A DNA stretch of 64,000 bases from Bacteroidales bacterium (GTDB taxonomy: Bacteria > Bacteroidota > Bacteroidia > Bacteroidales > G3-4614), in contig JAFYPQ010000020.1 in assembly GCA_017559955.1 (NCBI GenBank), forward strand, positions 1 through 64,000, read 5' to 3'. Below the pieces are notes generated by a model. It was not told the DNA's origin. It did not search any database and worked only from the letters and a program-made list of their open reading frames with translations. Position 1 is the stretch's first letter. Each line of letters opens with the position of its first letter. This document shows positions 1 to 64,000 of the stretch, piece after piece. The position numbers and the translations under genes are program-made.

Positions 1-476
1 ATGGAGTTACCATTCTTTTTACTTATTACTTTATAACCTTCTACCCCATTAAGTGTTGTCCATTCCCAAGTACAGTTATCTGTATTTCTTAACTCATCTT
101 GCTCGGCTTTGGTTGGCATTCGCCAATTGCCACCCCAATTTACATGAGCAGCATCGTCTGTTAATTCAAGGGTAGTTTTATTATCTACTGTGCCATAGTC
201 TGAATCGGTAAAGTATTTGGTCATTATATCGTATGAACCATTACAATATTTGTAGGTACTCCAATCATAGTAATCTTTTGGCTCGGTTTCGCCCCAGGCA
301 AAGTAATCGCCATAATCCTCAGGAGAATTGGCTCCTACGTTACAAGTTGCCCATTTTATACCACTGGGCAGACCAAGGTCAACGTATTCATTTTCAGTAT
401 TGCTTGTACATGAAGCAAAGGTTAGTAATAACAAAAGCATACTTAGGATGCTTAAATAATTTTTTAACTGTTTCAT
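1..476 (-). CDS. Surface lipoprotein, FISUMP-like (3' end outside the window)
   Basis: The minus strand is open from an ATG at 476 to the left edge, about 158 codons, so only the N-terminal part is present. It starts MKQLKNYLSILSMLLLLLTF and reaches a lipobox Cys (FASC), so a lipoprotein signal peptide is clear. The mature part has the phrases VDLGLPSGIKWATCNVGA, PEDYGDYFAWGE and NWRMPTKAEQDEL, typical of the Fibrobacter-succinogenes-major-domain-like lipoproteins that are abundant in gut Bacteroidales. Their molecular function is unknown; they are probably exposed at the cell surface. No promoter with both boxes was found in the 70 bases upstream. Family assignment is from recognised phrases only. 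Confidence 0.8.
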   Translation of the reverse strand, partial: MKQLKNYLSILSMLLLLLTFASCTSNTENEYVDLGLPSGIKWATCNVGANSPEDYGDYFAWGETEPKDYYDWSTYKYCNGSYDIMTKYFTDSDYGTVDNKTTLELTDDAAHVNWGGNWRMPTKAEQDELRNTDNCTWEWTTLNGVEGYKVISKKNGNS

Positions 477-542
477 AATGATTTTATTTTATGGTTTAAT
501 GTTTTTATTGGGCTTATTTGTCTAATTTGTCTTTATTGGTGT

Positions 543-576
543 AAGTCGGACGCACACGTGTGTCCGACTTTTTTTT
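543..576 (+). terminator. Orphan terminator-like hairpin
   Basis: AAGTCGGAC at 543-551 pairs with GTCCGACTT at 562-570, with a self-complementary ACACGTGT in the loop, followed by a run of eight T. The polarity is plus, but no plus-strand gene precedes it in the window. Confidence 0.6.
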
Positions 577-742
577 ACAAAGTAAAGTTAATTTTTTCAA
601 ACAAGCAACCGCCCCGTTTTTTTTGGGAGGGGGGGATAAATTGCTGATTTACACGATATTAATAATTGAGTTTTTTATAAAAACAAGTAAGATTAATAGG
701 ATAACTAAGATGACTAAGATATTGAAGATAGCTAACAAACCT

Positions 743-830
743 GCGAGTAAGCGAGAGCAGAGTCAAGGTCACTTGAACTATGCCGAGCGTAAGTAGGTTC
801 GTGGAACGAATGTTCCTCAACTAACAACTT
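743..830 (+). repeat. Dispersed repeat module, copy 1
   Basis: This stretch matches the reverse complement of 34905-34978 almost end to end. Shared blocks include GAGAGCA, TCACTTGAA, TGCCGA(A/G)CGT and GAACGAATGTT (AAACGAATGTT in the other copy). The centre can fold through CAAG/CTTG. The last 46 bases recur again at 882-927. It lies in non-coding DNA. Confidence 0.65.
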
Positions 831-879
831 ACAAAGCCACGATTAAGCGAATACAGTAATTAAATTTGTTTGATTATTG

Positions 880-927
880 TTGAGCGAGAGTGGGTTCAAC
901 GAGCGGATGCTTGTTAACTAACAACTT
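880..927 (+). repeat. Dispersed repeat module, partial copy 2
   Basis: A degenerate copy of the distal half of the 743-830 module. GAGCG(A/T)(G/A)AGT(G/A)GGTTC is followed by an ACGA block and ends in the shared ACTAACAACTT. It lies directly upstream of the sigma factor promoter. Confidence 0.5.
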
Positions 928-932
928 AATAA

Positions 933-962
933 TTGCATATTCAGCTTTATTTTGTATATTTG
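933..962 (+). promoter_or_regulatory. Promoter of the ECF sigma operon
   Basis: TTG at 933-935, 19 bases, then TATATTTG at 955-962, matching the Bacteroidetes -33/-7 consensus. Predicted transcription start is near 969, about 30 bases before the chosen ATG at 1001. This excludes the longer in-frame start at 890. Confidence 0.65.
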
Positions 963-1000
963 CAACGAATTGCAAACACTTATATATTACGGACTGTTTA

Positions 1001-1567
1001 ATGGCACAATTTGATGAAGATAAAATCACCGAAGAGTTGAGACACCCCGATACTTGCAGAAATGCTTTTTCGGAGGTGGTTAAACATTATAGCCGTCCGT
1101 TATATTGGCAAATAAGAAGAATGGTTACTTCGCACGATGATGCCGACGATCTTTTACAAAACACTTTTCTTAAAGCTTGGGATAACATCGAATTATTCAG
1201 AGGTGAGGCAAAACTATCTACTTGGCTATATCGTATTGCCGTTAATGAGAGCATAAACTTCTTGAACAAACAAAGAAGAATGCAAAATATTTCGTTAGAT
1301 GGTGAGAATGACTATATGCTTACCTCTCTTACTTCGCTCGAAAGCGACGAGTATTTTGACGGAGACGAAATTCAAAAATATTTGCAAGAGGCCATTATGA
1401 CTCTACCCGAGAAGCAAAGATTGGTCTTTAATATGAAATATTTCGATGAGATGAAATACGAAGATATTTCAGATATTTTGGGAACTTCGGTAGGAGCTTT
1501 GAAGGCTACTTATCACCACGCAGTGAAAAAGATAGAAAATTATTTAAAAACTAAAAATGTTGATTAA
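1001..1567 (+). CDS. RNA polymerase sigma factor, ECF subfamily
   Basis: 188-residue sigma-70 family factor of the extracytoplasmic-function type, which directs RNA polymerase to a stress or envelope regulon. Region 2 covers roughly residues 20-95, with the core-binding stretch DDADDLLQNTFLKAW and the following KLSTWLYRIAVN. Region 4 covers about 127-182, with LPEKQRLVF and the helix-turn-helix YEDISDILGTSVGALKATYH. Regions 1 and 3 are absent, as expected for ECF factors. An upstream ATG at 890 would lengthen it by 37 residues, but the promoter at 933-962 lies inside that extension and the added residues do not look like a sigma factor. The next gene encodes a small membrane protein that is probably its anti-sigma factor. 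The regulon is unknown. Confidence 0.92.
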   Translation: MAQFDEDKITEELRHPDTCRNAFSEVVKHYSRPLYWQIRRMVTSHDDADDLLQNTFLKAWDNIELFRGEAKLSTWLYRIAVNESINFLNKQRRMQNISLDGENDYMLTSLTSLESDEYFDGDEIQKYLQEAIMTLPEKQRLVFNMKYFDEMKYEDISDILGTSVGALKATYHHAVKKIENYLKTKNVD

Positions 1568-1609
1568 ACCATTGTTCATTTAATCTGTCAAAAGGACAAA
1601 AATAGAGAT

Positions 1610-1966
1610 ATGAAAAAAGGAATATTGGATAATATTAACAGAAAAAGCGGGATGAAAGTTCCGGATGGATACTTTGAATCGCTACACGAAAGGGTGATGC
1701 AAAATCTCCCCGAAAAGGAGATTATTGTTGAGAGACCCGCTCCTGTATCATTTTGGACTATGGCTAAGCCATGGGTATATATGGCCGCAATGTTTGCAGG
1801 TATAGCACTAATGTTTAAGGTGTTTGCTTGGACAAGCGACGATATGACAAACAGTAAGATGGAGGCTGATGCAAAAGATTCGGACACTGAAATTGTTGAA
1901 GACTTCATATTTTATAACAACGTTTCGGATTATACCATATACGAATATTTTGCAGAAGTAGATTAA
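1610..1966 (+). CDS. Small single-pass membrane protein, putative anti-sigma factor
   Basis: 118 residues, 42 bases after the sigma gene and in the same transcript. The cytoplasmic N-terminus has the stretch KVPDGYFESLHERVM, seen in short Bacteroidetes proteins encoded beside ECF sigma factors. One membrane helix lies at about residues 48-74 (PWVYMAAMFAGIALMFKVFAW region), and a short acidic tail would be periplasmic. It is far shorter than FecR-type anti-sigma factors and has no zinc-binding ZAS motif. The anti-sigma role is inferred from position and architecture. Confidence 0.7.
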   Translation: MKKGILDNINRKSGMKVPDGYFESLHERVMQNLPEKEIIVERPAPVSFWTMAKPWVYMAAMFAGIALMFKVFAWTSDDMTNSKMEADAKDSDTEIVEDFIFYNNVSDYTIYEYFAEVD

Positions 1967-2007
1967 TAACGTAAATTCAATATTCCTAAAATAAAATCAA
2001 TAGTGCC

Positions 2008-2460
2008 ATGAGATATTTTTTCCTCATATCATTTTTTGTCCTAATCCCATTTTTAGGGATTAATGCTCAAGAAAACAGCCAAGCCAACAATCGTGCAGAA
2101 CGAATGGCTAAATATATGTCTGAAAAAAAAGCACACCTAAAAGAGTGTATTCCTTTAAGTGATAGCGAGGCTGAGAAGTTTTTTGCTCTTTACGACGAAA
2201 TGGAGAAAAAGAAATTTAGTGTTATAGCTCCCGTTTATAAAGAGGTAAGAGATATAAGAAAATCGACAGAAGAAATTTCGGACGAAAGATATTCGGCAAC
2301 TGCCGACAAATTAGCCGAATTAGCGGTAAAAGTTGCCGCCATAGAGAACGAATATTACGAGAAATTCAAACAATTATTATCTCCAAAACAGATGTTTATG
2401 TTCTTCAACTGCGAGAATAGTTTTGGTAAATCTATGTTGAAAAAAAACGAAAAAAAATAA
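2008..2460 (+). CDS. Periplasmic helical protein of the sigma operon
   Basis: 150 residues with a signal peptide (ISFFVLIPFLGINAQ) and a mature domain that looks wholly alpha-helical and highly charged. The stretches LSDSEAEKFFALYDEMEKKKF and LLSPKQMFMFFNCE are helix pairs reminiscent of Spy/CpxP/CnrX-type periplasmic sensors, but I cannot confirm the family. It lies 41 bases after the membrane protein gene. A sigma, membrane anti-sigma, periplasmic helical protein order resembles envelope or metal stress modules such as cnrYXH. The sensor role is an inference. Confidence 0.65.
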   Translation: MRYFFLISFFVLIPFLGINAQENSQANNRAERMAKYMSEKKAHLKECIPLSDSEAEKFFALYDEMEKKKFSVIAPVYKEVRDIRKSTEEISDERYSATADKLAELAVKVAAIENEYYEKFKQLLSPKQMFMFFNCENSFGKSMLKKNEKK

Positions 2461-2480
2461 TTTAAAACATATCTAATACT

Positions 2481-2984
2481 ATGAAATTTTTAAACACTCT
2501 TGCAATCGTTGCGATTGCTGCATTTTTAATGATTGGCTGTAAAGCCAAAGAGAGTACTTATACTGCGGCTTATAAAATGGCTCAACAAAAAGAGTTGGCT
2601 GACGAGTCGGTTAATACTCCCACTAAACCGAATGAAGCAACTGTTGTTTCTGAAACTCCTACCCCATCTACAACCAAAGTAGAGTCTTCGTCTGTTAAAG
2701 TCTCAGTTGAAAAAGTAACTCCTGTTGATGCAGGTGATGCAGGCAAACTAAAAAAATTCAACGTTATTGTCGGTACTTTCTCTATCACAACAAATGCCAA
2801 TGGATTAAAGAACAGTTTGAAAAACGACGGATACAATGCCTTCACTGTTCAAAATGCGAAAGGTTGGTATAGAGTAGTTGCTGCAAGCTTTGACACAAGA
2901 GAGGCTGCAAGCTCTTTTAGAGAGGCAATAAAACAACGCTACGCCGGCAAATTTGACGATGCTTGGTTATTGATTAACGAATAA
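2481..2984 (+). CDS. SPOR domain-containing lipoprotein
   Basis: 167 residues. The N-terminus MKFLNTLAIVAIAAFLMIGC ends in a lipobox Cys. A Thr/Ser/Pro/Val-rich linker spans about residues 40-90. The C-terminal 75 residues form a SPOR domain (KKFNVIVGTFSITTNANGLK, GWYRVVAASFDTREAA), which in characterised proteins binds denuded septal peptidoglycan. It would be anchored to a membrane and reach the cell wall. It is the last gene of the sigma operon, 20 bases after its neighbour and followed by a terminator, so division-site or wall stress may be linked to this regulon (inference). Confidence 0.85.
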   Translation: MKFLNTLAIVAIAAFLMIGCKAKESTYTAAYKMAQQKELADESVNTPTKPNEATVVSETPTPSTTKVESSSVKVSVEKVTPVDAGDAGKLKKFNVIVGTFSITTNANGLKNSLKNDGYNAFTVQNAKGWYRVVAASFDTREAASSFREAIKQRYAGKFDDAWLLINE

Positions 2985-3019
2985 ACAAAGGATACCACTT
3001 TTATTTTAATACAGATTAC

Positions 3020-3053
3020 AAGGTTCGGGAATAGAACCTTGTAATTTTTTTAT
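3020..3053 (+). terminator. Terminator of the ECF sigma operon
   Basis: ACAAGGTTC (3020-3028), seven-base loop, GAACCTTGT (3036-3044), then a T-rich run. It separates the SPOR gene from proA. Confidence 0.85.
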
Positions 3054-3061
3054 TACCTTTG
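3054..3061 (+). promoter_or_regulatory. -7 box of the proA-argF' promoter
   Basis: TACCTTTG directly after the terminator fits the Bacteroidetes -7 consensus. I found no TTG at the right distance, so only one box is supported. The predicted start near 3068 leaves almost no leader before the ATG at 3072. Confidence 0.45.
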
Positions 3062-3071
3062 CGTTTATATA

Positions 3072-4358
3072 ATGTTAAAAGAGATGATACTTAAAGAGAC
3101 TTTTGATAATGCTCGTAAAGCCGCCAATGCATTGAATATGCTTGACAATAAAACCATTAACGAAGTTTTAGTTGCTTTAGCAGAGCAAACCGAAGAGGAT
3201 TGTCAATATATTTTAGAAGAGAACCGACGAGACCTTGACGCAATGGATAAAGCAGACCCTAAATATGATAGGTTGATGCTTACCGAGAAACGTATAATGG
3301 ATATTGCCTCAGACATTCGCAAGGTGGCTACACTACCCTCTCCTCTTGGCAGAGTTTTATGGGAGGATGTTCGTCCCAATGGGATGAAAATAAGCAAAGT
3401 ATCTGTTCCGTTTGGGGTGATAGGAATTATTTATGAAGCTCGTCCGAATGTTACATTTGACGTTTTTTCTCTCTGCTTTAAGGCTGGAAGTGCCTGCATT
3501 CTTAAAGGAGGGAAAGAGGCTCAATATTCAAATTCCGCTATAATAAAAGTTATCAACAAGGTGTTAATAAAGTTTGGAATAAACTCTAATTCAGCTACTT
3601 TACTTAGTAACGAAAGAGAGATTTCAACAGAGTTATTAACAGCTGTCGGCTATGTTGATCTTATAATTCCGAGAGGCAGCAAAAATCTTATAAACTATGT
3701 AAGGGATAATGCCAAGGTTCCGGTTATTGAGACTGGTGCAGGTATATGCCATGCTTACTTCCACTCAGAAGGAGATATAACAAAGGGTAAAGAGATTATA
3801 TTTAATGCCAAAACACGCAGAGTTTCGGTGTGCAATGCCATTGACTCTGTTATTATCGATACAAATAGATTAGGCGATTTACCCGAATTATTTGCTCCGT
3901 TAAAAGAGAAAAATGTTATTGTTTATGCCGACGAGCCTTCATTTGATGCACTGAAAGAGCATTATCCAAACGACCTATTAATTCACGCCGACGAGAATGC
4001 TTGGGGTACCGAATTTTTGGATTACAAGCTTTCTGTTAAAGCGGTTGAGAGCTATGATGAGGCGGTTGCTCATATTTCTAAATTTTCATCGAAACATAGC
4101 GAGGCAATTATCACAGAAAACGAGCAAGTGGCAGAACGCTTCACAAAAGAGGTTGATGCTGCTTGCGTATATTGCAATGTTTCTACCGCATTTACCGATG
4201 GTGGACAATTTGGCTTTGGTGCCGAAATTGGTATAAGCACACAAAAACTTCATGCAAGGGGTCCTATGGCTTTGAATGAGATTACAAGTTATAAATATAT
4301 TATCAGAGGAAATGGTCAAACCCGTATTGATGGCACTCCTCAAAAATGTTGTATATAA
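3072..4358 (+). CDS. proA: Glutamate-5-semialdehyde dehydrogenase (gamma-glutamyl phosphate reductase)
   Basis: 428 residues, normal length for ProA, the NADPH-dependent reductase that turns gamma-glutamyl phosphate into glutamate semialdehyde in proline synthesis. It is an aldehyde dehydrogenase superfamily enzyme. The catalytic Cys is at residue 254 ([10 protein letters not shown]). Other family marks are [10 protein letters not shown] (121-130), LKGGKEA (144-150) and PRGSKNLI (200-207). A second ATG at 3087 ([12 protein letters not shown]) is an equally good start because the predicted transcription start lies near 3068. argF' follows after 13 bases, so the two genes are probably cotranscribed. 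proB is not in the window. Confidence 0.95.
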
Positions 4359-4371
4359 AAATAATTAAGAT

Positions 4372-5328
4372 ATGAGACACTTTACCAATGTTAAGGATTT
4401 GGGAGACCTTAAAGAGGCTCTTAAAGAGGCTTTCGAAGTTAAAGCAAATCGTTTTGGCTACAAAGATTTAGGCAAGGACAAAACCCTTATAATGATATTC
4501 TTCAATTCAAGTTTAAGAACCCGATTAAGCACACAAAAGGCTGCGATGAACTTGGGTATGAATGTTATGGTTTTGGATATTAACCAAGGCGCTTGGAAGT
4601 TGGAGACTGAACGTGGCGTTATTATGAACGGAGATAAAAGCGAACACCTATTAGAGGCTATCCCCGTAATTGGTTGCTACTGCGACGTTATCGGAGTTCG
4701 TTCGTTTGCAAAATTCGAAAATAAAGTTGACGATTACGAAGAGAAGATTATCGAGCAATTTATTAAATATTCGGGACGTCCCGTATTCAGTATGGAGGCT
4801 GCTACCCGCCACCCTCTTCAAAGTTTTGCCGACCTTATTACTATTGAAGAGTACAAGAAAACCGAACGTCCAAAAGTTGTTTTAACTTGGGCTCCTCACC
4901 CCAAAGCTCTTCCGCAAGCTGTTGCAAACTCTTTTGCCGAGTGGATGAACGAAACTGATTATGAATTTGTGATTACCCACCCAAAAGGTTATGAACTCGA
5001 TCCTAAATTTGTAGGCAAAGCAAAAGTGGAATACGACCAACGTAAAGCTTTTGAGGGGGCTGATTTTATATATGCAAAAAACTGGTCGGCTTACACCGAC
5101 CCCAATTACGGCAAGGTTTTAAACCAAGATCCCGATTGGACTGTCGATAGCGAAAAAATGGCGTTGACAAACAACGCATACTTTATGCACTGTCTGCCTG
5201 TAAGACGCAATATGATTGTTACCGATGATGTTATCGAGTCGCCTCAATCTATTGTTATACCCGAAGCTGCAAACCGTGAAATTTCGGCACAGGTTGTTTT
5301 GAAGAAGATATTGGAGGGTATTAAATAA
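4372..5328 (+). CDS. argF': N-succinylornithine carbamoyltransferase
   Basis: 318 residues, closely resembling the Bacteroides ArgF' protein that carbamoylates N-succinyl-L-ornithine in the succinylated arginine route. The carbamoyl-phosphate loop is FFNSSLRTRLSTQ (43-55). The C-terminal signature is MHCLPVRRN. Residue 90, in NGDKSEHLLEA, is Ser. As I recall, it is Pro in the B. fragilis enzyme and Glu in acetylornithine carbamoyltransferases, so Ser argues for the succinyl substrate. It follows proA and ends before a strong bidirectional terminator. The downstream deacylase candidate, argE, is at 57504. Confidence 0.93.
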   Translation: MRHFTNVKDLGDLKEALKEAFEVKANRFGYKDLGKDKTLIMIFFNSSLRTRLSTQKAAMNLGMNVMVLDINQGAWKLETERGVIMNGDKSEHLLEAIPVIGCYCDVIGVRSFAKFENKVDDYEEKIIEQFIKYSGRPVFSMEAATRHPLQSFADLITIEEYKKTERPKVVLTWAPHPKALPQAVANSFAEWMNETDYEFVITHPKGYELDPKFVGKAKVEYDQRKAFEGADFIYAKNWSAYTDPNYGKVLNQDPDWTVDSEKMALTNNAYFMHCLPVRRNMIVTDDVIESPQSIVIPEAANREISAQVVLKKILEGIK

Positions 5329-5356
5329 GACCCACTTTTACAATACTATTATTTAT

Positions 5357-5398
5357 AATATATAAGAGGGCTACCCAAAGGCAGCCCTCTTATATATT
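5357..5398. terminator. Bidirectional terminator between argF' and trxA
   Basis: A 16-bp stem (5357-5372 with 5383-5398), GC-rich at the apex (GAGGGCT/AGCCCTC) and AT-rich at the base, with a 10-base loop. It lies between two convergent genes and serves both. Confidence 0.9.
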
Positions 5399-5416
5399 AT
5401 TTATTGATAATTTATA

Positions 5417-5731
5417 TTAGAGATTAGCTTCAATTTTGTCTTTTAACTCAACTTTTGATGCAGAGCCTACTATCTTATCAACTAACTCTCCTCCTTTAAA
5501 AAATAAAATGGTTGGAAGACTGCGAACTTTATAGTTATCTATCAAATCGTAATTTTCTTCGGTATCACACTTCCCTATTATTGCTTTACCCTCATACTCA
5601 GTTGCAAGTTCTTCTATTGTTGGAAGCATACCTTTACAAGAGCCACACCACTCTGCCCATAAATCTACCACTACTAATTTATCGCTTGATAGTAACTCTT
5701 GATAGTTACCATCGGTAACTTCTAATGCCAT
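5417..5731 (-). CDS. trxA: Thioredoxin
   Basis: 104 residues, the standard size of a cytoplasmic thioredoxin, a dithiol reductant for other proteins. The active site is W28-C29-G30-S31-C32 rather than the usual WCGPC, and the cis-proline loop is SLPTILFF. The start MALEVTDGNYQELL at 5731 is preferred: an in-frame ATG at 5794 would add 21 residues with no thioredoxin similarity. A full promoter lies at 5823-5852, giving a leader of about 85 bases that contains a CCGAAG/CTTCGG inverted repeat. A second, exported thioredoxin with normal WCGPC is encoded at 24027. Confidence 0.9.
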   Translation of the reverse strand: MALEVTDGNYQELLSSDKLVVVDLWAEWCGSCKGMLPTIEELATEYEGKAIIGKCDTEENYDLIDNYKVRSLPTILFFKGGELVDKIVGSASKVELKDKIEANL

Positions 5732-5822
5732 AATTTTTCTGTTTTTTATTATTCCGAAGACTACTTTCACGAATGAGAACCCCTTCGGAGACAAGCCTCA
5801 AACGCTTTACATTTAACTTTCA

Positions 5823-5852
5823 CAAAAATAAACATATATTTTTATATTGCAA
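5823..5852 (-). promoter_or_regulatory. Promoter of trxA
   Basis: Read on the minus strand: TTG (5850-5852), 19 bases, TATTTTTG (5823-5830). Predicted start near 5816. Confidence 0.6.
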
Positions 5853-5894
5853 CTTTTTAAGAGACGAAGTTATCAACATTATATTTTATCATAT

Positions 5895-8800
5895 TTAGTC
5901 TGACACAAACTCCTCGACAAGCAACTCTTCTTGAACATCAACCGCCTTCTCTATTGCTTTTCCGTTAACTTTTACTGTTATACCATCGATTGTATCAAGT
6001 ACCGAAACTAATTCTCTGTCGATTTTAACCTTTTTACTACGTGAATAGAGAGGAACATTGTATCCTTGACTTTTATCAACTATCTCAAATTTTAATTGTC
6101 CCGTTCCTCCAATATACTTATTGACAACCTCATTTACGGCTATGGCCTTTGACGAATCAAAGTTTTGAGAATCTACAACTATCGTTATATCCTTAATGGC
6201 ATTGGTCATAGCCTCATCCATTAATGATATTTTAGCTATTCTAAGTTGCGGTTTGTTATTATATTTTGCTATTTCAACTTTTCCTTGCACCAAAAGGTAA
6301 AGCCCTTCCTTGCCGTATGCTCCAAAATTTATAAAATCCTTAGAGAATAGTGCAATCTCTGCTGTTCCGGAATAATCCTCAATTGTTATTATTCCGTACG
6401 GAGAACCTTTCTTGGTTAAGCCTTCACGATAAGAGGTTACGATACCGCCTATTATTATATCGCTATTTGCGTACTTTTCTAAATCGGAGCTGAAATTCTT
6501 TAGCGATAGATTACATACATAATCGAGCAGTAGTGAATATGATTCCAATGGATGAGACGATAGATAGACTCCTACCAAATCTCGTTCACGGTTTAATCGT
6601 TCCAAATCGCTCCAACGCTCTGCTCTGGGAACTTCAGGAGTTGGAATTTCAACCATATCGGCTCCAAATAGTGAGTTTTGTTGCTTTGACTTATCTATTT
6701 GATAACTTACCCCATATCGCATAAACAAATCGAGAAACATCTCTCCTTTTGTATTCGTCGCAAAGAATTGTTCACGTGTGGCCTCGTTAAAATTATCAAA
6801 TGCTCCTGCCAAAATAAGGTTCTCAACATTTTTTCTATTGCACGCATTTAAATTGACACGTCGTGCAAAATCGAACAACGATGTGTATAAACCATTCTTC
6901 TCTCGCTCTTCTATTATCGCTCTTGCAGCATTCTCTCCAACTCCCTTAACCGCTCCCAAACCAAAACGAATATTTCCCTCTTTGTTTACAGTAAACTTAA
7001 GATTACTTTCATTTACGTCCGGCTCAAGCACTTTTATTCCCATCACCTTACACTCGTCCATAAATTTGGTTATCTCGGTTATGTCAGAGATGTTACGACT
7101 CAACACAGCCGCCATATACTCTGACGGATAGTGAGCCTTTAAGTATGCTGTTTGATATGCCACCCAAGAGTAACAAGTTGCGTGCGACTTATTAAATGCA
7201 TATGACGCAAACTTTTCCCAATCGCCCCATATCTTTTCCAACACCTTGGGATCGTGTCCGTTTTGTTTTCCGCCCTCTATGAATTTGGGTTTTAACTCAT
7301 CAAGCTTTGAACGGATTTTTTTACCCATTGCTTTACGAAGTGCATCAGACATTCCACGAGTAAAGTTTCCTAAAAGACGAGACAAAAGCATGACCTGCTC
7401 TTGATATACTGTAATTCCGTAGGTATCCTTTAGGTATTGTTCCATGATGGGTATATCGTACTCAATGGGTTCTATTCCGTGCTTACGTTTAATAAACTGC
7501 GGAATATACTCCATTGGACCGGGACGATATAGTGCATTCATCGCAATAAGGTCCTCAAATGTAGTTGGTTTAAGGTTTCGCAAATGGCTCTGCATTCCCG
7601 GAGACTCAAATTGAAATGTTCCGATAGTTCGTCCTGCACTATACAAATCGTATGTCAATTTATCATCTATAGGAATTGAATCGATATCCACTTCTATTCC
7701 TTTTGACTCCTTTACATTTTTTATTGCCTCTTTTATAATTGATAAGGTCTTCAACCCTAAGAAGTCCATCTTTATTAATCCTGTATCCTCAATTACAGAA
7801 CCTTCGTATTGGGTTACAAGCAACTTCTCTTTTGTCTCTTTATCGTCAGCAGTACTTACAGGAACCCAATCGGTTATATCATCACGACATATAATTGTTC
7901 CGCAAGCATGCACTCCTGTTCCTCGGACATTGCCTTCCAACATCTCGGCATAAAGCATTGTCTCTCGAGTAAGTTCATTTCCATTCTCTGCCGCATCTTT
8001 CAACTCCGGCACTCCTGCGATACAGTTCTTGATTGTTATTTTAGGCTCTTTCCCATTTACCTCCGGCAAGTGTGCAGGTATTAGTTTTGCCAATCTGTCT
8101 GCATCACTAAGTGGCAACTTCTCTACTCGTGCAACATCCCTGATTGCCATCTTGGCAGCCATTGTTCCATAAGTGATAATATGAGCAACTTTATTTGCTC
8201 CGTACTTCTCTGTTACCCAACGAAGAACCTCGCCACGTCCATCATCGTCAAAGTCGATATCAATATCAGGCAACGATATACGATCGGGATTTAAGAAACG
8301 CTCAAATAGCAAATCATATTTTATTGGGTCGATTTGTGTAATTCCCAAACAATAGGCAACCATGGAGCCTGCTGCAGAACCACGACCGGGACCTACAGAA
8401 ACTCCCATATTTCGTGCAGCTGCAATAAAGTCTTGCACAATCAAGAAGTATCCCGGAAATCCCATTGTCTTCATTATATACAACTCAAAGTTCATTCGCT
8501 CAAGCAACTCAGGTGTTAATTCTCCATAACGCTTTGCTGCTCCGTCATACGCCAATTTCGATAGATAGTCGGCCTCCAACTTTATACGGTACAATTTGTC
8601 GTATCCTCCCAATCGTTTAATTTTTGCCTCCGCATCTTCTTGAGAGAGAACTACATTACCATTTTCATCACGAGTAAATTCATCAAAAATATCTTGATGT
8701 GAATATTTTTGACGATATTCCTCCTCTGTACCAAACTCCTCCGGAATGTTAAAGGTGGGCATAATAGGCGGATTGTCTATTGAGTAGAACTCCACCTTAT

Positions 8801-9764
8801 CTAATATCTCATTTGTATTTGCTAATGCTTCAGGTATATCAGCAAATACATCATTCATCTCTTCTATGGTCTTGAACCACTCCTGCTTTGAATAAAGCAT
8901 ACGTGTTTCATCATCCAAATCTTTACTTGTGCTTAAACATATTAATCGATCATGTGCCTCGGCATGCTCTTCATTTACAAAGTGAACATCATTGGTACAT
9001 ATCAACTTTACATTGTGCTTCTTAGCCAACGATACAAGCACCTCGTTTACTCCCTTTTGAATTTCGTAGGTTTCATGATTTGCACGGGGAACTGTAGCTT
9101 TATGACGTTGCAACTCCAAATAATAGTCATCGCCAAATACGCTTTTGAACCATTCGATAGCCTCCTCAGCCTCCGAGATTGAACCTTGTATGATTTTTCT
9201 TGGCACCTCTCCACCCAAACAGGCAGATGAGACAATCAAGCCCTCACTATACTTTTTAAGATCATCCCTATCGGTACGAGGACGCATATAAAATCCTTCT
9301 GTCCAGGCATGCGAAACCAATTTTATAAGATTATGATATCCTTGTAGGTTTTTTGCCAATACCACCAAATGATAACCGCCCTGCTCTTGTTTTGTTTGCT
9401 TGCTAAATCGGCTTTCGCCTCGTGCCACATACATTTCACAACCGATTATAGGCTTGAAGATTTTTTGTTTCTGTGCTTCAAGTTCTGCCTCTACTTCCGA
9501 TATTTGTGTTTCGTCTGCACCCTCGCTTCGTAAAGTTTCAAGTTTTTTTGTAAGATCCTTTATTGCAGATTTTACTCCGGAATTTTTTTTGTTCACATAG
9601 TTATAGAACTCTTTTATTCCGAACATATTACCATGATCGGTTATAGCCATTCCTCGCATATTATTGGCAATGGCTTTATCGACCAAAGCTTGAACAGAAG
9701 CCTGACCGTCAAGTATTGAATAGTGCGTATGCACATGCAAATGAACAAATGGTTGTAGCGACAT
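5895..9764 (-). CDS. dnaE: DNA polymerase III subunit alpha
   Basis: 1289 residues: the catalytic replicative polymerase subunit, DnaE type. The N-terminal PHP domain begins at once (HLHVHTHYSILDG, residues 8-20) and keeps its metal-binding histidines. The polymerase aspartates are in LPDIDIDFDDDGRGEV, and finger motifs such as RPGPMEYIP and YQEQVM are present. The C-terminal part has the helix-hairpin-helix stretch GLGAVKGVGENAA and an OB fold (IIIGGIVTSYREGLTKKG). There is no internal 3'-5' exonuclease, which distinguishes it from PolC. A TAAATTTG box on the minus strand at 9790-9797 is a possible promoter, without a clear -33 element. Confidence 0.97.
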   Translation of the reverse strand: MSLQPFVHLHVHTHYSILDGQASVQALVDKAIANNMRGMAITDHGNMFGIKEFYNYVNKKNSGVKSAIKDLTKKLETLRSEGADETQISEVEAELEAQKQKIFKPIIGCEMYVARGESRFSKQTKQEQGGYHLVVLAKNLQGYHNLIKLVSHAWTEGFYMRPRTDRDDLKKYSEGLIVSSACLGGEVPRKIIQGSISEAEEAIEWFKSVFGDDYYLELQRHKATVPRANHETYEIQKGVNEVLVSLAKKHNVKLICTNDVHFVNEEHAEAHDRLICLSTSKDLDDETRMLYSKQEWFKTIEEMNDVFADIPEALANTNEILDKVEFYSIDNPPIMPTFNIPEEFGTEEEYRQKYSHQDIFDEFTRDENGNVVLSQEDAEAKIKRLGGYDKLYRIKLEADYLSKLAYDGAAKRYGELTPELLERMNFELYIMKTMGFPGYFLIVQDFIAAARNMGVSVGPGRGSAAGSMVAYCLGITQIDPIKYDLLFERFLNPDRISLPDIDIDFDDDGRGEVLRWVTEKYGANKVAHIITYGTMAAKMAIRDVARVEKLPLSDADRLAKLIPAHLPEVNGKEPKITIKNCIAGVPELKDAAENGNELTRETMLYAEMLEGNVRGTGVHACGTIICRDDITDWVPVSTADDKETKEKLLVTQYEGSVIEDTGLIKMDFLGLKTLSIIKEAIKNVKESKGIEVDIDSIPIDDKLTYDLYSAGRTIGTFQFESPGMQSHLRNLKPTTFEDLIAMNALYRPGPMEYIPQFIKRKHGIEPIEYDIPIMEQYLKDTYGITVYQEQVMLLSRLLGNFTRGMSDALRKAMGKKIRSKLDELKPKFIEGGKQNGHDPKVLEKIWGDWEKFASYAFNKSHATCYSWVAYQTAYLKAHYPSEYMAAVLSRNISDITEITKFMDECKVMGIKVLEPDVNESNLKFTVNKEGNIRFGLGAVKGVGENAARAIIEEREKNGLYTSLFDFARRVNLNACNRKNVENLILAGAFDNFNEATREQFFATNTKGEMFLDLFMRYGVSYQIDKSKQQNSLFGADMVEIPTPEVPRAERWSDLERLNRERDLVGVYLSSHPLESYSLLLDYVCNLSLKNFSSDLEKYANSDIIIGGIVTSYREGLTKKGSPYGIITIEDYSGTAEIALFSKDFINFGAYGKEGLYLLVQGKVEIAKYNNKPQLRIAKISLMDEAMTNAIKDITIVVDSQNFDSSKAIAVNEVVNKYIGGTGQLKFEIVDKSQGYNVPLYSRSKKVKIDRELVSVLDTIDGITVKVNGKAIEKAVDVQEELLVEEFVSD

Positions 9765-9939
9765 ATATCTTTTGTTTTTCGTTGACTTACAAATTTAAGA
9801 AGAATTATTTTGTTTTATCTCTAAAAAAGAAAAAGTTATCAACAATCGAAACTGTTTTTCTCCATATAAAAAATAAATATGCGACACAAAGAGCGTTATG
9901 AGTGAATTATATTTAGTAATTTCGTAAAAACTTTTTGCT

Positions 9940-10608
9940 ATGTACAAACTTGTTATTTTTGATTTAGACGGCACACTTTTAAACACAATTGGCGACCTCG
10001 CCGAAAGTTGTAATTATGCTTTAAAGATGTGTGGATACACCCCACACCCCGTGGAAGCATATAACTATTTTGTCGGCAACGGAATAATGAAGCTTTTTGA
10101 ACAAGCCTTGCCCCAAGATGCAAGAGATGCAAAAACTCTTAGAGAGATGAAAGAGTACTTTCTGTGGCACTACGAAAGAAACAACGCTGTTTTCACCAAG
10201 CCTTACGATGGCATTATCAATCTGCTTAACAGACTCAAAGATGACAATTTTATGTTGGCTATAGCTTCAAACAAATATCAGGAAGCAACTGAACAAATAA
10301 TAAAAAATTATTTTAGCAATATTGATTTTGTGAAGGTTTTAGGGCAAAGAGAGGGCATTCCGATTAAGCCCGACCCATATATCATAAACGAGATTTTAAA
10401 CTTCTCCAACGTCGCTCCTCACGAAACGATATACGTGGGAGATTCGGGTGTCGATGCCGCTACAGCTTTAAATATCGAAGGACTGACATATATAGGCGTC
10501 AGCTGGGGATTCAGGTCGGTTGACGAACAAAAAAGTTTTGGGGCTAAACTTTTTGCCAATACCCCAAATGACATTTGGGAGATAATCGTATCTTCGACAC
10601 AATTATAA
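9940..10608 (+). CDS. HAD family hydrolase, phosphoglycolate phosphatase-like
   Basis: 222 residues. Motif I is FDLDGTLLNT near the N-terminus, with the nucleophile and acid/base aspartates. Motif II is the IASNK region, the motif III lysine is in KPDPY, and motif IV is VGDSGVDAATA. The helical cap between motifs I and II puts it in HAD subfamily IA, like Gph and other small-molecule phosphatases. The true substrate cannot be told from sequence. It is divergent from dnaE and stands alone. An inverted repeat of the AATTAGG family begins at its stop codon. Confidence 0.85.
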   Translation: MYKLVIFDLDGTLLNTIGDLAESCNYALKMCGYTPHPVEAYNYFVGNGIMKLFEQALPQDARDAKTLREMKEYFLWHYERNNAVFTKPYDGIINLLNRLKDDNFMLAIASNKYQEATEQIIKNYFSNIDFVKVLGQREGIPIKPDPYIINEILNFSNVAPHETIYVGDSGVDAATALNIEGLTYIGVSWGFRSVDEQKSFGAKLFANTPNDIWEIIVSSTQL

Positions 10609-10649
10609 TTAGGAATTAGAAATGAGGAATGTTTTATTAATTCCTAATT
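10607..10649. repeat. AATTAGGAATTA inverted repeat
   Basis: AATTAGGAATTA (10607-10618) and its exact reverse complement TAATTCCTAATT (10638-10649) flank 19 bases. Related tracts occur at 34861-34991, 41590-41640 and 49417-49450. It may act as a weak hairpin behind the HAD gene. Confidence 0.6.
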
Positions 10650-10770
10650 AGAGCATAACTATAAACTTGATATTTTTTTATCAAAAAAATTATGTTTTTG
10701 ATATAAAAATTGTAACTTAGCAAACAGATAAACATAAAAAAGATTAGCTATTGATTTATTTTTACACACT

Positions 10771-11316
10771 ATGTTATTTGAGAAGACCGATATTGAAGGA
10801 GTTTTCATTATAACTCCAAATTTTATTGGCGACAACAGAGGTTATTTTGTTGAGCGATACAGAAAGGATCTGTTCGACAAAGAGATTGGAAGTGTTGATT
10901 TTATCCAAGACAATCAATCTTTATCGTCAAGAGGTGTATTAAGGGGTCTGCATTACCAAAAAGGTGAATTCTCTCAAGCAAAAATGGTTTGGGTGTTATC
11001 AGGTAAAGTTATTGACGTTGCCGTTGATTTACGAAAAGAGTCTCCTACTTTTGGTAAGTATGTTATGGCAGAGCTATCGGACGAGAATAGAAAGATGCTT
11101 TTTATTCCTCGTGGCTTCGCTCATGGTTTTTTAGTCATATCAGAGCAAGCAATACTTGCCTACAAAGTTGATAATATATATGCCCCAACAGAAGAGGTTA
11201 CAATATCTTTTGATGACAAAGATATTGACATAAAATGGCCTATTGATGGCATAGAGCTAAAATTATCTGAAAAAGACAAAAGAGGAATTCATTTTATTGA
11301 CGCAGAATATTTTTAA
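10771..11316 (+). CDS. rfbC: dTDP-4-dehydrorhamnose 3,5-epimerase
   Basis: 181 residues, standard RmlC length. The enzyme epimerises C3 and C5 of dTDP-4-keto-6-deoxyglucose in dTDP-rhamnose synthesis for surface polysaccharides. The catalytic His is at 61 (RGLHYQ). The substrate-binding segment FIPRGFAHGF spans 111-120, and the catalytic Tyr region is AYKVDNIY (130-137). rfbA, rfbB and rfbD are not adjacent. The Sel1-repeat gene follows after 10 bases and is probably cotranscribed. The upstream TAACTTAG (10713-10720) is a weak -7 candidate. Confidence 0.94.
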   Translation: MLFEKTDIEGVFIITPNFIGDNRGYFVERYRKDLFDKEIGSVDFIQDNQSLSSRGVLRGLHYQKGEFSQAKMVWVLSGKVIDVAVDLRKESPTFGKYVMAELSDENRKMLFIPRGFAHGFLVISEQAILAYKVDNIYAPTEEVTISFDDKDIDIKWPIDGIELKLSEKDKRGIHFIDAEYF

Positions 11317-11326
11317 TGGTATTTTT

Positions 11327-12157
11327 ATGAAAAAGTTTTTTTTATCAATAACACTTATGCTCTCGAGCATAAATTTATTTGCTCAAAGTTTCGAAGAAGC
11401 AAAACAGGCTTATGATAATGGTGATTACAATACTGCCATTACAATTGCCGAACAATTAACAGATTGCCCTGATGCTCAAATTCTTCTTGGCAATATATAT
11501 ATTGACGGACTCGGCATAAATCACGCCAACTTTGCCAAAGCCATGGAATATTACCAAAAAGCCGCAGACGCAAATAATGCGGAAGCTCAATATATAATAG
11601 GTTCGTTATTTTACTCGGGCAGAGGTCTGCATCAAAGCTATTCAGAAGCAGCTGTTTGGTACGAAAAGTCGGCTTTAAATGGATATGCTCAAGCCCAATC
11701 AGACTTGGGAGAGATGAATTATAGAGGGAAAGGTATTCCTCGAGACTATACAAAAGCGGCAAAATGGTTTGAAATGGCTGCCGAGCAAAACGACGCAAAA
11801 GCTATGTTTTTCCTTGGAGGAATGTATAACAGCAGAAATCAGGGTGTTCAAACAAACACTTTAAAAACTGCCGAGTTATGGAGAAAATCTGCAGCTCTTG
11901 GTTATCCAAATGCAGAATTTTATTTGGGACAAATGTACTTAATCGGCAGAGGTGGAATTACACAAAATAGCGACTCTGCCATGATATGGATTGACAAAGC
12001 TGCCAATGACGGTTGCATTGATGCTCAATTTTATTTGGGAGAAAAAGCCCTCTCTTCGGGCGATATCGAAAAAGCCAAAGAGTGGTATGGAAAAGCTGCC
12101 GAAAAAGGTCTGCAAAAGGCTCAGATGAAACTTGATGCAATTTCAAACGAACAATAA
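11327..12157 (+). CDS. Exported Sel1-repeat (TPR-like) protein
   Basis: 276 residues with a signal peptide (MKKFFLSITLMLSSINLFAQ). About six Sel1-like repeats of about 36 residues follow, with the usual A-x2-LG-x2-Y-x-G-G-x4-A-x-WY-x-KAA pattern (for example GRGLHQSYSEAAVWYEKSA, and KGIPRDYTKAAKWFEMAA). Such solenoids mediate protein contacts and are probably periplasmic here. The start at 11327 is preferred over the in-frame ATG at 11297 because it gives a proper signal peptide and does not overlap rfbC. Function unknown. Confidence 0.88.
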   Translation: MKKFFLSITLMLSSINLFAQSFEEAKQAYDNGDYNTAITIAEQLTDCPDAQILLGNIYIDGLGINHANFAKAMEYYQKAADANNAEAQYIIGSLFYSGRGLHQSYSEAAVWYEKSALNGYAQAQSDLGEMNYRGKGIPRDYTKAAKWFEMAAEQNDAKAMFFLGGMYNSRNQGVQTNTLKTAELWRKSAALGYPNAEFYLGQMYLIGRGGITQNSDSAMIWIDKAANDGCIDAQFYLGEKALSSGDIEKAKEWYGKAAEKGLQKAQMKLDAISNEQ

Positions 12158-12173
12158 TTGACAATCGATATTG

Positions 12174-12217
12174 TTTTAAATATTAAAGGCTCCCAAAGGA
12201 GCCTTTAATATTTAAAA
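12174..12217. terminator. Bidirectional terminator
   Basis: A 20-bp perfect stem (12174-12193 with 12198-12217) with a CAAA loop, GC-rich apex GGCTCC/GGAGCC and A/T-rich flanks. It lies between the convergent Sel1 and lipoprotein genes. Confidence 0.92.
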
Positions 12218-12229
12218 CAGAGCACATCA

Positions 12230-12718
12230 CTATTCGCCCATTTCAGTTGTAGTAGGATATACTACATATGTTTTATCCTCCATACTACCTATATACTTAT
12301 TAAACTCAGAGAGAGTCTCAAACGACTCAACTTTCTCTAATATAAGGGGTGTTTCATACCCTTCGGATATTCCCATTCTCAAAGATATTACCGCAGGAAA
12401 ATCACTATCTGTAAACTCAACATTCTCTGGCTGAATTACAGTTGCCTTCATCCTAGGTATAAATCCCCATGGCAATTGTTCAAATATAGTATCCCACATT
12501 CCAAAGCCTGAATAATCATAACGTCGCTCAATGGTAAGAGGGTCGAGATAGGTTATCTCCACATGCAAGCCCTTTAAAGATGTTACCTCTTCCTTTATTT
12601 CAAATGCATAACATACATCTTTGGTGTTATACATAAAACCTGTATCCTCGGGATCTCCACACGATGTAGCTACGCACAATCCCAACATTAAACCTATTGC
12701 TAAAAGTAATTTCTTCAT
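12230..12718 (-). CDS. Hypothetical lipoprotein
   Basis: 162 residues. MKKLLLAIGLMLGLCVATSC ends with a lipobox Cys, followed by GDPEDTG. I do not recognise a domain in the rest. The mature part is rich in beta-prone and acidic stretches (HVEITYLDPLTIERRYDYSG). The gene sits 9 bases downstream of an outer membrane barrel gene and probably shares its transcript, so it is likely a cell-envelope protein. It ends at a strong bidirectional terminator. Confidence 0.75.
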   Translation of the reverse strand: MKKLLLAIGLMLGLCVATSCGDPEDTGFMYNTKDVCYAFEIKEEVTSLKGLHVEITYLDPLTIERRYDYSGFGMWDTIFEQLPWGFIPRMKATVIQPENVEFTDSDFPAVISLRMGISEGYETPLILEKVESFETLSEFNKYIGSMEDKTYVVYPTTTEMGE

Positions 12719-12727
12719 ATTTATTTT

Positions 12728-13375
12728 CTAAAACATATATGCTGCCGATATTTGCCAACGCTTTGCTTTTGAAGTAAACTCCAAACCCGTATTCCCTAAT
12801 ACATATTTATATGTATAATCCACGGGAAATATATAATTAAATCCGATATTTAAATGATCAAAAAACACCAATCCTGCCCCAACCCCAATGCCTATAGATA
12901 GAGATCTTGTCTCATTCTTCAACAATGATGGATTTATTCCCTCTGCCTCCAAAGATGATTTTATATAATCTTCTATATCACCTCCTTTGCTTAGATTAAA
13001 TGCAAAATCGGGACCTGCCGCAAAATATATTCCAATGATTTTACCCGCCGATATTTGCCACTTTACATTTATCGGGAGTTCAATAATATGTCTGATATCC
13101 GATATACCTCCCTTTTTATTTTCATATCTCACCTTGTCGTGAGCATACATTAATGCAGCATCGATATTAAATCCCAAAGGCAGGTTCGCATTTACCATAG
13201 GTCCGATAAAAAATCCACCTCTATTATCAGAAGAGAAATTATCCTTAAAATCACCCTTAAACGATAATTCCGACAATGTCATTCCTCCTTTTAGTCCATA
13301 TCTGAAATTTTTTGCTGAGATTGTTGACACAGCACATAAGAACATAACAAACAATATTATTGATATTTTCTTCAT
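12728..13375 (-). CDS. Outer membrane beta-barrel protein (PorT/porin-family type)
   Basis: 215 residues with a signal peptide (IILFVMFLCAVSTISA). The mature protein begins FRYGLKGGMTLSEL, a phrase typical of the small Bacteroidetes outer membrane barrel family. Alternating hydrophobic strands run to a C-terminal aromatic strand (RWQISAAYMF), as barrels have. About 8 strands fit the length. A TACTTTTG -7-like box lies at 13403-13410 on the minus strand, without a matched -33 element. Ligand and function unknown. Confidence 0.85.
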   Translation of the reverse strand: MKKISIILFVMFLCAVSTISAKNFRYGLKGGMTLSELSFKGDFKDNFSSDNRGGFFIGPMVNANLPLGFNIDAALMYAHDKVRYENKKGGISDIRHIIELPINVKWQISAGKIIGIYFAAGPDFAFNLSKGGDIEDYIKSSLEAEGINPSLLKNETRSLSIGIGVGAGLVFFDHLNIGFNYIFPVDYTYKYVLGNTGLEFTSKAKRWQISAAYMF

Positions 13376-13434
13376 AGCACTCTTTATTTACTCGTTTAAA
13401 TACAAAAGTAATATTTTATTCTTATCTTTTAAAC

Positions 13435-13468
13435 AAAAAAAGGCTGACGTTAATTCGCCAACCTTTTT
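13435..13468 (-). terminator. Terminator of tRNA-Met
   Basis: On the minus strand GGTTGGCG (13456-13463) pairs with CGTCAGCC (13442-13449) with two G-U pairs. The flanking A5 extends the stem into a run of seven T. It begins 2 bases after the tRNA end. Confidence 0.85.
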
Positions 13469-13469
13469 G

Positions 13470-13543
13470 TAGCGGGAACGAGAATTGAACTCGTGACCTC
13501 CGGGTTATGAATCCGACGCTCTAACCAACTGAGCTATCCCGCC
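13470..13543 (-). tRNA. tRNA-Met (CAT)
   Basis: 74 bases forming a full cloverleaf on the minus strand. Acceptor GGCGGGA pairs with TCCCGCT (the outermost pair is G-U) and the discriminator is A. The D stem is GCTC/GAGC, the anticodon loop TTCATAA, and the T stem ACGAG/CTCGT. CCA is not encoded. It lacks the C1-A72 mismatch and the three G-C anticodon-stem pairs of an initiator, so it is elongator Met. A lysidine-modified tRNA-Ile2 also reads as CAT and cannot be fully excluded. Confidence 0.93.
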
Positions 13544-13559
13544 ATCCCTTTTGCGGTTG

Positions 13560-13590
13560 CAAAGGTAGGCATTATTTTTTGCTTATGCAA
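13560..13590 (-). promoter_or_regulatory. Promoter of tRNA-Met
   Basis: Minus strand: TTG (13588-13590), 20 bases, TACCTTTG (13560-13567). The same -7 octamer precedes tRNA-Lys at 52635. It gives a leader of about 10 bases. Confidence 0.65.
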
Positions 13591-13680
13591 GAATTGAGTA
13601 AAAAAACTTTTACAAAATATGCCATCCTCCATGTTTTTGTTAATAGAAGAATGGCATATTTTTTTATTTAAACATCTAAT

Positions 13681-14310
13681 TTAGAACGACATTCCTAATT
13701 TAAATCCTGCATTATTAAGACCTTTTACATCATATATCAAAACCTTCGATTTGTTAGTTGCATAGGCATAATACAACGCCAAATGTATTCCTACGGTTTG
13801 ACTCGATGTAAAATATATTGTTGTTCCTATTTCAGGAGAGACATAAAATCCCCATCCATCATCACTGCTTGTAAAAGAGTTGTAATAAGATGATACTTTC
13901 GAATATTCAGGACCTAATTTTAGAGCCATATAGGGTTTTACTATAGCATCCGGGATGAATCTATAACGCACAGAAACTCCAAATGGCAATTGAAATATTG
14001 AGTGTTGCTGATCGGTTGTTAGGGATGACGTTTCGGTAAGTTTCAATGTTTGTCGTTCAATATATTCATTATTTGTACTATATGTCATAAATGCACCGAT
14101 ACCGAAATTGTCGGTTATGTAATATCCTCCATCAAATGACATTCCCCAACCTGCTGCTTTATCGGCAAAGGATGTATTTATAGGAATATTGAACTGCCAA
14201 TCCACATCTATATATCCATTTTCGGTTATTTGCGATTTGGCTGTATGGGGTACAACTATTAAAGATATAAATAGTATTACCGATATAATTGATTTATTTA
14301 TCGTCTTCAT
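13681..14310 (-). CDS. Outer membrane beta-barrel protein
   Basis: 209 residues with a signal peptide (SVILFISLIVVPHTAKSQ). Repeated amphipathic strands follow (GWGMSFDGGYYITDNFGIGAFM, GVSVRYRFIP, FYVSPEIGTTIYF), ending in the typical terminal Phe strand (GFKLGMSF). This fits an 8-stranded small barrel of the OmpA/OmpW size class. The ATG at 14310 (MKTINKS) is preferred over 14319. It lies 22 bases after the DUF4136 lipoprotein gene, so the pair is probably an operon. Ligand unknown. Confidence 0.82.
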   Translation of the reverse strand: MKTINKSIISVILFISLIVVPHTAKSQITENGYIDVDWQFNIPINTSFADKAAGWGMSFDGGYYITDNFGIGAFMTYSTNNEYIERQTLKLTETSSLTTDQQHSIFQLPFGVSVRYRFIPDAIVKPYMALKLGPEYSKVSSYYNSFTSSDDGWGFYVSPEIGTTIYFTSSQTVGIHLALYYAYATNKSKVLIYDVKGLNNAGFKLGMSF

Positions 14311-14332
14311 AATAATCATTATTGTATTGTTA

Positions 14333-14962
14333 CTACTTTCTAATATACTCGGACTGGTTGAATGCTTGATTTACGCCTCTCTTGGCTTTATTTACATCTG
14401 TTCGGGTTGAGCCACTCATTGTTCCTCCAACACACATACTCCATATCTGTTGAAGTTTTTCTGTCGTTTTATCTATACTAATTATCTCTCCCAATAAAGA
14501 ACCAACATCATAACGATATGTTACAGCATATGAAGGGTATGGGTAGATTGGACCCCAATCCCACCAATAATACGAACCCCACCACCAATCATACCAATAA
14601 TAGGGCGAATAATAATCGGTAAAATAGTATGTATTTTCGATATAACTTAATTGAATTCCCAAATCGGCACTCTCACGCTCTGCCTTAGCCAACTGCACAT
14701 AACCTCTATCTTTCATATTAGAAGCGAAAGTACTTATTATTGACTGAGCATTTTCGTCATACCAATTTTCTACCTTCCCCGACAATACCTTTATGGTATC
14801 TGATATATAAAATGTTGAATACTTCGAAAAATCGACAGACTTATCATAATCGGTATAAGTTACAAACTCCGTAGAGAGTTCGTCGAAGTCGGGATCTTTC
14901 TGACACGAAACTATAGTCGAAAGAAGTACGACAATCATTAATAGTGTTGTTAATCTTTTCAT
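14333..14962 (-). CDS. DUF4136 family lipoprotein with an aromatic-rich segment
   Basis: 209 residues. MKRLTTLLMIVVLLSTIVSC ends in a lipobox Cys. The mature part (VDFSKYSTFYISDTI, FASNMKDRGYVQL, ADLGIQLSYIENTYYFTDYY) matches the DUF4136 pattern. About residues 112-150 are extraordinarily rich in Tyr and Trp, in runs such as YYWYDWWWGSYYWWDWG. The C-terminal domain resumes as DVGSLLGEIISIDKTTEKLQQIW. Function unknown; location is a membrane of the envelope. A TATTTTTG box lies upstream at 15021-15028 on the minus strand. Confidence 0.85.
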   Translation of the reverse strand: MKRLTTLLMIVVLLSTIVSCQKDPDFDELSTEFVTYTDYDKSVDFSKYSTFYISDTIKVLSGKVENWYDENAQSIISTFASNMKDRGYVQLAKAERESADLGIQLSYIENTYYFTDYYSPYYWYDWWWGSYYWWDWGPIYPYPSYAVTYRYDVGSLLGEIISIDKTTEKLQQIWSMCVGGTMSGSTRTDVNKAKRGVNQAFNQSEYIRK

Positions 14963-15103
14963 ATTTATTTTTATTTTGATAGCATATAAAAAACGCTCAT
15001 GCTAGGCATTTTGTTTGATACAAAAATAGATATAATATTTCCATTATTTACATAGAATAAAAAAATAATTGTTCCAAAATGTTAATATATGCTTTTAGTT
15101 AAG

Positions 15104-15133
15104 TTGCCATTTTATTTTTTTTGAGTAAATTTG
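15104..15133 (+). promoter_or_regulatory. Promoter of the subtilase gene
   Basis: TTG (15104-15106), 19 bases, TAAATTTG (15126-15133), an exact consensus match. Start predicted near 15140, which excludes the upstream in-frame start at 15131. Confidence 0.7.
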
Positions 15134-15154
15134 CTTATTAAAGAACCAATTGAT

Positions 15155-18100
15155 ATGAAGAAGAACCTTTTTATTATTGCAATCTTATCTTTAGTTTGCT
15201 TAGCAACTTCTGCACAACCTAAGATAGAGCCAGAACTTCAACAAGCACTTAGTAGCAGAAGCAGTGAGATGATAAGTATAAATATCGTTCTCAATGAACA
15301 AATTAATACTACTCTTTTAAAATCAAAAACTTTTCTTATAAAAGATGCAGAGATTAGAAAAGGACTTATAGTTAAAGAACTTAAAGCATACTCAAAAGAT
15401 AATCAGTCTGATATCTTAGATTTTCTAAAAGCAGAAGAGGCTAAAAATTGTGTAGCAAATATCAAGAGCCACTGGATTGCAAACTCAATATGTTGCGATG
15501 CAACAAAAGATGTTATTGAGAAATTGACTCAATACAACAACATTGAGGTTATTGGACTAAATCAAGAAGTTCAGTTGCTTTGTAATAGCAATGACTCTTC
15601 TATCGAGGAGTACACTTACAACCTCAACGCAATGCCTCATATCATACAGATTAATGCTGATGATGTTTGGAGTTTGGGCTATACTGGTAAAAATGTTGTA
15701 GTCGCAGTATTGGACTCCGGAACAAATTTTGAGCACTATGACCTAAACGACCACTTATGGATTGGTTATGCTGATACTGATGGAGACGGAGAGGAAGATG
15801 ATATTATCTATGGCTGGAACTTTGCTACTAAAGACGCAATAGGCAATAGTAATATAAAAGATGACTATGGACATGGAACTCACTGTGCCGGTATCGTTTG
15901 TGGCGACGGAACATCGGGCAACACAACAGGTATTGCCCCCGATGCCTCTCTGATGACTGTTAAAATTGTAAACAGAACAGGCGGAGGTACTCCAGAACAG
16001 ATGATCAGTGGAGTAGAATTTGCTGTTGAGAACGGAGCTGATATTTTAAGCATGTCGTTAGGTTTTAAAAACTATCAAATTGGCGATGCTGCAAAAATAG
16101 CTCTTCGTAAAACTTTTGAGAATGTTTTAGAAGCAGGAGTTATTGTTTGTGCTGCCGCAGGTAACGATGGAAATAGTGTTGGAGTCCCTAACAATGTTGA
16201 CGTCCCTGCCAGCTGTCCTCCACCCTATTTACACCCCGATCAAACTTTAACCGGAGGATTGTCGAGTGTTGTGTGTGTGGGCGCAGTAAATAGCAACGAT
16301 GAATACGCATCATTCTCATCACAAGGTCCTTCAACATGGGGAGAGATAGACGAATGGAACGACTATCCTTTTAACGATAGCAATATCGGACTTATCCGCC
16401 CCGACATTGTTGCTCCTGGAGAATTGATTTACTCTCTAAAACACGATAATAACGATAAATATAAATTCAATTCCGGAACATCTCAAGCGACTCCTTGTGT
16501 TGCCGGAGTAATGGCTCTGATGCTAGAGAAGAACCCTTCTCTAACTCCTGCTGAGATTTGCGAAATTATAGAAACAACTGCCGTTAAACTTTCTGACAAA
16601 AAAAACAATGCCACCGGTTCGGGTCGTATTGATGCTTTAAATGCAATAAACGAAGTTGAAGCAGTAGAGGGGAAACCCTATATTAGACTTTCGGCATTTT
16701 CACCTAATAAAACTCCACTATGCAGTAATTTAAACATATCGGCTACATTGAAAAACTATGGTAACGGCAAAAATTCAAATACGACGACTGTTACTCTTTC
16801 AACAAATGACCCATATATAACTATTACAAATGCAACTCAATCGTTAGGCTCTATTAACAAGAATGAAGAAGAAAATATTTTATTTTCAATAGCAATAGAT
16901 GCAGCTACTCCAAACGGACATATTGCATACTTCAAGGTTACAACAACCGATGGAGAACTTGTTTGGTTCGATGAATTTTCTATTACAATTGAGTCTGTTG
17001 CTAAAATTTTATTTGAATCAAAATCAGTAGATACAATTAAAGCTGGAGAGGTTGTGTCATTTAATGTTGAAATGATTAACTCAGGAACTACTGCTACAAC
17101 CAAGAACTCTTCTGTTTCCTTGTCATCATCTTCTCCATATGTATCGATTATTGAAGGAGAGGCAACATTGTCTCCAATGGAGATTAACGAGAAAGAGGCT
17201 GTTAATTTCTCAATAAAGGTAGATAAATCAATTCCTAACAACAGTCTTATTAATTTAGATTTAAATGTTACTCCTAATGACTTTAAGGAGATTAACAACT
17301 TTATCTACGAGTTTGAGATTGGCAAAGACCGATATGGATATTATGAAGATGGTCTTGATGGCTGGACTACGTTTGATGCCAGCGACGATGGAAGAGACCA
17401 CCCCTGGTCGCATTCATCACTTTACGCCACTCACAAAATTGAGAATATAGGAACGCTACACTCTGGGAAAGGGTGCATGATGAGTGAAACTTACTGCCAA
17501 GCATCTTTGATTGGATACGAAATTCCTATTGACAACTATTTTGTTTCGCCAAAGATTAAAGCTACAAAAGATAGTAAATTCAGTTTCTGGGCAAAATCAC
17601 ACTCCGGTTTCTATTATGGCCAACACTTTGGCGTTGCAATATCTGAAACAAATAACAATTCAGAAGAATACTTCACCACAATAAAAGATTGGACTATTAC
17701 AAACAAAGAGGATTCGGATTGGACAAAGTTCAGTGTAGATTTAAGCGAATATGAGGGAAAGGATATTTACGTTGCCATTCGCCATTTCTTTAGTGAAGCT
17801 GAATGGCATAACTTAACTAACGGATATGACCTATACGTTTTATACATTGATGATGCCATGCTTGAAAACGTGATAGATATATCTCAAAATGTTACATACG
17901 AAAACTATAGCAACTTCTCATTGAATGTTAAATCTGACCCTATTGTTGCTCCTTCAAACGTGAAGGCAACCGCAGTTAACGAAAATAGCATTAACATAAC
18001 ATGGGATGCTGTTACCAATGCTCAAAGCTATAACCTATACCGTGATGGTGCTTTGGTTACAAATGTTAAAGGCACTCAATATACTGACACCAACCTTAAA

Positions 18101-18772
18101 CCAAACAGAGGGTATAGTTACTCAGTTACTTCTGTTTTAAATGGAGAAGAATCTGTTACATCAGAAAGTGTGTCGGCAACTACAAACAGAGCAAACCATA
18201 ATATTGCTATTAAATCAATCTCTCCAGAAGTGTTGAAATTAGGAGAGAACGAGTTGAAAATCACATTCATAAACGATGGTAAATATGAACAAGACTCAAG
18301 AAGTACAGTTACTCTTTCTTGTTCAAACCCTAATGTTACAATATTAACTAACAACATAAACCTAAATGCTCTATACGTTGATCAAGAATCAACTAAATCA
18401 TTTACGGTGGTTGTCGGAGATGTACCAATTGCTACTCCAATTGAGTTTAATGCTCACATTGCTCAAAAATTCTCACCTAATTATAGTTGGGATTGTCCCT
18501 TTGTAGTAATGGCTAACGACCCATTAGGTGTTGAAGAGAGTAAAAACAATGAGAATATTGCATCAATTTATGTAAGAGACAACAACCTATGCATTAACGG
18601 AATTAACGGAAAGGGTTATATTGAGATTTTTGATATCTCAGGTAAAATTCTTTATAATGAGACAAGTATAGAATATAATACTAACATAAACCTGAGCGAC
18701 TTCAAAAAAGGAATATATATCATAAGAATAAAAAATGCTAATGGTATAAAAACTCAAAAATTCATCTATTAA
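15155..18772 (+). CDS. Secreted subtilisin-like serine protease (S8) with T9SS sorting domain
   Basis: 1205 residues from the chosen ATG, with signal peptide IIAILSLVCLATSAQP. The protease core has the Asp motif AVLDSGTNFEH, the His motif YGHGTHCAGI and the Ser motif NSGTSQATPCVAG, so the triad is intact. Then follow beta-sandwich modules, a jelly-roll segment (DGLDGWTTFDASDDG) and a fibronectin type III domain (PSNVKATAVNENSINITW to about SVSATT). The last 70 residues (IEIFDISGKILYN, NLSDFKKGIYIIRI) are a type A T9SS sorting tail, so the protein should cross the outer membrane and be anchored or released outside. It probably degrades host or dietary protein; the substrate is unknown. Confidence 0.93.
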   Translation: MKKNLFIIAILSLVCLATSAQPKIEPELQQALSSRSSEMISINIVLNEQINTTLLKSKTFLIKDAEIRKGLIVKELKAYSKDNQSDILDFLKAEEAKNCVANIKSHWIANSICCDATKDVIEKLTQYNNIEVIGLNQEVQLLCNSNDSSIEEYTYNLNAMPHIIQINADDVWSLGYTGKNVVVAVLDSGTNFEHYDLNDHLWIGYADTDGDGEEDDIIYGWNFATKDAIGNSNIKDDYGHGTHCAGIVCGDGTSGNTTGIAPDASLMTVKIVNRTGGGTPEQMISGVEFAVENGADILSMSLGFKNYQIGDAAKIALRKTFENVLEAGVIVCAAAGNDGNSVGVPNNVDVPASCPPPYLHPDQTLTGGLSSVVCVGAVNSNDEYASFSSQGPSTWGEIDEWNDYPFNDSNIGLIRPDIVAPGELIYSLKHDNNDKYKFNSGTSQATPCVAGVMALMLEKNPSLTPAEICEIIETTAVKLSDKKNNATGSGRIDALNAINEVEAVEGKPYIRLSAFSPNKTPLCSNLNISATLKNYGNGKNSNTTTVTLSTNDPYITITNATQSLGSINKNEEENILFSIAIDAATPNGHIAYFKVTTTDGELVWFDEFSITIESVAKILFESKSVDTIKAGEVVSFNVEMINSGTTATTKNSSVSLSSSSPYVSIIEGEATLSPMEINEKEAVNFSIKVDKSIPNNSLINLDLNVTPNDFKEINNFIYEFEIGKDRYGYYEDGLDGWTTFDASDDGRDHPWSHSSLYATHKIENIGTLHSGKGCMMSETYCQASLIGYEIPIDNYFVSPKIKATKDSKFSFWAKSHSGFYYGQHFGVAISETNNNSEEYFTTIKDWTITNKEDSDWTKFSVDLSEYEGKDIYVAIRHFFSEAEWHNLTNGYDLYVLYIDDAMLENVIDISQNVTYENYSNFSLNVKSDPIVAPSNVKATAVNENSINITWDAVTNAQSYNLYRDGALVTNVKGTQYTDTNLKPNRGYSYSVTSVLNGEESVTSESVSATTNRANHNIAIKSISPEVLKLGENELKITFINDGKYEQDSRSTVTLSCSNPNVTILTNNINLNALYVDQESTKSFTVVVGDVPIATPIEFNAHIAQKFSPNYSWDCPFVVMANDPLGVEESKNNENIASIYVRDNNLCINGINGKGYIEIFDISGKILYNETSIEYNTNINLSDFKKGIYIIRIKNANGIKTQKFIY

Positions 18773-18808
18773 AATTTATTCTATCCATATAGATATCCAT
18801 TATTTTTT

Positions 18809-18816
18809 TATATTTG
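18809..18816 (+). promoter_or_regulatory. -7 box of the WG-ispD-recG operon
   Basis: TATATTTG lies 31 bases before the ATG at 18847. No TTG is found at 19-20 bases, so only the -7 element is supported. Confidence 0.45.
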
Positions 18817-18846
18817 CAAAAGAATAACATTTAAAGAGTAAAAACA

Positions 18847-20802
18847 ATGAATACCTCAATTTTAAAAAGAGTCTTGGCTATATTAGTAGTTTCTGTGTTA
18901 TATTATACAGCAAACGCAACAATAGTTGAAAACTTTGTAAATGCCAGATATGGTTTTTCTCAATTTGATAGTTATGGCAATGGTTATTATAAAGTATGGA
19001 ATAATTTAAAATGGGGTATTTGCGATGCGGACGGGAAGGAGATTGTGTCCCCGGCATACGATGCTATTTGGGACTATAATAATGGTTATGCTATCGTAAA
19101 TATGGGGGCAAAATGGGTAAAAACTTCAACACCCAAAGGAGTAACCGATATAGAAAAAGAGCGAAATTTTAAAAAAATATGGGTATATGATAATGAATTT
19201 GCCACAGCTTATGTATATGAACCGACAATGAAACAAATATACAAATTGGTTGGTGGTAAATATGGTCTTATCAATAAAGAGGGCAACGAGGTTGTTCCTC
19301 CTATTTATGACGAATTGTTTTTTACATCTGAAAATGGGATAATCAAAGTTAAGTCTAATGACAAATATGGCTACATCGATTTTAACGGAAACTATATTAC
19401 TGAAATAAAATATGACGATGCCTGCGATTTTTGCGATGGAATGGCAATGGTTAATATTGGAGGCACACTGAATAAAAGAGGTCGCATAACAGGAGGAAAG
19501 TATGGTTTTATAAACGTCTTAGGTGACGAGATTGTTAAAGTTAAATATAATAATGCCAACCCATACGATGGAGGACTTGCAACCGTTAAGGAAGATTCAT
19601 ATTGGATTATTATTGATAAAAGTGGCAAAAAAATAGGAGATAAAACATTCGAACAATTAGGTGTATTCTCTAATGGCAGAGCCTCATATAACGAAATGGG
19701 GAAATACGGATATATCGACAATAATGGCAATAAATTAATTGATGTCCGTTACGATTACGTTATGCCTTATAGCGAAGGTATTGCCAGAGTTAAACACGGA
19801 TGGTCATGGGGCTATATTAACATAAACTGCGAGAATGTTACATACTTCGACTTTCAAGAAGCAGGAGATTTTAAAGATGGTATTGCCAAGGTGAAAAAGA
19901 ATAGCAAATGGGGGTACATTGATAAATCGGGCAAAGAGATTGTTCCTATAAAATATACAACAATTGCCGAATTCGATAAGAATGGTATTGCCAAAGTTAA
20001 AGTTGGCTTGAAATGGGGATTAATATCTAAGAGTGGTGAGGAAATAGTATCAGCCAAATATCAATCGATAGAGCCTTTTAAGGGTGATTACGCAAGGGTT
20101 AGCGTTGATGATAAATATGGTTTCATCGACAAAACAGGTAAAGAGATTATAGCTTGCCAATATGACGATACAGAAGATATTGAAAATGGATTGGTAAAAG
20201 TAAACAGTATGGGTATGTGGGGATATGTAAATATAAAAGGAGAAGAGATTGTACCCTGCATGTATGTTGCTGTCGGGAAACCAGACTGCGAATTAAGGAC
20301 CCCTGTAAAACTCAGTCTAAAATGGGGATACATTGATAGTTTAGGTATGGATATTGCTCCTGCTAAATACGATACTATCGGAAATTTTGTCAACAATATA
20401 GCTATTGCAAAATCATTAGGCAAATGGGGATACATTGATAATTCGGGAGAGACAAAAATTGGTTTCAAGTACAACGAAGTACACGATTTTTACAATGGAA
20501 TTGCAAAAGTCAAATATGGCAATAGATACGGATATATCGATGAAAATGGCACTGAGGTAATTCCCATGGAATATCAAAACATATATAGTTTCAATGACGA
20601 AATTATTGAAGTCAATATTGTAAATTCTTATAATGGAGACGATGCCGTTACTGTTGATATATTTGACATTTTAAAATTTAACGATGGATACTATATCTTT
20701 AAAAAAGATGGTAAGTGGGGAGCAATGGATAGCACACTAAAAGTTGTGGTTGATAACAAATACAACAGTATTAAAGAGGTAAAAAAAGATTTATACAAGT
20801 AA
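18847..20802 (+). CDS. Exported WG-repeat protein
   Basis: 651 residues with a signal peptide (VLAILVVSVLYYTANA). The rest is about 15 WG repeats of 33-36 residues, each starting K(Y/W)G(Y/F)I and continuing D-x-x-G-x-E-I-(V/I)-P-x-x-Y-D (for example KWGYIDKSGKEIVPIKY). Such repeats form a beta solenoid; no molecular role is established. The gene ends 5 bases before ispD, so it is cotranscribed with ispD and recG. This is an odd pairing for an envelope protein. A short insertion near residue 605 interrupts the last repeats. Confidence 0.88.
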   Translation: MNTSILKRVLAILVVSVLYYTANATIVENFVNARYGFSQFDSYGNGYYKVWNNLKWGICDADGKEIVSPAYDAIWDYNNGYAIVNMGAKWVKTSTPKGVTDIEKERNFKKIWVYDNEFATAYVYEPTMKQIYKLVGGKYGLINKEGNEVVPPIYDELFFTSENGIIKVKSNDKYGYIDFNGNYITEIKYDDACDFCDGMAMVNIGGTLNKRGRITGGKYGFINVLGDEIVKVKYNNANPYDGGLATVKEDSYWIIIDKSGKKIGDKTFEQLGVFSNGRASYNEMGKYGYIDNNGNKLIDVRYDYVMPYSEGIARVKHGWSWGYININCENVTYFDFQEAGDFKDGIAKVKKNSKWGYIDKSGKEIVPIKYTTIAEFDKNGIAKVKVGLKWGLISKSGEEIVSAKYQSIEPFKGDYARVSVDDKYGFIDKTGKEIIACQYDDTEDIENGLVKVNSMGMWGYVNIKGEEIVPCMYVAVGKPDCELRTPVKLSLKWGYIDSLGMDIAPAKYDTIGNFVNNIAIAKSLGKWGYIDNSGETKIGFKYNEVHDFYNGIAKVKYGNRYGYIDENGTEVIPMEYQNIYSFNDEIIEVNIVNSYNGDDAVTVDIFDILKFNDGYYIFKKDGKWGAMDSTLKVVVDNKYNSIKEVKKDLYK

Positions 20803-20807
20803 TAGTA

Positions 20808-21482
20808 ATGAAAAAAAGTGTTGTTATTGTAGCCGGGGGGAAAGGTGTTCGTTTTGGAGGAGAGTTACCAAAGCAATTTATACCTATGAATAACAAACCG
20901 GTTCTTATGCATACAATAGATGCTTTTTATAGCTGTGATAAATCTTTTAATATAATTGTTGTTCTTCCGGAAAATCACATCTCTCTTTGGACTGATTTAT
21001 GCGATAAATATAGCTTTACCACTCCACATAAAATTGTAAAAGGCGGAGCTTCTCGCTGGGAATCTGTCAAGAATGGACTATCTTGTATTGAGAATAATTC
21101 AATAGTTGGAATTCACGATGGGGTAAGACCTTTGGTATCAGCAAATCTAATAAACAAATTATATATTGAAGCCGAGTATAATGGTGCCGTAATCCCTACA
21201 ATTAAGGTTACAGACTCGTTAAGAGTATTGGATAAAACCAACCAACACAGCTTTGCTGTTGACAGAGAACAATACAGGGCTATACAGACTCCTCAAGTTT
21301 TTAAAAGCGATATTATTAAAGAGGCTTATAATATGCCATACAAAGAGACATTCACCGATGATGCATCTGTTGTGGAAGAATATGGTGTTACTATTAAAAT
21401 TGTAGAGGGAGAAGATATGAATATAAAAATCACCTCTGCAAAAGATTTGTCAATTGCTGAGTTACTGAATAGTCGTGTCTGA
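20808..21482 (+). CDS. ispD: 2-C-methyl-D-erythritol 4-phosphate cytidylyltransferase
   Basis: 224 residues, normal for IspD, which makes CDP-methylerythritol in the MEP isoprenoid pathway in the cytoplasm. The nucleotide-binding motif VAGGKGVRFGGELPKQF is at residues 8-24. Later marks are VHDGVRP-type (GIHDGVRPLV), KVTDSLR, and RAIQTPQVF, followed by FTDDASVVEEYG near the C-terminus. It starts 5 bases after the WG-repeat gene and overlaps recG by 8 bases, indicating tight translational coupling. Confidence 0.95.
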   Translation: MKKSVVIVAGGKGVRFGGELPKQFIPMNNKPVLMHTIDAFYSCDKSFNIIVVLPENHISLWTDLCDKYSFTTPHKIVKGGASRWESVKNGLSCIENNSIVGIHDGVRPLVSANLINKLYIEAEYNGAVIPTIKVTDSLRVLDKTNQHSFAVDREQYRAIQTPQVFKSDIIKEAYNMPYKETFTDDASVVEEYGVTIKIVEGEDMNIKITSAKDLSIAELLNSRV

Positions 21483-23571
21483 ATTTTCTCGTATCGATAT
21501 TAAATTTCTTGCCGGAGTTGGTTCAAAACGAGCAGAAATTCTAAAAAAAGAGGCCGGTATTGCAACATACGAAGATTTGTTGTACTACTTTCCATATAAA
21601 TACATCGACCGGAGTAAGATTTTTAAGATTTGTGAAATCGACGGCAATTTCCCATATATCCAAATAGAGGGAGAGATAATATCTTTTGAGGAGGTAGGCA
21701 CAGGAAGGACAAAACGACTAAGTGCCATATTCTCCGATGGTACAGGGACGATAGAGCTTGTTTGGTTTCAAGGTGCAAAATATATTACAGACAGATACCA
21801 TCTAAGAACAAAATATACCGTATTTGGGAAACCTGCCCAATATGGCTCTAAAATATCGATTGCCCATCCCGAGATAGACAAAGCAGACTCTATTGCAGAA
21901 CGGCAACACACTCTGCAAGGCTTTTATAGTACAACAGAATTAATGAAACGAAAATTTATTAATTCAAAAGCTATTTCGAAACTTGTCGAGAATATTTTTA
22001 AGGGGTTAAAAGTTCCTATTTTTGAGACCATATCGAGCGATGTTGTAAAACAATGCAATCTTGTAAATATCAATGAGGCATTAAGGAATATACACTTTCC
22101 TAAATCAAATGAAGCTTTACAAAAGGCCTCTTTCAGATTAAAATTTGAAGAACTATTTTACATTCAACTTAATATATTGCGATATATGAAGTTGAGAGAA
22201 CAGAGCTTAAATGGATTTAAATTCGTTCGCATAGCCGACAACGTAAACAGGTTTTATAAAGAGTGTTTGCCTTTCGATCTGACAGGTGCTCAAAAAAGAG
22301 TTATAAAAGAGATAAGAGCCGATCTGGGCAGTGGCAAACAGATGAACAGATTGTTGCAAGGAGATGTCGGCAGTGGCAAGACTCTTGTAGCAATAATGAG
22401 CATGCTTATTGCAGCCGATAATGGTTATCAAGCGTGCATTATGGCTCCTACCGAAATCTTAGCAACACAACATTTCGAAAACATAAAAAGGCTTTTATCT
22501 AAAATAGATATTAACATTGCTCTTCTGACAGGTTCAACCAAAAAGAGTGAAAGGGATAATATCGACAAAGGTCTTAGAGATGGTTCTATAAACTTCATTG
22601 TGGGTACTCATGCTCTTATTGAAGACAATGTTGTATTTAAAAATTTAGGGTTGGTTATTGTCGATGAGCAACACAGATTTGGAGTGGTTCAACGTTCGAA
22701 ACTATGGAAGAAAAACAGCCAACCACCACACGTTTTAGTAATGACAGCAACCCCCATACCTCGCACTCTTGCTATGACTTTGTATGGCGATTTAGATGTT
22801 TCAATTATTGATGAATTACCTCCCGGAAGAAAGCCCATTTCCACTATCCTAAGATTTGACTCAGGTGCAGATAGAATGTATGACGGCATAAGAAAACAGA
22901 TTGAAGCCGGAAGACAAGTATATATAGTATATCCTTTAATTAAAGAGAGCGAAAAAAGCGATCTTAAAAATCTTGAAGAGGGATATGAATATATCAAAAC
23001 TCTGTTTAGAGAGTATAAAGTCTGCATGGTACATGGTAAAATGAAAGCCTCTGAAAAAGAGGAAGAGATGCAGAAATTTGTTTCAGGCGACGCAAAAATA
23101 ATGGTTGCAACAACTGTTATTGAGGTTGGTGTTGATGTTCCAAATGCTTCGGTTATGGTTATTGAAAATGCCGAAAGATTTGGTCTTGCCCAGCTACACC
23201 AGTTAAGGGGTAGAGTTGGACGTGGAGCTGAACAATCGTATTGTATTCTTAAAACATCGCATAAGCTTAGTAGTGAATCTCGCAAACGCTTGGATATTAT
23301 GTGTAAAACCAACGATGGTTTCGAAATTGCCGAAGCAGACCTTAAACTGAGAGGCCCAGGAGATATGGAAGGCACTCAACAGAGCGGTATTGCTTTTAAG
23401 CTAAAAATAGCAAATATCACAAAAGATGCTCAAATTTTACAATTGGCGAGAGATTGTGCCAATAACATTTTAGATAACGACCCTGATTTATCTCTTCCCG
23501 AACATCATATTTTAAGAATAAGACTTGACAAACTCTTTAAACGTATTGTAAATTTCGGATTGGTAGGATAA
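21475..23571 (+). CDS. recG: ATP-dependent DNA helicase RecG
   Basis: 698 residues. RecG remodels stalled replication forks and Holliday junctions. The N-terminal wedge/OB fold is at about 55-170. Helicase motif I is LLQGDVGSGKTLVA, motif II (DEQH) is IVDEQHRFGVVQR, motif III is MTATPIPRTL, and motif VI is HQLRGRVGRG. The start is a GTG at 21475 inside the last codons of ispD; no ATG start fits the conserved N-terminus better. A bidirectional terminator follows at 23647. Confidence 0.96.
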   Translation: MSEFSRIDIKFLAGVGSKRAEILKKEAGIATYEDLLYYFPYKYIDRSKIFKICEIDGNFPYIQIEGEIISFEEVGTGRTKRLSAIFSDGTGTIELVWFQGAKYITDRYHLRTKYTVFGKPAQYGSKISIAHPEIDKADSIAERQHTLQGFYSTTELMKRKFINSKAISKLVENIFKGLKVPIFETISSDVVKQCNLVNINEALRNIHFPKSNEALQKASFRLKFEELFYIQLNILRYMKLREQSLNGFKFVRIADNVNRFYKECLPFDLTGAQKRVIKEIRADLGSGKQMNRLLQGDVGSGKTLVAIMSMLIAADNGYQACIMAPTEILATQHFENIKRLLSKIDINIALLTGSTKKSERDNIDKGLRDGSINFIVGTHALIEDNVVFKNLGLVIVDEQHRFGVVQRSKLWKKNSQPPHVLVMTATPIPRTLAMTLYGDLDVSIIDELPPGRKPISTILRFDSGADRMYDGIRKQIEAGRQVYIVYPLIKESEKSDLKNLEEGYEYIKTLFREYKVCMVHGKMKASEKEEEMQKFVSGDAKIMVATTVIEVGVDVPNASVMVIENAERFGLAQLHQLRGRVGRGAEQSYCILKTSHKLSSESRKRLDIMCKTNDGFEIAEADLKLRGPGDMEGTQQSGIAFKLKIANITKDAQILQLARDCANNILDNDPDLSLPEHHILRIRLDKLFKRIVNFGLVG

Positions 23572-23646
23572 ATGCGTTGGCTCTTGTTGACTTCGCTACC
23601 CTACTGAAGATTTCAGTTGTAAGAGAATAAGTTTATTAGAGACAAT

Positions 23647-23682
23647 AAAAAATGGGTTCAAAATTAAATGAACCCATTTTTT
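23647..23682. terminator. Bidirectional terminator after recG
   Basis: A 14-bp perfect stem, AAAAAATGGGTTCA with TGAACCCATTTTTT, with an 8-base loop, between convergent genes. Confidence 0.9.
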
Positions 23683-23707
23683 ATCTAATTTTTGTTTTCA
23701 GGAACTA

Positions 23708-23941
23708 TTATCCGAATACGAAGAATCCTTCGATAAATTTGTTGCTGAAATATAGAGTTGATTTCTCCTCGCGGCAATAAATTTTACCTTCACGAGCCAA
23801 CCATCCTATCGCTGCGTACAAATCTGCTGTTTTAAGGCCTGTTTTCTCTTTTAATTGAGTTACATTCATCTCTGTATTAGCCTCTAAAACGTGCCAAAGT
23901 TTTCCTGCATTCTCACCAATTGAAAATGTTAATGCTTTCAT
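23708..23941 (-). CDS. Small winged helix-turn-helix protein (DUF2582 type)
   Basis: 77 residues, a single compact winged-helix domain: FSIGENAGKLWHVLEA, MNVTQLKEKTGLKTADLYAAIGWLAREGKI and a beta wing (YCREEKSTLYF). The family is small and of unknown function; DNA binding is likely from the fold but unproven. A TATCTTTG -7-like box lies upstream at 23971-23978 on the minus strand. It appears monocistronic. Confidence 0.88.
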   Translation of the reverse strand: MKALTFSIGENAGKLWHVLEANTEMNVTQLKEKTGLKTADLYAAIGWLAREGKIYCREEKSTLYFSNKFIEGFFVFG

Positions 23942-24026
23942 CTTTTTTATAATTTAAGGTTTTACGCCCGCAAAGATAATACTTATTTAGGTCATAATGA
24001 AATTTTTAACATTATTTCACTTGTAT

Positions 24027-24410
24027 TTATTTGATAATGTCCGATAATTGTGATTTTAAATCCTCTTTACTCATTCCACCAACCCATTTCTTAACAACCT
24101 TAGCATCTTTAAATAGAATTAATGTCGGGATTTCTCTTATTTGATAAATGTTTGCGGTTTGATAAGCATAATCAACATTTACTTTAATAAATTTTACTTT
24201 ACCAGAAAAGTCCTGAGATAGAGACTCAAATGTTGGAGCAAATGCTCTACAAGGTCCACACCACTCTGCCCAAAAATCGACCAAAGCATATCCCTCTTTT
24301 ATTTCTGTGGCAAATGTCTTATCACTTGCTGATATTACCTCCTTTGCCGATACCGACAATGATGTTACTAACATAATTGTCATAAATAGTGCAGTTAAAA
24401 CTTTTTTCAT
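24027..24410 (-). CDS. Exported thioredoxin family protein
   Basis: 127 residues. A signal peptide (ALFMTIMLVTSLSVSA) is followed by a complete thioredoxin domain with WAEWCGPCRAF and the cis-proline loop EIPTLILFKD. It should act in the periplasm as a reductase or oxidoreductase partner. DsbD (32700) is a plausible electron donor within this window; this link is inferred. No promoter with both boxes was found. Confidence 0.9.
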   Translation of the reverse strand: MKKVLTALFMTIMLVTSLSVSAKEVISASDKTFATEIKEGYALVDFWAEWCGPCRAFAPTFESLSQDFSGKVKFIKVNVDYAYQTANIYQIREIPTLILFKDAKVVKKWVGGMSKEDLKSQLSDIIK

Positions 24411-24502
24411 AATATCTATTGTTTTATATGTATTACATCTTTTATTTATGATAGTTTATCTGTTTTTTTTCGTAAGTTTGCATCTATCTAACTAATACAA
24501 TA

Positions 24503-25960
24503 ATGAATTGCTTGTTGGCTATAAACAATGCAGGAGAATGGATTTACACCATCGCATATTTTATCATAATCCTGCTTAATATAGTTTTTATAATTATTAT
24601 CATTTCTGAAAATCGAAATCCGGTAAAAAGCATTGCGTGGATTTCGGTTCTAACTCTATTGCCTATCGGCGGATTTATTTTTTATCTCTTTTTCGGAAGA
24701 GATCAGCGTTCGCAACGTATGATTTCTCGTAAAGGAAAACGCAAGTTGGAACGTTTAGTCAACAACAGTATCACACTTGACAAAGATGATATAAATAATT
24801 TCAACGATACAACAAAGCAACTTCTTTCTCTTGGAAACAAATTAACAAGAGCATTGGTTACATTAAATAACAATATTGAAATTTTTACTTGTGGTAAAGA
24901 TAAATATTATTCTCTTTTTAATGATATAAAAAATGCTAAAAAATTTATACACCTTCAATACTATATTATAGAGAATGATAATATTGGTCAAGAACTTAAA
25001 AATCTTCTTATTAAGAAAGCTTCTGAAGGTGTTGAAATCAGAGTATTATATGATGATGTTGGTTGTTGGAGTTGGGGAGAAAAAAAATTCTTCAACGAAA
25101 TGATTAATGCCGGAATTGAAGCAAAACCTTTTTTCAAAGTTACATTCCCCCAACTCGCAAGCAAACTTAATTACAGAAACCATCGCAAGATTGCTATTAT
25201 TGACGGATTTGTAGGATATGTAGGCGGTATGAATGTTGCCGACAGATATATTTCCGGATGCAAATGGGGAGTTTGGAGAGATACCCATATTAGAATCGAA
25301 GGTGAAGCAGTAAGTGAGTTACAAGCAATATTTATGGTAGATTGGAACTTTACTACTAATGAATTGCTTTCAAAGCCTGACTATTTCCCAAAATCAAAGA
25401 GTTTTAATAATGGTGCAACTATTCAACTTTTAACAAGCGGGCCCTTAGATGAACATAAATCAATATATTTAATGTTCACCAAGATAATATCAAATGCAAA
25501 AGATAGGGTTTTCCTACAAACACCCTACTTCTTACCTAACAGCGAAACTGCAAATGCTCTTAAAGTTGCCGCACTATCGGGAGTCGATGTCAGGATTATG
25601 ATACCTGAACGTTCTGACTCAAAACTTTTACATTATGCATCAAATTCATACATACAAGAGATGCTTAAATCGAATGTTAAGATATTCCTTTATAAAGGAG
25701 GTTTTCTTCACTCCAAAACACTACTTGTAGATAACGATATTACCAGCATAGGTTCAACAAATTTTGACTTAAGAAGTTTTGAACAAAACTTTGAGATTAA
25801 TGCCTTTATATACGATGAGAACTTCAATAACAAAAATGCCGAAATTTTTATGAATGATATAAAAAATTGCAAAAGAATAACATTAAGGAGTTGGAGTAAA
25901 CGACGTTTCTTATCAAAAACCGCAGAATCTATCGCACGACTTTTCAGCCCGGTTTTATAA
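24503..25960 (+). CDS. cls: Cardiolipin synthase
   Basis: 485 residues, standard for bacterial Cls, which condenses phosphatidylglycerol into cardiolipin at the inner membrane. Two N-terminal membrane helices (AYFIIILLNIVFIIIII and WISVLTLLPIGGFIFYLFF) precede a tandem phospholipase D fold. The two HKD motifs are HRKIAIIDG from residue 227 and HSKTLLVDN from residue 403. A TAAGTTTG -7 box lies 22 bases upstream of the ATG (24473-24480). Its end overlaps the convergent helicase gene by 6 bases. Confidence 0.95.
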   Translation: MNCLLAINNAGEWIYTIAYFIIILLNIVFIIIIISENRNPVKSIAWISVLTLLPIGGFIFYLFFGRDQRSQRMISRKGKRKLERLVNNSITLDKDDINNFNDTTKQLLSLGNKLTRALVTLNNNIEIFTCGKDKYYSLFNDIKNAKKFIHLQYYIIENDNIGQELKNLLIKKASEGVEIRVLYDDVGCWSWGEKKFFNEMINAGIEAKPFFKVTFPQLASKLNYRNHRKIAIIDGFVGYVGGMNVADRYISGCKWGVWRDTHIRIEGEAVSELQAIFMVDWNFTTNELLSKPDYFPKSKSFNNGATIQLLTSGPLDEHKSIYLMFTKIISNAKDRVFLQTPYFLPNSETANALKVAALSGVDVRIMIPERSDSKLLHYASNSYIQEMLKSNVKIFLYKGGFLHSKTLLVDNDITSIGSTNFDLRSFEQNFEINAFIYDENFNNKNAEIFMNDIKNCKRITLRSWSKRRFLSKTAESIARLFSPVL

Positions 25961-27370
25961 ATCGTTGCTAATTTCGCTAAGAAAATATTTAGGTGTATTT
26001 ATCAAATACAATTTCTCGGTGGCTCTTGTAAATGCAGTATAGAGCCATCGGTAAAAATCGAGACTAACAGACTCCTCTGTTATATTTCCCATATCTATAA
26101 ATACATTTTGCCACTGACCTCCTTGTGCCTTATGGCAAGTTACAGCGTATGCATATTTTACTTGAAGAGCATTAAACCATTTATCAAGTTTTACCCGTTT
26201 TATCCGTTCACGCTTAGTTCTTACATCGGCATAATCCTCCATTACCTTAGTAAAAAATTGATTACTCAATTCGGGGGTAAGGGAAGGATATTCCAAGTGT
26301 AATGTATCAAGCATTATTTTCGCATCAATATCCACATCGTAATCAATTAAATGCAGGGTTACATCTGCAAATCGAAAACCATACATATCACTATACGACT
26401 TCACCTTCACCACCTGTGCAACATCTCCATTAGCGATAAAATCGATCTCTTCAATCTTCTCTCCCCAAAAATAGTTATTCTTAGCTATCATCAACAGATC
26501 GCCCGACTCCAACTCCTCCTCACGATAAAGAATTCGCCCTCTAACACCATCATTAAAAATATTTGCTCTTTTATTTGAACGAGTTATTATTATTGTTTGC
26601 TCTTTACCACCATTTGAATATGCAGTTTCAAGTTTCTCTATCAAATCGGCACCGGTAATATTTTCTATATCAGGGAATTTTTTTATTTCAATTTTAGGTG
26701 TACGAAACATCTCTTCCTGTATAATATTTCGCAACTTAGTCGCATTATACAGTATCCCTGAGGTCAAACTTTGTCGTATCACCTCTGTAAGCGTAACCTC
26801 TGTTACTTTTAAACTATACTCCGACAATGCCAATTCATCTAAGGCAGGAGTGTTTAACTGACCCACAGGTGGCAACTGTGCTGTATCACCTATCAATATT
26901 AATTTACATCCTATCGAGGAGTAAACATATTCAATTAAATCACTTAACAGATGCCCTGAGGTATCAGCAGAGTCGGCAATCATAGATGCCTCGTCAACAA
27001 TAAAGAGTGTCTGCTTATGACGATTATCGGTAAGTGTAAAACCCGTCATATCTGGAGAAAAACTCTTTTGTCGGTATATTTTCTTATGGATAGTATATGC
27101 TGTGGTATTGGCATATTGTCCAAAAACTTTTGCAGCTCTTCCTGTCGGTGCCAAAAGAACACTCTTCATTGAGAATTGAGATAGGGTCTTTACCAATGCT
27201 CCTACAAGAGAACTTTTTCCTGTTCCGGCATATCCCTTTAATAAGAATACCTCTCGACCTGTTGCCTTAAATACAAAGGTTACGAGTTTTGACATAACCA
27301 ACGCTTGTTCTTCGGTTGGTGTATATGATAGATTTTTCGACAGTTTATTTATAAAGTTCTCTTTTATCAT
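25955..27370 (-). CDS. RecD-like SF1 DNA helicase/ATPase
   Basis: 471 residues. Walker A is LLKGYAGTGKSSLVGAL (about 42-58), Walker B is LFIVDEASMI, motif III is LILIGDTAQLPPVG, and the C-terminal UvrD/RecD-type motifs are YAVTCHKAQGGQW and WLYTAFTRATEKLYL. It is shorter than RecD2 and lacks the long N-terminal region. Homologues are common in Bacteroidales as standalone helicases without RecBC. It probably unwinds DNA 5' to 3' in repair, but this is inferred from the fold. Its end overlaps cls tail to tail. Confidence 0.88.
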   Translation of the reverse strand: MIKENFINKLSKNLSYTPTEEQALVMSKLVTFVFKATGREVFLLKGYAGTGKSSLVGALVKTLSQFSMKSVLLAPTGRAAKVFGQYANTTAYTIHKKIYRQKSFSPDMTGFTLTDNRHKQTLFIVDEASMIADSADTSGHLLSDLIEYVYSSIGCKLILIGDTAQLPPVGQLNTPALDELALSEYSLKVTEVTLTEVIRQSLTSGILYNATKLRNIIQEEMFRTPKIEIKKFPDIENITGADLIEKLETAYSNGGKEQTIIITRSNKRANIFNDGVRGRILYREEELESGDLLMIAKNNYFWGEKIEEIDFIANGDVAQVVKVKSYSDMYGFRFADVTLHLIDYDVDIDAKIMLDTLHLEYPSLTPELSNQFFTKVMEDYADVRTKRERIKRVKLDKWFNALQVKYAYAVTCHKAQGGQWQNVFIDMGNITEESVSLDFYRWLYTAFTRATEKLYLINTPKYFLSEISNDL

Positions 27371-27475
27371 TTTGTTGACAGCTTCTGATATGCGAAGATA
27401 ACTATTTTTAAGAACAATTATTGCTAAACTTAAAACTCTTTATTAATTTTATGGTTGATTTATAAATAGAGTTAT

Positions 27476-28012
27476 ATGCGTATAATAAGCGGTAAATACG
27501 GGAAAAGGAGATTTGACGTACCATCAAATATTAAAGCACGGCCGACAACCGATTTTGCACGTGAGAATATTTTCAACGTACTCTCTAATAATATTGACTT
27601 TGAAGGATTGAAGGCTCTTGACCTTTTTGCAGGAACCGGAGCCGTAAGTTTTGAGTTTGCATCTCGTGGGTGCAGCAGAGTTGTTTCAGTTGAAAACTAC
27701 CCTGTACAATTTAAATTCATCAAAAAAGTTGCAGAGACTTTAGGTGCAAATGAAATTGAAGTTATAAGAGGTGATGTTTTCAGATATATACCATCTTGCT
27801 CCGAAAAATTCGACATAATATTTGCCGATCCTCCATATGATATGAAAAACTTCGAGGCAATACCATCATTGGTTATCGATAATGATATACTTAACGATGG
27901 TGGCATTTTTATAATGGAGCATCCAAGAAATTTTAATTTTTCTACTCTTCCATACTTCTCGGAGCATAGAGTGTATGGGAGCGTAAATTTCTCGATATTT
28001 ATAAAGGAGTAA
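27476..28012 (+). CDS. rsmD: 16S rRNA (guanine(966)-N(2))-methyltransferase
   Basis: 178 residues. The S-adenosylmethionine site is ALDLFAGTGAVSFEFASRG, and the N2-guanine methyltransferase signature DPPY is in IIFADPPYDMKNF. The N-terminus MRIISGKYGKRRF-x-(V)P is typical of RsmD, as is RPTTDFARENIFNVL. It methylates G966 of 16S rRNA during 30S assembly. It is divergent from the helicase gene and convergent with the B3/B4 gene, 11 bases away. Confidence 0.94.
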   Translation: MRIISGKYGKRRFDVPSNIKARPTTDFARENIFNVLSNNIDFEGLKALDLFAGTGAVSFEFASRGCSRVVSVENYPVQFKFIKKVAETLGANEIEVIRGDVFRYIPSCSEKFDIIFADPPYDMKNFEAIPSLVIDNDILNDGGIFIMEHPRNFNFSTLPYFSEHRVYGSVNFSIFIKE

Positions 28013-28023
28013 TTTTTTATTTT

Positions 28024-28698
28024 TTACTCATCTGCCTTATATATTGCCGATTGCAGTTCTTCTGCATCGGCATATTTTTTTAGCAGCTCTATGGTAAAAT
28101 CTATTGTTTCCTGCAATCCTTCCAATCCTGAATATCCATTTATTATAATAAGGATATTCTTTGTGTCATCTGATATTGATGTACGAATTTCATCACTTGT
28201 AGGTGTGCCTATTCCTCCAATTTCATCACGATAGAGAGGCAGACCTTCAATATTAAGCACTCCTCGTCCTATACCTTCAAATTTCTCATCTTGGCATCCC
28301 ACTCCCAGAGTCGGTATTCCAAGTATCTTATCCCTATCGAAACCTCCTATTGAATATCCAGTTTTTAAAGATACCAAGTTTATCAAATCGACAAGCGTTG
28401 ATATTTTATATAACGAGTTCCCGTTTATTATTCGACGCATTAGAGCTTCGGCAGATGGGCGGTAACGATTTGGGTCTTTACCTGCAATTTTATATGCTTT
28501 TCGAGTCGCATCTATTGTTGGTAATAATTTAATATCGGCGACACTATATCTGTCTCGTACCGTCTGTGCCAAGTCATCTATCTCCTGCCATAAAGAGATA
28601 TTATAGTCGCTATTCTTTACCTTTGCACTTATAACTCCTGCACAATATGAAGAGAATAACGATTTAGCCAAATCCGATATTTCAACTCTACAATCCAT
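28024..28698 (-). CDS. B3/B4 domain protein (PheRS beta-like tRNA-binding domain)
   Basis: 224 residues formed by one B3/B4 domain like that of phenylalanyl-tRNA synthetase beta (for example GIPTLGVGCQDEKFEGIGRG, and RPSAEALMRRIINGNSLYKI). In PheRS this domain edits mischarged tRNA. The standalone proteins are suspected of hydrolysing misacylated tRNA or free aminoacyl esters, but that is inference. It follows gldH by 4 bases and is the last gene of the rny-ricT-gldH operon. Confidence 0.85.
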   Translation of the reverse strand: MDCRVEISDLAKSLFSSYCAGVISAKVKNSDYNISLWQEIDDLAQTVRDRYSVADIKLLPTIDATRKAYKIAGKDPNRYRPSAEALMRRIINGNSLYKISTLVDLINLVSLKTGYSIGGFDRDKILGIPTLGVGCQDEKFEGIGRGVLNIEGLPLYRDEIGGIGTPTSDEIRTSISDDTKNILIIINGYSGLEGLQETIDFTIELLKKYADAEELQSAIYKADE

Positions 28699-28702
28699 AA
28701 CT

Positions 28703-29194
28703 CTACTCTACTTCTACTGCTCTTTCCACTCGAACTCCAACTTTCTCAATACCCTGTATAGGATTATCTCGCATTCCTTGTTTTATTCTTATTTCATAAA
28801 CGCCTTCTGTAGGAAAAGCATAATGCTTTTTATACCACTCTCTCTGCTGATACAACGAACCCCATCCATCTCCTTTCCATTGTCCAAACTCATCTGCCAA
28901 AACAATATTTAAAGTATCTGAGAATATACAATTTTCTGTACTGTCATTTGCCGATACGAAGAGGTATATATTACTATACGGATAACTATTGTTATAAGCA
29001 AGCTCTATATCTATGTTGCACTTCCCTGTTAACGAATCGACCACTACTGTATAATTCAATATAGAGTCTCTTTCCCAACCCGAATACGGAAGTGATTGGT
29101 ATGTATGCGTAATTGTTGATTGAGTACAAGAGTAACATAGCAACACCATTAGTGTTGCTATGCCTATTTTTGCAATTTTATTCTTTATTTGCAT
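28703..29194 (-). CDS. gldH: Gliding motility/T9SS lipoprotein GldH
   Basis: 163 residues from the ATG at 29194 (MQIKNKIAKIGIATLMVLLC), with the lipid-anchored Cys in CYSCTQ. The body (GWERDSILNYTVVVDSLTGKCNIDIELAYNNSYPYSNIYLF, ending EGVYEIRIKQGMRDNPIQGIEKVGVRV; cut here for brevity) fits GldH. GldH is required for gliding in Flavobacterium and is kept in non-gliding Bacteroidales with T9SS. Longer starts at 29212 or 29281 overlap ricT further and spoil the signal peptide. Even the chosen start overlaps the end of ricT by 17 bases. No other gld genes are in the window. Confidence 0.88.
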   Translation of the reverse strand: MQIKNKIAKIGIATLMVLLCYSCTQSTITHTYQSLPYSGWERDSILNYTVVVDSLTGKCNIDIELAYNNSYPYSNIYLFVSANDSTENCIFSDTLNIVLADEFGQWKGDGWGSLYQQREWYKKHYAFPTEGVYEIRIKQGMRDNPIQGIEKVGVRVERAVEVE

Positions 29195-30341
29195 TTTTAC
29201 CTTTTTCTCCATTTGAGTTTCTGTTCCCTTTACGGAATTTACCTCCTTTATTATGAGATTTCTTTTTAACACCTTTATCAAAACGAGTTAAACTATCTTG
29301 CCCTACCACATCGGTAAACTCTTTAACTTCGGCTCTTGCTGACGGCTTAACATTTAAAGCTTCGGGTTTATTTCCTCGCTTATTCATCGATATTACTTCG
29401 AATGCTCGAGATGCAGATATTGTTACCAAATTTGCAGGGAACTCTTTACTTGTAGAGTAGGTTATCTCCCGTTTGAAGATGTCAGTCTTAAAGTGATAGT
29501 AATCTCCATCTATTGTTTGCAACACTATCTCTCTCGATGGCATCTTTTTGGTTCCCTCAACATAGGCATCAATCTCATAATTTATACAACATTTAAGTTT
29601 TGCACATTGTCCTGCCAGTTTTTGAGGATTAAGAGATATATCTTGATAGCGTGCAGCACTTGTTGATACCGAGATAAAACTTGACATCCATGCCGAACAG
29701 CATAGTTGACGTCCACAAGGTCCTATTCCACCGATACGTCCTGCCTCTTGGCGAGCACCTATCTGCTTCATCTCTATTCTGACCTTGAATGCCTCTGCCA
29801 AAACTTTGATAAGTTGGCGAAAGTCAACTCTGTCATCTGCAATATAATAGAAAATTGCCTTCGCTCCATCTCCCTGATACTCAACATCACCTATCTTCAT
29901 ATTCAGGTTCAAATCTTCAGCTATTTTTCTCGCTCGAAGCATTGTTGAGTGTTCTAACGATTTCGCCTCTTGCCACTTTTGTATATCGGCCTCTTTCGCT
30001 TTTCGATACACACGTTTTATCTCTTGATCGCTTTTAAAGCCTACCTTCTTCATTTGGCAAATAACCAATGGTCCGGTAAGAGTTACCTCTCCTATATCGT
30101 GGCCGGGAGCACTCTCCACAGCAACAATATCTCCCTTAGAGAGATCGAGGTTTAACGAATTCAAATAATAACCTTTACGTGTATTTTTAAATTGGACTTC
30201 GACTAAATTACATTGTTTCGACCCTACCGCCGGAACATCTGCCAACCAATCGAATGTCTCTAATTTATTTCGGCCATATCTTTTATTGCTGACAACAGGA
30301 GTCTCGTTATCTTTTATGTTATTTTCCTGATTGTTGTCCAT
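29178..30341 (-). CDS. ricT: PSP1-domain regulator RicT (YaaT family)
   Basis: 387 residues. The PSP1 C-terminal domain spans about 105-200. A cysteine cluster follows: C209, C214, C215, C246, C251 and C252 (GPCGRQLCCSAWM, GQCAKLKCC), the positions that ligate iron-sulfur clusters in the Bacillus Ric complex. The C-terminal tail is very basic (KKKSHNKGGKFRKGNRN), suggesting RNA contact. In B. subtilis RicT with RicA and RicF assists RNase Y. Here ricT starts 23 bases after the rny stop, which supports the same link in Bacteroidales. RicA and RicF are not encoded here. Confidence 0.9.
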   Translation of the reverse strand: MDNNQENNIKDNETPVVSNKRYGRNKLETFDWLADVPAVGSKQCNLVEVQFKNTRKGYYLNSLNLDLSKGDIVAVESAPGHDIGEVTLTGPLVICQMKKVGFKSDQEIKRVYRKAKEADIQKWQEAKSLEHSTMLRARKIAEDLNLNMKIGDVEYQGDGAKAIFYYIADDRVDFRQLIKVLAEAFKVRIEMKQIGARQEAGRIGGIGPCGRQLCCSAWMSSFISVSTSAARYQDISLNPQKLAGQCAKLKCCINYEIDAYVEGTKKMPSREIVLQTIDGDYYHFKTDIFKREITYSTSKEFPANLVTISASRAFEVISMNKRGNKPEALNVKPSARAEVKEFTDVVGQDSLTRFDKGVKKKSHNKGGKFRKGNRNSNGEKGKNANKE

Positions 30342-30364
30342 AAAAAGAGTCTGTAATTAATTGA

Positions 30365-31903
30365 TTACTTTGCGTAACTTACTGCTCTGGTTTCACGAAT
30401 TACAGTAATCTTAACTTGTCCGGGATATGTCATCTCATCTTGTATGCGTTTTGCTATCTCAACAGATAAGTTTTCTGTTTCAACATCATTTATCTTATCG
30501 GCACCAACCACTACACGTAACTCACGTCCTGCTTGAATTGCATATGTTTTTGTTACACCGGGATATGACAACGCCAATTGTTCTAAATCGTTTAGACGTT
30601 TTATGTACGCCTCAACTATCTCACGACGTGCTCCGGGACGTGCTCCAGAAATAGCATCACATACTTGAACTATCGGTGCCAATAACGATGTCATCTCTAT
30701 CTCATCGTGATGTGCTCCAACTGCATTACAAATATCGGGGGTCTCTTTATATTTTTCAAGAAGTTTCATTCCCAATAATGCATGTGGCAACTCGGGTTCA
30801 TCATCAGGCACTTTTCCTATATCATGCAAAAGACCTGCTCGTTTGGCTTTTTTAGGATTTAAACCTAACTCACTTGCCATTACAGCACATAGATTTGCTG
30901 TTTCTCGAGAGTGTTGCAATAGGTTTTGTCCGTAAGAAGAACGATACTTCATTTTTCCGACCATTCTTATCAACTCAGGATGCAATCCATGAATTCCCAA
31001 ATCTATTGCTGTTCGTTTTCCTGTTTCGATTATTTCGTCCTCAATCTGTTTGCGAACTTTGGCTACCACCTCTTCAATTCGTGCAGGATGGATACGTCCG
31101 TCTGTTACTAATTGATGAAGAGCCAATCGTGCTATCTCTCTACGAACGGGGTCAAATCCTGACAATACGATAGCCTCAGGAGTATCATCAACAATTATCT
31201 CTATTCCTGTTGCTGCCTCCAATGCTCTGATATTACGACCTTCTCTACCAATAATTCTTCCCTTCATCTCATCTGACTCAATATGGAAGACTGTTACCGC
31301 ATTTTCGATTGTAGTTTCGGTTGCCACTCTTTGTATTGTTTGAATAACAATTCGTTTCGCCTCTTTATTTGCAGTAAGTTTTGCCTCATCCATTATATCG
31401 TTTATGTATGAAGCTGCTTGCGTTTTTGCCTCGTCTTTCAGAGTCTCAACCAAACGATCTTTTGCTTCTTCAGCCGATAAGCCCGATAGTTTCTCTAATT
31501 TTTCTACCTGAGCTTTATAAACCTTTTCTATCTCAACTTTTTTCTTCTCAACTTTATCTAATTGAGACTCCAAGTTTACTTTTTGTTGCTCAACTTCGCC
31601 TTTTTTCCTTTGCAACTCTTGTTGTTGTTGATTAAGTTGCGACTCACGTTGTTGTGCTTTCGATTCAGCCGATTGAAGTTTTGAGTAACGAGCATTTATT
31701 TGTTGCTCCATCTCCGACTTCATTTGAATACATTTCTCTTTGGTTTCAAGCATCTTTGAACGCTTCATTGACTCTGCCTCTTTTCGAGCATCCTCCAAGA
31801 TATTCTTGGTTTTTGTGCGTAGGAAAACCTTTGTTATCAGCAGCATTAACACTGCCCCCACAACTACTCCTGCCGCTGCCATTATAATAATACTACTTTC
31901 CAT
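30365..31903 (-). CDS. rny: Ribonuclease Y
   Basis: 512 residues from the ATG at 31903. An N-terminal membrane helix ([19 protein letters not shown]) is followed by a long coiled coil rich in Glu/Gln/Lys to about residue 160. Then come a KH domain ([19 protein letters not shown]) and an HD domain with [20 protein letters not shown]. RNase Y is a membrane-attached endonuclease that starts mRNA decay. An in-frame ATG at 31939 falls inside a terminator-like stem and is rejected. That stem and its T run end 24 bases before the start codon, leaving no room for a promoter in between, so rny must be read from the zapA promoter or from one further upstream. Confidence 0.95.
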
Positions 31904-31927
31904 TATTATTTTTTTAAAATTGTTAAT

Positions 31928-31974
31928 AAAAAAACGCACTACCTGCCGACAATCTCTTGCCTCAGTGTAGTGCG
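31928..31974 (-). terminator. Attenuator-like hairpin between zapA and rny
   Basis: On the minus strand, CGCACTAC pairs with GTAGTGCG (31974-31967 with 31942-31935). CTG/CAG and GGCAA/TTGTC continue the stem to a GAGA tetraloop of GNRA type. A run of seven T follows (31934-31928). It has all the parts of an intrinsic terminator but sits 24 bases before the rny start codon, inside a same-strand gene series. Confidence 0.85.
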
Positions 31975-32002
31975 GTATATGTTTGTTTTTTTACGTTTAG
32001 TA

Positions 32003-32290
32003 TTACTCTTGAGAAGATATGATATTCTCTATATCTTCACAGATTTCTGCTATAGCCTTCATATCTTGCGAATGTGCTTCGTTCAAAACCTGAAGACGCA
32101 ACGACATATAAAATGCCGCTTGTGCCACTATATACGATTCATCTGCATCGGGAGCTCGGCGTGTGTACTCCTCAATTTTTTTACTTAATTGATCGGCCGC
32201 CTTGCGATATATCTCTTCGTCCTTTCGTGGTACGGTTAACGAAAATCGCTTCCCTGCAATTGTTATTGTTATACGTAATGTCTCTACCAT
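32003..32290 (-). CDS. zapA: Cell division protein ZapA
   Basis: 95 residues, normal for ZapA. The N-terminal part (LRITITIAGKRFSLTVPRKDEEIYRKAA) is the ZapA beta hairpin with the family's RxIxVPxxxE-like stretch, followed by a C-terminal coiled coil. ZapA cross-links FtsZ filaments at the division ring. It starts 12 bases after the small coiled-coil gene and precedes the hairpin before rny. Confidence 0.92.
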   Translation of the reverse strand: MVETLRITITIAGKRFSLTVPRKDEEIYRKAADQLSKKIEEYTRRAPDADESYIVAQAAFYMSLRLQVLNEAHSQDMKAIAEICEDIENIISSQE

Positions 32291-32302
32291 AGCATCTAAA
32301 AA

Positions 32303-32620
32303 CTATTCGTTAAGTAATAAGATGCATTTGTCTATTTCCCGCACTAACCTGTTTACTCTCAATCTGGCACTCTTTATGTCGCCCTCTTCTGCGACAATGC
32401 CACGAGCTGCGATTAGCCTTTGTTGTTCGGCTTTTATATCATTCAACTGAGTTTTTGATTGAGACATCTCTTTTTTAAGAGACTCTACTTCAGCTTTTAA
32501 TTCCTCTACTTGTGCCTCAGCAATAGCTTTCGCTTCAACTGCTTGACGATAGTTCTCCTTCAATAGCATTATGCTATTTCGCAATCGTTCTACAATATTA
32601 GCTTTTCTATCTTCTGACAT
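32303..32620 (-). CDS. Small coiled-coil protein, possible ZapB-like division partner
   Basis: 105 residues, almost all coiled coil from about 15 to 75 (NYRQAVEAKAIAEAQVEELK), with a conserved-looking tail SARLRVNRLVREIDKCILLLNE. No catalytic motif. It is the first gene of the zapA transcript, with a full promoter 20 bases upstream. Its size, coiled coil and place next to zapA suggest a ZapB-like role, but sequence identity with ZapB is not evident. Treat the function as a hypothesis. Confidence 0.7.
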   Translation of the reverse strand: MSEDRKANIVERLRNSIMLLKENYRQAVEAKAIAEAQVEELKAEVESLKKEMSQSKTQLNDIKAEQQRLIAARGIVAEEGDIKSARLRVNRLVREIDKCILLLNE

Positions 32621-32639
32621 AATTTACCAAATAACTACA

Positions 32640-32669
32640 CAAATATAGTATTTAAATTATAACCTCCAA
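32640..32669 (-). promoter_or_regulatory. Promoter of the zapA operon
   Basis: Minus strand: TTG (32667-32669), 19 bases, TATATTTG (32640-32647), an exact consensus match. It is the only two-box promoter found for the coiled-coil, zapA, rny, ricT, gldH, B3/B4 series. Confidence 0.7.
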
Positions 32670-32699
32670 AATTTAAATGTAATATTTTTAGATTATATA

Positions 32700-34628
32700 C
32701 TATTTATCTATTCCTTTATTAAGAAATTCGACAAACTTCTCTACATCCTCGTCATATCCATATGGAGATGCCAAGGGTCGTCCTTCTGGCGACAAAAGAA
32801 TATAATATGGTTGTGCATTTGCTCCAAATTTGTATCGTTGCAAATAGCTCCATTTATCACCATAAGTTTTTAATGTTACCTCTCTGCCATTCTCTTCTAC
32901 CACCATAGGACTTGGCAAATATGTTTTATCGTCAACATAAAGGGTTACCATTACATACTCACTATCTAAAATATCACGCACCTTATCTTCAACAAAGACA
33001 GACGATTCCATCTTTCTACAATTTACACATCCGTATCCTGTAAAATCGACAAACAATGGTTTGTTTTGTTCCTTAGCATAAGCTTTTGCTTTGTCATAAT
33101 CGTCAAAGACAATCTCTTTGTTTTGCTGAGAGAGATTAAATGTTTGTGTACTCATTGGTGGTGCAAATGCCGATATTGCTTTTAATGGAGCCCCCCACAA
33201 ACCAGGCAACATATACAACGAAAATGCGAGAGGTATTATAGCCAAGAACAATCGAGTTACCGAAAGATGTGCAGGTTTAGTATCATACTTAAATTGTATT
33301 ACTCCTAAAAGATATAACCCTAAAAGGAAAAATATCACTATCCACAACACCAAAAATGTTTCTCGAGGTAATATCCCCCAACCGTAAGCCAAATCGGCTA
33401 CCGACAAGAATTTCAATGCCAAAGCCAACTCAATAAATGCCAATACAACTTTTATGGTATTAAGCCAGCTGCCCGACTTAGGCAAAGATTTTATCAAAGT
33501 CGGGAATATGGCGAATAAAGCGAATGGTATTGCCAATGCCAATGAAAAGCCGAACATTCCTATCGTGGGGCCTACACTTACACCCGAAGATGCTGCCTCA
33601 ACCAACAATGTTCCGATTATAGGTCCTGTACACGAGAACGAAACCAATGCAAGGGTAAATGCCATAAGAAGAATACTCACAAAGCCCGTTGTTGCATCGG
33701 CTTTAGCATCTATTTTTGTTGTCCACGACGCAGGCAAAGTCAGATTGAATGCCCCAAAAAACGATGCAGCAAAAAAGAGTAAAAGGATAAAGAAGAATAT
33801 ATTAAACCATGCATTAGTTGACATATCGTTCAATGCACTTGCTCCAAAGAGTGTTGTTACAAGTAATCCCAAAACCAAATATATTATAATAATAGATAGC
33901 CCATATGTTACTGCCTTCGCTATGGCTTTCTTACGAGTTTCAGTATGTTTTAAGAAGAAACTTACAGTCATAGGTATCATAGGCCATACACAGGGTGTCA
34001 AAAGAGCCAACAAGCCTCCTATAAAACTCGCTATAAATATATATAGTAAAGAATTACCTTCCTCCGGCTCATCACTGAAACTCTGCAACTCATCTACCAT
34101 TGGTGTCCATTGTGGAAGATAAGAAGGCTCTGTTGATAATTGTTTGTAAGCATAGGGGAGTAACTCTTTTTTAGTTTGCGATGATTTAAATTCGAAAGCA
34201 ACAGATGCTGGAGGAGCACAAATTCCGTCGGCATCGTTACAAGCCATATATCTCAGATTTCCTTCAATTACATAATTTGCAGATAGAATTTTAATACGTT
34301 GCTTAAAAACAATATCTTCCTTGTACTTTCCTACATTCATCGAAAAGGCTTCGAGATACTCTTCTACTGCTGAACGTTCAGCAACAAAATCGCCATCAAC
34401 CTCTGCATTCTCAAGAGTTGTATAAGTTACCGAAGTAGCAACTGGCCCCCCTTGCGGTAATATATTTGAATATATATTCCAGCCTTCTTCTATCGTTGCT
34501 TTATAGCTTATTTCAAGCGTATTATCATCTTTTTTATTTTCTGTTATACTCCATTGTACAGGATCGTGTATTTGTGCAGATAATTGCATTGACACTAATA
34601 AAAAGAGTAGCAATATTTTAATTCTCAT
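32700..34628 (-). CDS. dsbD: Thiol:disulfide interchange protein DsbD
   Basis: 642 residues in the DsbD order. A signal peptide (ILLLFLLVSMQLSAQ) leads into the N-terminal periplasmic domain with its redox Cys pair (ACNDADGICAPP). The membrane domain has about eight helices and the electron-carrying cysteines LTPCVWPM and FSCTGPIIG. The C-terminal thioredoxin-like domain has GYGCVNCRKME. It carries electrons from cytoplasmic thioredoxin to the periplasm. TrxA (5417) and the exported thioredoxin (24027) are natural partners. A TATCTTCG box lies upstream at 34652-34659 on the minus strand. Confidence 0.94.
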   Translation of the reverse strand: MRIKILLLFLLVSMQLSAQIHDPVQWSITENKKDDNTLEISYKATIEEGWNIYSNILPQGGPVATSVTYTTLENAEVDGDFVAERSAVEEYLEAFSMNVGKYKEDIVFKQRIKILSANYVIEGNLRYMACNDADGICAPPASVAFEFKSSQTKKELLPYAYKQLSTEPSYLPQWTPMVDELQSFSDEPEEGNSLLYIFIASFIGGLLALLTPCVWPMIPMTVSFFLKHTETRKKAIAKAVTYGLSIIIIYLVLGLLVTTLFGASALNDMSTNAWFNIFFFILLLFFAASFFGAFNLTLPASWTTKIDAKADATTGFVSILLMAFTLALVSFSCTGPIIGTLLVEAASSGVSVGPTIGMFGFSLALAIPFALFAIFPTLIKSLPKSGSWLNTIKVVLAFIELALALKFLSVADLAYGWGILPRETFLVLWIVIFFLLGLYLLGVIQFKYDTKPAHLSVTRLFLAIIPLAFSLYMLPGLWGAPLKAISAFAPPMSTQTFNLSQQNKEIVFDDYDKAKAYAKEQNKPLFVDFTGYGCVNCRKMESSVFVEDKVRDILDSEYVMVTLYVDDKTYLPSPMVVEENGREVTLKTYGDKWSYLQRYKFGANAQPYYILLSPEGRPLASPYGYDEDVEKFVEFLNKGIDK

Positions 34629-34860
34629 AGCTTACATTTTTATATACTATGCGAAGATAAGAATTTTATCTCTGTTTTGTTAAAGGTTTTATATATTTTA
34701 ACCTAATATTTTAAACTTCTTGATACTTTGACTCTTTTTTAACAAGAAAACAGACAAGCAATGAAGTATTTTTATTTATAGAAGGGCATTATAAGAGAAC
34801 TATAATAAATAAGAGATCACTATAAATAGAAATAATTATATTAATTGTCATAATAAAAAA

Positions 34861-34893
34861 TGAGGAGTTAGGACGTTAATTCCTAATTCCTCA
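34861..34893. repeat. AATTAGG-family inverted repeat behind the nqr operon
   Basis: TGAGGAGTTAGGA (34861-34873) pairs with TCCTAATTCCTCA (34881-34893) with one G-T pair and a 7-base loop. Further TTAGG/CCTAA tracts flank the next module up to 34991. Confidence 0.65.
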
Positions 34894-34904
34894 TTTCTAA
34901 TTAA

Positions 34905-34978
34905 GAAACATTCGTTTCGTGATTATGCTCACGTTCGGCAAAATTCAAGTGAACTTGTTTTGCTCTCACTTATTCGCC
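34905..34978 (-). repeat. Dispersed repeat module, copy 3
   Basis: The reverse complement of this segment aligns with 743-816 over its whole length. It can fold through GCAAAACAAGT/ACTTGAATTTTGC, a near-perfect inverted repeat. AATTAGG-type tracts flank it on both sides. Confidence 0.65.
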
Positions 34979-34997
34979 TAATTCCTAATTAACGAGA

Positions 34998-36242
34998 TTA
35001 TCCTCCGAAGTCGTCAAACATCAACATTTCTCGAGGTACTCCAAGATCCCAAAGCATTTTCTTAACAGCGTTTGCCATTGGGCCGGGACCACACATGTAG
35101 TACTCGATATCCTCTGGTGCATCATGAGTTTTTAGATAGTTATCATAAATTACTTGGTGGATAAATCCTGTATAACCTGTCCAATTATCCTCTGGTTGTG
35201 GATCAGACAATGCTATATGGAATGAGAAGTTAGGGAACTCACGCTCTATTGCACGGAAATCTTCTTCGTAGAATATCTCACGACGTGAACGAGCTCCATA
35301 CCAATATGATATTTTACGATCGGTTGTTTTTAATGTATGGAATAGATGCAATAGGTGAGAACGTAATGGAGCCATACCTGCTCCTCCTCCGATATATAAC
35401 ATTTCTCGTTTTGTATCAAGAATGTGGAAATCTCCGTAAGGACCTGATACTGTTACTTTATCGCCAGGTTTACGTGAGAAGATATATGATGAGCATATAC
35501 CGGGATTGATTCCTGCAGCCCATGTTCCTGTTGAACGATCAAATGGAGGAGTTGCAATACGGATGTTCAACATAACGATATTTCCCTCAGCAGGGTGGTT
35601 AGCCATTGAGTATGCACGGTATGTCTCTTCTGTGTTTTTAGAAACAAGTCCCCACATTTTGAATTTGTCCCACTCATCACGGAATTTCTCATCGATATCC
35701 ATATCGGCAAAGTTAGCCTCATATTTAGGTACGTCGATTTGAATGTAGCTACCTGATTTGAAATCAAGTATTTCGCCTTCGGGCAACTTAACAACAAACT
35801 CTTTAATGAATGATGCAACATTGTTATTTGACACAACCTCGCACTCCCATTTCTTAATTCCAAGAACCTCTTGAGGTATTTTTACCTCCATATCGTTTTT
35901 AACTTTCACCTGACAAGCCAAACGATAGTTCTCTTTTATCTGTTTGCGATTGAAGAATCCTACCTCAGTTGGAAGTATTTCGCCTCCGCCCTCTTCTACT
36001 TGACATTTACACATACCGCAGTTTCCTTGTCCTCCACAAGCAGATGGCAAGAATACTTTATCCTCTGCCATCACATTAAGCAAACTTGAACCTGCAGATG
36101 TTACAATCTTTCTCTCTGAATTTATACTTACTGTTACATCGCCCGATTGTACCAATTTTGCTTTGGCAACCAACAATATTGCAACCAAAAGCAAAATTAT
36201 TATCAAGAATATTATAACAGCTGAAAAAATTGTCAACTCCAT
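34998..36242 (-). CDS. nqrF: Na+-translocating NADH:quinone reductase subunit F
   Basis: 414 residues: the NADH-oxidising subunit. An N-terminal membrane helix (IFLIIILLLVAILLV) precedes a [2Fe-2S] ferredoxin domain with C69, C75, C78 and C110. FAD and NADH domains follow (YRAYSMAN, MLYIGGGAGMAPLRSH, EYYMCGPGPM). Electrons enter NQR here. It is the last gene of the nqrABCDEF operon, 26 bases after nqrE. Confidence 0.97.
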   Translation of the reverse strand: MELTIFSAVIIFLIIILLLVAILLVAKAKLVQSGDVTVSINSERKIVTSAGSSLLNVMAEDKVFLPSACGGQGNCGMCKCQVEEGGGEILPTEVGFFNRKQIKENYRLACQVKVKNDMEVKIPQEVLGIKKWECEVVSNNNVASFIKEFVVKLPEGEILDFKSGSYIQIDVPKYEANFADMDIDEKFRDEWDKFKMWGLVSKNTEETYRAYSMANHPAEGNIVMLNIRIATPPFDRSTGTWAAGINPGICSSYIFSRKPGDKVTVSGPYGDFHILDTKREMLYIGGGAGMAPLRSHLLHLFHTLKTTDRKISYWYGARSRREIFYEEDFRAIEREFPNFSFHIALSDPQPEDNWTGYTGFIHQVIYDNYLKTHDAPEDIEYYMCGPGPMANAVKKMLWDLGVPREMLMFDDFGG

Positions 36243-36268
36243 ATGTATAATATTTTATTCGTTCGTTA

Positions 36269-36877
36269 TTAAAGTTTTATTCCCAAGAAGCTCATAAATG
36301 CAATACCCATCAAACCTGTTACAATAAAGGTTATACCTATTCCACGAAGAGGTTTGGGAACATTTGAATAAGCCATTTTCTCACGTATGGCAGCAATACC
36401 TACAATTGCCAACCACCAACCTATACCAGAGCCAAGCCCATAAGCAGTTGCTTCACCAATATTTACAAACTCTTTTTGTTGCATAAATAATGCACCTCCT
36501 AAAATTGCACAGTTTACAGCAATAAGAGGCAAGAATATACCAAGTTGGTTATATAGTGAAGGAGAATATTTCTCGATAATCATCTCCAACAATTGCACAA
36601 TTGAAGCAATTACAGCAATAAACAGAATTAATGACAAGAAGCTTAAATCAACACCTTCTATTCCAAGCCATTTCAAAGCTCCTGCTTTTAATATATAGTT
36701 CTCAAGTAAATAGTTTACAGGAAGGGTTACGGCAAGCACAAAGGTTACTGCTATACCTAATCCCATTGCTGTTTTTACATTCTTTGATACTGCCAAGTAA
36801 GAACACATTCCTAAGAAGTAGGCAAATACCATATTATCTATAAATATAGACTTTATAAAGAGATTTAGGGTTTCCAT
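36269..36877 (-). CDS. nqrE: Na+-translocating NADH:quinone reductase subunit E
   Basis: 202 residues and six membrane helices. NqrE with NqrD holds a membrane-embedded iron-sulfur cluster on conserved half-channel cysteines, here in [10 protein letters not shown] and [10 protein letters not shown]. It spans the inner membrane as part of the Na+ path. Gaps to its neighbours are 21 and 26 bases, consistent with one transcript. Confidence 0.96.
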
Positions 36878-36898
36878 GTTTTCTTAATCTTTACGCTT

Positions 36899-37525
36899 TT
36901 ATTTTTCTTGTAAATCTTTATTATATGCTCGGTGTGCCCAAATTATACAACCAGCTACAATCAATGCCATAGGAGGTAAAATCATCAATCCGTTGTTTTC
37001 ATACCCTATTGAGTATAAACCGATCTTTTCAATAATAGGATAACCAAATAGAGTTCCTGAACCTAACAACTCACGGAAGAATGCTATTACTATCAATACC
37101 AATCCATATCCAAGACCATTTCCTACTCCATCCAAGAAAGATTGCCATGGTCCGTTACCCATTGCAAAAGCCTCTAAGCGTCCCATAAGGATACAGTTGG
37201 TAATAATCAATCCGATAAATACCGACAACTGTTTACTTACATCATAAACGTATGCCTTTAACACTTGATCTACGATGATTACAAGTGCCGCAACTACCAC
37301 CAACTGAACGATAATACGTATGCTGTTAGGAATTGTGTTACGCAACAACGATATAATTACATTGGCAAACGCCAGCACTGCAGTTACAGATATTGCCATT
37401 ACAAATGCAGGCTCTAATTTTGCTGTTACCGCAAGAGCAGAACAGATACCAAGCACCTGTACTAATACAGGGTTATTTTTTGATAATGGACCTAACAAGG
37501 TCTCTTTTGTCTTTTTTGATAACAT
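36899..37525 (-). CDS. nqrD: Na+-translocating NADH:quinone reductase subunit D
   Basis: 208 residues, six membrane helices, homologous to NqrE. The conserved cysteines are in [10 protein letters not shown] and [19 protein letters not shown]. It follows nqrC by 4 bases. The RnfE-type homologue is similar, but membership in a complete nqrABCDEF operon makes NqrD the right name. Confidence 0.96.
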
Positions 37526-37529
37526 ATTC

Positions 37530-38243
37530 TTATTCCCCCTGATTATTTGTTAATGATTTGAAGAATGTCTCATATGGAGCAAAAGAGTTCTCAATCATAG
37601 CCGAAACTCCTTGACTTGTAATAGTACCTCCGGTAATTGCATCAACTTGATCTGCTTTATTAGATGATTTTTGACCGGCTTTTAAAACCTCAACAGATTT
37701 AAAACAGCCATCTTTAAAGAAGTTTTTACCTACGAATTTTTTACGGAAATCAGGCTTATCAATCTCAGCACCTAATCCGGGAGTTTCTCCTTTGTGTGCA
37801 AAGTATGCTCCATATATAGTGCTTCCGTTGTCATCTAATGAGATGTATCCCCAAATAGGGCCCCATAATCCTGCACCATACATTGGTATTATATATTTTT
37901 TAGCTCCATTAATTTCGGCAACAAATACAGGTAATTTACGCTCCTCGGCATTAAGTTTAACTTGTGCCGCAACATTTACATCAAATACTTCGCCTTTAAC
38001 CGGATTTCCTTTCGCATCTATTACGCACGATTCTTTAGTAATATATTTTTCATACTCGGCTTTTGCATTATCAGCTGTTGCCTCAACACCGATTGAAGCC
38101 AAGATTTGTTTCATTTTGTCTGTCTCAACATTTTTTTGTTGAGCATCTTTTAAACTCATAGCTGTAAAAGCAAGAGCCGCAGCTACAACTATAACCATTA
38201 CAGATGCATATACTATAGTATATACGTTTGATTGCTTATTCAT
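37530..38243 (-). CDS. nqrC: Na+-translocating NADH:quinone reductase subunit C
   Basis: 237 residues. One N-terminal membrane helix ([20 protein letters not shown]) leads into a periplasmic FMN-binding domain. FMN is attached through a phosphodiester bond to a Thr in the motif [12 protein letters not shown], here about residue 207. [14 protein letters not shown] is also typical. Its first base overlaps the last base of nqrB. Confidence 0.96.
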
Positions 38244-39487
38244 TATACGGTTCCTCCTTTCTTTGCACGTTTTAAACGACGTTTTATGTTACTTCCAACA
38301 ACAAAGTAGTCAATCAATGGAGCAAACACGTTCATTAGCAATACTGCCAACATTGCACCTTCGGGATAACCATTGTTATATATACGTATTACTATAGTTA
38401 TCGCTCCGATTAAGAATCCATAAATGTATTTTCCTACATTTGTTCTTGCTCCTGTTACTGGGTCGGTTGCCATAAATACTGCAGCAAATGCAAATCCTCC
38501 CAAACAGATATGATCAAATGGAGTTACGAACGAACCGGGATAAGTTGCAGATGCAAATGTATTAGCCAAAAGTGCCATTGCCAAACCTCCTGCAAATACC
38601 GATAGCATAATTCTCCAACTTGCAATTCCTGTAAACAACAATATTGCGGCACCGATAAGGATTGCAAGAGTTGATGTTTCACCAATTGAACCAGGAATTA
38701 AACCTAAGAAGTAATCCCAAGTTGTGATTTCAGTGTAATTTCCAACTGCATCAGGTACTGTATTAGTTAATTGAACTGTCCCTGATGTTTGAGTTGCCAA
38801 TTGTCCAAGAGGAGTTGCTCCCGTAAATCCCTTAACTACGTTTCCTGCTCCCATTCCAAATGTATCTGATATACGAACAAACACGCTGTCTCCCGACATT
38901 TTTGAGGGGTATGCAAAGAATAGGAACGCACGAGTAATAAGTGCCACGTTGAAGATATTCATTCCTGTTCCACCGAATATCTCTTTAGCAAAGATTACTG
39001 CAAACGCTGTAGCTACGGCAATCATCCACAATGGAGTATCAACCGGAACAATCATAGGTATCAACATACCTGACACCAAGAATCCCTCTTGTATTTCGTG
39101 TCCTCGTAATTGAGCCGATATAAACTCAATTCCCAATCCAACAACATACGAAACAACAATTTTAGGCAATACGGCTAAAAATCCGTACAAGAATGTTGTA
39201 AAGAAACTTGTTGCTTCAAGTTGGCCTATTGCCAAATAGTGTTGATAACCCACATTATACATACCAAACAACAAAGCCGGCAATAATGCAAGTATAACAA
39301 CAGTCATTGTTCTCTTACTATCTATTGAATCGTGAACATGCACTCCCGATTTTGATGTTGTATTGGGAACAAATAGAAATGTCTCAAACCCTTCGAATAC
39401 CGATTGAAACTTTGCAAACTTTCCTCCGGGCTCGAAATTAGGTTTAATCTTGTCGATATATTTTCTTAATTTCTTCATATTGTGCAA
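38243..39487 (-). CDS. nqrB: Na+-translocating NADH:quinone reductase subunit B
   Basis: 414 residues with about ten membrane helices. The covalent FMN threonine lies in the motif FTGATPLGQ, and riboflavin and quinone sites are expected in this subunit. The N-terminal amphipathic region (GGKFAKFQSVFEGFETFLF) is typical. It follows nqrA by 13 bases. Confidence 0.97.
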   Translation of the reverse strand: MHNMKKLRKYIDKIKPNFEPGGKFAKFQSVFEGFETFLFVPNTTSKSGVHVHDSIDSKRTMTVVILALLPALLFGMYNVGYQHYLAIGQLEATSFFTTFLYGFLAVLPKIVVSYVVGLGIEFISAQLRGHEIQEGFLVSGMLIPMIVPVDTPLWMIAVATAFAVIFAKEIFGGTGMNIFNVALITRAFLFFAYPSKMSGDSVFVRISDTFGMGAGNVVKGFTGATPLGQLATQTSGTVQLTNTVPDAVGNYTEITTWDYFLGLIPGSIGETSTLAILIGAAILLFTGIASWRIMLSVFAGGLAMALLANTFASATYPGSFVTPFDHICLGGFAFAAVFMATDPVTGARTNVGKYIYGFLIGAITIVIRIYNNGYPEGAMLAVLLMNVFAPLIDYFVVGSNIKRRLKRAKKGGTV

Positions 39488-39500
39488 TTAATATTCCTTA

Positions 39501-40850
39501 TTAGTTCATCTCTTTCATTAGAGCATCCAATCCATTGCGAATTATTTGTTGCAATGGGAGTTTCGATGTATCAACAAACTCACATAGAGCAAAATCTTCG
39601 GGAGCCACCTCATATATACCAAGGTTCTCCATTTTATCTATATCGAATGCTATTACTGCTTTCACCAAGAACTCGGGAAGTATATCCATTGGGAATACAC
39701 TGTCGTACTCGCCCGACATTATTATACCACGCTCTCCTCCACGCAAACGTGCGTCGATGTTGTATTTTTTGTTTTTACCAAACAACCAAGAGAAATATGT
39801 ACGGCTTACGCTGAATTTACCACATCCGGGAGTAGCCCAACCTACAAACTCGTTGCAATCGTCTCCTTCGGGGATGATTGTTACCTGTTTTGAGTATGCA
39901 CGAAGATAATCCTCTGCAGAAACTTTTGTTCCTGTCAATACATTTCCGCTAATTATGCGTTGATTGTAATCAGCCTCTTTAATATTTGATGATATAATTG
40001 AAGAGATTGATGCTCCCATTACTGTTTTTACATATACGGGAGTTTTCACCTCAGAACCCGCAAGAGTTATAATGCGAGAGAAATCGAGTTTTCCTGTTGC
40101 AAACAATCGTCCAATTAAAAGCAAATCAAATGCAGATAGTGTCCAAACAACCTCTCCTTTGTTTACTGGAGCAATATTTGCTATTTGCACTCCAACGTTT
40201 CCTGCAGGGTGAACACCTTTAAACTTAACGATTTGGCAACCTGTCAATGCTAATTGACTATCGGCTTTAACTCCTACATAAACTTTTCCTGATGTTAATT
40301 TCGCAAGAGCATCGATACCTGCTTGAAGAGCTTTTCCCTCACCTTTTGCAACAAACTCAAAGTCGGGAGCCAAAGGAGCAGAATCAAACGCTGTTACAAA
40401 TATATCACGAGGTGCTACCTCAGGATTTGCTATAACATCGTATGGACGTTGTTTAATGAAGGCAAACAATCCACTCTCCAATAGAGTATCTTTGATTGCT
40501 TGAGGCTCCATTTTATTTACATCAAGAGATTCAAACTTAACGGCATCAAACTTATCGTCCGATTTTACTACTATTTCTAACACTTTTCGTCGCTCTCCAC
40601 GATTAATTGCCTCAACTGTTCCACTGACAGGCGACACAAATTTAATCTCGGGGCGATTTTTATCGCACATAAGCGGTGTTCCAACTTTTACTTCATCACC
40701 ACTCTTTACCAATATTTTTGGAACTACTCCATGGAAATCATCAGGCACAATGGCATACATCTCTGCCTTAGCAGCAGGTTGTATATTTTTTGTAGCCTCT
40801 CCTACCAATGGAATATCCAATCCTCTTTTTATTTTTACTAAATCTGCCAT
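39501..40850 (-). CDS. nqrA: Na+-translocating NADH:quinone reductase subunit A
   Basis: 449 residues, a soluble subunit on the cytoplasmic face near the quinone site. It starts VKIKRGLDIPLVGEA, the family's signature, and contains HPAGNVGVQI and the C-terminal CEFVDTSKLPLQQIIRNGLD. It is the first gene of the operon. A TAACTTTG -7 box lies upstream at 40879-40886 on the minus strand, without a clear -33 element. Confidence 0.97.
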   Translation of the reverse strand: MADLVKIKRGLDIPLVGEATKNIQPAAKAEMYAIVPDDFHGVVPKILVKSGDEVKVGTPLMCDKNRPEIKFVSPVSGTVEAINRGERRKVLEIVVKSDDKFDAVKFESLDVNKMEPQAIKDTLLESGLFAFIKQRPYDVIANPEVAPRDIFVTAFDSAPLAPDFEFVAKGEGKALQAGIDALAKLTSGKVYVGVKADSQLALTGCQIVKFKGVHPAGNVGVQIANIAPVNKGEVVWTLSAFDLLLIGRLFATGKLDFSRIITLAGSEVKTPVYVKTVMGASISSIISSNIKEADYNQRIISGNVLTGTKVSAEDYLRAYSKQVTIIPEGDDCNEFVGWATPGCGKFSVSRTYFSWLFGKNKKYNIDARLRGGERGIIMSGEYDSVFPMDILPEFLVKAVIAFDIDKMENLGIYEVAPEDFALCEFVDTSKLPLQQIIRNGLDALMKEMN

Positions 40851-41198
40851 ATTTTAACAACGGATTTTTTACCAAGTGCAAAGTTACAACTTTTTGTTAT
40901 AATATATATAATAATTAGAGAAAAAAATCTTTAATAACATAAATTACTGATTTCCCATTAAATAAGAAATCCAAAAAGAGACTATTATTCTCAAAATAGC
41001 AATTAATGAGTAATAAATCCTATTGCTCAAATTTCTATTAAATAGATAAATTATCATATCATTATGTTATTAATTGTAGATTTTTAGAAACAAAATGAAA
41101 CTTTAGTTGAGTGGAATAAATGATTTACTTTTTAAACTTTTAATATCATTTATACTCTAAAACAAAAAACAGTTCGTTTATGTATCGAATTTATTTTA
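40851..41198. other. AT-rich spacer between divergent nqrA and folB
   Basis: About 350 bases of very AT-rich DNA. It contains the nqrA -7 box (40879-40886) and the folB -7 box just beyond its end. I see no gene, repeat or stable hairpin in the central part. Confidence 0.6.
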
Positions 41199-41206
41199 TA
41201 AATTTG
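41199..41206 (+). promoter_or_regulatory. -7 box of folB
   Basis: TAAATTTG, 29 bases before the chosen ATG at 41236. No TTG at the right distance. A transcription start near 41213 favours 41236 over the in-frame start at 41209. Confidence 0.45.
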
Positions 41207-41235
41207 TATTGAGTATTCTTATACAGACACAACCA

Positions 41236-41589
41236 ATGGAGAGCTACATAGAACTAAAGGAGATTAAAATTCACGCTTACCATGGCGTCGACAAACAAGA
41301 GAGATTAGTTGGCAACGACTACATTGTAAGAGTCAAAGTAAAATTCGACATATCCGCAGCAGCAAAAAGCGACTCGGTAAACGACACTATAAACTATGCC
41401 GATATATACGATGTTGTTAAATGCGAAATGAGCATTGCATCAAACCTTTTGGAGTGCGTGGTTTATCGTATTGCCAATTCTATTAAAAGCAATTTCCCTT
41501 CAGTAGAAGGCGGAGAAGTTGAGGTAATAAAAATCAAACCACCAATTGCAGGAGATGTTACAGGAGCGGCAGTTTCTGTTAGTTTTTAA
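41236..41589 (+). CDS. folB: Dihydroneopterin aldolase
   Basis: 117 residues from MESYIELKEIKIHAYHGVDKQ. This is the folate-pathway enzyme that converts dihydroneopterin to 6-hydroxymethyl-dihydropterin. The marks are HAYHGVDKQERLVGNDYIV, TINYADIYDVVK and the C-terminal IKPPIAGDVTGAAVSV with the substrate-binding Pro-Pro stretch. The start at 41209 would place the N-terminus in the promoter and is rejected. It is followed by AATTAGG-type repeats and then the T9SS plug gene. Confidence 0.93.
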   Translation: MESYIELKEIKIHAYHGVDKQERLVGNDYIVRVKVKFDISAAAKSDSVNDTINYADIYDVVKCEMSIASNLLECVVYRIANSIKSNFPSVEGGEVEVIKIKPPIAGDVTGAAVSVSF

Positions 41590-41640
41590 AATTAGAAATT
41601 AGTGCGTTGCTCCGCAACAATTAGGAATGAGGAATTAGAT
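41590..41640. repeat. AATTAGG-family tract around a small hairpin
   Basis: AATTAGAAATTAG, then GTTGCTCCGCAAC (a 5-bp hairpin), then AATTAGGAATGAGGAATTAG. The same arrangement, tract then hairpin then tract, is seen with the other tract family at 42956-43010 and 44552-44604. Confidence 0.55.
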
Positions 41641-41680
41641 TATTAGCTATTAACAGCCAACAATGTTTGTTTTGAAAATT

Positions 41681-42955
41681 ATGAGATTTTTACGATACAT
41701 ATTTTTTATTACCACTTGCTTGTTGTGCAATATTGCAGTTGCTCAAAACAAGCCTTATCGTACTGCAAGTTTAGACAGCCGTATCCACTCGCTCAAAATC
41801 GAGTCGGGAAACGGATTTATGTATCCTCCTGTCATAAGACTCAACTCCGATGATTTTGTAAACATATCGTTCGACCTGTTTGAAGCCGAGCATCAAGATT
41901 TAAGCTACAGCATTATTCATTGCAACGCCAATTGGCAACCCTCTATGTTATCATCCATAGAGTATATCGATGGATTTGACATTCAGGAGGTTTACGATTG
42001 GGCGTTATCATTTAATACTTTTCAAGAGTATGTAAACTATCGAATAACTCTACCGAACGATGATATTCAATTTAAGAAATCGGGCAATTATGCCGTGGTG
42101 GTGTATCCTCAAAACGAGAGAGAAAGGCCTATACTATATGCCTGTTTTATGGTAAGCGAAGAGTCCGTAAAAATTAATTGCTCCGCAACCTCTCGTACCG
42201 ACAAAGGATTTGCCGACAACTACCAACAGGTATCATTCAGAATAGATCGCAACGACTACGACATAGTAAATCCGACAAGCGATTTAAAAATATATGTAAT
42301 GCAAAACAACAGACTCGACAATATGGTATACGTTCAAGCACCACAATACTTCAACCGCAACGAGATAGTATACGAACACAATCCGAAGCTTATCTTTGAT
42401 GCAGGAAACGAGTATCGTCGTTTTGAGATGGTAAGCACAAAATATAAAGGTATGGGCGTTGATAAGCTCTCCCATTTCGACCCATATTATCACGCCGTAT
42501 TAGAGAAAGATTACCCGAGAGAAAACAGAGGATATACTTATGACGAGACACAACACGGACGATATATTGTAAGAGAGACTGATTACGAAGAGGATAGTGA
42601 TACCCAAGCCGACTATTTTGTTGTTCACTTTTCGTTGGACGCAAGTGAGAGACTACTTCCCGAAGGAGATATTTATATCGACGGAGAGCTGAGTGAATAT
42701 CGTTTCAGCGATAACAATCGAATGTTGCGTAACCCCGAAACCGGTATGTTCGAAAAAATAATGCTTCTTAAACAGGGAGCATACAACTACCAATATCTGT
42801 TTGTCCCGAAAGGAGAAGGTATCGGCAAAGCTTCTGTAATTGAGGGCAATAAATACGAGACTCAAAACGAATACAGAGTTAACGTATATCACAGAGTTCC
42901 CGGTGAGCGTTATGACCGTTTGATTGGTACAGGAAGGTGCATTTCTGATAGATAG
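41681..42955 (+). CDS. Type IX secretion system plug protein (DUF5103)
   Basis: 424 residues from MRFLRYIFFITTCLLCNIAVAQ, a signal peptide. The mature N-terminal part (SLDSRIHSLKIESGNGFMYPPVIRLNSDD; split by me at RL) and repeated beta-rich segments (HCNANWQPSMLSSIEYIDGF, and HFSLDASERLLPEGDIYIDG) match DUF5103. That family was identified as the plug closing the SprA translocon. It is periplasmic. The in-frame ATG at 41663 would add six residues. With GldH and the two T9SS cargo proteins of this window it supports a working T9SS. Confidence 0.85.
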   Translation: MRFLRYIFFITTCLLCNIAVAQNKPYRTASLDSRIHSLKIESGNGFMYPPVIRLNSDDFVNISFDLFEAEHQDLSYSIIHCNANWQPSMLSSIEYIDGFDIQEVYDWALSFNTFQEYVNYRITLPNDDIQFKKSGNYAVVVYPQNERERPILYACFMVSEESVKINCSATSRTDKGFADNYQQVSFRIDRNDYDIVNPTSDLKIYVMQNNRLDNMVYVQAPQYFNRNEIVYEHNPKLIFDAGNEYRRFEMVSTKYKGMGVDKLSHFDPYYHAVLEKDYPRENRGYTYDETQHGRYIVRETDYEEDSDTQADYFVVHFSLDASERLLPEGDIYIDGELSEYRFSDNNRMLRNPETGMFEKIMLLKQGAYNYQYLFVPKGEGIGKASVIEGNKYETQNEYRVNVYHRVPGERYDRLIGTGRCISDR

Positions 42956-43010
42956 TTATTAGTTGTTAGAAGAATTATAACTACTACGGTGCGAAGCACC
43001 AACCAACAAC
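42956..43010. repeat. TTAGTTGTTAG-family element
   Basis: A tract TTATTAGTTGTTAG, a small hairpin GGTGCGAAGCACC, and the inverted partner CAACAACTGA. Relatives of the tract flank tRNA-Arg at 44183-44604. Confidence 0.55.
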
Positions 43011-43018
43011 TGATAAAT

Positions 43019-43055
43019 AAGAATAGAGAATAGCCATTGACTATTCTCTATTCTT
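43019..43055. terminator. Bidirectional terminator after the T9SS plug gene
   Basis: A 15-bp perfect stem, AAGAATAGAGAATAG with CTATTCTCTATTCTT, with a 7-base loop. Its right arm forms the last codons of the convergent C_GCAxxG_C_C gene. Confidence 0.75.
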
Positions 43056-43517
43056 GTTTATTCTCTCCCCTACCACACGAGCTGCGATTGCTACATATTC
43101 GGCACAGGGGCGACGTTTGTAGTATTCTTCTGTTCTCTCACTTGGGATATGACTCTCTTTTGCATCGGCAACCAACCCCAATAGCTCACGACATATAATC
43201 GAACCATTCTCTCGCTTAAAAGCATCTGCAAGTTCTTGTACCACTGCATAGTTCTTTGTTTTTGCCTCTCTATCATCCGGGTTTTCGGCAGAGAACTCCT
43301 GCCCTGCAACAAGAAATGCTCCACTTACTGCTCCGCACACCTCTCTAAGGCGTCCCATTCCTCCACCCATAGGACCTGTTAATCGGGCAGCGAAGTTTTT
43401 ATCTATACCGTATATATCGGCATACGCCATAAATACCGATTGACTGCAATTATAACCACTCTTAAATAAATTGCGAGCGACCTCTACCCTTGCCTCTACA
43501 TCTATTTTTTCTTTCAT
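43041..43517 (-). CDS. C_GCAxxG_C_C family protein (putative redox-active)
   Basis: 158 residues. The defining cysteine pattern is present: GYNCSQSVF near the N-terminus, GGGMGRLREVCGAVSGAF (the C-GCAxxG-like block), CRELLG and CAEYV. The family is widespread in anaerobes and is thought to be redox-active or to bind metal, but no activity is established. The ATG at 43517 directly follows the ung stop, with a 2-base gap. A TTG at 43526 is a weaker start. It is probably cotranscribed with ung. Confidence 0.85.
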   Translation of the reverse strand: MKEKIDVEARVEVARNLFKSGYNCSQSVFMAYADIYGIDKNFAARLTGPMGGGMGRLREVCGAVSGAFLVAGQEFSAENPDDREAKTKNYAVVQELADAFKRENGSIICRELLGLVADAKESHIPSERTEEYYKRRPCAEYVAIAARVVGERINKNRE

Positions 43518-43519
43518 TT

Positions 43520-44182
43520 TTACCAATTTATAGGTTCAACTCCTTTACTTACAAGGTAAGCATTTGTTTTACTAAAATGTTTATTACCAAAGAAGCCTCG
43601 ATGCGCAGACAATGGCGATGGGTGAACCGAAGTTAATACAAGGTGTCGTTTGCGATCAATGAATTTACCCTTTTGTTGTGCATACGAGCCCCATAGAATA
43701 AACACCAAATTCTCTCTTTCGGTTGCCAACTTATATATTGCCGCATCAGTAAACTCTTCCCACCCCTTATTTTGGTGCGAGCCTGCCTGCCCTGCTCTTA
43801 CTGTCAGTGTTGCATTTAACAACAGCACTCCTTGGTTTGCCCATCGTTGCAGGTTTCCGCTTTTGGGTTGTGGTATACCTAAATCTCCCTCTATCTCCTT
43901 AAATATATTACGTAGCGAAGGAGGAAACATTACTCCGTCGTTAACCGAGAAACATAACCCGTGTGCCTGACCCGGCTCATGATAGGGATCCTGCCCAATA
44001 ATTACAACTTTTACCTTATTAAAAGGACAAGAGTCGAAAGCATTGAATATCAGTTTTGCAGGCGGATATATGGTTGTGGTAGCATATTCGTTACGCACAA
44101 AGCTTGTAAGGAGTTCGAAGTAAGGTTTATCGAACTCTTCTTGTAAGTGCTTATGCCAGCTCTCTTCTATTTTTACGTTCAT
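43520..44182 (-). CDS. ung: Uracil-DNA glycosylase
   Basis: 220 residues, family 1 UDG, which removes uracil from DNA. The water-activating Asp is D65 in [20 protein letters not shown]. The uracil-specific Asn is in [10 protein letters not shown], and the DNA-intercalation loop is [13 protein letters not shown]. It lies downstream of a TTAGTTG-family repeat that starts right at its ATG, and no clear promoter is visible. Confidence 0.96.
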
Positions 44183-44215
44183 ATTAGTTGTTAGTTTTCA
44201 GTTGTTAGTTGTTAG
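44183..44215. repeat. TTAGTTG tract before ung
   Basis: ATTAGTTGTTAG, TTTTCAG, TTGTTAGTTGTTAG: three imperfect units of the tract, abutting the ung start codon. Confidence 0.6.
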
Positions 44216-44276
44216 ACAATAAAGACTAACACTACAAATAATACGATATGATAGAATTCTTCATTAAATCTTTTTG

Positions 44277-44350
44277 TGATCTCGGAGGGATTCAAACCCT
44301 CGACCTTCAGAACCGGAATCTGACGCTCTATTCAGCTAAGCTACGAGACC
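44277..44350 (-). tRNA. tRNA-Arg (CCG)
   Basis: 74 bases with a full cloverleaf on the minus strand. Acceptor GGTCTCG pairs with CGAGATC (one G-U pair), discriminator A. The anticodon stem is TCAGA/TCTGA with loop TTCCGGT, and the T stem is GAGGG/CCCTC. CCA is not encoded. It reads CGG codons. Confidence 0.94.
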
Positions 44351-44355
44351 TTTTA

Positions 44356-44388
44356 TAGTTTTTGGTTGTTAGTTTTTAGTTGTTAGAT
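44356..44388. repeat. TTAGTTG tract in the tRNA-Arg leader
   Basis: TAGTTTTTGGTTGTTAGTTTTTAG followed by TTGTTAG. It lies between the predicted tRNA-Arg transcription start and the mature 5' end, so it would be part of the precursor leader. Confidence 0.55.
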
Positions 44389-44400
44389 AACAAACCTCTG

Positions 44401-44430
44401 CGAAGTTACTCATTTATTATTGTATAGCAA
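44401..44430 (-). promoter_or_regulatory. Promoter of tRNA-Arg
   Basis: Minus strand: TTG (44428-44430), 19 bases, TAACTTCG (44401-44408), the TTCG variant of the -7 box. Start predicted near 44394. Confidence 0.6.
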
Positions 44431-44440
44431 AATATATTTG

Positions 44441-44472
44441 AGTTGTTAGTTGATAGTTTTTAGTTGTTAGCC
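44441..44472. repeat. TTAGTTG tract upstream of tRNA-Arg
   Basis: AGTTGTTAGTTGATAG, TTTTTAG, TTGTTAGCC. Same family as 44183-44215 and 44356-44388. Confidence 0.55.
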
Positions 44473-44483
44473 TTATATAATAT

Positions 44484-44520
44484 AAAAAACAACGAGAGGT
44501 TACTCAAAGCAACCTCTCGT
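44484..44520 (-). terminator. Terminator of the PFOR gene
   Basis: On the minus strand ACGAGAGGTT (44520-44511) pairs with AACCTCTCGT (44501-44492), followed by a T-rich run (44489-44484). Confidence 0.85.
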
Positions 44521-44551
44521 CTTATTTGGATGTTATTAATTTTAGTTATAC

Positions 44552-44604
44552 TCTAACAACTACCCGAAGGGCGGCTTTAGCCGACAACTAAAAACTAACA
44601 ACTG
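44552..44604. repeat. TTAGTTG-family element, inverted orientation
   Basis: CTAACAACTA, a hairpin region CCCGAAGGGCGGCTTTAGCC, then GACAACTAAAAACTAACAACTGA. It lies directly behind the PFOR stop codon. Confidence 0.55.
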
Positions 44605-44607
44605 ATA

Positions 44608-47600
44608 TTACTCAGCGTCAACGCCCCATTGTTGTTTTGACAAACGTTTGTAGTTGTTGTAACGCCATGTTGCATTTGCTTGTGCTGCTTCGAACAACTC
44701 TGCTGCTTGGTCGGGGAATTGTTTGAATAGTGATGCGAAACGAACCTCACCTTTCAAGAAGTCTTGGAATTTATCCCATTGTGGTTCTTTGCTATCCAAA
44801 GAGAATGGGTTTTTGCCCTCTTCCTCTAGTTGAGGATTGTAACGCCACAAGTGCCAGTATCCGCATTCTACTGCAGCTGCTTGCTCAGCTTGTGCATTAC
44901 CCATACCTTTCTTAATTCCGTGATTGATACATGGAGCGTATGCGATAATGATTGATGGTCCGTCATAAGCTTCAGCCTCACGAATTGCTTTAAGAGCTTG
45001 AGCTTGGTCAGCACCCATTGCGATTTGCGCACAATATACATATCCGTATGTTGAAGCTATCAAACCAAGGTCTTTTTTACGGATACGTTTTCCTGCAGCG
45101 GCAAATTTAGCGATTGCTCCAACAGGTGTTGATTTTGATGCTTGTCCTCCTGTGTTTGAGTAAACCTCAGTATCAAGTACCAAAATATTTACGTTTTTAC
45201 CTGATGCCAATACGTGGTCTAATCCACCAAAGCCGATATCGTAAGATGCTCCGTCACCACCGATAATCCATTGTGATTTCTTGATGATGAATTTACATAG
45301 AGGCTCGATTGCTTTGCAGTACTCACATTTATCAGCATTTGCTTTTACAAGAGGAGTGATTTGTGTCTCTAACTCAACAGTCTTGTCTGCATTCTCTTTA
45401 TTCTCTATCCACTCAGCGAACAATGCTTTCAACTCTGCAGGACAGTTAGGACAATCTTGTGCTTTTGTCATCAACTCTGCAAGACGTACACGCATTTTGT
45501 CAACTGCGATGAACATACCCAAACCGAATTCGCAGAAGTCCTCGAACAATGAGTTTGCCCAAGCTGGTCCACGTCCGTTTTTAGCAGTTGTATAAGGTGT
45601 TGAAGGTATTGAACCTGAATAGATTGATGAACATCCAGTTGCATTTGCAACCATTTGACGTTCTCCGAACAATTGAGTTATAAGTTTAACGTATGGAGTC
45701 TCTCCACAACCTGAACATGCTCCTGAGAACTCAAACAAAGGAGTTGCAAATTGAGAGTTCTTAACGTTAGCTTTAACATCGACAAGAGCTTGTTTTGATG
45801 ATACGTTCTCTACGCAGTAATCCCAATTTTCAGCCTCTGCCATTTGTGTTTGCAAAGGTTTCATTGCAAGAGCTTTTCCGTTTTTGTTTCCTGGACATAC
45901 GTCAACACAGTTTGAACATCCTAAGCAGTCCATTACATCAACTTGCATACGGAATGTCATTCCTTCGAACGATTTTCCAATAGCTTTGATTGTCTTCATA
46001 TCTTTTCCTGCCTGCTCGTCGGCTGTCAATACGAATGGACGAATTGAAGCGTGAGGACAAACGTATGCACATTTGTTACATTGAATACAGTTCTCGGCTG
46101 TCCACTCGGGAACGAATGCCGATACTCCACGTTTTTCGTATTTAGCTGTTCCTGCAGGCCATGTTCCATCTTCCAATCCTACGAATGTCGAAACAGGAAG
46201 ATCGTCGCCTAATTGTGCATTAATTGGAGCAACCACCTCTTGGAAGAATTTAGGAGCTTTGCTCTCTGCTTTTACGTCATCTGCAAGAGTTGCCCATGCA
46301 GGATCTACCGCAACTTGAACATATTCGCCTCCACGATCTACTGCCGCATAGTTTTTATTAACAACATCTTCTCCTTTTTTACCGTATGATTTAACAATGA
46401 ATTTCTTCATTTGCTCGATAGCTAAATCGACAGGGATAACCTCTGTTATACGGAAGAATGCTGATTGAAGAATTGTATTTGTACGGTTACCCAATCCTAT
46501 CTCTTGTGCAATTTTTGTTGCATTGATTGTGTATAGGGTAATGTTCTTTTGCGCTAATGTGCGTTTTACGTTAGCCGGCATATTTGCCACCAACTCCTCT
46601 TCGTTCCAAATTGTATTCAATAGGAATGTACCGTTTTGACGGATACCACGAAGCACATCATACATTTTCAAATATGCTTGTACGTGGCAAGCCACGAAAC
46701 TTGGAGTGTTTACCAAATATGTAGAGCGGATAGGTTTGTCTCCGAAACGAAGGTGAGAACATGTGAAACCTCCCGATTTTTTAGAGTCGTAAGAGAAGTA
46801 TGCTTGACAATATTTGTCGGTATTCTCTCCGATGATTTTTACAGAGTTTTTGTTTGCTCCTACTGTTCCGTCAGCACCAAGTCCGAAGAATTTTCCTTCG
46901 AAAGCATCTGCATCGCCCATAGCTATCTCCTCTCCAACAGGCAGTGATGTATAGTTTACATCGTCATTGATACCTATTGTGAATTGATTTTTAGGCATTG
47001 GCAATGCCAAATTCTCGAACACCGCAAGAATTTGTGCAGGAGTTGTATCTTTTGATGACAAACCGTAACGTCCTCCTACGATAACAGGTGCGTTCTCTTT
47101 TCCATAGAAGCAATCTTTTACATCTAAGTATAGAGGCTCGCCTGTTGCTCCCGGCTCTTTTGTGCGATCAAGAACTGCAATGCGTTTTGCAGTTGCAGGA
47201 ACTGCAGCGATAAAGTCTTTTGCTGAGAATGGACGGTAAAGGTGCACTGTAACCAAACCTACTTTCTCACCTTTTGCTGTTAGGTAATCGATTGCCTCAC
47301 GAGCAGCCTCCGTAACAGATCCCATTGCAATAATTACACGGTCTGCGTCCTCTGCTCCGTAGTATGTAAATAGGTCGTAATTGCGTCCTGTGATTTTTGA
47401 AATTTCTTTCATATATCCACGTACTATTTCGGGAACTGCCTCATAGTAACGGTTGCATGATTCACGGTGTTGGAAGAATGTTTCGGGGTTCTCAGCCATA
47501 CCACGCATTACGGGAGACTCGGGATTTAATGCTCTCTCACGGAACTCTGCAAGAGCTTGTTGGTCGAGCAATGGAACCAAATCCGACTCCTCAATCATTT

Positions 47601-48153
47601 CGATTTTTTGAATCTCGTGTGATGTACGGAATCCGTCAAAGAAGTTTACGAATGGTACACGTGATTTGATTGTTGCCAAGTGTGCAACTCCCGACAAGTC
47701 CATTACCTCTTGGACAGAGCCTTCAGCCAACATTGCAAATCCTGTTTGACGACAAGCCATAACGTCTTGGTGGTCGCCAAAGATTGATAATGCGTGTGAT
47801 GCCAATGTTCGAGCAGATACGTGAAATACACATGGTAATAACTCTCCTGCTATTTTATACATATTCGGAATCATCAACAACAATCCTTGCGATGCTGTAT
47901 AAGTAGTTGTAAGGGCTCCAGCTTGCAATGAACCGTGAAGTGTTCCTGCTGCTCCTCCTTCTGATTGCATCTCTTGAACTGATACTACTTCGCCGAAGAT
48001 GTTTTTACGTCCTGCGGCTGCCCACTCATCAACGTACTCTGCCATTGGCGATGATGGGGTGATGGGATAAATAGCAGCAACTTCGCTAAACATATACGAT
48101 ATGTGTGCGGCTGCTTGGTTTCCATCACATGTCAACATTTTCTTTTGTTTCAT
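44608..48153 (-). CDS. nifJ: Pyruvate:ferredoxin (flavodoxin) oxidoreductase
   Basis: 1181 residues, the single-chain form of this oxygen-sensitive enzyme, which oxidises pyruvate and CoA to acetyl-CoA, CO2 and reduced ferredoxin. Domain I carries the TPP pyrimidine site (IYPITPSSPMAEY near residue 30). The ferredoxin domain has two [4Fe-4S] motifs (CIQCNKCAYVCP and CLGCSNCVDVCPG). A further cluster uses CSGCGETP and a distal Cys. The TPP diphosphate motif is GGDGASYDIGFGG to NTGGQ. It is monocistronic and ends at the terminator at 44484. It marks an anaerobic metabolism. Confidence 0.97.
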   Translation of the reverse strand: MKQKKMLTCDGNQAAAHISYMFSEVAAIYPITPSSPMAEYVDEWAAAGRKNIFGEVVSVQEMQSEGGAAGTLHGSLQAGALTTTYTASQGLLLMIPNMYKIAGELLPCVFHVSARTLASHALSIFGDHQDVMACRQTGFAMLAEGSVQEVMDLSGVAHLATIKSRVPFVNFFDGFRTSHEIQKIEMIEESDLVPLLDQQALAEFRERALNPESPVMRGMAENPETFFQHRESCNRYYEAVPEIVRGYMKEISKITGRNYDLFTYYGAEDADRVIIAMGSVTEAAREAIDYLTAKGEKVGLVTVHLYRPFSAKDFIAAVPATAKRIAVLDRTKEPGATGEPLYLDVKDCFYGKENAPVIVGGRYGLSSKDTTPAQILAVFENLALPMPKNQFTIGINDDVNYTSLPVGEEIAMGDADAFEGKFFGLGADGTVGANKNSVKIIGENTDKYCQAYFSYDSKKSGGFTCSHLRFGDKPIRSTYLVNTPSFVACHVQAYLKMYDVLRGIRQNGTFLLNTIWNEEELVANMPANVKRTLAQKNITLYTINATKIAQEIGLGNRTNTILQSAFFRITEVIPVDLAIEQMKKFIVKSYGKKGEDVVNKNYAAVDRGGEYVQVAVDPAWATLADDVKAESKAPKFFQEVVAPINAQLGDDLPVSTFVGLEDGTWPAGTAKYEKRGVSAFVPEWTAENCIQCNKCAYVCPHASIRPFVLTADEQAGKDMKTIKAIGKSFEGMTFRMQVDVMDCLGCSNCVDVCPGNKNGKALAMKPLQTQMAEAENWDYCVENVSSKQALVDVKANVKNSQFATPLFEFSGACSGCGETPYVKLITQLFGERQMVANATGCSSIYSGSIPSTPYTTAKNGRGPAWANSLFEDFCEFGLGMFIAVDKMRVRLAELMTKAQDCPNCPAELKALFAEWIENKENADKTVELETQITPLVKANADKCEYCKAIEPLCKFIIKKSQWIIGGDGASYDIGFGGLDHVLASGKNVNILVLDTEVYSNTGGQASKSTPVGAIAKFAAAGKRIRKKDLGLIASTYGYVYCAQIAMGADQAQALKAIREAEAYDGPSIIIAYAPCINHGIKKGMGNAQAEQAAAVECGYWHLWRYNPQLEEEGKNPFSLDSKEPQWDKFQDFLKGEVRFASLFKQFPDQAAELFEAAQANATWRYNNYKRLSKQQWGVDAE

Positions 48154-48221
48154 GTTCGTTTAATTTATTTAGTATTAGTAATTTATATAGTCTATTTCCG
48201 CTATTGTCTGTATTTTATATT

Positions 48222-49397
48222 TTAATATAAAAGCCCAAACATCCACAAAGGTACAACATTTTCTTTACCTATCATTATATTATCCTCTGCATATATGATA
48301 TTTGTATCTTTTTTTCGATATTTTACTGTTCCAACCTTAAAAGAATATGCTCCGTCTATTACAAAATGCACACCTTTTTGCCCTTTGGTTACGGTGTGGT
48401 CTTTGAACAAGGCGTTACAAAAGAATGTCTCTGCCAAAGATTGAGAGTTTATATTCTCTTCGCCCACCACCTGCATAAGGTTGGGATTATGCATATATAC
48501 CTTGGCGGGTTTCTTAGGAAACGACTCACCCTCTTCGTACAATACATTTATAAGCCTCGCATCGGAGAGATACTTTATATAGTTTACCACCGTTGCTCGA
48601 GAGGTAGCTATCTCCTGACTCAACTTGCTTACGTTTGGTGTGCAAGGAGCATCTTTCACCAAAAGATAAAGCAGTTTTCGTATTTTTGTAAGATATGCAG
48701 GTTCTATCTGCTTGATAAGCAAGATATCCACCTCCATCATCATATTCATCGTTTTAAGAAGATTCTCCGAGAAGTTGCGTTTCTCCAAAAAGAATGGATA
48801 GAATCCATGTTGCAAATAGGCATCGAAGTAGTCGTAGGGATTTACCTTTGATGTTATCTCCTCTGCTATCTGTTTATGGTTTTCCAACAACTCATCAAGT
48901 GTTAATGGCTTAATATGTGCCGTTGTCATTAAGTTAAGATACTCCCTGAACGAGAAGCCTCGCAAATTGTACGAGTGAACTACATCAGCAAGATATGGGT
49001 TATCCCCTTTCAATCGCATTACCGACGAGCCTGTAAAGACAATATTCAACTGAGGAATATTGTCATAACAATATCGCAACTCTTCGCTCCACTTGGGGTA
49101 TTTGAACACTTGGTCGATAAGCAGTGTTTTGCCCCCCTGAGCGGCAAACTCTTCGGCAAATTGTGCCAAGGTTTTATCGGTAAAACAGAGATGATTTAGA
49201 TTTATATACAAACATTCACGAGATTTTCCAAACCTCTCTTTGGCATATTTTAATAGGAACGTTGTTTTACCTACACCACGACTTCCTTTAATTCCTATAA
49301 GACGATGACTCCAATCTATTTCACGCATCAACCCTCTCTCGACGGGCGAATTTACATGCTCGACAAGATACTCGTGCGTTTTATAAAACAACTCCAT
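48222..49397 (-). CDS. AAA family ATPase with C-terminal winged helix (AAA_14/DUF4143 type)
   Basis: 391 residues from MELFYKTHEYLVEH. Walker A is GIKGSRGVGKTTFLLKYAK, the Walker B-like segment is KTLLIDQVFKYPKW, and the sensor is IVFTGSSVMRL. A winged helix lies at about 265-310 (SKLSQEIATSRATVVNYIKYLS), and the C-terminal DUF4143-like part has VYMHNPNLMQVV. Bacteroidales carry many paralogues; their role is not established, and DNA- or effector-linked ATPases have been suggested. The 5' leader of about 100 bases carries AATTAGG tracts. Confidence 0.87.
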   Translation of the reverse strand: MELFYKTHEYLVEHVNSPVERGLMREIDWSHRLIGIKGSRGVGKTTFLLKYAKERFGKSRECLYINLNHLCFTDKTLAQFAEEFAAQGGKTLLIDQVFKYPKWSEELRYCYDNIPQLNIVFTGSSVMRLKGDNPYLADVVHSYNLRGFSFREYLNLMTTAHIKPLTLDELLENHKQIAEEITSKVNPYDYFDAYLQHGFYPFFLEKRNFSENLLKTMNMMMEVDILLIKQIEPAYLTKIRKLLYLLVKDAPCTPNVSKLSQEIATSRATVVNYIKYLSDARLINVLYEEGESFPKKPAKVYMHNPNLMQVVGEENINSQSLAETFFCNALFKDHTVTKGQKGVHFVIDGAYSFKVGTVKYRKKDTNIIYAEDNIMIGKENVVPLWMFGLLY

Positions 49398-49416
49398 TGG
49401 AAGCATCTTTTTCTCT

Positions 49417-49450
49417 CAATTAGGAATTAGAAATTAGGAATTAGAAATTT
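49417..49450. repeat. Tandem AATTAGGAATTAGA tract
   Basis: Three near-identical units of AATTAGGAATTAG / AAATTAGG in tandem, in the leader of the AAA ATPase gene. Confidence 0.65.
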
Positions 49451-49501
49451 AAGAATGAATAAATTCATTATAAATACGCATTACCACCACTTTATGAAGT
49501 A

Positions 49502-49532
49502 CAAAAGTAATTTAAAAATTTAGTTTTTGCAA
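49502..49532 (-). promoter_or_regulatory. Promoter of the AAA ATPase gene
   Basis: Minus strand: TTG (49530-49532), 20 bases, TACTTTTG (49502-49509). Confidence 0.55.
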
Positions 49533-49704
49533 TGTAGAGTTTACATTTTAACACTAAAAAAATTATTTTTTAAAATTTATTTTAATAACACAATAGTTAA
49601 TTTATGTATGCAAGAATACGGCTAAAACTATACAAACCAAACAGATAACATTTTTTTACGTTGTTAAAGTTTATGTAATTTTAGGTCAACTCCGATATTT
49701 TGAG

Positions 49705-49712
49705 TATCTTTG
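49705..49712 (+). promoter_or_regulatory. -7 box of the T9SS cargo gene
   Basis: TATCTTTG, 26 bases before the ATG at 49738. A TTA rather than TTG lies near the -33 position. Confidence 0.45.
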
Positions 49713-49737
49713 CAGGCGAAATTTTAAAAATTAATCT

Positions 49738-51723
49738 ATGAAAAAACTTTTACTCAATGTTTCGCTAATTTTAGCGTTTTTATTTTCAGCGAATTTAATT
49801 TTTGCTCAATATCAACTTACCAACTCAGGTTTTGAGAATTGGGAAAGCGTAAGCCAAAAGAAACCAGGATTATTTGGTGAGACAATATCTGGAAACGAAC
49901 CAACTCAATGGAACTCTTTCGTTACTGCACAAGTCGCAAGTTCAACCTATGCTAGTGCTATTGCAAACAAAGTTGAAGCATCATCAGATGTTCGTCCAGG
50001 AACAACAGGCAGTAAATCTGCAAAAATATGGACAACTTCAGTACTAGGAGTTAAAGCTAACGGTAACCTAACAACAGGTAAAATTTATGGCGGAAGTATG
50101 ACTCCTTCTGATGCAAGTGGAAACTATAACTTTTCAGATCCATCATCTGATGCAGCGTTCAAACATACCTTTGCCGGTAAACCTGACTCAATTGCAACTT
50201 GGTTAAAATTTGTTCCAAGTAGCACTTCAGACAAAGCTCGAGTTTCAGCAATTATCCACGAAAACTCTCGCTACCAAGACCCTGAGCCTGAGGCAAAAAC
50301 ATATACTAATGTAGTTGCTAAAGCTCAAAAGAACTTTAGTGCAACTTCAAACAAAGGCTGGCAAAGAATCTCTGTTCCTTTTGTTTATGAAGGCGACAAA
50401 ACTCCTGCTTACATTCTTGTATCATATACAACTAATGCTACTCCTGGAGGTGGAAATACAAACGATGCTCTTTACATTGATGACGCAGAGATGATTTACA
50501 ACTCAAAAGCAAACTCTGTAAGTTTCAATGGTACTACATTTGCAGGTTTCAACAAAAACACATATACATATAACAATATTACAGGAAACGTTCCTTCAAA
50601 TGTTACCGCTGTTGTTGATGGTGTTTCTGCTACATATACATCAAATATCGACAAAACAAACAACCGTGTTACCATTACAGTTAAGGGTGGCGACATAAGT
50701 GCAAACTCATCGAACTATCACACATATACATTCAATTTTGAGATACCAAAAGTTACCGTTTCGGTAGCTTCGGCAAACAGCACAATGGGTAGTGCATATA
50801 TAGGTTCGATTGGAACCACAACTGCTCAAATAGAGAAAGGCTCGTCAACTACAATTACTGCTGTTGCAAATAGCGGATATATGTTCAAGAACTGGACAAA
50901 CAATGGCACAGTTGTAAGCACAAATGCTACATATAGCGTTACTGCTAACGACAATATGAATTTGGTTGCAAACTTTGTTAAGGTATATACCGTTTCAATC
51001 AGCGTAAATAAAGCTTCATACGGTACTGCTTATATCGGAACAGCAGGCGTAACTTCGGCTTCGGTTGAAGAGGGTGCCTCGATAACAATTACTGCGGTTG
51101 CTGCCGACGGATACAAATTCACCTCTTGGAAAGAGGGTCGAGATGTAATCAGCAAAGAGGCTGTTTACACTATCAACAATGTAAGCAAAGACATTGAGTA
51201 TGTTGCAACATTTGCAGCTAAGACAAAAAGTAATCTTGCATTCGAAAACTCAAATGTCGATTACAGCGACATAGACAACAACACATTCTCTAACACTGCT
51301 TCATCGACAAACTCTGAAGGTGCAATATCTTATGCTATTACCGAAACAAGCGAGGCAGGCGTTGCTACTATTGACGCTACAACTGGAGTTGTTACATTCT
51401 TGAAAGTGGGCAATATCACAGTTACTGCTACTCAAGAGGCTTGGGGCGACTACTTGGAGACAAGCGTAAGCTATACTCTACGCATCACTCCGACAGGTAT
51501 CGAAGAGAACAATGCCGAAAATGTTGCAGTTTACTCTAACTCAGGAGCAATCGTTATAGAGAGCAACGATGTTGTTAAAGTTCAAATATTTAATATGAGT
51601 GGAACTTTGATTAAATCGACCGTATCGAACGGCAACAACTCGATAGATGTAATTAAGGGCGTTTACATAGTTAAAGTATCGTCAGACAACAATAGCAAAG
51701 TTGTAAAAGTTGTGGTTAAGTAA
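49738..51723 (+). CDS. Secreted protein with carbohydrate-binding-like N-terminus, InlB B-repeats and T9SS sorting domain
   Basis: 661 residues with a signal peptide (LILAFLFSANLIFAQ). The N-terminal 240 residues (GFENWESVSQ, KDSIATWLKFVPSS-like, ALYIDDAEMIY) resemble the PCMD jelly roll. Two InlB-type B-repeat modules follow: ITAVANSGYMFKNWTNNGT and ITAVAADGYKFTSWKEGRD, about 75 residues apart. A bacterial Ig-like segment is next. The last 70 residues (VKVQIFNMSGTLIKS, GVYIVKV) are a type A T9SS tail, so it is exported to the cell surface. It probably binds glycans or host material. A terminator follows directly. Confidence 0.88.
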   Translation: MKKLLLNVSLILAFLFSANLIFAQYQLTNSGFENWESVSQKKPGLFGETISGNEPTQWNSFVTAQVASSTYASAIANKVEASSDVRPGTTGSKSAKIWTTSVLGVKANGNLTTGKIYGGSMTPSDASGNYNFSDPSSDAAFKHTFAGKPDSIATWLKFVPSSTSDKARVSAIIHENSRYQDPEPEAKTYTNVVAKAQKNFSATSNKGWQRISVPFVYEGDKTPAYILVSYTTNATPGGGNTNDALYIDDAEMIYNSKANSVSFNGTTFAGFNKNTYTYNNITGNVPSNVTAVVDGVSATYTSNIDKTNNRVTITVKGGDISANSSNYHTYTFNFEIPKVTVSVASANSTMGSAYIGSIGTTTAQIEKGSSTTITAVANSGYMFKNWTNNGTVVSTNATYSVTANDNMNLVANFVKVYTVSISVNKASYGTAYIGTAGVTSASVEEGASITITAVAADGYKFTSWKEGRDVISKEAVYTINNVSKDIEYVATFAAKTKSNLAFENSNVDYSDIDNNTFSNTASSTNSEGAISYAITETSEAGVATIDATTGVVTFLKVGNITVTATQEAWGDYLETSVSYTLRITPTGIEENNAENVAVYSNSGAIVIESNDVVKVQIFNMSGTLIKSTVSNGNNSIDVIKGVYIVKVSSDNNSKVVKVVVK

Positions 51724-51746
51724 TTAATAAACCTAATACAATCTTG

Positions 51747-51778
51747 AGAACGGCAACAGGTTGTTGCCGTTCTTTTTT
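51747..51778 (+). terminator. Terminator of the T9SS cargo gene
   Basis: AGAACGGCAAC (51747-51757), five-base loop, GTTGCCGTTCT (51763-51773), then T6. Confidence 0.9.
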
Positions 51779-51787
51779 ACAAAAAAT

Positions 51788-52594
51788 ATGGCAGTTAAAT
51801 TTTTAAGCCTTTCGAGTGGCAGCAGTGGCAACTGCTACTATATAGGTACCGAAGAGGAGGGTTTTCTGATTGACGCAGGCATAAGTGCCAGAAAAATAAA
51901 GAAGACTCTCGCCGAACACGGCATCGATATTGCAATGGTTAAGGGCGTGTGCATTTCGCACGACCACGCCGATCATATTGCCGCCGCAGGGTATCTGGGC
52001 GAGCGTATGGGTAAGCCTATATATGTTACCAAAAGCACTCTTGAAGGAATGAATCGCAACTGGAGAATGAGCGAAAAGATTTATACTGCCCATCGCTTTA
52101 TTTTTAAAGAGATAGGCTTCTCGCTTGCAGGCTTTGAGATTATCCCTTTTGAGGTTCCGCACGACGGGCGAGACAATATCGGATTCTTGGTTAAACGTGG
52201 CGATTGGAGTATGGCTTTCGCTACCGACTTAGGAAGAATTACCCCTACCGTTAAACGTTTTATTACCCGTGCAAAGTATTTGGTTATCGAATCGAACTAC
52301 GATGCCGAGATGCTCAGAAACGGCAAATACAACTATTTTCTTAAACGTAGAATTTTAGGTGAGAACGGACACCTTTGCAACGCTGTTACTGCGAAGTTCT
52401 TAGCCGAGAACTTTTGCGAATGCTGCTTTAAGAAGATTTTCTTATGCCATATAAGCAACGAAAACAATACTCCCGACCTTGCTCTTAAAACAACTACCGA
52501 TGCTCTTTCCGATGCAGGGGTTAAACTTGGCGAGGATGTTGATGTTTACGCTCTTAAACGAGATAAAGCAACAGAAATGTTTGTGTTGGATTAA
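51788..52594 (+). CDS. Metallo-beta-lactamase-fold hydrolase (YycJ/WalJ-like)
   Basis: 268 residues from MAVKFLSLSSGSSGNCYYIG. The metal motif HxHxDH is in CISHDHADHIAA. Further ligands are in VPHDGRDNIGF, FATDLG and the C-terminal LCHISNENNT. The family includes YycJ/WalJ and related exonuclease-like proteins with roles around DNA replication and the cell wall; the substrate is not known. The in-frame ATG at 51761 lies inside the preceding terminator and is rejected. Initiation only 10 bases after that terminator's T run suggests a start dependent on readthrough or a very short leader. Confidence 0.88.
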   Translation: MAVKFLSLSSGSSGNCYYIGTEEEGFLIDAGISARKIKKTLAEHGIDIAMVKGVCISHDHADHIAAAGYLGERMGKPIYVTKSTLEGMNRNWRMSEKIYTAHRFIFKEIGFSLAGFEIIPFEVPHDGRDNIGFLVKRGDWSMAFATDLGRITPTVKRFITRAKYLVIESNYDAEMLRNGKYNYFLKRRILGENGHLCNAVTAKFLAENFCECCFKKIFLCHISNENNTPDLALKTTTDALSDAGVKLGEDVDVYALKRDKATEMFVLD

Positions 52595-52611
52595 TTTTTA
52601 TCGGTTTTTGT

Positions 52612-52642
52612 TTGCGAGTTACGCTCATTGTTGTTACCTTTG
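52612..52642 (+). promoter_or_regulatory. Promoter of tRNA-Lys
   Basis: TTG (52612-52614), 20 bases, TACCTTTG (52635-52642), the same -7 octamer as tRNA-Met. Leader of about 18 bases. Confidence 0.65.
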
Positions 52643-52666
52643 CACCCGCAAACAATAATTTTTGCT

Positions 52667-52739
52667 GACTCCGTAGCTCAGCTGGTAGAGCAAATGACTC
52701 TTAATCATTGGGCCGAGGGTTCGAATCCCTCCGGGGTCA
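52667..52739 (+). tRNA. tRNA-Lys (CTT)
   Basis: 73 bases with a full cloverleaf. Acceptor GACTCCG pairs with CGGGGTC (one T-G pair), discriminator A. The anticodon stem is AATGA/TCATT with loop CTCTTAA, and the T stem is GAGGG/CCCTC. CCA is not encoded. Its last 20 bases are partly duplicated at 52958-52981. Confidence 0.95.
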
Positions 52740-52744
52740 CTTTT

Positions 52745-52771
52745 GAGCAACCAAATGGTTGCTCTTTTTTT
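52745..52771 (+). terminator. Terminator of tRNA-Lys
   Basis: GAGCAACC (52745-52752), loop AAAT, GGTTGCTC (52757-52764), T7. Confidence 0.9.
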
Positions 52772-52846
52772 ATGTCGGGATTCTCACGGAAAAGTTAACT
52801 CACAGACAGATAGCGGTCGAAAGGCTTCGCACTTTCTCCGTCTTTA

Positions 52847-52936
52847 CTCCGTCGCATAGAGTACTATGCTCCCCATTTTAAAGCACGGATTAACATTTAG
52901 TTAATCCTATTTGCTTCGCTAATACCTTAAAATGCC
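52847..52936 (+). repeat. Structured element, copy A
   Basis: Helix 0: GCATAG/CTATGC (52854-52859 with 52864-52869). Outer helix: CATTTTAA/TTAAAATG (52874-52881 with 52927-52934), enclosing hairpin 1, GGATTAAC/GTTAATCC (52887-52894 with 52900-52907), and hairpin 2, ATTTGC/GCTAAT (52909-52914 with 52918-52923, one mismatch). Together they form a three-way junction behind a leading hairpin. Copy B keeps every helix with altered bases. Confidence 0.7.
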
Positions 52937-52957
52937 TTGATTTTTGTTCCACAAAAA

Positions 52958-52981
52958 TTCGAATCTTTTCTCCGGGGTCAC
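52958..52981 (+). repeat. Duplicate of the tRNA-Lys 3' end
   Basis: TTCGAATC, five bases, then TCCGGGGTCAC. In the tRNA the same two blocks (52720-52727 and 52730-52740) are two bases apart. The twelve bases CTCCGGGGTCAC are identical at 52729-52740 and 52970-52981, 241 bases apart. No tRNA body precedes this copy. Confidence 0.85.
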
Positions 52982-52986
52982 GGTAT

Positions 52987-53012
52987 AAGCTGCACATTGT
53001 GCAGCTTTTTTT
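52987..53012 (+). terminator. Terminator behind the duplicated tRNA end
   Basis: AAGCTGCAC (52987-52995), loop ATT, GTGCAGCTT (52999-53007), T7. It occupies the same place relative to the duplicated tRNA end as 52745-52771 does to the real tRNA, with unrelated stem bases. Confidence 0.85.
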
Positions 53013-53030
53013 GTATCTGTCGGGATTGCC

Positions 53031-53119
53031 CTCCGTCGCACAGAGCACTGTGCTCCCCACGCTGTGGCACAAATTGACATTTAGTCAATTTTATTTGCTT
53101 CGCAAATGCCTTGCGTGCC
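53031..53119 (+). repeat. Structured element, copy B
   Basis: Helix 0: GCACAG/CTGTGC (53038-53043 with 53048-53053). Outer helix: CACGC/GCGTG (53058-53062 with 53113-53117). Hairpin 1: AAATTGAC/GTCAATTT (53071-53078 with 53084-53091). Hairpin 2: ATTTGC/GCAAAT (53093-53098 with 53102-53107). Against copy A, one pair in helix 0, three in the outer helix and three in hairpin 1 change on both sides with pairing kept. Confidence 0.7.
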
Positions 53120-53145
53120 TCCGTCGCACAGAGCACTGTGGTGCC
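53119..53145 (+). repeat. Structured element, partial copy C
   Basis: CTCCGTCGCACAGAGCACTG followed by TGGTGCC: the leading segment and helix 0 of copy B, then divergence. Confidence 0.65.
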
Positions 53146-53272
53146 AAATATATATTGGGCCAATTAGTCTAATTAGTCCAATATTCCTCACTCTTAAAAA
53201 ATATTGTAGGAAACTTTATATTTCTCAATCGTTTGTTACTATATTTGTACAAAATAGATTAAACAACATATT

Positions 53273-54628
53273 ATGGAAGTAAGAAAATATATTGAAGAGA
53301 ACGAAGAGAGATTTCTTGAGGAACTTTTCTCTCTTATTCGAATTCCGAGTATCAGTGCTAAGTCGGAACATAAAGCTGATTTGTTGGCTTGTGCCGAAAG
53401 ATGGAAAACACTTTTAATTGAAGCAGGTGTGGATAAGGCAGAGATTATGCCTTCTGCCGGTAATCCGCTTGTGTATGCCGAGAAGTTTGTTGATGCTAAT
53501 GCAAAGACTATTCTTATATATTCGCACTACGACGTTATGCCGGCTGAGCCATTGGAACTTTGGAACTCTGACCCTTTTGAGCCTGTTGTAAAGGATGATA
53601 GAATTTGGGCTCGTGGTGCTGACGATGATAAGGGTCAGGCGATGATTCAGGTTAAGGCTTTTGAGTATGTCGTTAAAAATAATCTGCTTAAAAATAATAT
53701 CAAGTTTATTTTTGAGGGCGAAGAGGAGATTGGCTCCCCAAGCCTCAATGCTTTTTTGAAAGAGCACAAAGAGCTTTTAAAAGCCGATGTTATTTTGGTT
53801 TCGGATACAAGTATGCTGAGTGCAGAGTTACCTTCTCTTACTACCGGTTTGAGAGGTTTGGCTTATTGGCAGGTTGAGGTTACAGGCCCCAACAGAGATT
53901 TGCACTCTGGGCACTTCGGCGGTGCAGTGGCAAACCCCATTAATGTACTTTGCGAAATGATTGCCAAGATGACCGACGAGGATGGCAGGATTACTATGCC
54001 GGGATTTTATGATGATGTTGAAGAGCTTTCGAAAGAGGAACGAGAGATGATTGCCTCTATACCCTTCGATGAAGAGGGATACAAAAAAGCCATAGGAGTT
54101 AAGGCTCTTCGTGGGGAGAAGGGTTATGCTACTCTTGAACGCAACAGTTGCCGACCATCGTTTGATGTGTGCGGTATTTGGGGAGGATATATCCAAGAGG
54201 GCAGTAAAACAGTTCTTCCTTCAAAAGCATACGCTAAAGTATCTTGTAGATTGGTCGCTCACCAAGAGCATAACAAAATTTCAAAGATGTTTGAAGAGTA
54301 CTTCACATCTATTGCTCCTGACTGCGTAGAGGTTAAGGTTACTCCTTCGCATGGAGGTGAGGGTTATGTTTGTCCTATCACTCTTCCTGCTTATAAAGCT
54401 GCTGAGAAAGGTTTTGAAAAGGCTTTCGGCAAAAAGCCTCTTGCTGTTCGCCGAGGTGGCAGCATACCTATCATTAGCGACTTCGAGAAGATTTTAGGCA
54501 TTAAAACTATTCTTATGGGATTTGGTTTAGAGAGCGACGCTATTCACTCGCCTAACGAAAATTTCAGATTGGATATTTTCAGAAAAGGTATAGAGGCGGT
54601 TATCGAGTTTCATAAGAACTTTGAATAA
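53273..54628 (+). CDS. M20 family metallopeptidase (dipeptidase-like)
   Basis: 451 residues of the M20 fold with a bacterial dimerisation domain. Zinc ligands are in IYSHYDVMP and WARGADDDKGQ. The catalytic Glu is in FEGEEEIGSPS, and later ligands are in VSDTSM and near the C-terminus (ESDAIHSPNENF). LHSGHFGG is typical of the dipeptidase/CNDP-like branch (M20A/F), so it probably cleaves dipeptides in the cytoplasm; exact specificity is unknown. A TATATTTG -7 box lies at 53240-53247, and a terminator follows the gene. Confidence 0.9.
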   Translation: MEVRKYIEENEERFLEELFSLIRIPSISAKSEHKADLLACAERWKTLLIEAGVDKAEIMPSAGNPLVYAEKFVDANAKTILIYSHYDVMPAEPLELWNSDPFEPVVKDDRIWARGADDDKGQAMIQVKAFEYVVKNNLLKNNIKFIFEGEEEIGSPSLNAFLKEHKELLKADVILVSDTSMLSAELPSLTTGLRGLAYWQVEVTGPNRDLHSGHFGGAVANPINVLCEMIAKMTDEDGRITMPGFYDDVEELSKEEREMIASIPFDEEGYKKAIGVKALRGEKGYATLERNSCRPSFDVCGIWGGYIQEGSKTVLPSKAYAKVSCRLVAHQEHNKISKMFEEYFTSIAPDCVEVKVTPSHGGEGYVCPITLPAYKAAEKGFEKAFGKKPLAVRRGGSIPIISDFEKILGIKTILMGFGLESDAIHSPNENFRLDIFRKGIEAVIEFHKNFE

Positions 54629-54654
54629 GAGATACAACCTTATATCGCAAAAAC

Positions 54655-54688
54655 AAATGGCAGCCGTTTCTCAACGACTGCCATTTTT
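54655..54688 (+). terminator. Terminator of the M20 peptidase gene
   Basis: AAATGGCAG (54655-54663) pairs with CTGCCATTT (54678-54686), with CGTT/AACG continuing inward, then a T run. Confidence 0.85.
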
Positions 54689-54908
54689 AATTTAACCTTA
54701 AATCTAATACTATGAAAAACATTACAAATATATGTTGTAGTTTGATAAGTTTTATTTACAATATAGTTAATAATTGTTAATTATACTATCTTTTGTAGTA
54801 GTTTTTAATAATAATCGTATTCAATACTACATTTTACAACTTTTTAATTCGATTTTATTATATTTTATAGATATCCCCAATGCAGAGCTACATCTTAAAT
54901 ATGCAAAT
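54689..54908. other. Spacer with a 22-codon reading frame
   Basis: AT-rich spacer between the M20 peptidase and the PCMD gene. Bases 54690-54711 (TTAACCTTAAATCTAATACT) look like a standard Bacteroidales gene leader and run into ATGAAAAAC. That frame (54712-54780, MKNITNICCSLISFIYNIVN then NC) stops after 22 codons. It may be a decayed gene start or a very short membrane peptide. Nothing else is seen. Confidence 0.4.
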
Positions 54909-54936
54909 AAAAAAATCCCTGATATCAGGGATTTTT
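54909..54936 (-). terminator. Terminator of the PCMD gene
   Basis: A perfect palindrome, AAAAATCCCTGAT/ATCAGGGATTTTT (54911-54936), with a T run on the minus strand. Confidence 0.85.
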
Positions 54937-54955
54937 CATCGTTCTTGTATATCTG

Positions 54956-55924
54956 TTATTTATCGTAAACCAATTCTACGTTATCGACCCAAAACACACT
55001 TCCTACTGTTCCGATGTATGGACCTAAATCACTTGAAGAAATTTTTAAGACAAGATGTGTAGGTTTCACACCTGCCTCTGCCCAACCTACTTCTTGCACG
55101 GGAACCATCTTCCCTTTGCTATTGGTTGTGTAATATGGATTGGGTGATGATGAATTTATTAATCCCATATAACTTTTAAAGTATGGTTCTTTTGTTATAT
55201 TTCCATAACGTACGGGGATTTGATAGTCGTTAACCCAATCCAATACGTTTTTCCCAAATTTTTCTACTGCAGTTCCTACTCGTTTTGCATATACGTTTCC
55301 TTCGGCGTCTTCCCAACGATGTATAAGAAGCATCATAACCTCTGCGTTATCTGTTCCCGAAAGTTTGGTTACTTTTGTTCCGCCTGATGCTTTATATACT
55401 TGAGTAGCCCTCTTTGTCTTATAGTCGAATTGTATGGCTGACGGGCAAGAAGTAAATGGAATACCTTGATCTAATTTAGACATTGGGTCTTTTGCCGATT
55501 TAACAGGTTCTTGCATCCCCCCCAAATATATTGAGCCTGATGCGACTACAACTATATTTACAAATCCTATCGCCTTGCAACGCTCCTCTACAACCTCTAA
55601 TCTTGCACAATAGCCGTTTCCCCTCTTCTCGGGGAATACAGAACAACTTGTTTTCACTATTCCTACGGGCGATGCCAATACGTTCGACGATGCCCATGGA
55701 GATATATTGTTTCTTGTATATGGTATCGCACCTTTCTTCTCTGCAGTTGGAGCCAAATCGTATAACTTCTTAGTATCTCCACCCAATAAGAACGATTCTT
55801 TTATTATTCGTGTTTGCCATTGTTCCATATCGCCAAAGGGAATTTTCTCTACTCGTTGAGCAAATACACCTTGAACCATAAGTATATATGCGAGAACCAA
55901 CCCTACTTTAAATACTCTTTTCAT
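54956..55924 (-). CDS. Secreted PCMD domain protein
   Basis: 322 residues. A signal peptide (VGLVLAYILMVQGVFAQ) is followed by a single PCMD-like jelly roll (IPFGDMEQWQTRIIKESFLL; AIQFDYKTKRATQ; ending GSVFWVDNVELVYDK). PCMD domains are common in gut Bacteroidales carbohydrate-related surface proteins; no catalytic residues are known. It lacks a T9SS tail and a lipobox, so it is probably periplasmic or released. It has a full promoter upstream and its own terminator. It is not in a polysaccharide utilisation locus here. Confidence 0.82.
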   Translation of the reverse strand: MKRVFKVGLVLAYILMVQGVFAQRVEKIPFGDMEQWQTRIIKESFLLGGDTKKLYDLAPTAEKKGAIPYTRNNISPWASSNVLASPVGIVKTSCSVFPEKRGNGYCARLEVVEERCKAIGFVNIVVVASGSIYLGGMQEPVKSAKDPMSKLDQGIPFTSCPSAIQFDYKTKRATQVYKASGGTKVTKLSGTDNAEVMMLLIHRWEDAEGNVYAKRVGTAVEKFGKNVLDWVNDYQIPVRYGNITKEPYFKSYMGLINSSSPNPYYTTNSKGKMVPVQEVGWAEAGVKPTHLVLKISSSDLGPYIGTVGSVFWVDNVELVYDK

Positions 55925-55949
55925 AGTTTTTATTTACATATTTCAGCCA

Positions 55950-55980
55950 CAAAAATAACCATTCTAAATGTTTTATACAA
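55950..55980 (-). promoter_or_regulatory. Promoter of the PCMD gene
   Basis: Minus strand: TTG (55978-55980), 20 bases, TATTTTTG (55950-55957). Confidence 0.6.
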
Positions 55981-56043
55981 GTAGTGATTGCATTTGTTAT
56001 GTTTTATACTTCTCAATAATTCTTAAATTTAGACAATTAAAAC

Positions 56044-56074
56044 TTGGGGAAGTTGCATATTTTGGTTATTTTTG
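56044..56074 (+). promoter_or_regulatory. Promoter of fabD
   Basis: TTG (56044-56046), 20 bases, TATTTTTG (56067-56074). Start predicted near 56081. Confidence 0.6.
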
Positions 56075-56117
56075 TGAAAATTTTCAGACCAATTTTGTAA
56101 CTATATAACTATATTTT

Positions 56118-56999
56118 ATGAAAGCATACGTATTTCCCGGACAGGGTTCGCAATTTCCCGGAATGGGCAAAGATTTATACGAAAACAATAGCGAAGCTAA
56201 AGCTATGTTCGACAAAGCCAACGAAATTTTAGGCTTTGACATCGCAGATATTATGTTTAATGGCACAGAAGAGGATCTTAGACAAACCAAAGTTACTCAA
56301 CCAGCCGTTTTCTTATACTCTGTTGCTTTAGCCAAAAGTTTGGGAGAGGAGTTTAAACCCGATATGACAGCAGGTCACTCTCTTGGCGAGTTCTCTGCTT
56401 TGGTTGCTGCCGAAGCTCTATCTTTTGAAGAGGGTCTTAAACTTGTTGCCGCTCGTGCTTCGGCAATGCAAAAGGCTTGCGAAATGACTCCTTCGACAAT
56501 GGCTGCCGTTCTTAAACTTTCTGACGAGGTTGTTGAAGAGATTTGTGCTGAGGTTAAAGAGGGTATTGTTGTTGCAGCAAACTATAACTGCCCCGGACAA
56601 GTTGTTATTTCGGGCGAGGAGGCAGCTATCGATGCCGCTTGTCAAAAACTTTTGGAGGCAGGAGCAAAACGTGCCCTTAAACTTAAAGTAGGAGGTGCTT
56701 TCCACTCTCCATTAATGGAGCCTGCAAGAGCCGAGCTTGCCGCTGCTATTGAGAAAGCCGAATTTAAAACGCCTAAATGTCCGATATATCAAAACGTTAC
56801 TGCTCAGGCAGAGACTAATCCCGATATCATCAAAGAGAATTTGGTTGCCCAATTAACCGCTCCTGTTAAATGGACTCAATCGGTTATGAATATGATAAAC
56901 GATGGTGCTGTTTCATTTACAGAGGTTGGACCCGGTAACGTTCTTCAAGGTTTGGTTTCAAAGATAAACAATACAGTTGAAGTTAATGGAGTTAAATAA
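56118..56999 (+). CDS. fabD: Malonyl-CoA:ACP transacylase
   Basis: 293 residues. It transfers malonyl from CoA to acyl carrier protein for fatty acid synthesis. The N-terminal oxyanion motif is FPGQGSQFPGMG. The nucleophile Ser88 is in TAGHSLGEFSA, the catalytic His is in GGAFHSPLM, and the C-terminal EVGPGNVLQGLV is typical. It is monocistronic, with its own promoter and terminator; the other fab genes are elsewhere. Confidence 0.96.
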   Translation: MKAYVFPGQGSQFPGMGKDLYENNSEAKAMFDKANEILGFDIADIMFNGTEEDLRQTKVTQPAVFLYSVALAKSLGEEFKPDMTAGHSLGEFSALVAAEALSFEEGLKLVAARASAMQKACEMTPSTMAAVLKLSDEVVEEICAEVKEGIVVAANYNCPGQVVISGEEAAIDAACQKLLEAGAKRALKLKVGGAFHSPLMEPARAELAAAIEKAEFKTPKCPIYQNVTAQAETNPDIIKENLVAQLTAPVKWTQSVMNMINDGAVSFTEVGPGNVLQGLVSKINNTVEVNGVK

Positions 57000-57020
57000 C
57001 AACATCTCCTTGATGCAAAA

Positions 57021-57060
57021 AATATACCCTTCACGCAAAAAACGTGAAGGGTATATTTTT
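57021..57060. terminator. Bidirectional terminator between fabD and the DUF3127 gene
   Basis: A 15-bp perfect stem, AATATACCCTTCACG with CGTGAAGGGTATATT, with a 7-base loop and flanking A and T runs. Confidence 0.92.
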
Positions 57061-57071
57061 ATAACAATTTA

Positions 57072-57413
57072 TTAGAATGGTAAATCGTCGCTCTCAGGTT
57101 GAGGTTCAAATGTTGGCATCGGTGCAGGAGCGGGAGCTGATTGTGCAGTTGCTTTCTCAACCTTCCACGCATTTATGTTTGTGTACCAACGTCCGTTATA
57201 TTCACGACTTTCAATATCGATATTTGCAACAATTTCGTCATTAACTGCAACAGGATATTGATCTACTCTATCACCAAAGAGTGTCATACATATTTTCTTA
57301 GGAAATTGCTCTTGTGTTTCAATTACAAACTCCTGTTTTTTCCATTGATTTCCTGCGGCACTTGTTCCACTTTGTTGTGGCAATACTACTACTACTTTTC
57401 CTTTAATTTCCAT
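57072..57413 (-). CDS. DUF3127 family OB-fold protein (SSB-like)
   Basis: 113 residues from MEIKGKVVVVLPQQSGTSAA. The core (KKQEFVIETQEQFPKKICMT, EIVANIDIESREYNGRWYTN) resembles a single OB fold, and the acidic Pro-rich tail ends DDLPF, like the protein-interaction tip of single-stranded DNA-binding proteins. A DNA-binding role is plausible but unproven. The in-frame start at 57464 lies in the promoter and is rejected. Confidence 0.85.
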   Translation of the reverse strand: MEIKGKVVVVLPQQSGTSAAGNQWKKQEFVIETQEQFPKKICMTLFGDRVDQYPVAVNDEIVANIDIESREYNGRWYTNINAWKVEKATAQSAPAPAPMPTFEPQPESDDLPF

Positions 57414-57434
57414 CTCTTTTTTGATTTTATGATG

Positions 57435-57464
57435 CGAAGTTAACCAAAAGTGAGGGTTATACAA
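57435..57464 (-). promoter_or_regulatory. Promoter of the DUF3127 gene
   Basis: Minus strand: TTG (57462-57464), 19 bases, TAACTTCG (57435-57442), the TTCG variant. Confidence 0.55.
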
Positions 57465-57503
57465 AATTTATTTACTACTTTCGCATAATAAAGTTATACG
57501 GGT

Positions 57504-58583
57504 ATGAACAGTTCGGTAAATGATGAGATTTTTTATGATGCATTATCCCTTTTAAAAGAGATGATTAAAACCCCCTCTGTCAGCAGAGAGGAGAGCAAAG
57601 TTGCTGATTTGCTTCTTAATTTCTTTAAGGAAAAACTTGGCTTTTGCAACATAAACCGCATCGAGAACAATATTTGGATTGCAAGTAAAAATTTCGATTC
57701 ATCAAAACCCTCTATTCTGCTTAACTCCCACATAGACACGGTAAAACCCGTTGACGGATGGATTAGAGATCCCTATTCTGCCGAGACAGAGGGTGATTTT
57801 ATTTACGGATTGGGAAGCAACGATGCAGGTGCTTCGGTTGTAGCATTATTGTCTGCATTCAGAGTTTTAATAGAGACCGAACAAAAATACAATCTGATTT
57901 TTGCCGTTTCGGCCGAAGAGGAGGTCTCGGGAAAAAACGGAATGGAACTGTTAATTAAAGAGTTGCCAAAGATATATTTTGCCATTGTAGGCGAACCTAC
58001 AGGTATGCAACCTGCCGCTGCCGAAAAAGGTCTTATGGTTTTAGACTGCTCGGTTAAAGGTGTTTCGGGTCATGCTGCAAGAAATGAAGGGGTGAATGCT
58101 ATATACAAGGCTATCGATATTATTAATGGAATTAAGAACTATAAATTCAAAAAGGTCTCAAATCTGTTGGGAGAAGTAAAACTAACCGTAACAGGGATTA
58201 ATGCAGGCACACAACATAATGTTATCCCCGACATTTGCTCGTTTATGATTGATGTAAGACCTAATGGTTTATACTCTAACATTGAAATTTTAGAGATATT
58301 AAAGAGCGAGTTTCCTGAGTGCGAGATTATTCCTCGTTCGACAAGATTAAATTCTTCGAGTATAGATATAAACCATCCTTTTATTAAACGTTGCGAGATA
58401 TTAGGTTTAGAGTCATTCGGCTCTCCTACTCTTTCCGACCAAGCCCTTATCCCCTATCCTTCGGTTAAGATAGGACCCGGTAATTCTGCCCGCTCGCATA
58501 CTGCCGACGAATATATATGCTGCGACGAAATAAGAGAGTCCATAGAACTTTACATAAAGCTTCTTGACGGGCTTCAACTATAA
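57504..58583 (+). CDS. argE: M20 family N-acyl-amino-acid deacylase, ArgE of Bacteroidales
   Basis: 359 residues, colinear with the Bacteroides protein annotated as acetylornithine deacetylase. Marks are LLNSHIDTVKPVDGW, YGLGSNDAGAS, SAEEEVSGKNG, IVGEPTGMQPAAAEKG, GTQHNVIPD and SPTLSDQALIPYPSVKIGPG. The zinc ligands and catalytic Glu are in place. In Bacteroidales, which carbamoylate succinylornithine (argF' at 4372), this enzyme is expected to remove succinyl from N-succinylcitrulline; that substrate is an inference. A TACTTTCG box (57476-57483) is a weak promoter candidate. Confidence 0.88.
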   Translation: MNSSVNDEIFYDALSLLKEMIKTPSVSREESKVADLLLNFFKEKLGFCNINRIENNIWIASKNFDSSKPSILLNSHIDTVKPVDGWIRDPYSAETEGDFIYGLGSNDAGASVVALLSAFRVLIETEQKYNLIFAVSAEEEVSGKNGMELLIKELPKIYFAIVGEPTGMQPAAAEKGLMVLDCSVKGVSGHAARNEGVNAIYKAIDIINGIKNYKFKKVSNLLGEVKLTVTGINAGTQHNVIPDICSFMIDVRPNGLYSNIEILEILKSEFPECEIIPRSTRLNSSSIDINHPFIKRCEILGLESFGSPTLSDQALIPYPSVKIGPGNSARSHTADEYICCDEIRESIELYIKLLDGLQL

Positions 58584-58654
58584 AGCAATCAAGATTTGCT
58601 GTTTGAATTTTATCAAATAAGTTAGCCCCTTACATCAAAAAAGAGTCTCGGATT

Positions 58655-59683
58655 CTATAAACTCAAAAAGTAGTTTGTAAATAGGTTCTTTATTTTCGAC
58701 TTTTTATACTCCTTGCAGGCAATAAGTTTGCAAGGATTTTTTGTTGCCTTGCGAAGCATTCTGTATCTTAAACTATATTTTGCTTTACGCAAGGGATATA
58801 ACTCCATACTTTCCAATTTTTGCAGTGCCTCCTCTATAAAATCGTTGTTATAATCGAGAGCTATCAATCGACGTATCAGGCGTGCAGTCAGAAGGTCTAA
58901 CTTACGTTCCAACCCCTCTTCCGACAATGGATCGCCCAACATAAAACCAAACTTTTGCAACTCTGTTATTACATCCAACAACTGCTTAACAAACAACTCC
59001 TGATGTGTTTCGTCGGGTTTGTTTGTGAGCGATGTAGGTATGGCGTAATGATAATAATATAGCTGAGTTGGTATAAATGTTACCTTTTCTGCCAAACAAA
59101 ATGCCTTTATTAAAAAGTATTCGTTATCGTGAATATTCTTCTCAATAAATTTCAGGCTATTCTCCAATAAGAATTTACGTCGATAAACATATCCCCACAA
59201 TACACTTTGCGGTGCTTGAATATTCATATACTCCGCCCCGCTCATCTCTCTGCAATAGGGGAATATCTTTTTTGTTACAACGGATCGATTTCCCTCTTCA
59301 TCAACTTTCAAATAGTCAAAACCTATTATATCCTGCTCATACATTGGCAGCAATGTATTTACGAAATGCGATAAGTTTTTTGAATTTAAATGGTCGTCTA
59401 TATCTACAAACATTATATAACGACCTTTGGCATAATTAAGTCCTAAATTTCTTGCTCCTCCCGGACCTGATTTTTGACGGCGATAAACTTTTAATTGTGG
59501 TATATCTTCGCTTAATTCATTTAAAATTGCTTGCGTTGCATCGGTAGAGGAGTCATCTATTGCTATTATTTCGAACGAATCCTCTTTTAATTTTGCCGAC
59601 ATTATGCTTTCAATACATCGGCTTATATATTTTTCGGCATTATATGCCGGTATTACTATCGATATTTCTAAATTGCTTTTCAT
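58655..59683 (-). CDS. Glycosyltransferase family 2
   Basis: 342 residues. GT-A fold with SIVIPAYNAEKYISRCI at the N-terminus, the nucleotide-sugar Asp in IAIDDSSTDAT, and the metal DxD-type motif FVDIDDHL. The C-terminal 100 residues are basic and helical. It builds a surface glycan; donor and acceptor are unknown. Its ATG overlaps the stop of the upstream glycosyltransferase gene by 4 bases, so the two are translationally coupled. No terminator is seen behind it. Confidence 0.9.
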   Translation of the reverse strand: MKSNLEISIVIPAYNAEKYISRCIESIMSAKLKEDSFEIIAIDDSSTDATQAILNELSEDIPQLKVYRRQKSGPGGARNLGLNYAKGRYIMFVDIDDHLNSKNLSHFVNTLLPMYEQDIIGFDYLKVDEEGNRSVVTKKIFPYCREMSGAEYMNIQAPQSVLWGYVYRRKFLLENSLKFIEKNIHDNEYFLIKAFCLAEKVTFIPTQLYYYHYAIPTSLTNKPDETHQELFVKQLLDVITELQKFGFMLGDPLSEEGLERKLDLLTARLIRRLIALDYNNDFIEEALQKLESMELYPLRKAKYSLRYRMLRKATKNPCKLIACKEYKKSKIKNLFTNYFLSL

Positions 59684-60642
59684 TTCAATTCTTTGAGTTT
59701 GACTTTCATTTTGTTTATTATTCTTCCTGCTCCTCTTCCCCCTAATACGGTATATAAGAAGAGTGAAGCTATTGTCAGATTTTGAAAAAATGTAAGTTCT
59801 ACTTTGCTTTTATATAGTTGTAGAGTTTGTCTCGATATCTCTTTCCCACCCTCTCTACGATAATGTGCCGCCAATATAGGTAATCGTCCGTATATTGAGG
59901 CAATTACACTCTCTTTCTCTGCAATATTACTATTTTTAACTGCATCTGCCGTTAGCATAACCGACTCTTTAAGAGCTTCAGCCGAGTGCAAATAGCCATT
60001 GCCGCTTATGCTTTTGGAATGTACCCTGATATTAACCAACGGAGCTCCGTCAATCCACTCTATTTGGGGATTGCGTAAAAATATTCTTACTCCGAGATTC
60101 CAATCCTGCCACCGTTTTATTCGTTCGTCCCAACCTCCGACACTATCATAAAACTCTCGTTTTATTGCATAACATTGGGTTGACAACATACAGTGCAAGA
60201 TTTGTTCTTTTATTTCGTTTGTAAACAAGTAGTGCCTTGTTCGCTTTTTTTTATATGAATAGTAGTGCTGTGCCTTAAATCCTACAATATCGGCTTTACT
60301 ATTCTTAAAATGCTCTACTATTAATGATATCGATTTAAAATTCGACAATGTATCATCATCGTTAAGAAACATCATATACGAAGCATCGGTAAGGGTTACT
60401 CCTTTGTTGCGTGCAGCACAAGCACCCTCTCTCTCCTCCTCGGCATATGTAACAATAAAATCATCATTTTCGTATGGCAACAAATACTTTTTTGCTTCAG
60501 AAATAGAGTTGTCCGTAGAGTTATTATCGACCAATATTAAGTGTAATGGTCGATACTCCTGACCCACTACCGAGCGTAAAGTATCTTTTATATACTTTTC
60601 TCGATTGTGTACCGGTATTATTACTGAAAAAAGATTATTCAT
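59680..60642 (-). CDS. Glycosyltransferase family 2
   Basis: 320 residues. SVIIPVHNREKYIKDTLRSV begins the GT-A fold. VDNNSTDNS and FLNDDDTLS give the nucleotide and metal sites, and GGWDERIKRWQDWNLGVRI is the acceptor-side ED/W motif region. It overlaps both neighbours (4 and 8 bases). A membrane-associated C-terminus (FFQNLTIASLFLYTVLGGRG) is possible. Confidence 0.9.
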   Translation of the reverse strand: MNNLFSVIIPVHNREKYIKDTLRSVVGQEYRPLHLILVDNNSTDNSISEAKKYLLPYENDDFIVTYAEEEREGACAARNKGVTLTDASYMMFLNDDDTLSNFKSISLIVEHFKNSKADIVGFKAQHYYSYKKKRTRHYLFTNEIKEQILHCMLSTQCYAIKREFYDSVGGWDERIKRWQDWNLGVRIFLRNPQIEWIDGAPLVNIRVHSKSISGNGYLHSAEALKESVMLTADAVKNSNIAEKESVIASIYGRLPILAAHYRREGGKEISRQTLQLYKSKVELTFFQNLTIASLFLYTVLGGRGAGRIINKMKVKLKELK

Positions 60643-61456
60643 TGCTTCTGTATTTTTGACGTGTACGACGTTCGTACATTACACCCCATATAGTATTCTT
60701 TAAAAGCGTATAAATATTTGAGCGACCTCGCAATGCCATAAACAGAGAGAACTTTATCATTCGTATATATGCCGAAATACCATATATATACGAAGATACG
60801 GCTCCTCTTGTTCGCAAACTTTTTTGCGTCAGATGATTTTTACCTGTCGATTGATATGGATGTTCAACAATATAGTAGGGATAGAAATCGACTTGTAACG
60901 ATTTATTAATACAATCTCTTATAAATATATCCTCTTCTCCTCGATCTAAATATTCAGAACCCAAGCCAAATCGTTCGTCAAAAAATATCTTGTCCTTTAC
61001 CTTAGCAACCCGCATAGCCATTTCGATAGATGAGGGATAGTAGCCTTTAAGTGCTTTATATTTGCATTTAGCCAAAGGATAACGTTTCATTGGAGGATCG
61101 GTATCCCTTGTCTTTATTTTGAACAAAGCGATGTCGGTTTGCGGATTTTTTGTAAACACCTCTATTATTTTATCGAGATATTCATCTGTATAAGCTACAT
61201 CATCATCTGCTATTAGTGCAATATCTCCGTCGGCATACTTCAAAGCATTGTTTCGATTTCGACTCAATCCTATCCCCTGTATAGGAATTATTTTTACATC
61301 CTTACGCTTAATATCCTCAGGAATATCAGCCAACATCTGCTCATTTGCATACTGATATGAAACAATATAACTTACATCCTCACGCTCAGGTAATAATAGA
61401 GATGACAAATTTGCCACCTTCTCATTATGTGTTGATATAAGGATGTTTAGTTTCAT
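60635..61456 (-). CDS. Glycosyltransferase (GT-A fold)
   Basis: 273 residues from MKLNILISTHNEKVANL. The N-terminus is less canonical than its two neighbours, but SRNRNNALKYADGDIALIAD and DDDVAYTDEY supply the nucleotide and metal sites, and ERFGLGSEYLDRGEEDIFIRD is the acceptor motif. The in-frame start at 61534 would add 26 non-matching residues. A TATATTTG box at 61493-61500 on the minus strand may be a promoter for the three glycosyltransferase genes. Confidence 0.86.
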   Translation of the reverse strand: MKLNILISTHNEKVANLSSLLLPEREDVSYIVSYQYANEQMLADIPEDIKRKDVKIIPIQGIGLSRNRNNALKYADGDIALIADDDVAYTDEYLDKIIEVFTKNPQTDIALFKIKTRDTDPPMKRYPLAKCKYKALKGYYPSSIEMAMRVAKVKDKIFFDERFGLGSEYLDRGEEDIFIRDCINKSLQVDFYPYYIVEHPYQSTGKNHLTQKSLRTRGAVSSYIYGISAYIRMIKFSLFMALRGRSNIYTLLKNTIWGVMYERRTRQKYRSNE

Positions 61457-61547
61457 ATTAGATATTTTGTTTGTAAAAATAGTAATTTTTGGCAAATATA
61501 TGAGTAAGCTAACGAGAATATATTTGCTGTTCATTACCGCAAATATT

Positions 61548-63164
61548 CTAAAATGGCAATGGTGCTTCGATTTTCAATGGTTGTCCCGTGATAGGATGTA
61601 TAAACTTTACGGACACGGAATGCAACATTAATCTATCATCCGATTTCCCATACAATTCATCTCCGACTATCGGACATCCCATCAACAATGGATGTGCCAT
61701 ATGTACTCGCAACTGATGTGTACGACCCGTAATGGGAGTTAGCAATAATCGAGAACGCTTTCTTCCCTCTCCTTGTATATATGTTTTGATGAGTTTGTAT
61801 TTAGTTATTGCCTCTTTCCCATTGAGATAATCGACCTTTTGTGCCGGACGATTTGCATAATCAGGCAATAACGGTGCCGAGATTTCACCTTCTCGTTCAC
61901 GTGGCACCCCCTCTACAATTGCTTCATAATGCTTCTCCACTTTTCGCATAGCAAATAGTGTTTGCATCGCTTTATACACATTATCGTTCTTGGCAAATAA
62001 CAATACTCCCGAAGTTGACATATCGAGACGATGCACAACCTTTGCCCCAAAATATTTCTCTTGCATTATCTCTTCTACCGATTTGCCTCCTGTCTTACCC
62101 GGAACCGATAACAATTCGGCAGGTTTATTTACAGCCACCAAATAGTCATCTTCATAAAGAATGGTTATTTCAGCAGATAATGTCTTCGGGTTAAACTCCT
62201 CTACATCCAAGCCTTCAAGCATATAGTTCAGTATAGGCAGACATTTTCCTTTGCATGACGGATAAAAATTACCATCTTGTCGCACCTCCCCAACAGGCGA
62301 AGAGCCAACCCAAAACTCCGCCATTTGAAGAGGTGTCAGATTGTTTTTATAGGCATACTGCAACAGTTTTGGGGCTGCACACTCTCCTGCTCCTGCAGGA
62401 GGTAATTGGTTGTTGAATTTAGAAAATATATCTACCAAGTCTTGCTCTTCTCCAAGAGAATTTAGCATCTTAAATTGACGAAACAACCACTCTTGTAATT
62501 TTGCCGAACGACCTTTTCGCTCTTGCTTTAAGGAGTCTATTTTCTCTTCAAATTGCTTTACATTACTTCGCAACTCCTCTTCTCGCCTCTTTAAACGCAT
62601 CGTTATACGTTTTAGTTCGGCTTTTTCAAATTGACTCTCTTTTATCAATCGTGCCTCTTCTTCGATACTTAACGTGGCAAGTCTCTTCTTTTTTCGTAAT
62701 GCTTTATTCTCTTGTATCTGCTTACGATATTCCTCTATTATCTGTTTAGAGGAGACTCTCTCAGTATCGAGGGAGATAAGTGCATTCTTATAACACTCAC
62801 TCGATTCTATTTCGTTAATATCTCGATTTATTGCCGATATATTTTGCTCCTCCTCTTGAAAATATGAATCGGGGGTTAACAAATCATATACCGGCGGAAC
62901 GAAGTCGGGATGATTGTTTCTTCCACAGAGAAGTCCTGAATAGGCTGATATGAAACCCACTTCGCCTTTTTGATTGGAGACTATAAGAACTCCAAACATC
63001 TTACCCTTTGAGAGTTCTTCGCTCCACTCTTTTTTACTCGATATATATCTACGAACCTCATCCGCTGCGATTAAGCACAACCGATGAGGTGTATATCTGA
63101 AAGGATTATTAAATTGCCGAGGCAAAGAAATATCTGAAATATTTATAGCAAATCGATGAAACAC
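61548..63164 (-). CDS. RluA family pseudouridine synthase with long N-terminal extension
   Basis: 538 residues, much longer than RluA (about 220). The last 220 residues are the catalytic domain: VHRLDMSTSGVLLFAKN with the catalytic Asp, and GRTHQLRVHMAHPL. The first 320 residues hold an N-terminal globular segment, a long coiled coil (about 110-230, rich in Lys and Glu), and a Cys/Pro segment (GECAAPKLL, YPSCKGKCLPIL). Similar long forms exist in Bacteroidales. The RNA target is unknown. It starts 6 bases after the GH110-like gene. Confidence 0.9.
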   Translation of the reverse strand: MFHRFAINISDISLPRQFNNPFRYTPHRLCLIAADEVRRYISSKKEWSEELSKGKMFGVLIVSNQKGEVGFISAYSGLLCGRNNHPDFVPPVYDLLTPDSYFQEEEQNISAINRDINEIESSECYKNALISLDTERVSSKQIIEEYRKQIQENKALRKKKRLATLSIEEEARLIKESQFEKAELKRITMRLKRREEELRSNVKQFEEKIDSLKQERKGRSAKLQEWLFRQFKMLNSLGEEQDLVDIFSKFNNQLPPAGAGECAAPKLLQYAYKNNLTPLQMAEFWVGSSPVGEVRQDGNFYPSCKGKCLPILNYMLEGLDVEEFNPKTLSAEITILYEDDYLVAVNKPAELLSVPGKTGGKSVEEIMQEKYFGAKVVHRLDMSTSGVLLFAKNDNVYKAMQTLFAMRKVEKHYEAIVEGVPREREGEISAPLLPDYANRPAQKVDYLNGKEAITKYKLIKTYIQGEGRKRSRLLLTPITGRTHQLRVHMAHPLLMGCPIVGDELYGKSDDRLMLHSVSVKFIHPITGQPLKIEAPLPF

Positions 63165-63170
63165 GTTTGT

Positions 63171-64000
63171 TTAATTTCGATATTCTATATCTTCGATTTC
63201 ATTAAAGTCATAACCAAAACAGTTATTCTCTATCTGAACGTTTATTACTCTCTCAAATAAAAAGGCTTTTTTATTCCAATGGAATGGAGGGTAATCGTTA
63301 TTCTTTATTATTGTATTTCCTTTAAACTGTAATCTGTTAAGAGATTTCGCATATACTATAGGATTATCAAAGGTTTCGAATGTATTGTTTTCAATTACGA
63401 CACCCTCATTGTCGCCTCCATGAAAATAGAGTTTCTGTTCTGCCAAGTTTGGAATCTCTGGATAGATTGAGATTATGGCATTTGTAAATTGGAACATATT
63501 GGTTAGGGCGTTTATAAAGTGATTGTTTCGTATTATGACACTTTTACACGCTCCGGTTTCGAACCATCCGTTACAATCTCCGCATAACAATATTGCTGTT
63601 CCTGAGGTGTGATCGAAAAGATTTCGTTCAACAACTACATTTTTAGGAGTACTGAACAGTGATCCTCTTGCTCTATTATTACGAATGGTGTTATCCGCAA
63701 AATATACCTCAGGTGTCCATTCAAGATTTTCCACGCCATAATCTCCCGATGCAATATCTTTATCCACCTCATATCGCAATGTTATTTTAAAGAGTTTTGC
63801 TCCTGATATGCTCTCCATATCGTATGGCTCTATACTCTCTATTACATTACCCGAGATAAGTTCCATTGTAGATGATTTTATAAACTGTACGCTATCTCCC
63901 ATTCCGCCCCAATAGAAACCATATGCTTGAGGATGCATATATTTCCCGACTACTTGATTTGGTGCAAGAAATTCTGTTATTCGAAGATATGTCCCGTGCA
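63171..64000 (-). CDS. GH110-like alpha-1,3-galactosidase, C-terminal part (5' end outside the window)
   Basis: The frame is open from the right edge to a stop at 63171, 276 codons. Right-handed beta-helix coils repeat the pattern VVIENNTFE / VVVERNLFD / VIIRNNHFI. Phrases such as NNRARGSLFSTPKNVVVE, GTAILLCGDCNGWFE, MFQFTNAIISIYPEIP and YFHGGDNEGVVIE closely match Bacteroides GH110 enzymes, which remove alpha-1,3-galactose from blood group B or linear glycans. The internal ATG at 63938 is not the true start. The export signal and the exact specificity subgroup lie outside or cannot be decided. Confidence 0.82.
   Translation of the reverse strand, partial: HGTYLRITEFLAPNQVVGKYMHPQAYGFYWGGMGDSVQFIKSSTMELISGNVIESIEPYDMESISGAKLFKITLRYEVDKDIASGDYGVENLEWTPEVYFADNTIRNNRARGSLFSTPKNVVVERNLFDHTSGTAILLCGDCNGWFETGACKSVIIRNNHFINALTNMFQFTNAIISIYPEIPNLAEQKLYFHGGDNEGVVIENNTFETFDNPIVYAKSLNRLQFKGNTIIKNNDYPPFHWNKKAFLFERVINVQIENNCFGYDFNEIEDIEYRN

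Follow-up and report, generated by a model that had tools for sequence, protein, structure and literature searches.

Two families of small structured DNA repeats behind a tRNA-Lys gene of an uncultured Bacteroidales bacterium

The rtT repeats (rttR), which lie behind tyrTV of E. coli and its relatives, have so far been a curiosity of enterobacterial tRNA-Tyr operons, and in E. coli the rtT RNA is believed to be freed by tRNA processing when transcription reads through the tRNA. In E. coli K-12, tRNA-Tyr tails, counted from where tyrV begins, are found at 66, 244, 422 and 600, a period of 178 bp, and the structured body has a stem that abuts the tail. An ‘rtT RNA 175 bp VNTR’ is listed in Salmonella (PMC2658671). 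These repeats are the closest known architecture to a unit, termed U, that we describe here behind tRNA genes of a Bacteroidales genus. Both are of similar size, contain the last ~20 bp of the tRNA in each unit, have a structured body with a stem next to the tail, lie in tandem and vary in number; tandem units each with a copy of the tRNA 3′ end, as in rtT, are found for U at tRNA-His of genome G002 and at tRNA-Lys of genome G004. U differs in that it matches neither Rfam RtT, at E values up to 2–5, nor any Rfam family, in that it starts with an intrinsic terminator, and in that it stands behind four tRNA genes, not tRNA-Tyr, in another phylum. Direct repeats of a tRNA 3′ end at both ends are also shared with elements integrated into tRNA genes by tyrosine recombinases; U, however, is ~166 bp long, with no room for an integrase gene.

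A second group of known systems concerns repetitive extragenic palindromes (REPs). In the CGTC-tagged REPs of Di Nocera et al. (2013), an unpaired CGTC (or TGTC/CCTC) stands at the foot of an extragenic hairpin with a 4-nt loop, an 8–9 bp stem with A-T as first and second pair, and a CCA tail (PMC3733652). They are recorded in Bacteroidetes, CGTC-1 dimers are inserted in palindromes in H. neapolitanus, and there is no dedicated transposase (PMC3733652). The four-helix element of the present locus shares with them the unpaired CGTC at the foot, the 4-nt loop and a dispersed, extragenic, multi-copy distribution, but its stem is 6 bp and starts with G-C, its tail is TCCCCA, a 60-nt three-way junction follows, and it has 11–25 copies per genome. 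GTAG REPs and REPINs accompany REP-associated tyrosine transposases (RAYT, TnpAREP) of subclass 2.4/group 4 (PMC6006769). A RAYT of this kind, whose ORF contains a REP, is present in the genus together with GTAG REPs elsewhere, and the RAYT of G004 has the features given for subclass 2.4 (PMC6006769); the four-helix element, in contrast, has its own stem without a GTAG foot, the GTAG belonging to the surrounding REP and missing from copies that lie elsewhere, and is not the cognate REP. TnpAREP genes of subclass 2.6 in Bacteroidetes are flanked by ‘atypical secondary structures’ with extra genome copies (PMC6006769). Set against the written description, the element shares the phylum and a non-canonical REP fold with extra copies, whereas the RAYT here is subclass 2.4-like and the element was not seen to flank any subclass 2.6 gene. 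Finally, REP-targeting insertion sequences (PMC1525189) likewise insert into REP palindromes; here the inserted element is gene-less and 90 nt long. No earlier description of either family was found in the literature searched, which lay largely outside subscription journals; the sequences of both are new, although in kind they come close to repeats already known.

Layout of the tRNA-Lys locus

The window, the whole stretch of 64,000 nucleotides analysed, comes from an uncultured gut Bacteroidales metagenome-assembled genome (MAG; G000, 1.9 Mb, 86% complete). Judged by the neighbouring M20 peptidase, its closest relatives are MAGs, most of them of ruminant-gut origin. A preliminary description had seen here a single unit (tRNA end, terminator, TGTCGGGATT and a four-helix element) present twice, and all four parts were located as described. 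They do not form one unit, however, but belong to two superimposed families of small gene-less structured DNA repeats, and we consider it probable that the locus is a palimpsest of the two: U, with its structured element X, and the four-helix element. The features are listed below; R1 and R2 are the covariance models of the four-helix element and of X, respectively, and the boundaries of the four-helix copies were placed by cmsearch.

52611–52614 and 52635–52642, + strand: TTTG and TACCTTTG, Bacteroidetes-type promoter of tRNA-Lys (sequence compared with the consensus)
52667–52740, + strand: tRNA-Lys (CTT) (ARAGORN; Rfam RF00005)
52729–52740 and 52970–52981: tRNA end CTCCGGGGTCAC, two copies, the first being the end of tRNA-Lys (CTT)
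52745–52771, + strand: terminator T1, GAGCAACC/GGTTGCTC plus T7 (sequence; same type in G002, G003, G004 and G006)
52773–52782 and 53019–53028: TGTCGGGATT, two copies (sequence)
52779–52846, + strand: 5′ half of X, GATTCTCACGGAAAAGTTAACTC...CTCCGTC (R2 match window 52779–52966, E 1.9e-8)
52847–52936, + strand: four-helix REP-like element, copy A, inserted in X (R1, 104.7 bits; X without copy A in G004 and G006)
52937–52966, + strand: 3′ half of X, hairpin TTTTTG..CAAAAA, closing with GAATC of the tail copy (R2 match, A4/A5 structure)
52958–52981, + strand: displaced tRNA-Lys tail copy, TTCGAATC...CTCCGGGGTCAC (sequence comparison)
52987–53012, + strand: terminator T2, AAGCTGCAC/GTGCAGCTT plus T7 (sequence; the last tail is followed by a similar terminator in G002, G003 and G004)
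53019–53030, + strand: TGTCGGGATTGC, joined to copy B and probably left over from a second X/U unit, as its left end (by comparison with GTCGGGACTCTC abutting the element in G004)
53031–53118, + strand: four-helix REP-like element, copy B (R1, 95.6 bits)
53119–53145, + strand: third copy, truncated to the leading hairpin (R1, 22.7 bits, E 0.0023; sequence)

The duplication takes in more than the last 12 nt of the tRNA and reaches back to the T-loop (52958–52981), and the sequences of T1 and T2 are unrelated. The ~65 bases from TGTCGGGATT to copy A and the ~30 bases after copy A are the two halves of X, interrupted by copy A. Both copies A and B fold better than their dinucleotide shuffles (z about −4, none of 200 as good). 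Faulty assembly, which would have undone the preliminary description, is excluded as the source of the two copies, because the layout recurs in several independent genomes of other species (L035, L033 and L156); the G004 copy sits inside a 97-kb contig of a 99%-complete genome. Between the repeats and the genes (53155–53185) lie short TTAGTCTAATTAGTCCAAT-type repeats, which are found at many intergenic sites of the genus.

The four-helix element and its insertion contexts

The four-helix element is ~90 nt long, dispersed, extragenic and multi-copy. A DNA search of G000 alone found about ten further copies, and R1, built from 12 copies, was run on eight genomes of the genus: six have 11–25 copies each, and the other two, both 99% complete, have none. 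Among 247 Bacteroidales genomes of 173 genera, searched under stricter filters, neither R1 nor R2 matched any genus but this one. No overlap with an ORF of at least 120 aa was seen in the 85 copies analysed, and no Rfam family fits the element or X at permissive thresholds. An unpaired CGTC tag is followed by a 6-bp hairpin and the three-way junction (60 nt); CTCCGTC adjoining GCACAG AGCA CTGTGC occurs in nearly all copies, together with the tail TCCCCA. Across 73 distinct copies, 93.5% of cells pair and 22 of the 31 pairs show two-sided changes. The covariation score is 0.357, compared with 0.156 for shuffled alignments and 0.05–0.08 for slid partners, numbers that overstate independence, given related copies and an alignment fitted to the structure; the fold itself is scarcely in doubt in view of the slid controls. 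The covariance-model search for homologous copies with covariation, set beforehand as the check on the preliminary description, thus came out positive, and the view taken there, that the fold is selected and not a mere duplication, is supported.

At least 26 of the 85 copies interrupt GTAG-type REP palindromes at the apex, in both orientations. In one orientation, the junctions read GTAGGGACGTGNC/element/TGCCACGTCCGC; on the opposite strand, they read GCGGACACAC/element/GTGTCCCTAC or GCGGACGTGGCAGGCCTA/element/TCCCTAC. The remaining contexts include nesting of one copy within another (CTCCGTCGCACAGAGCACTG-attcc/element/CCATTTTAA), tandem arrangement and composite repeats, and flanks recur among copies. 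The orthologous sites of three G000 copies (L007, L004 and L002) are empty in sister species, and at tRNA-Lys of G004 and G006, X is found without a four-helix insert. At some sites, the inserted segment exceeds 90 nt and is a composite edged by AACTAACAA repeats, so that the exact mobile unit is uncertain; the L005 site of G005 retains ‘AAAATGCGCTTATTCGC’, which fits deletion as well as insertion. The inserted composites at L004 and L007 (contigs C39 and C34 of G000) are bordered on both sides by AACTAACAACT-type repeats, which are common between genes in the genus.

Stable RNA folds, extragenic position and covariation would also be expected of a structured regulatory RNA, such as a 3′ UTR stabiliser or terminator, duplicated by chance. 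We regard this as very unlikely: copies occupy REP apices in both orientations and nest within one another, are missing from complete sister genomes and leave orthologous sites empty, and no Rfam match was obtained. The reading that fits best is a REP-like, CGTC-tagged mobile DNA repeat that inserts into hairpin loops. The earlier suggestion of a REP-like mobile hairpin therefore holds for this element; the tRNA part is a separate family. The expectation that copies would often lie next to tRNA ends fails here, since only about ten of more than 100 copies have a tRNA neighbour, and holds for X.

RAYT genes were found in four of the six carrier genomes (G000, G002, G004 and G006) and in neither of the two non-carriers; none was detected in carriers G003 (84% complete) and G005 (96%). 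In G004, filled and plain REPs sharing ~60 bp of right flank lie close together and adjoin the RAYT gene (MKKLPQRKTPRAQWIEYNTG..., NHFH, with a REP inside its ORF). Its relatives in G000, G002 and G006 each have their own GTAG REP sequence; that of G000 (L031, contig C24, 1246–1803, − strand) has GTAGGGACGCAA-type REPs around and within the ORF. No RAYT gene flanked by the four-helix element outside a GTAG REP was found, and a RAYT dedicated to the element was rejected as a candidate, the RAYT of the genus being flanked by GTAG REPs and not by the element as such. Each subclass of the element keeps its own orientation and junction, while the sequences outside the REP differ, which suggests that, after a few insertions, the composite of REP and element moved as a REP.

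Unit U and element X behind four tRNA genes

U is a gene-less unit of ~150–170 bp, made up of a tRNA tail from the T-loop, a terminator and X. Every unit opens with an intrinsic terminator, located between the tRNA and X. X was found behind tRNA-Leu(TAG), tRNA-His(GTG), tRNA-Lys(TTT) and tRNA-Lys(CTT), usually with the terminator of the tRNA on one side and a repeat of the same tRNA's tail on the other. R2 detected 13 copies in six genomes, all 13 adjoining tRNA-His, -Leu or -Lys. In the structure of X, 97.8% of cells are paired, 13 of the 30 pairs show two-sided changes, and covariation is 0.321 versus 0.128. The closing stem pairs with the tail and varies with the tRNA: it is GGCTC/GAGCC at His and Lys-TTT (with a single base missing in the tail half of the G006 Lys-TTT copy), GACTC/GAGTC at Leu and Lys-CTT, and GATTC/GAATC at Lys-CTT of G000, where the T-arm of the tRNA has the same change. 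The unpaired stretch CTCACAGAAAAGTTA.CTC is conserved. In G004 and G006, which lack copy A, the first terminator is followed by GACTCTC(A/T)CAGAAAAGTTAACTC...CTCCGTTAGTTCG TTGATTTTTGTTACACAAAAATTCGAGTCC and then by the second tail. The tail 12-mer occurs in the genus only at the tRNA-Lys locus, in 1–3 copies in seven of the eight genomes and in none in G001; the reversed 12-mer, used as a control, had no matches in same-genus genomes.

Sister species differ in whether, and how often, U is present. At tRNA-His, G003 is empty (tRNA, terminator, ATATCTTACCCCCTACTCC), G004 has one unit (tRNA, terminator, X, tail, terminator, then the same ATATCTTACCCCCTACTCC) and G002 has two units with a period of 167. 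At tRNA-Leu, U is present in G002 and G003 and lacking in G004–G006, and G000 and the second G002 unit retain only the left end of X. The arrangement of modules at tRNA-Lys(CTT) changes from species to species: in G000, unit 1 contains A and unit 2 contains B; in G004, where there are three tails, an empty X is followed by B and then by A; in G002, A is followed by a 2-kb insert with a fibronectin-type lipoprotein gene and then by B; and in G003 and G005 B-type copies replace X. A plain tandem duplication of the tRNA 3′ region with chance hairpins and no mobile element could account for tandem units that share tail, terminator type and GTCGGGA.TCTC. It is scarcely credible, as both elements occur at unlinked loci with covarying folds, their dispersed copies contradict it, and the two terminators of the window are unrelated in sequence.

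At L033 (2680–4800), ~2 kb with an FN3-type lipoprotein ORF (431 aa) lies between two tRNA-Lys tails, which suggests that the site can hold cargo. At L034 (360–1796, − strand), a 478-aa ORF, which by eye resembles a PD-(D/E)XK nuclease family protein, takes the place that tRNA-Lys and the repeats have in relatives, upstream of the M20 gene. Behind two different tRNAs of G006 (L208 after 1650, L236 after 1625), the second tail is followed directly by GGGGCTGTGTCAAAATG... and GAGGCTGTGTCAAAATG..., which look like an insertion-sequence end or a replaced terminator.

The preliminary description had also offered a scar of a small element that used the tRNA end as attachment site. This fits U with X and not the four-helix element, two parts that it had not separated. 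On another reading, U is what has remained of larger integrative elements (phage, ICE or IME) for which tRNA T-loops served as attachment sites, with X as the joined attP arms once every gene had gone. Integration by tyrosine recombinases leaves direct repeats of the tRNA tail, the L033 insert lies between two such tails, other cargo lies upstream of the same gene at L034, and only left ends of X are left behind tRNA-Leu in G000 and in the second G002 unit. Such an origin is nevertheless unlikely. By eye, no recombinase- or integrase-like ORF was recognised in the flanks of the U copies examined, and the same fold of X, near-constant in length at four tRNAs with matching tail and terminator, would be hard to reach by independent deletions. 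X was also not found in viral contigs with the patterns tried: of four pattern scans of IMG/VR, three were empty and the fourth gave ten short matches that R2 did not confirm. An integron-like attC was rejected separately, since by eye the boxes in X do not fit RYYYAAC/GTTRRRY.

Pairing in DNA or RNA, and a proposed history

G-U pairs account for 2.7% of paired cells in the four-helix element and 0.3% (1 in 309) in X, compared with 10% in tRNA stems of the same genomes. This scarcity, together with the terminator ahead of X, favours pairing maintained in DNA, with selection acting on DNA pairing in both families; gene conversion between related copies could alternatively lower the G-U share. 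If, instead, X and the tRNA tail formed a functional RNA freed from tRNA read-through transcripts by tRNA-processing enzymes, as with rtT, the fixed place behind four tRNA genes, the conserved unpaired stretch and the covariation would be expected, as would a closing stem that takes in the tRNA tail in an rtT-like architecture. We think this rather improbable, because an intrinsic terminator separates the tRNA from X in every unit, X is missing at orthologous tRNAs of sister species, and the single G-U among 309 paired cells contrasts with the share in tRNAs. Of the tRNA-linked structured RNA first envisaged, the tRNA linkage stands for U and X and falls for the four-helix element; an RNA function is not supported, because an intrinsic terminator starts each unit and G-U pairs are rare.

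We propose that the two families, as DNA repeats, were superimposed in two steps. In the first, U would have arisen at the tRNA-Lys 3′ end, at the T-loop, by insertion or by tandem duplication, restoring the tRNA and leaving a displaced second tail, like rtT behind E. coli tRNA-Tyr; its copy number would then shift by recombination between tail repeats. In the second, a ~90-nt REP-like element favouring the apex of DNA hairpins would have entered X, giving copy A, and taken over the inside of a second unit, giving copy B. The REP-like element probably spreads as folded single-stranded DNA, in part perhaps as a passenger within GTAG REPs mobilised by the RAYT (TnpAREP) transposase. The enzymes, the single-strand step and a fold acting as DNA, not RNA, are all elements of this proposal. 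A bolder and tentative idea, which we hold to be possible though doubtful, is that U represents a new class of minimal tRNA-targeting mobile elements, gene-less and about 166 bp long, which would enter the T-loops of several tRNA genes. The matching tail and terminator would keep the tRNA intact, and the closing stem of X, matched to the T-arm, would be recognised as folded DNA by a trans-acting recombinase.

U provides a family unrelated to rtT and structurally parallel to it, behind four tRNA genes of another phylum, and sister species with 0, 1 or 2 units at the same tRNA make the origin and function of tRNA-tail repeats testable. Small folded elements that enter the apex of other REPs, and one another, bear on how CGTC-type REPs spread without a transposase of their own. 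Elsewhere in the window, positions 54647–54722 (− strand) match Rfam RF04319, the Bacteroidetes FopS sRNA family, with 64.2 bits against a gathering score of 56.
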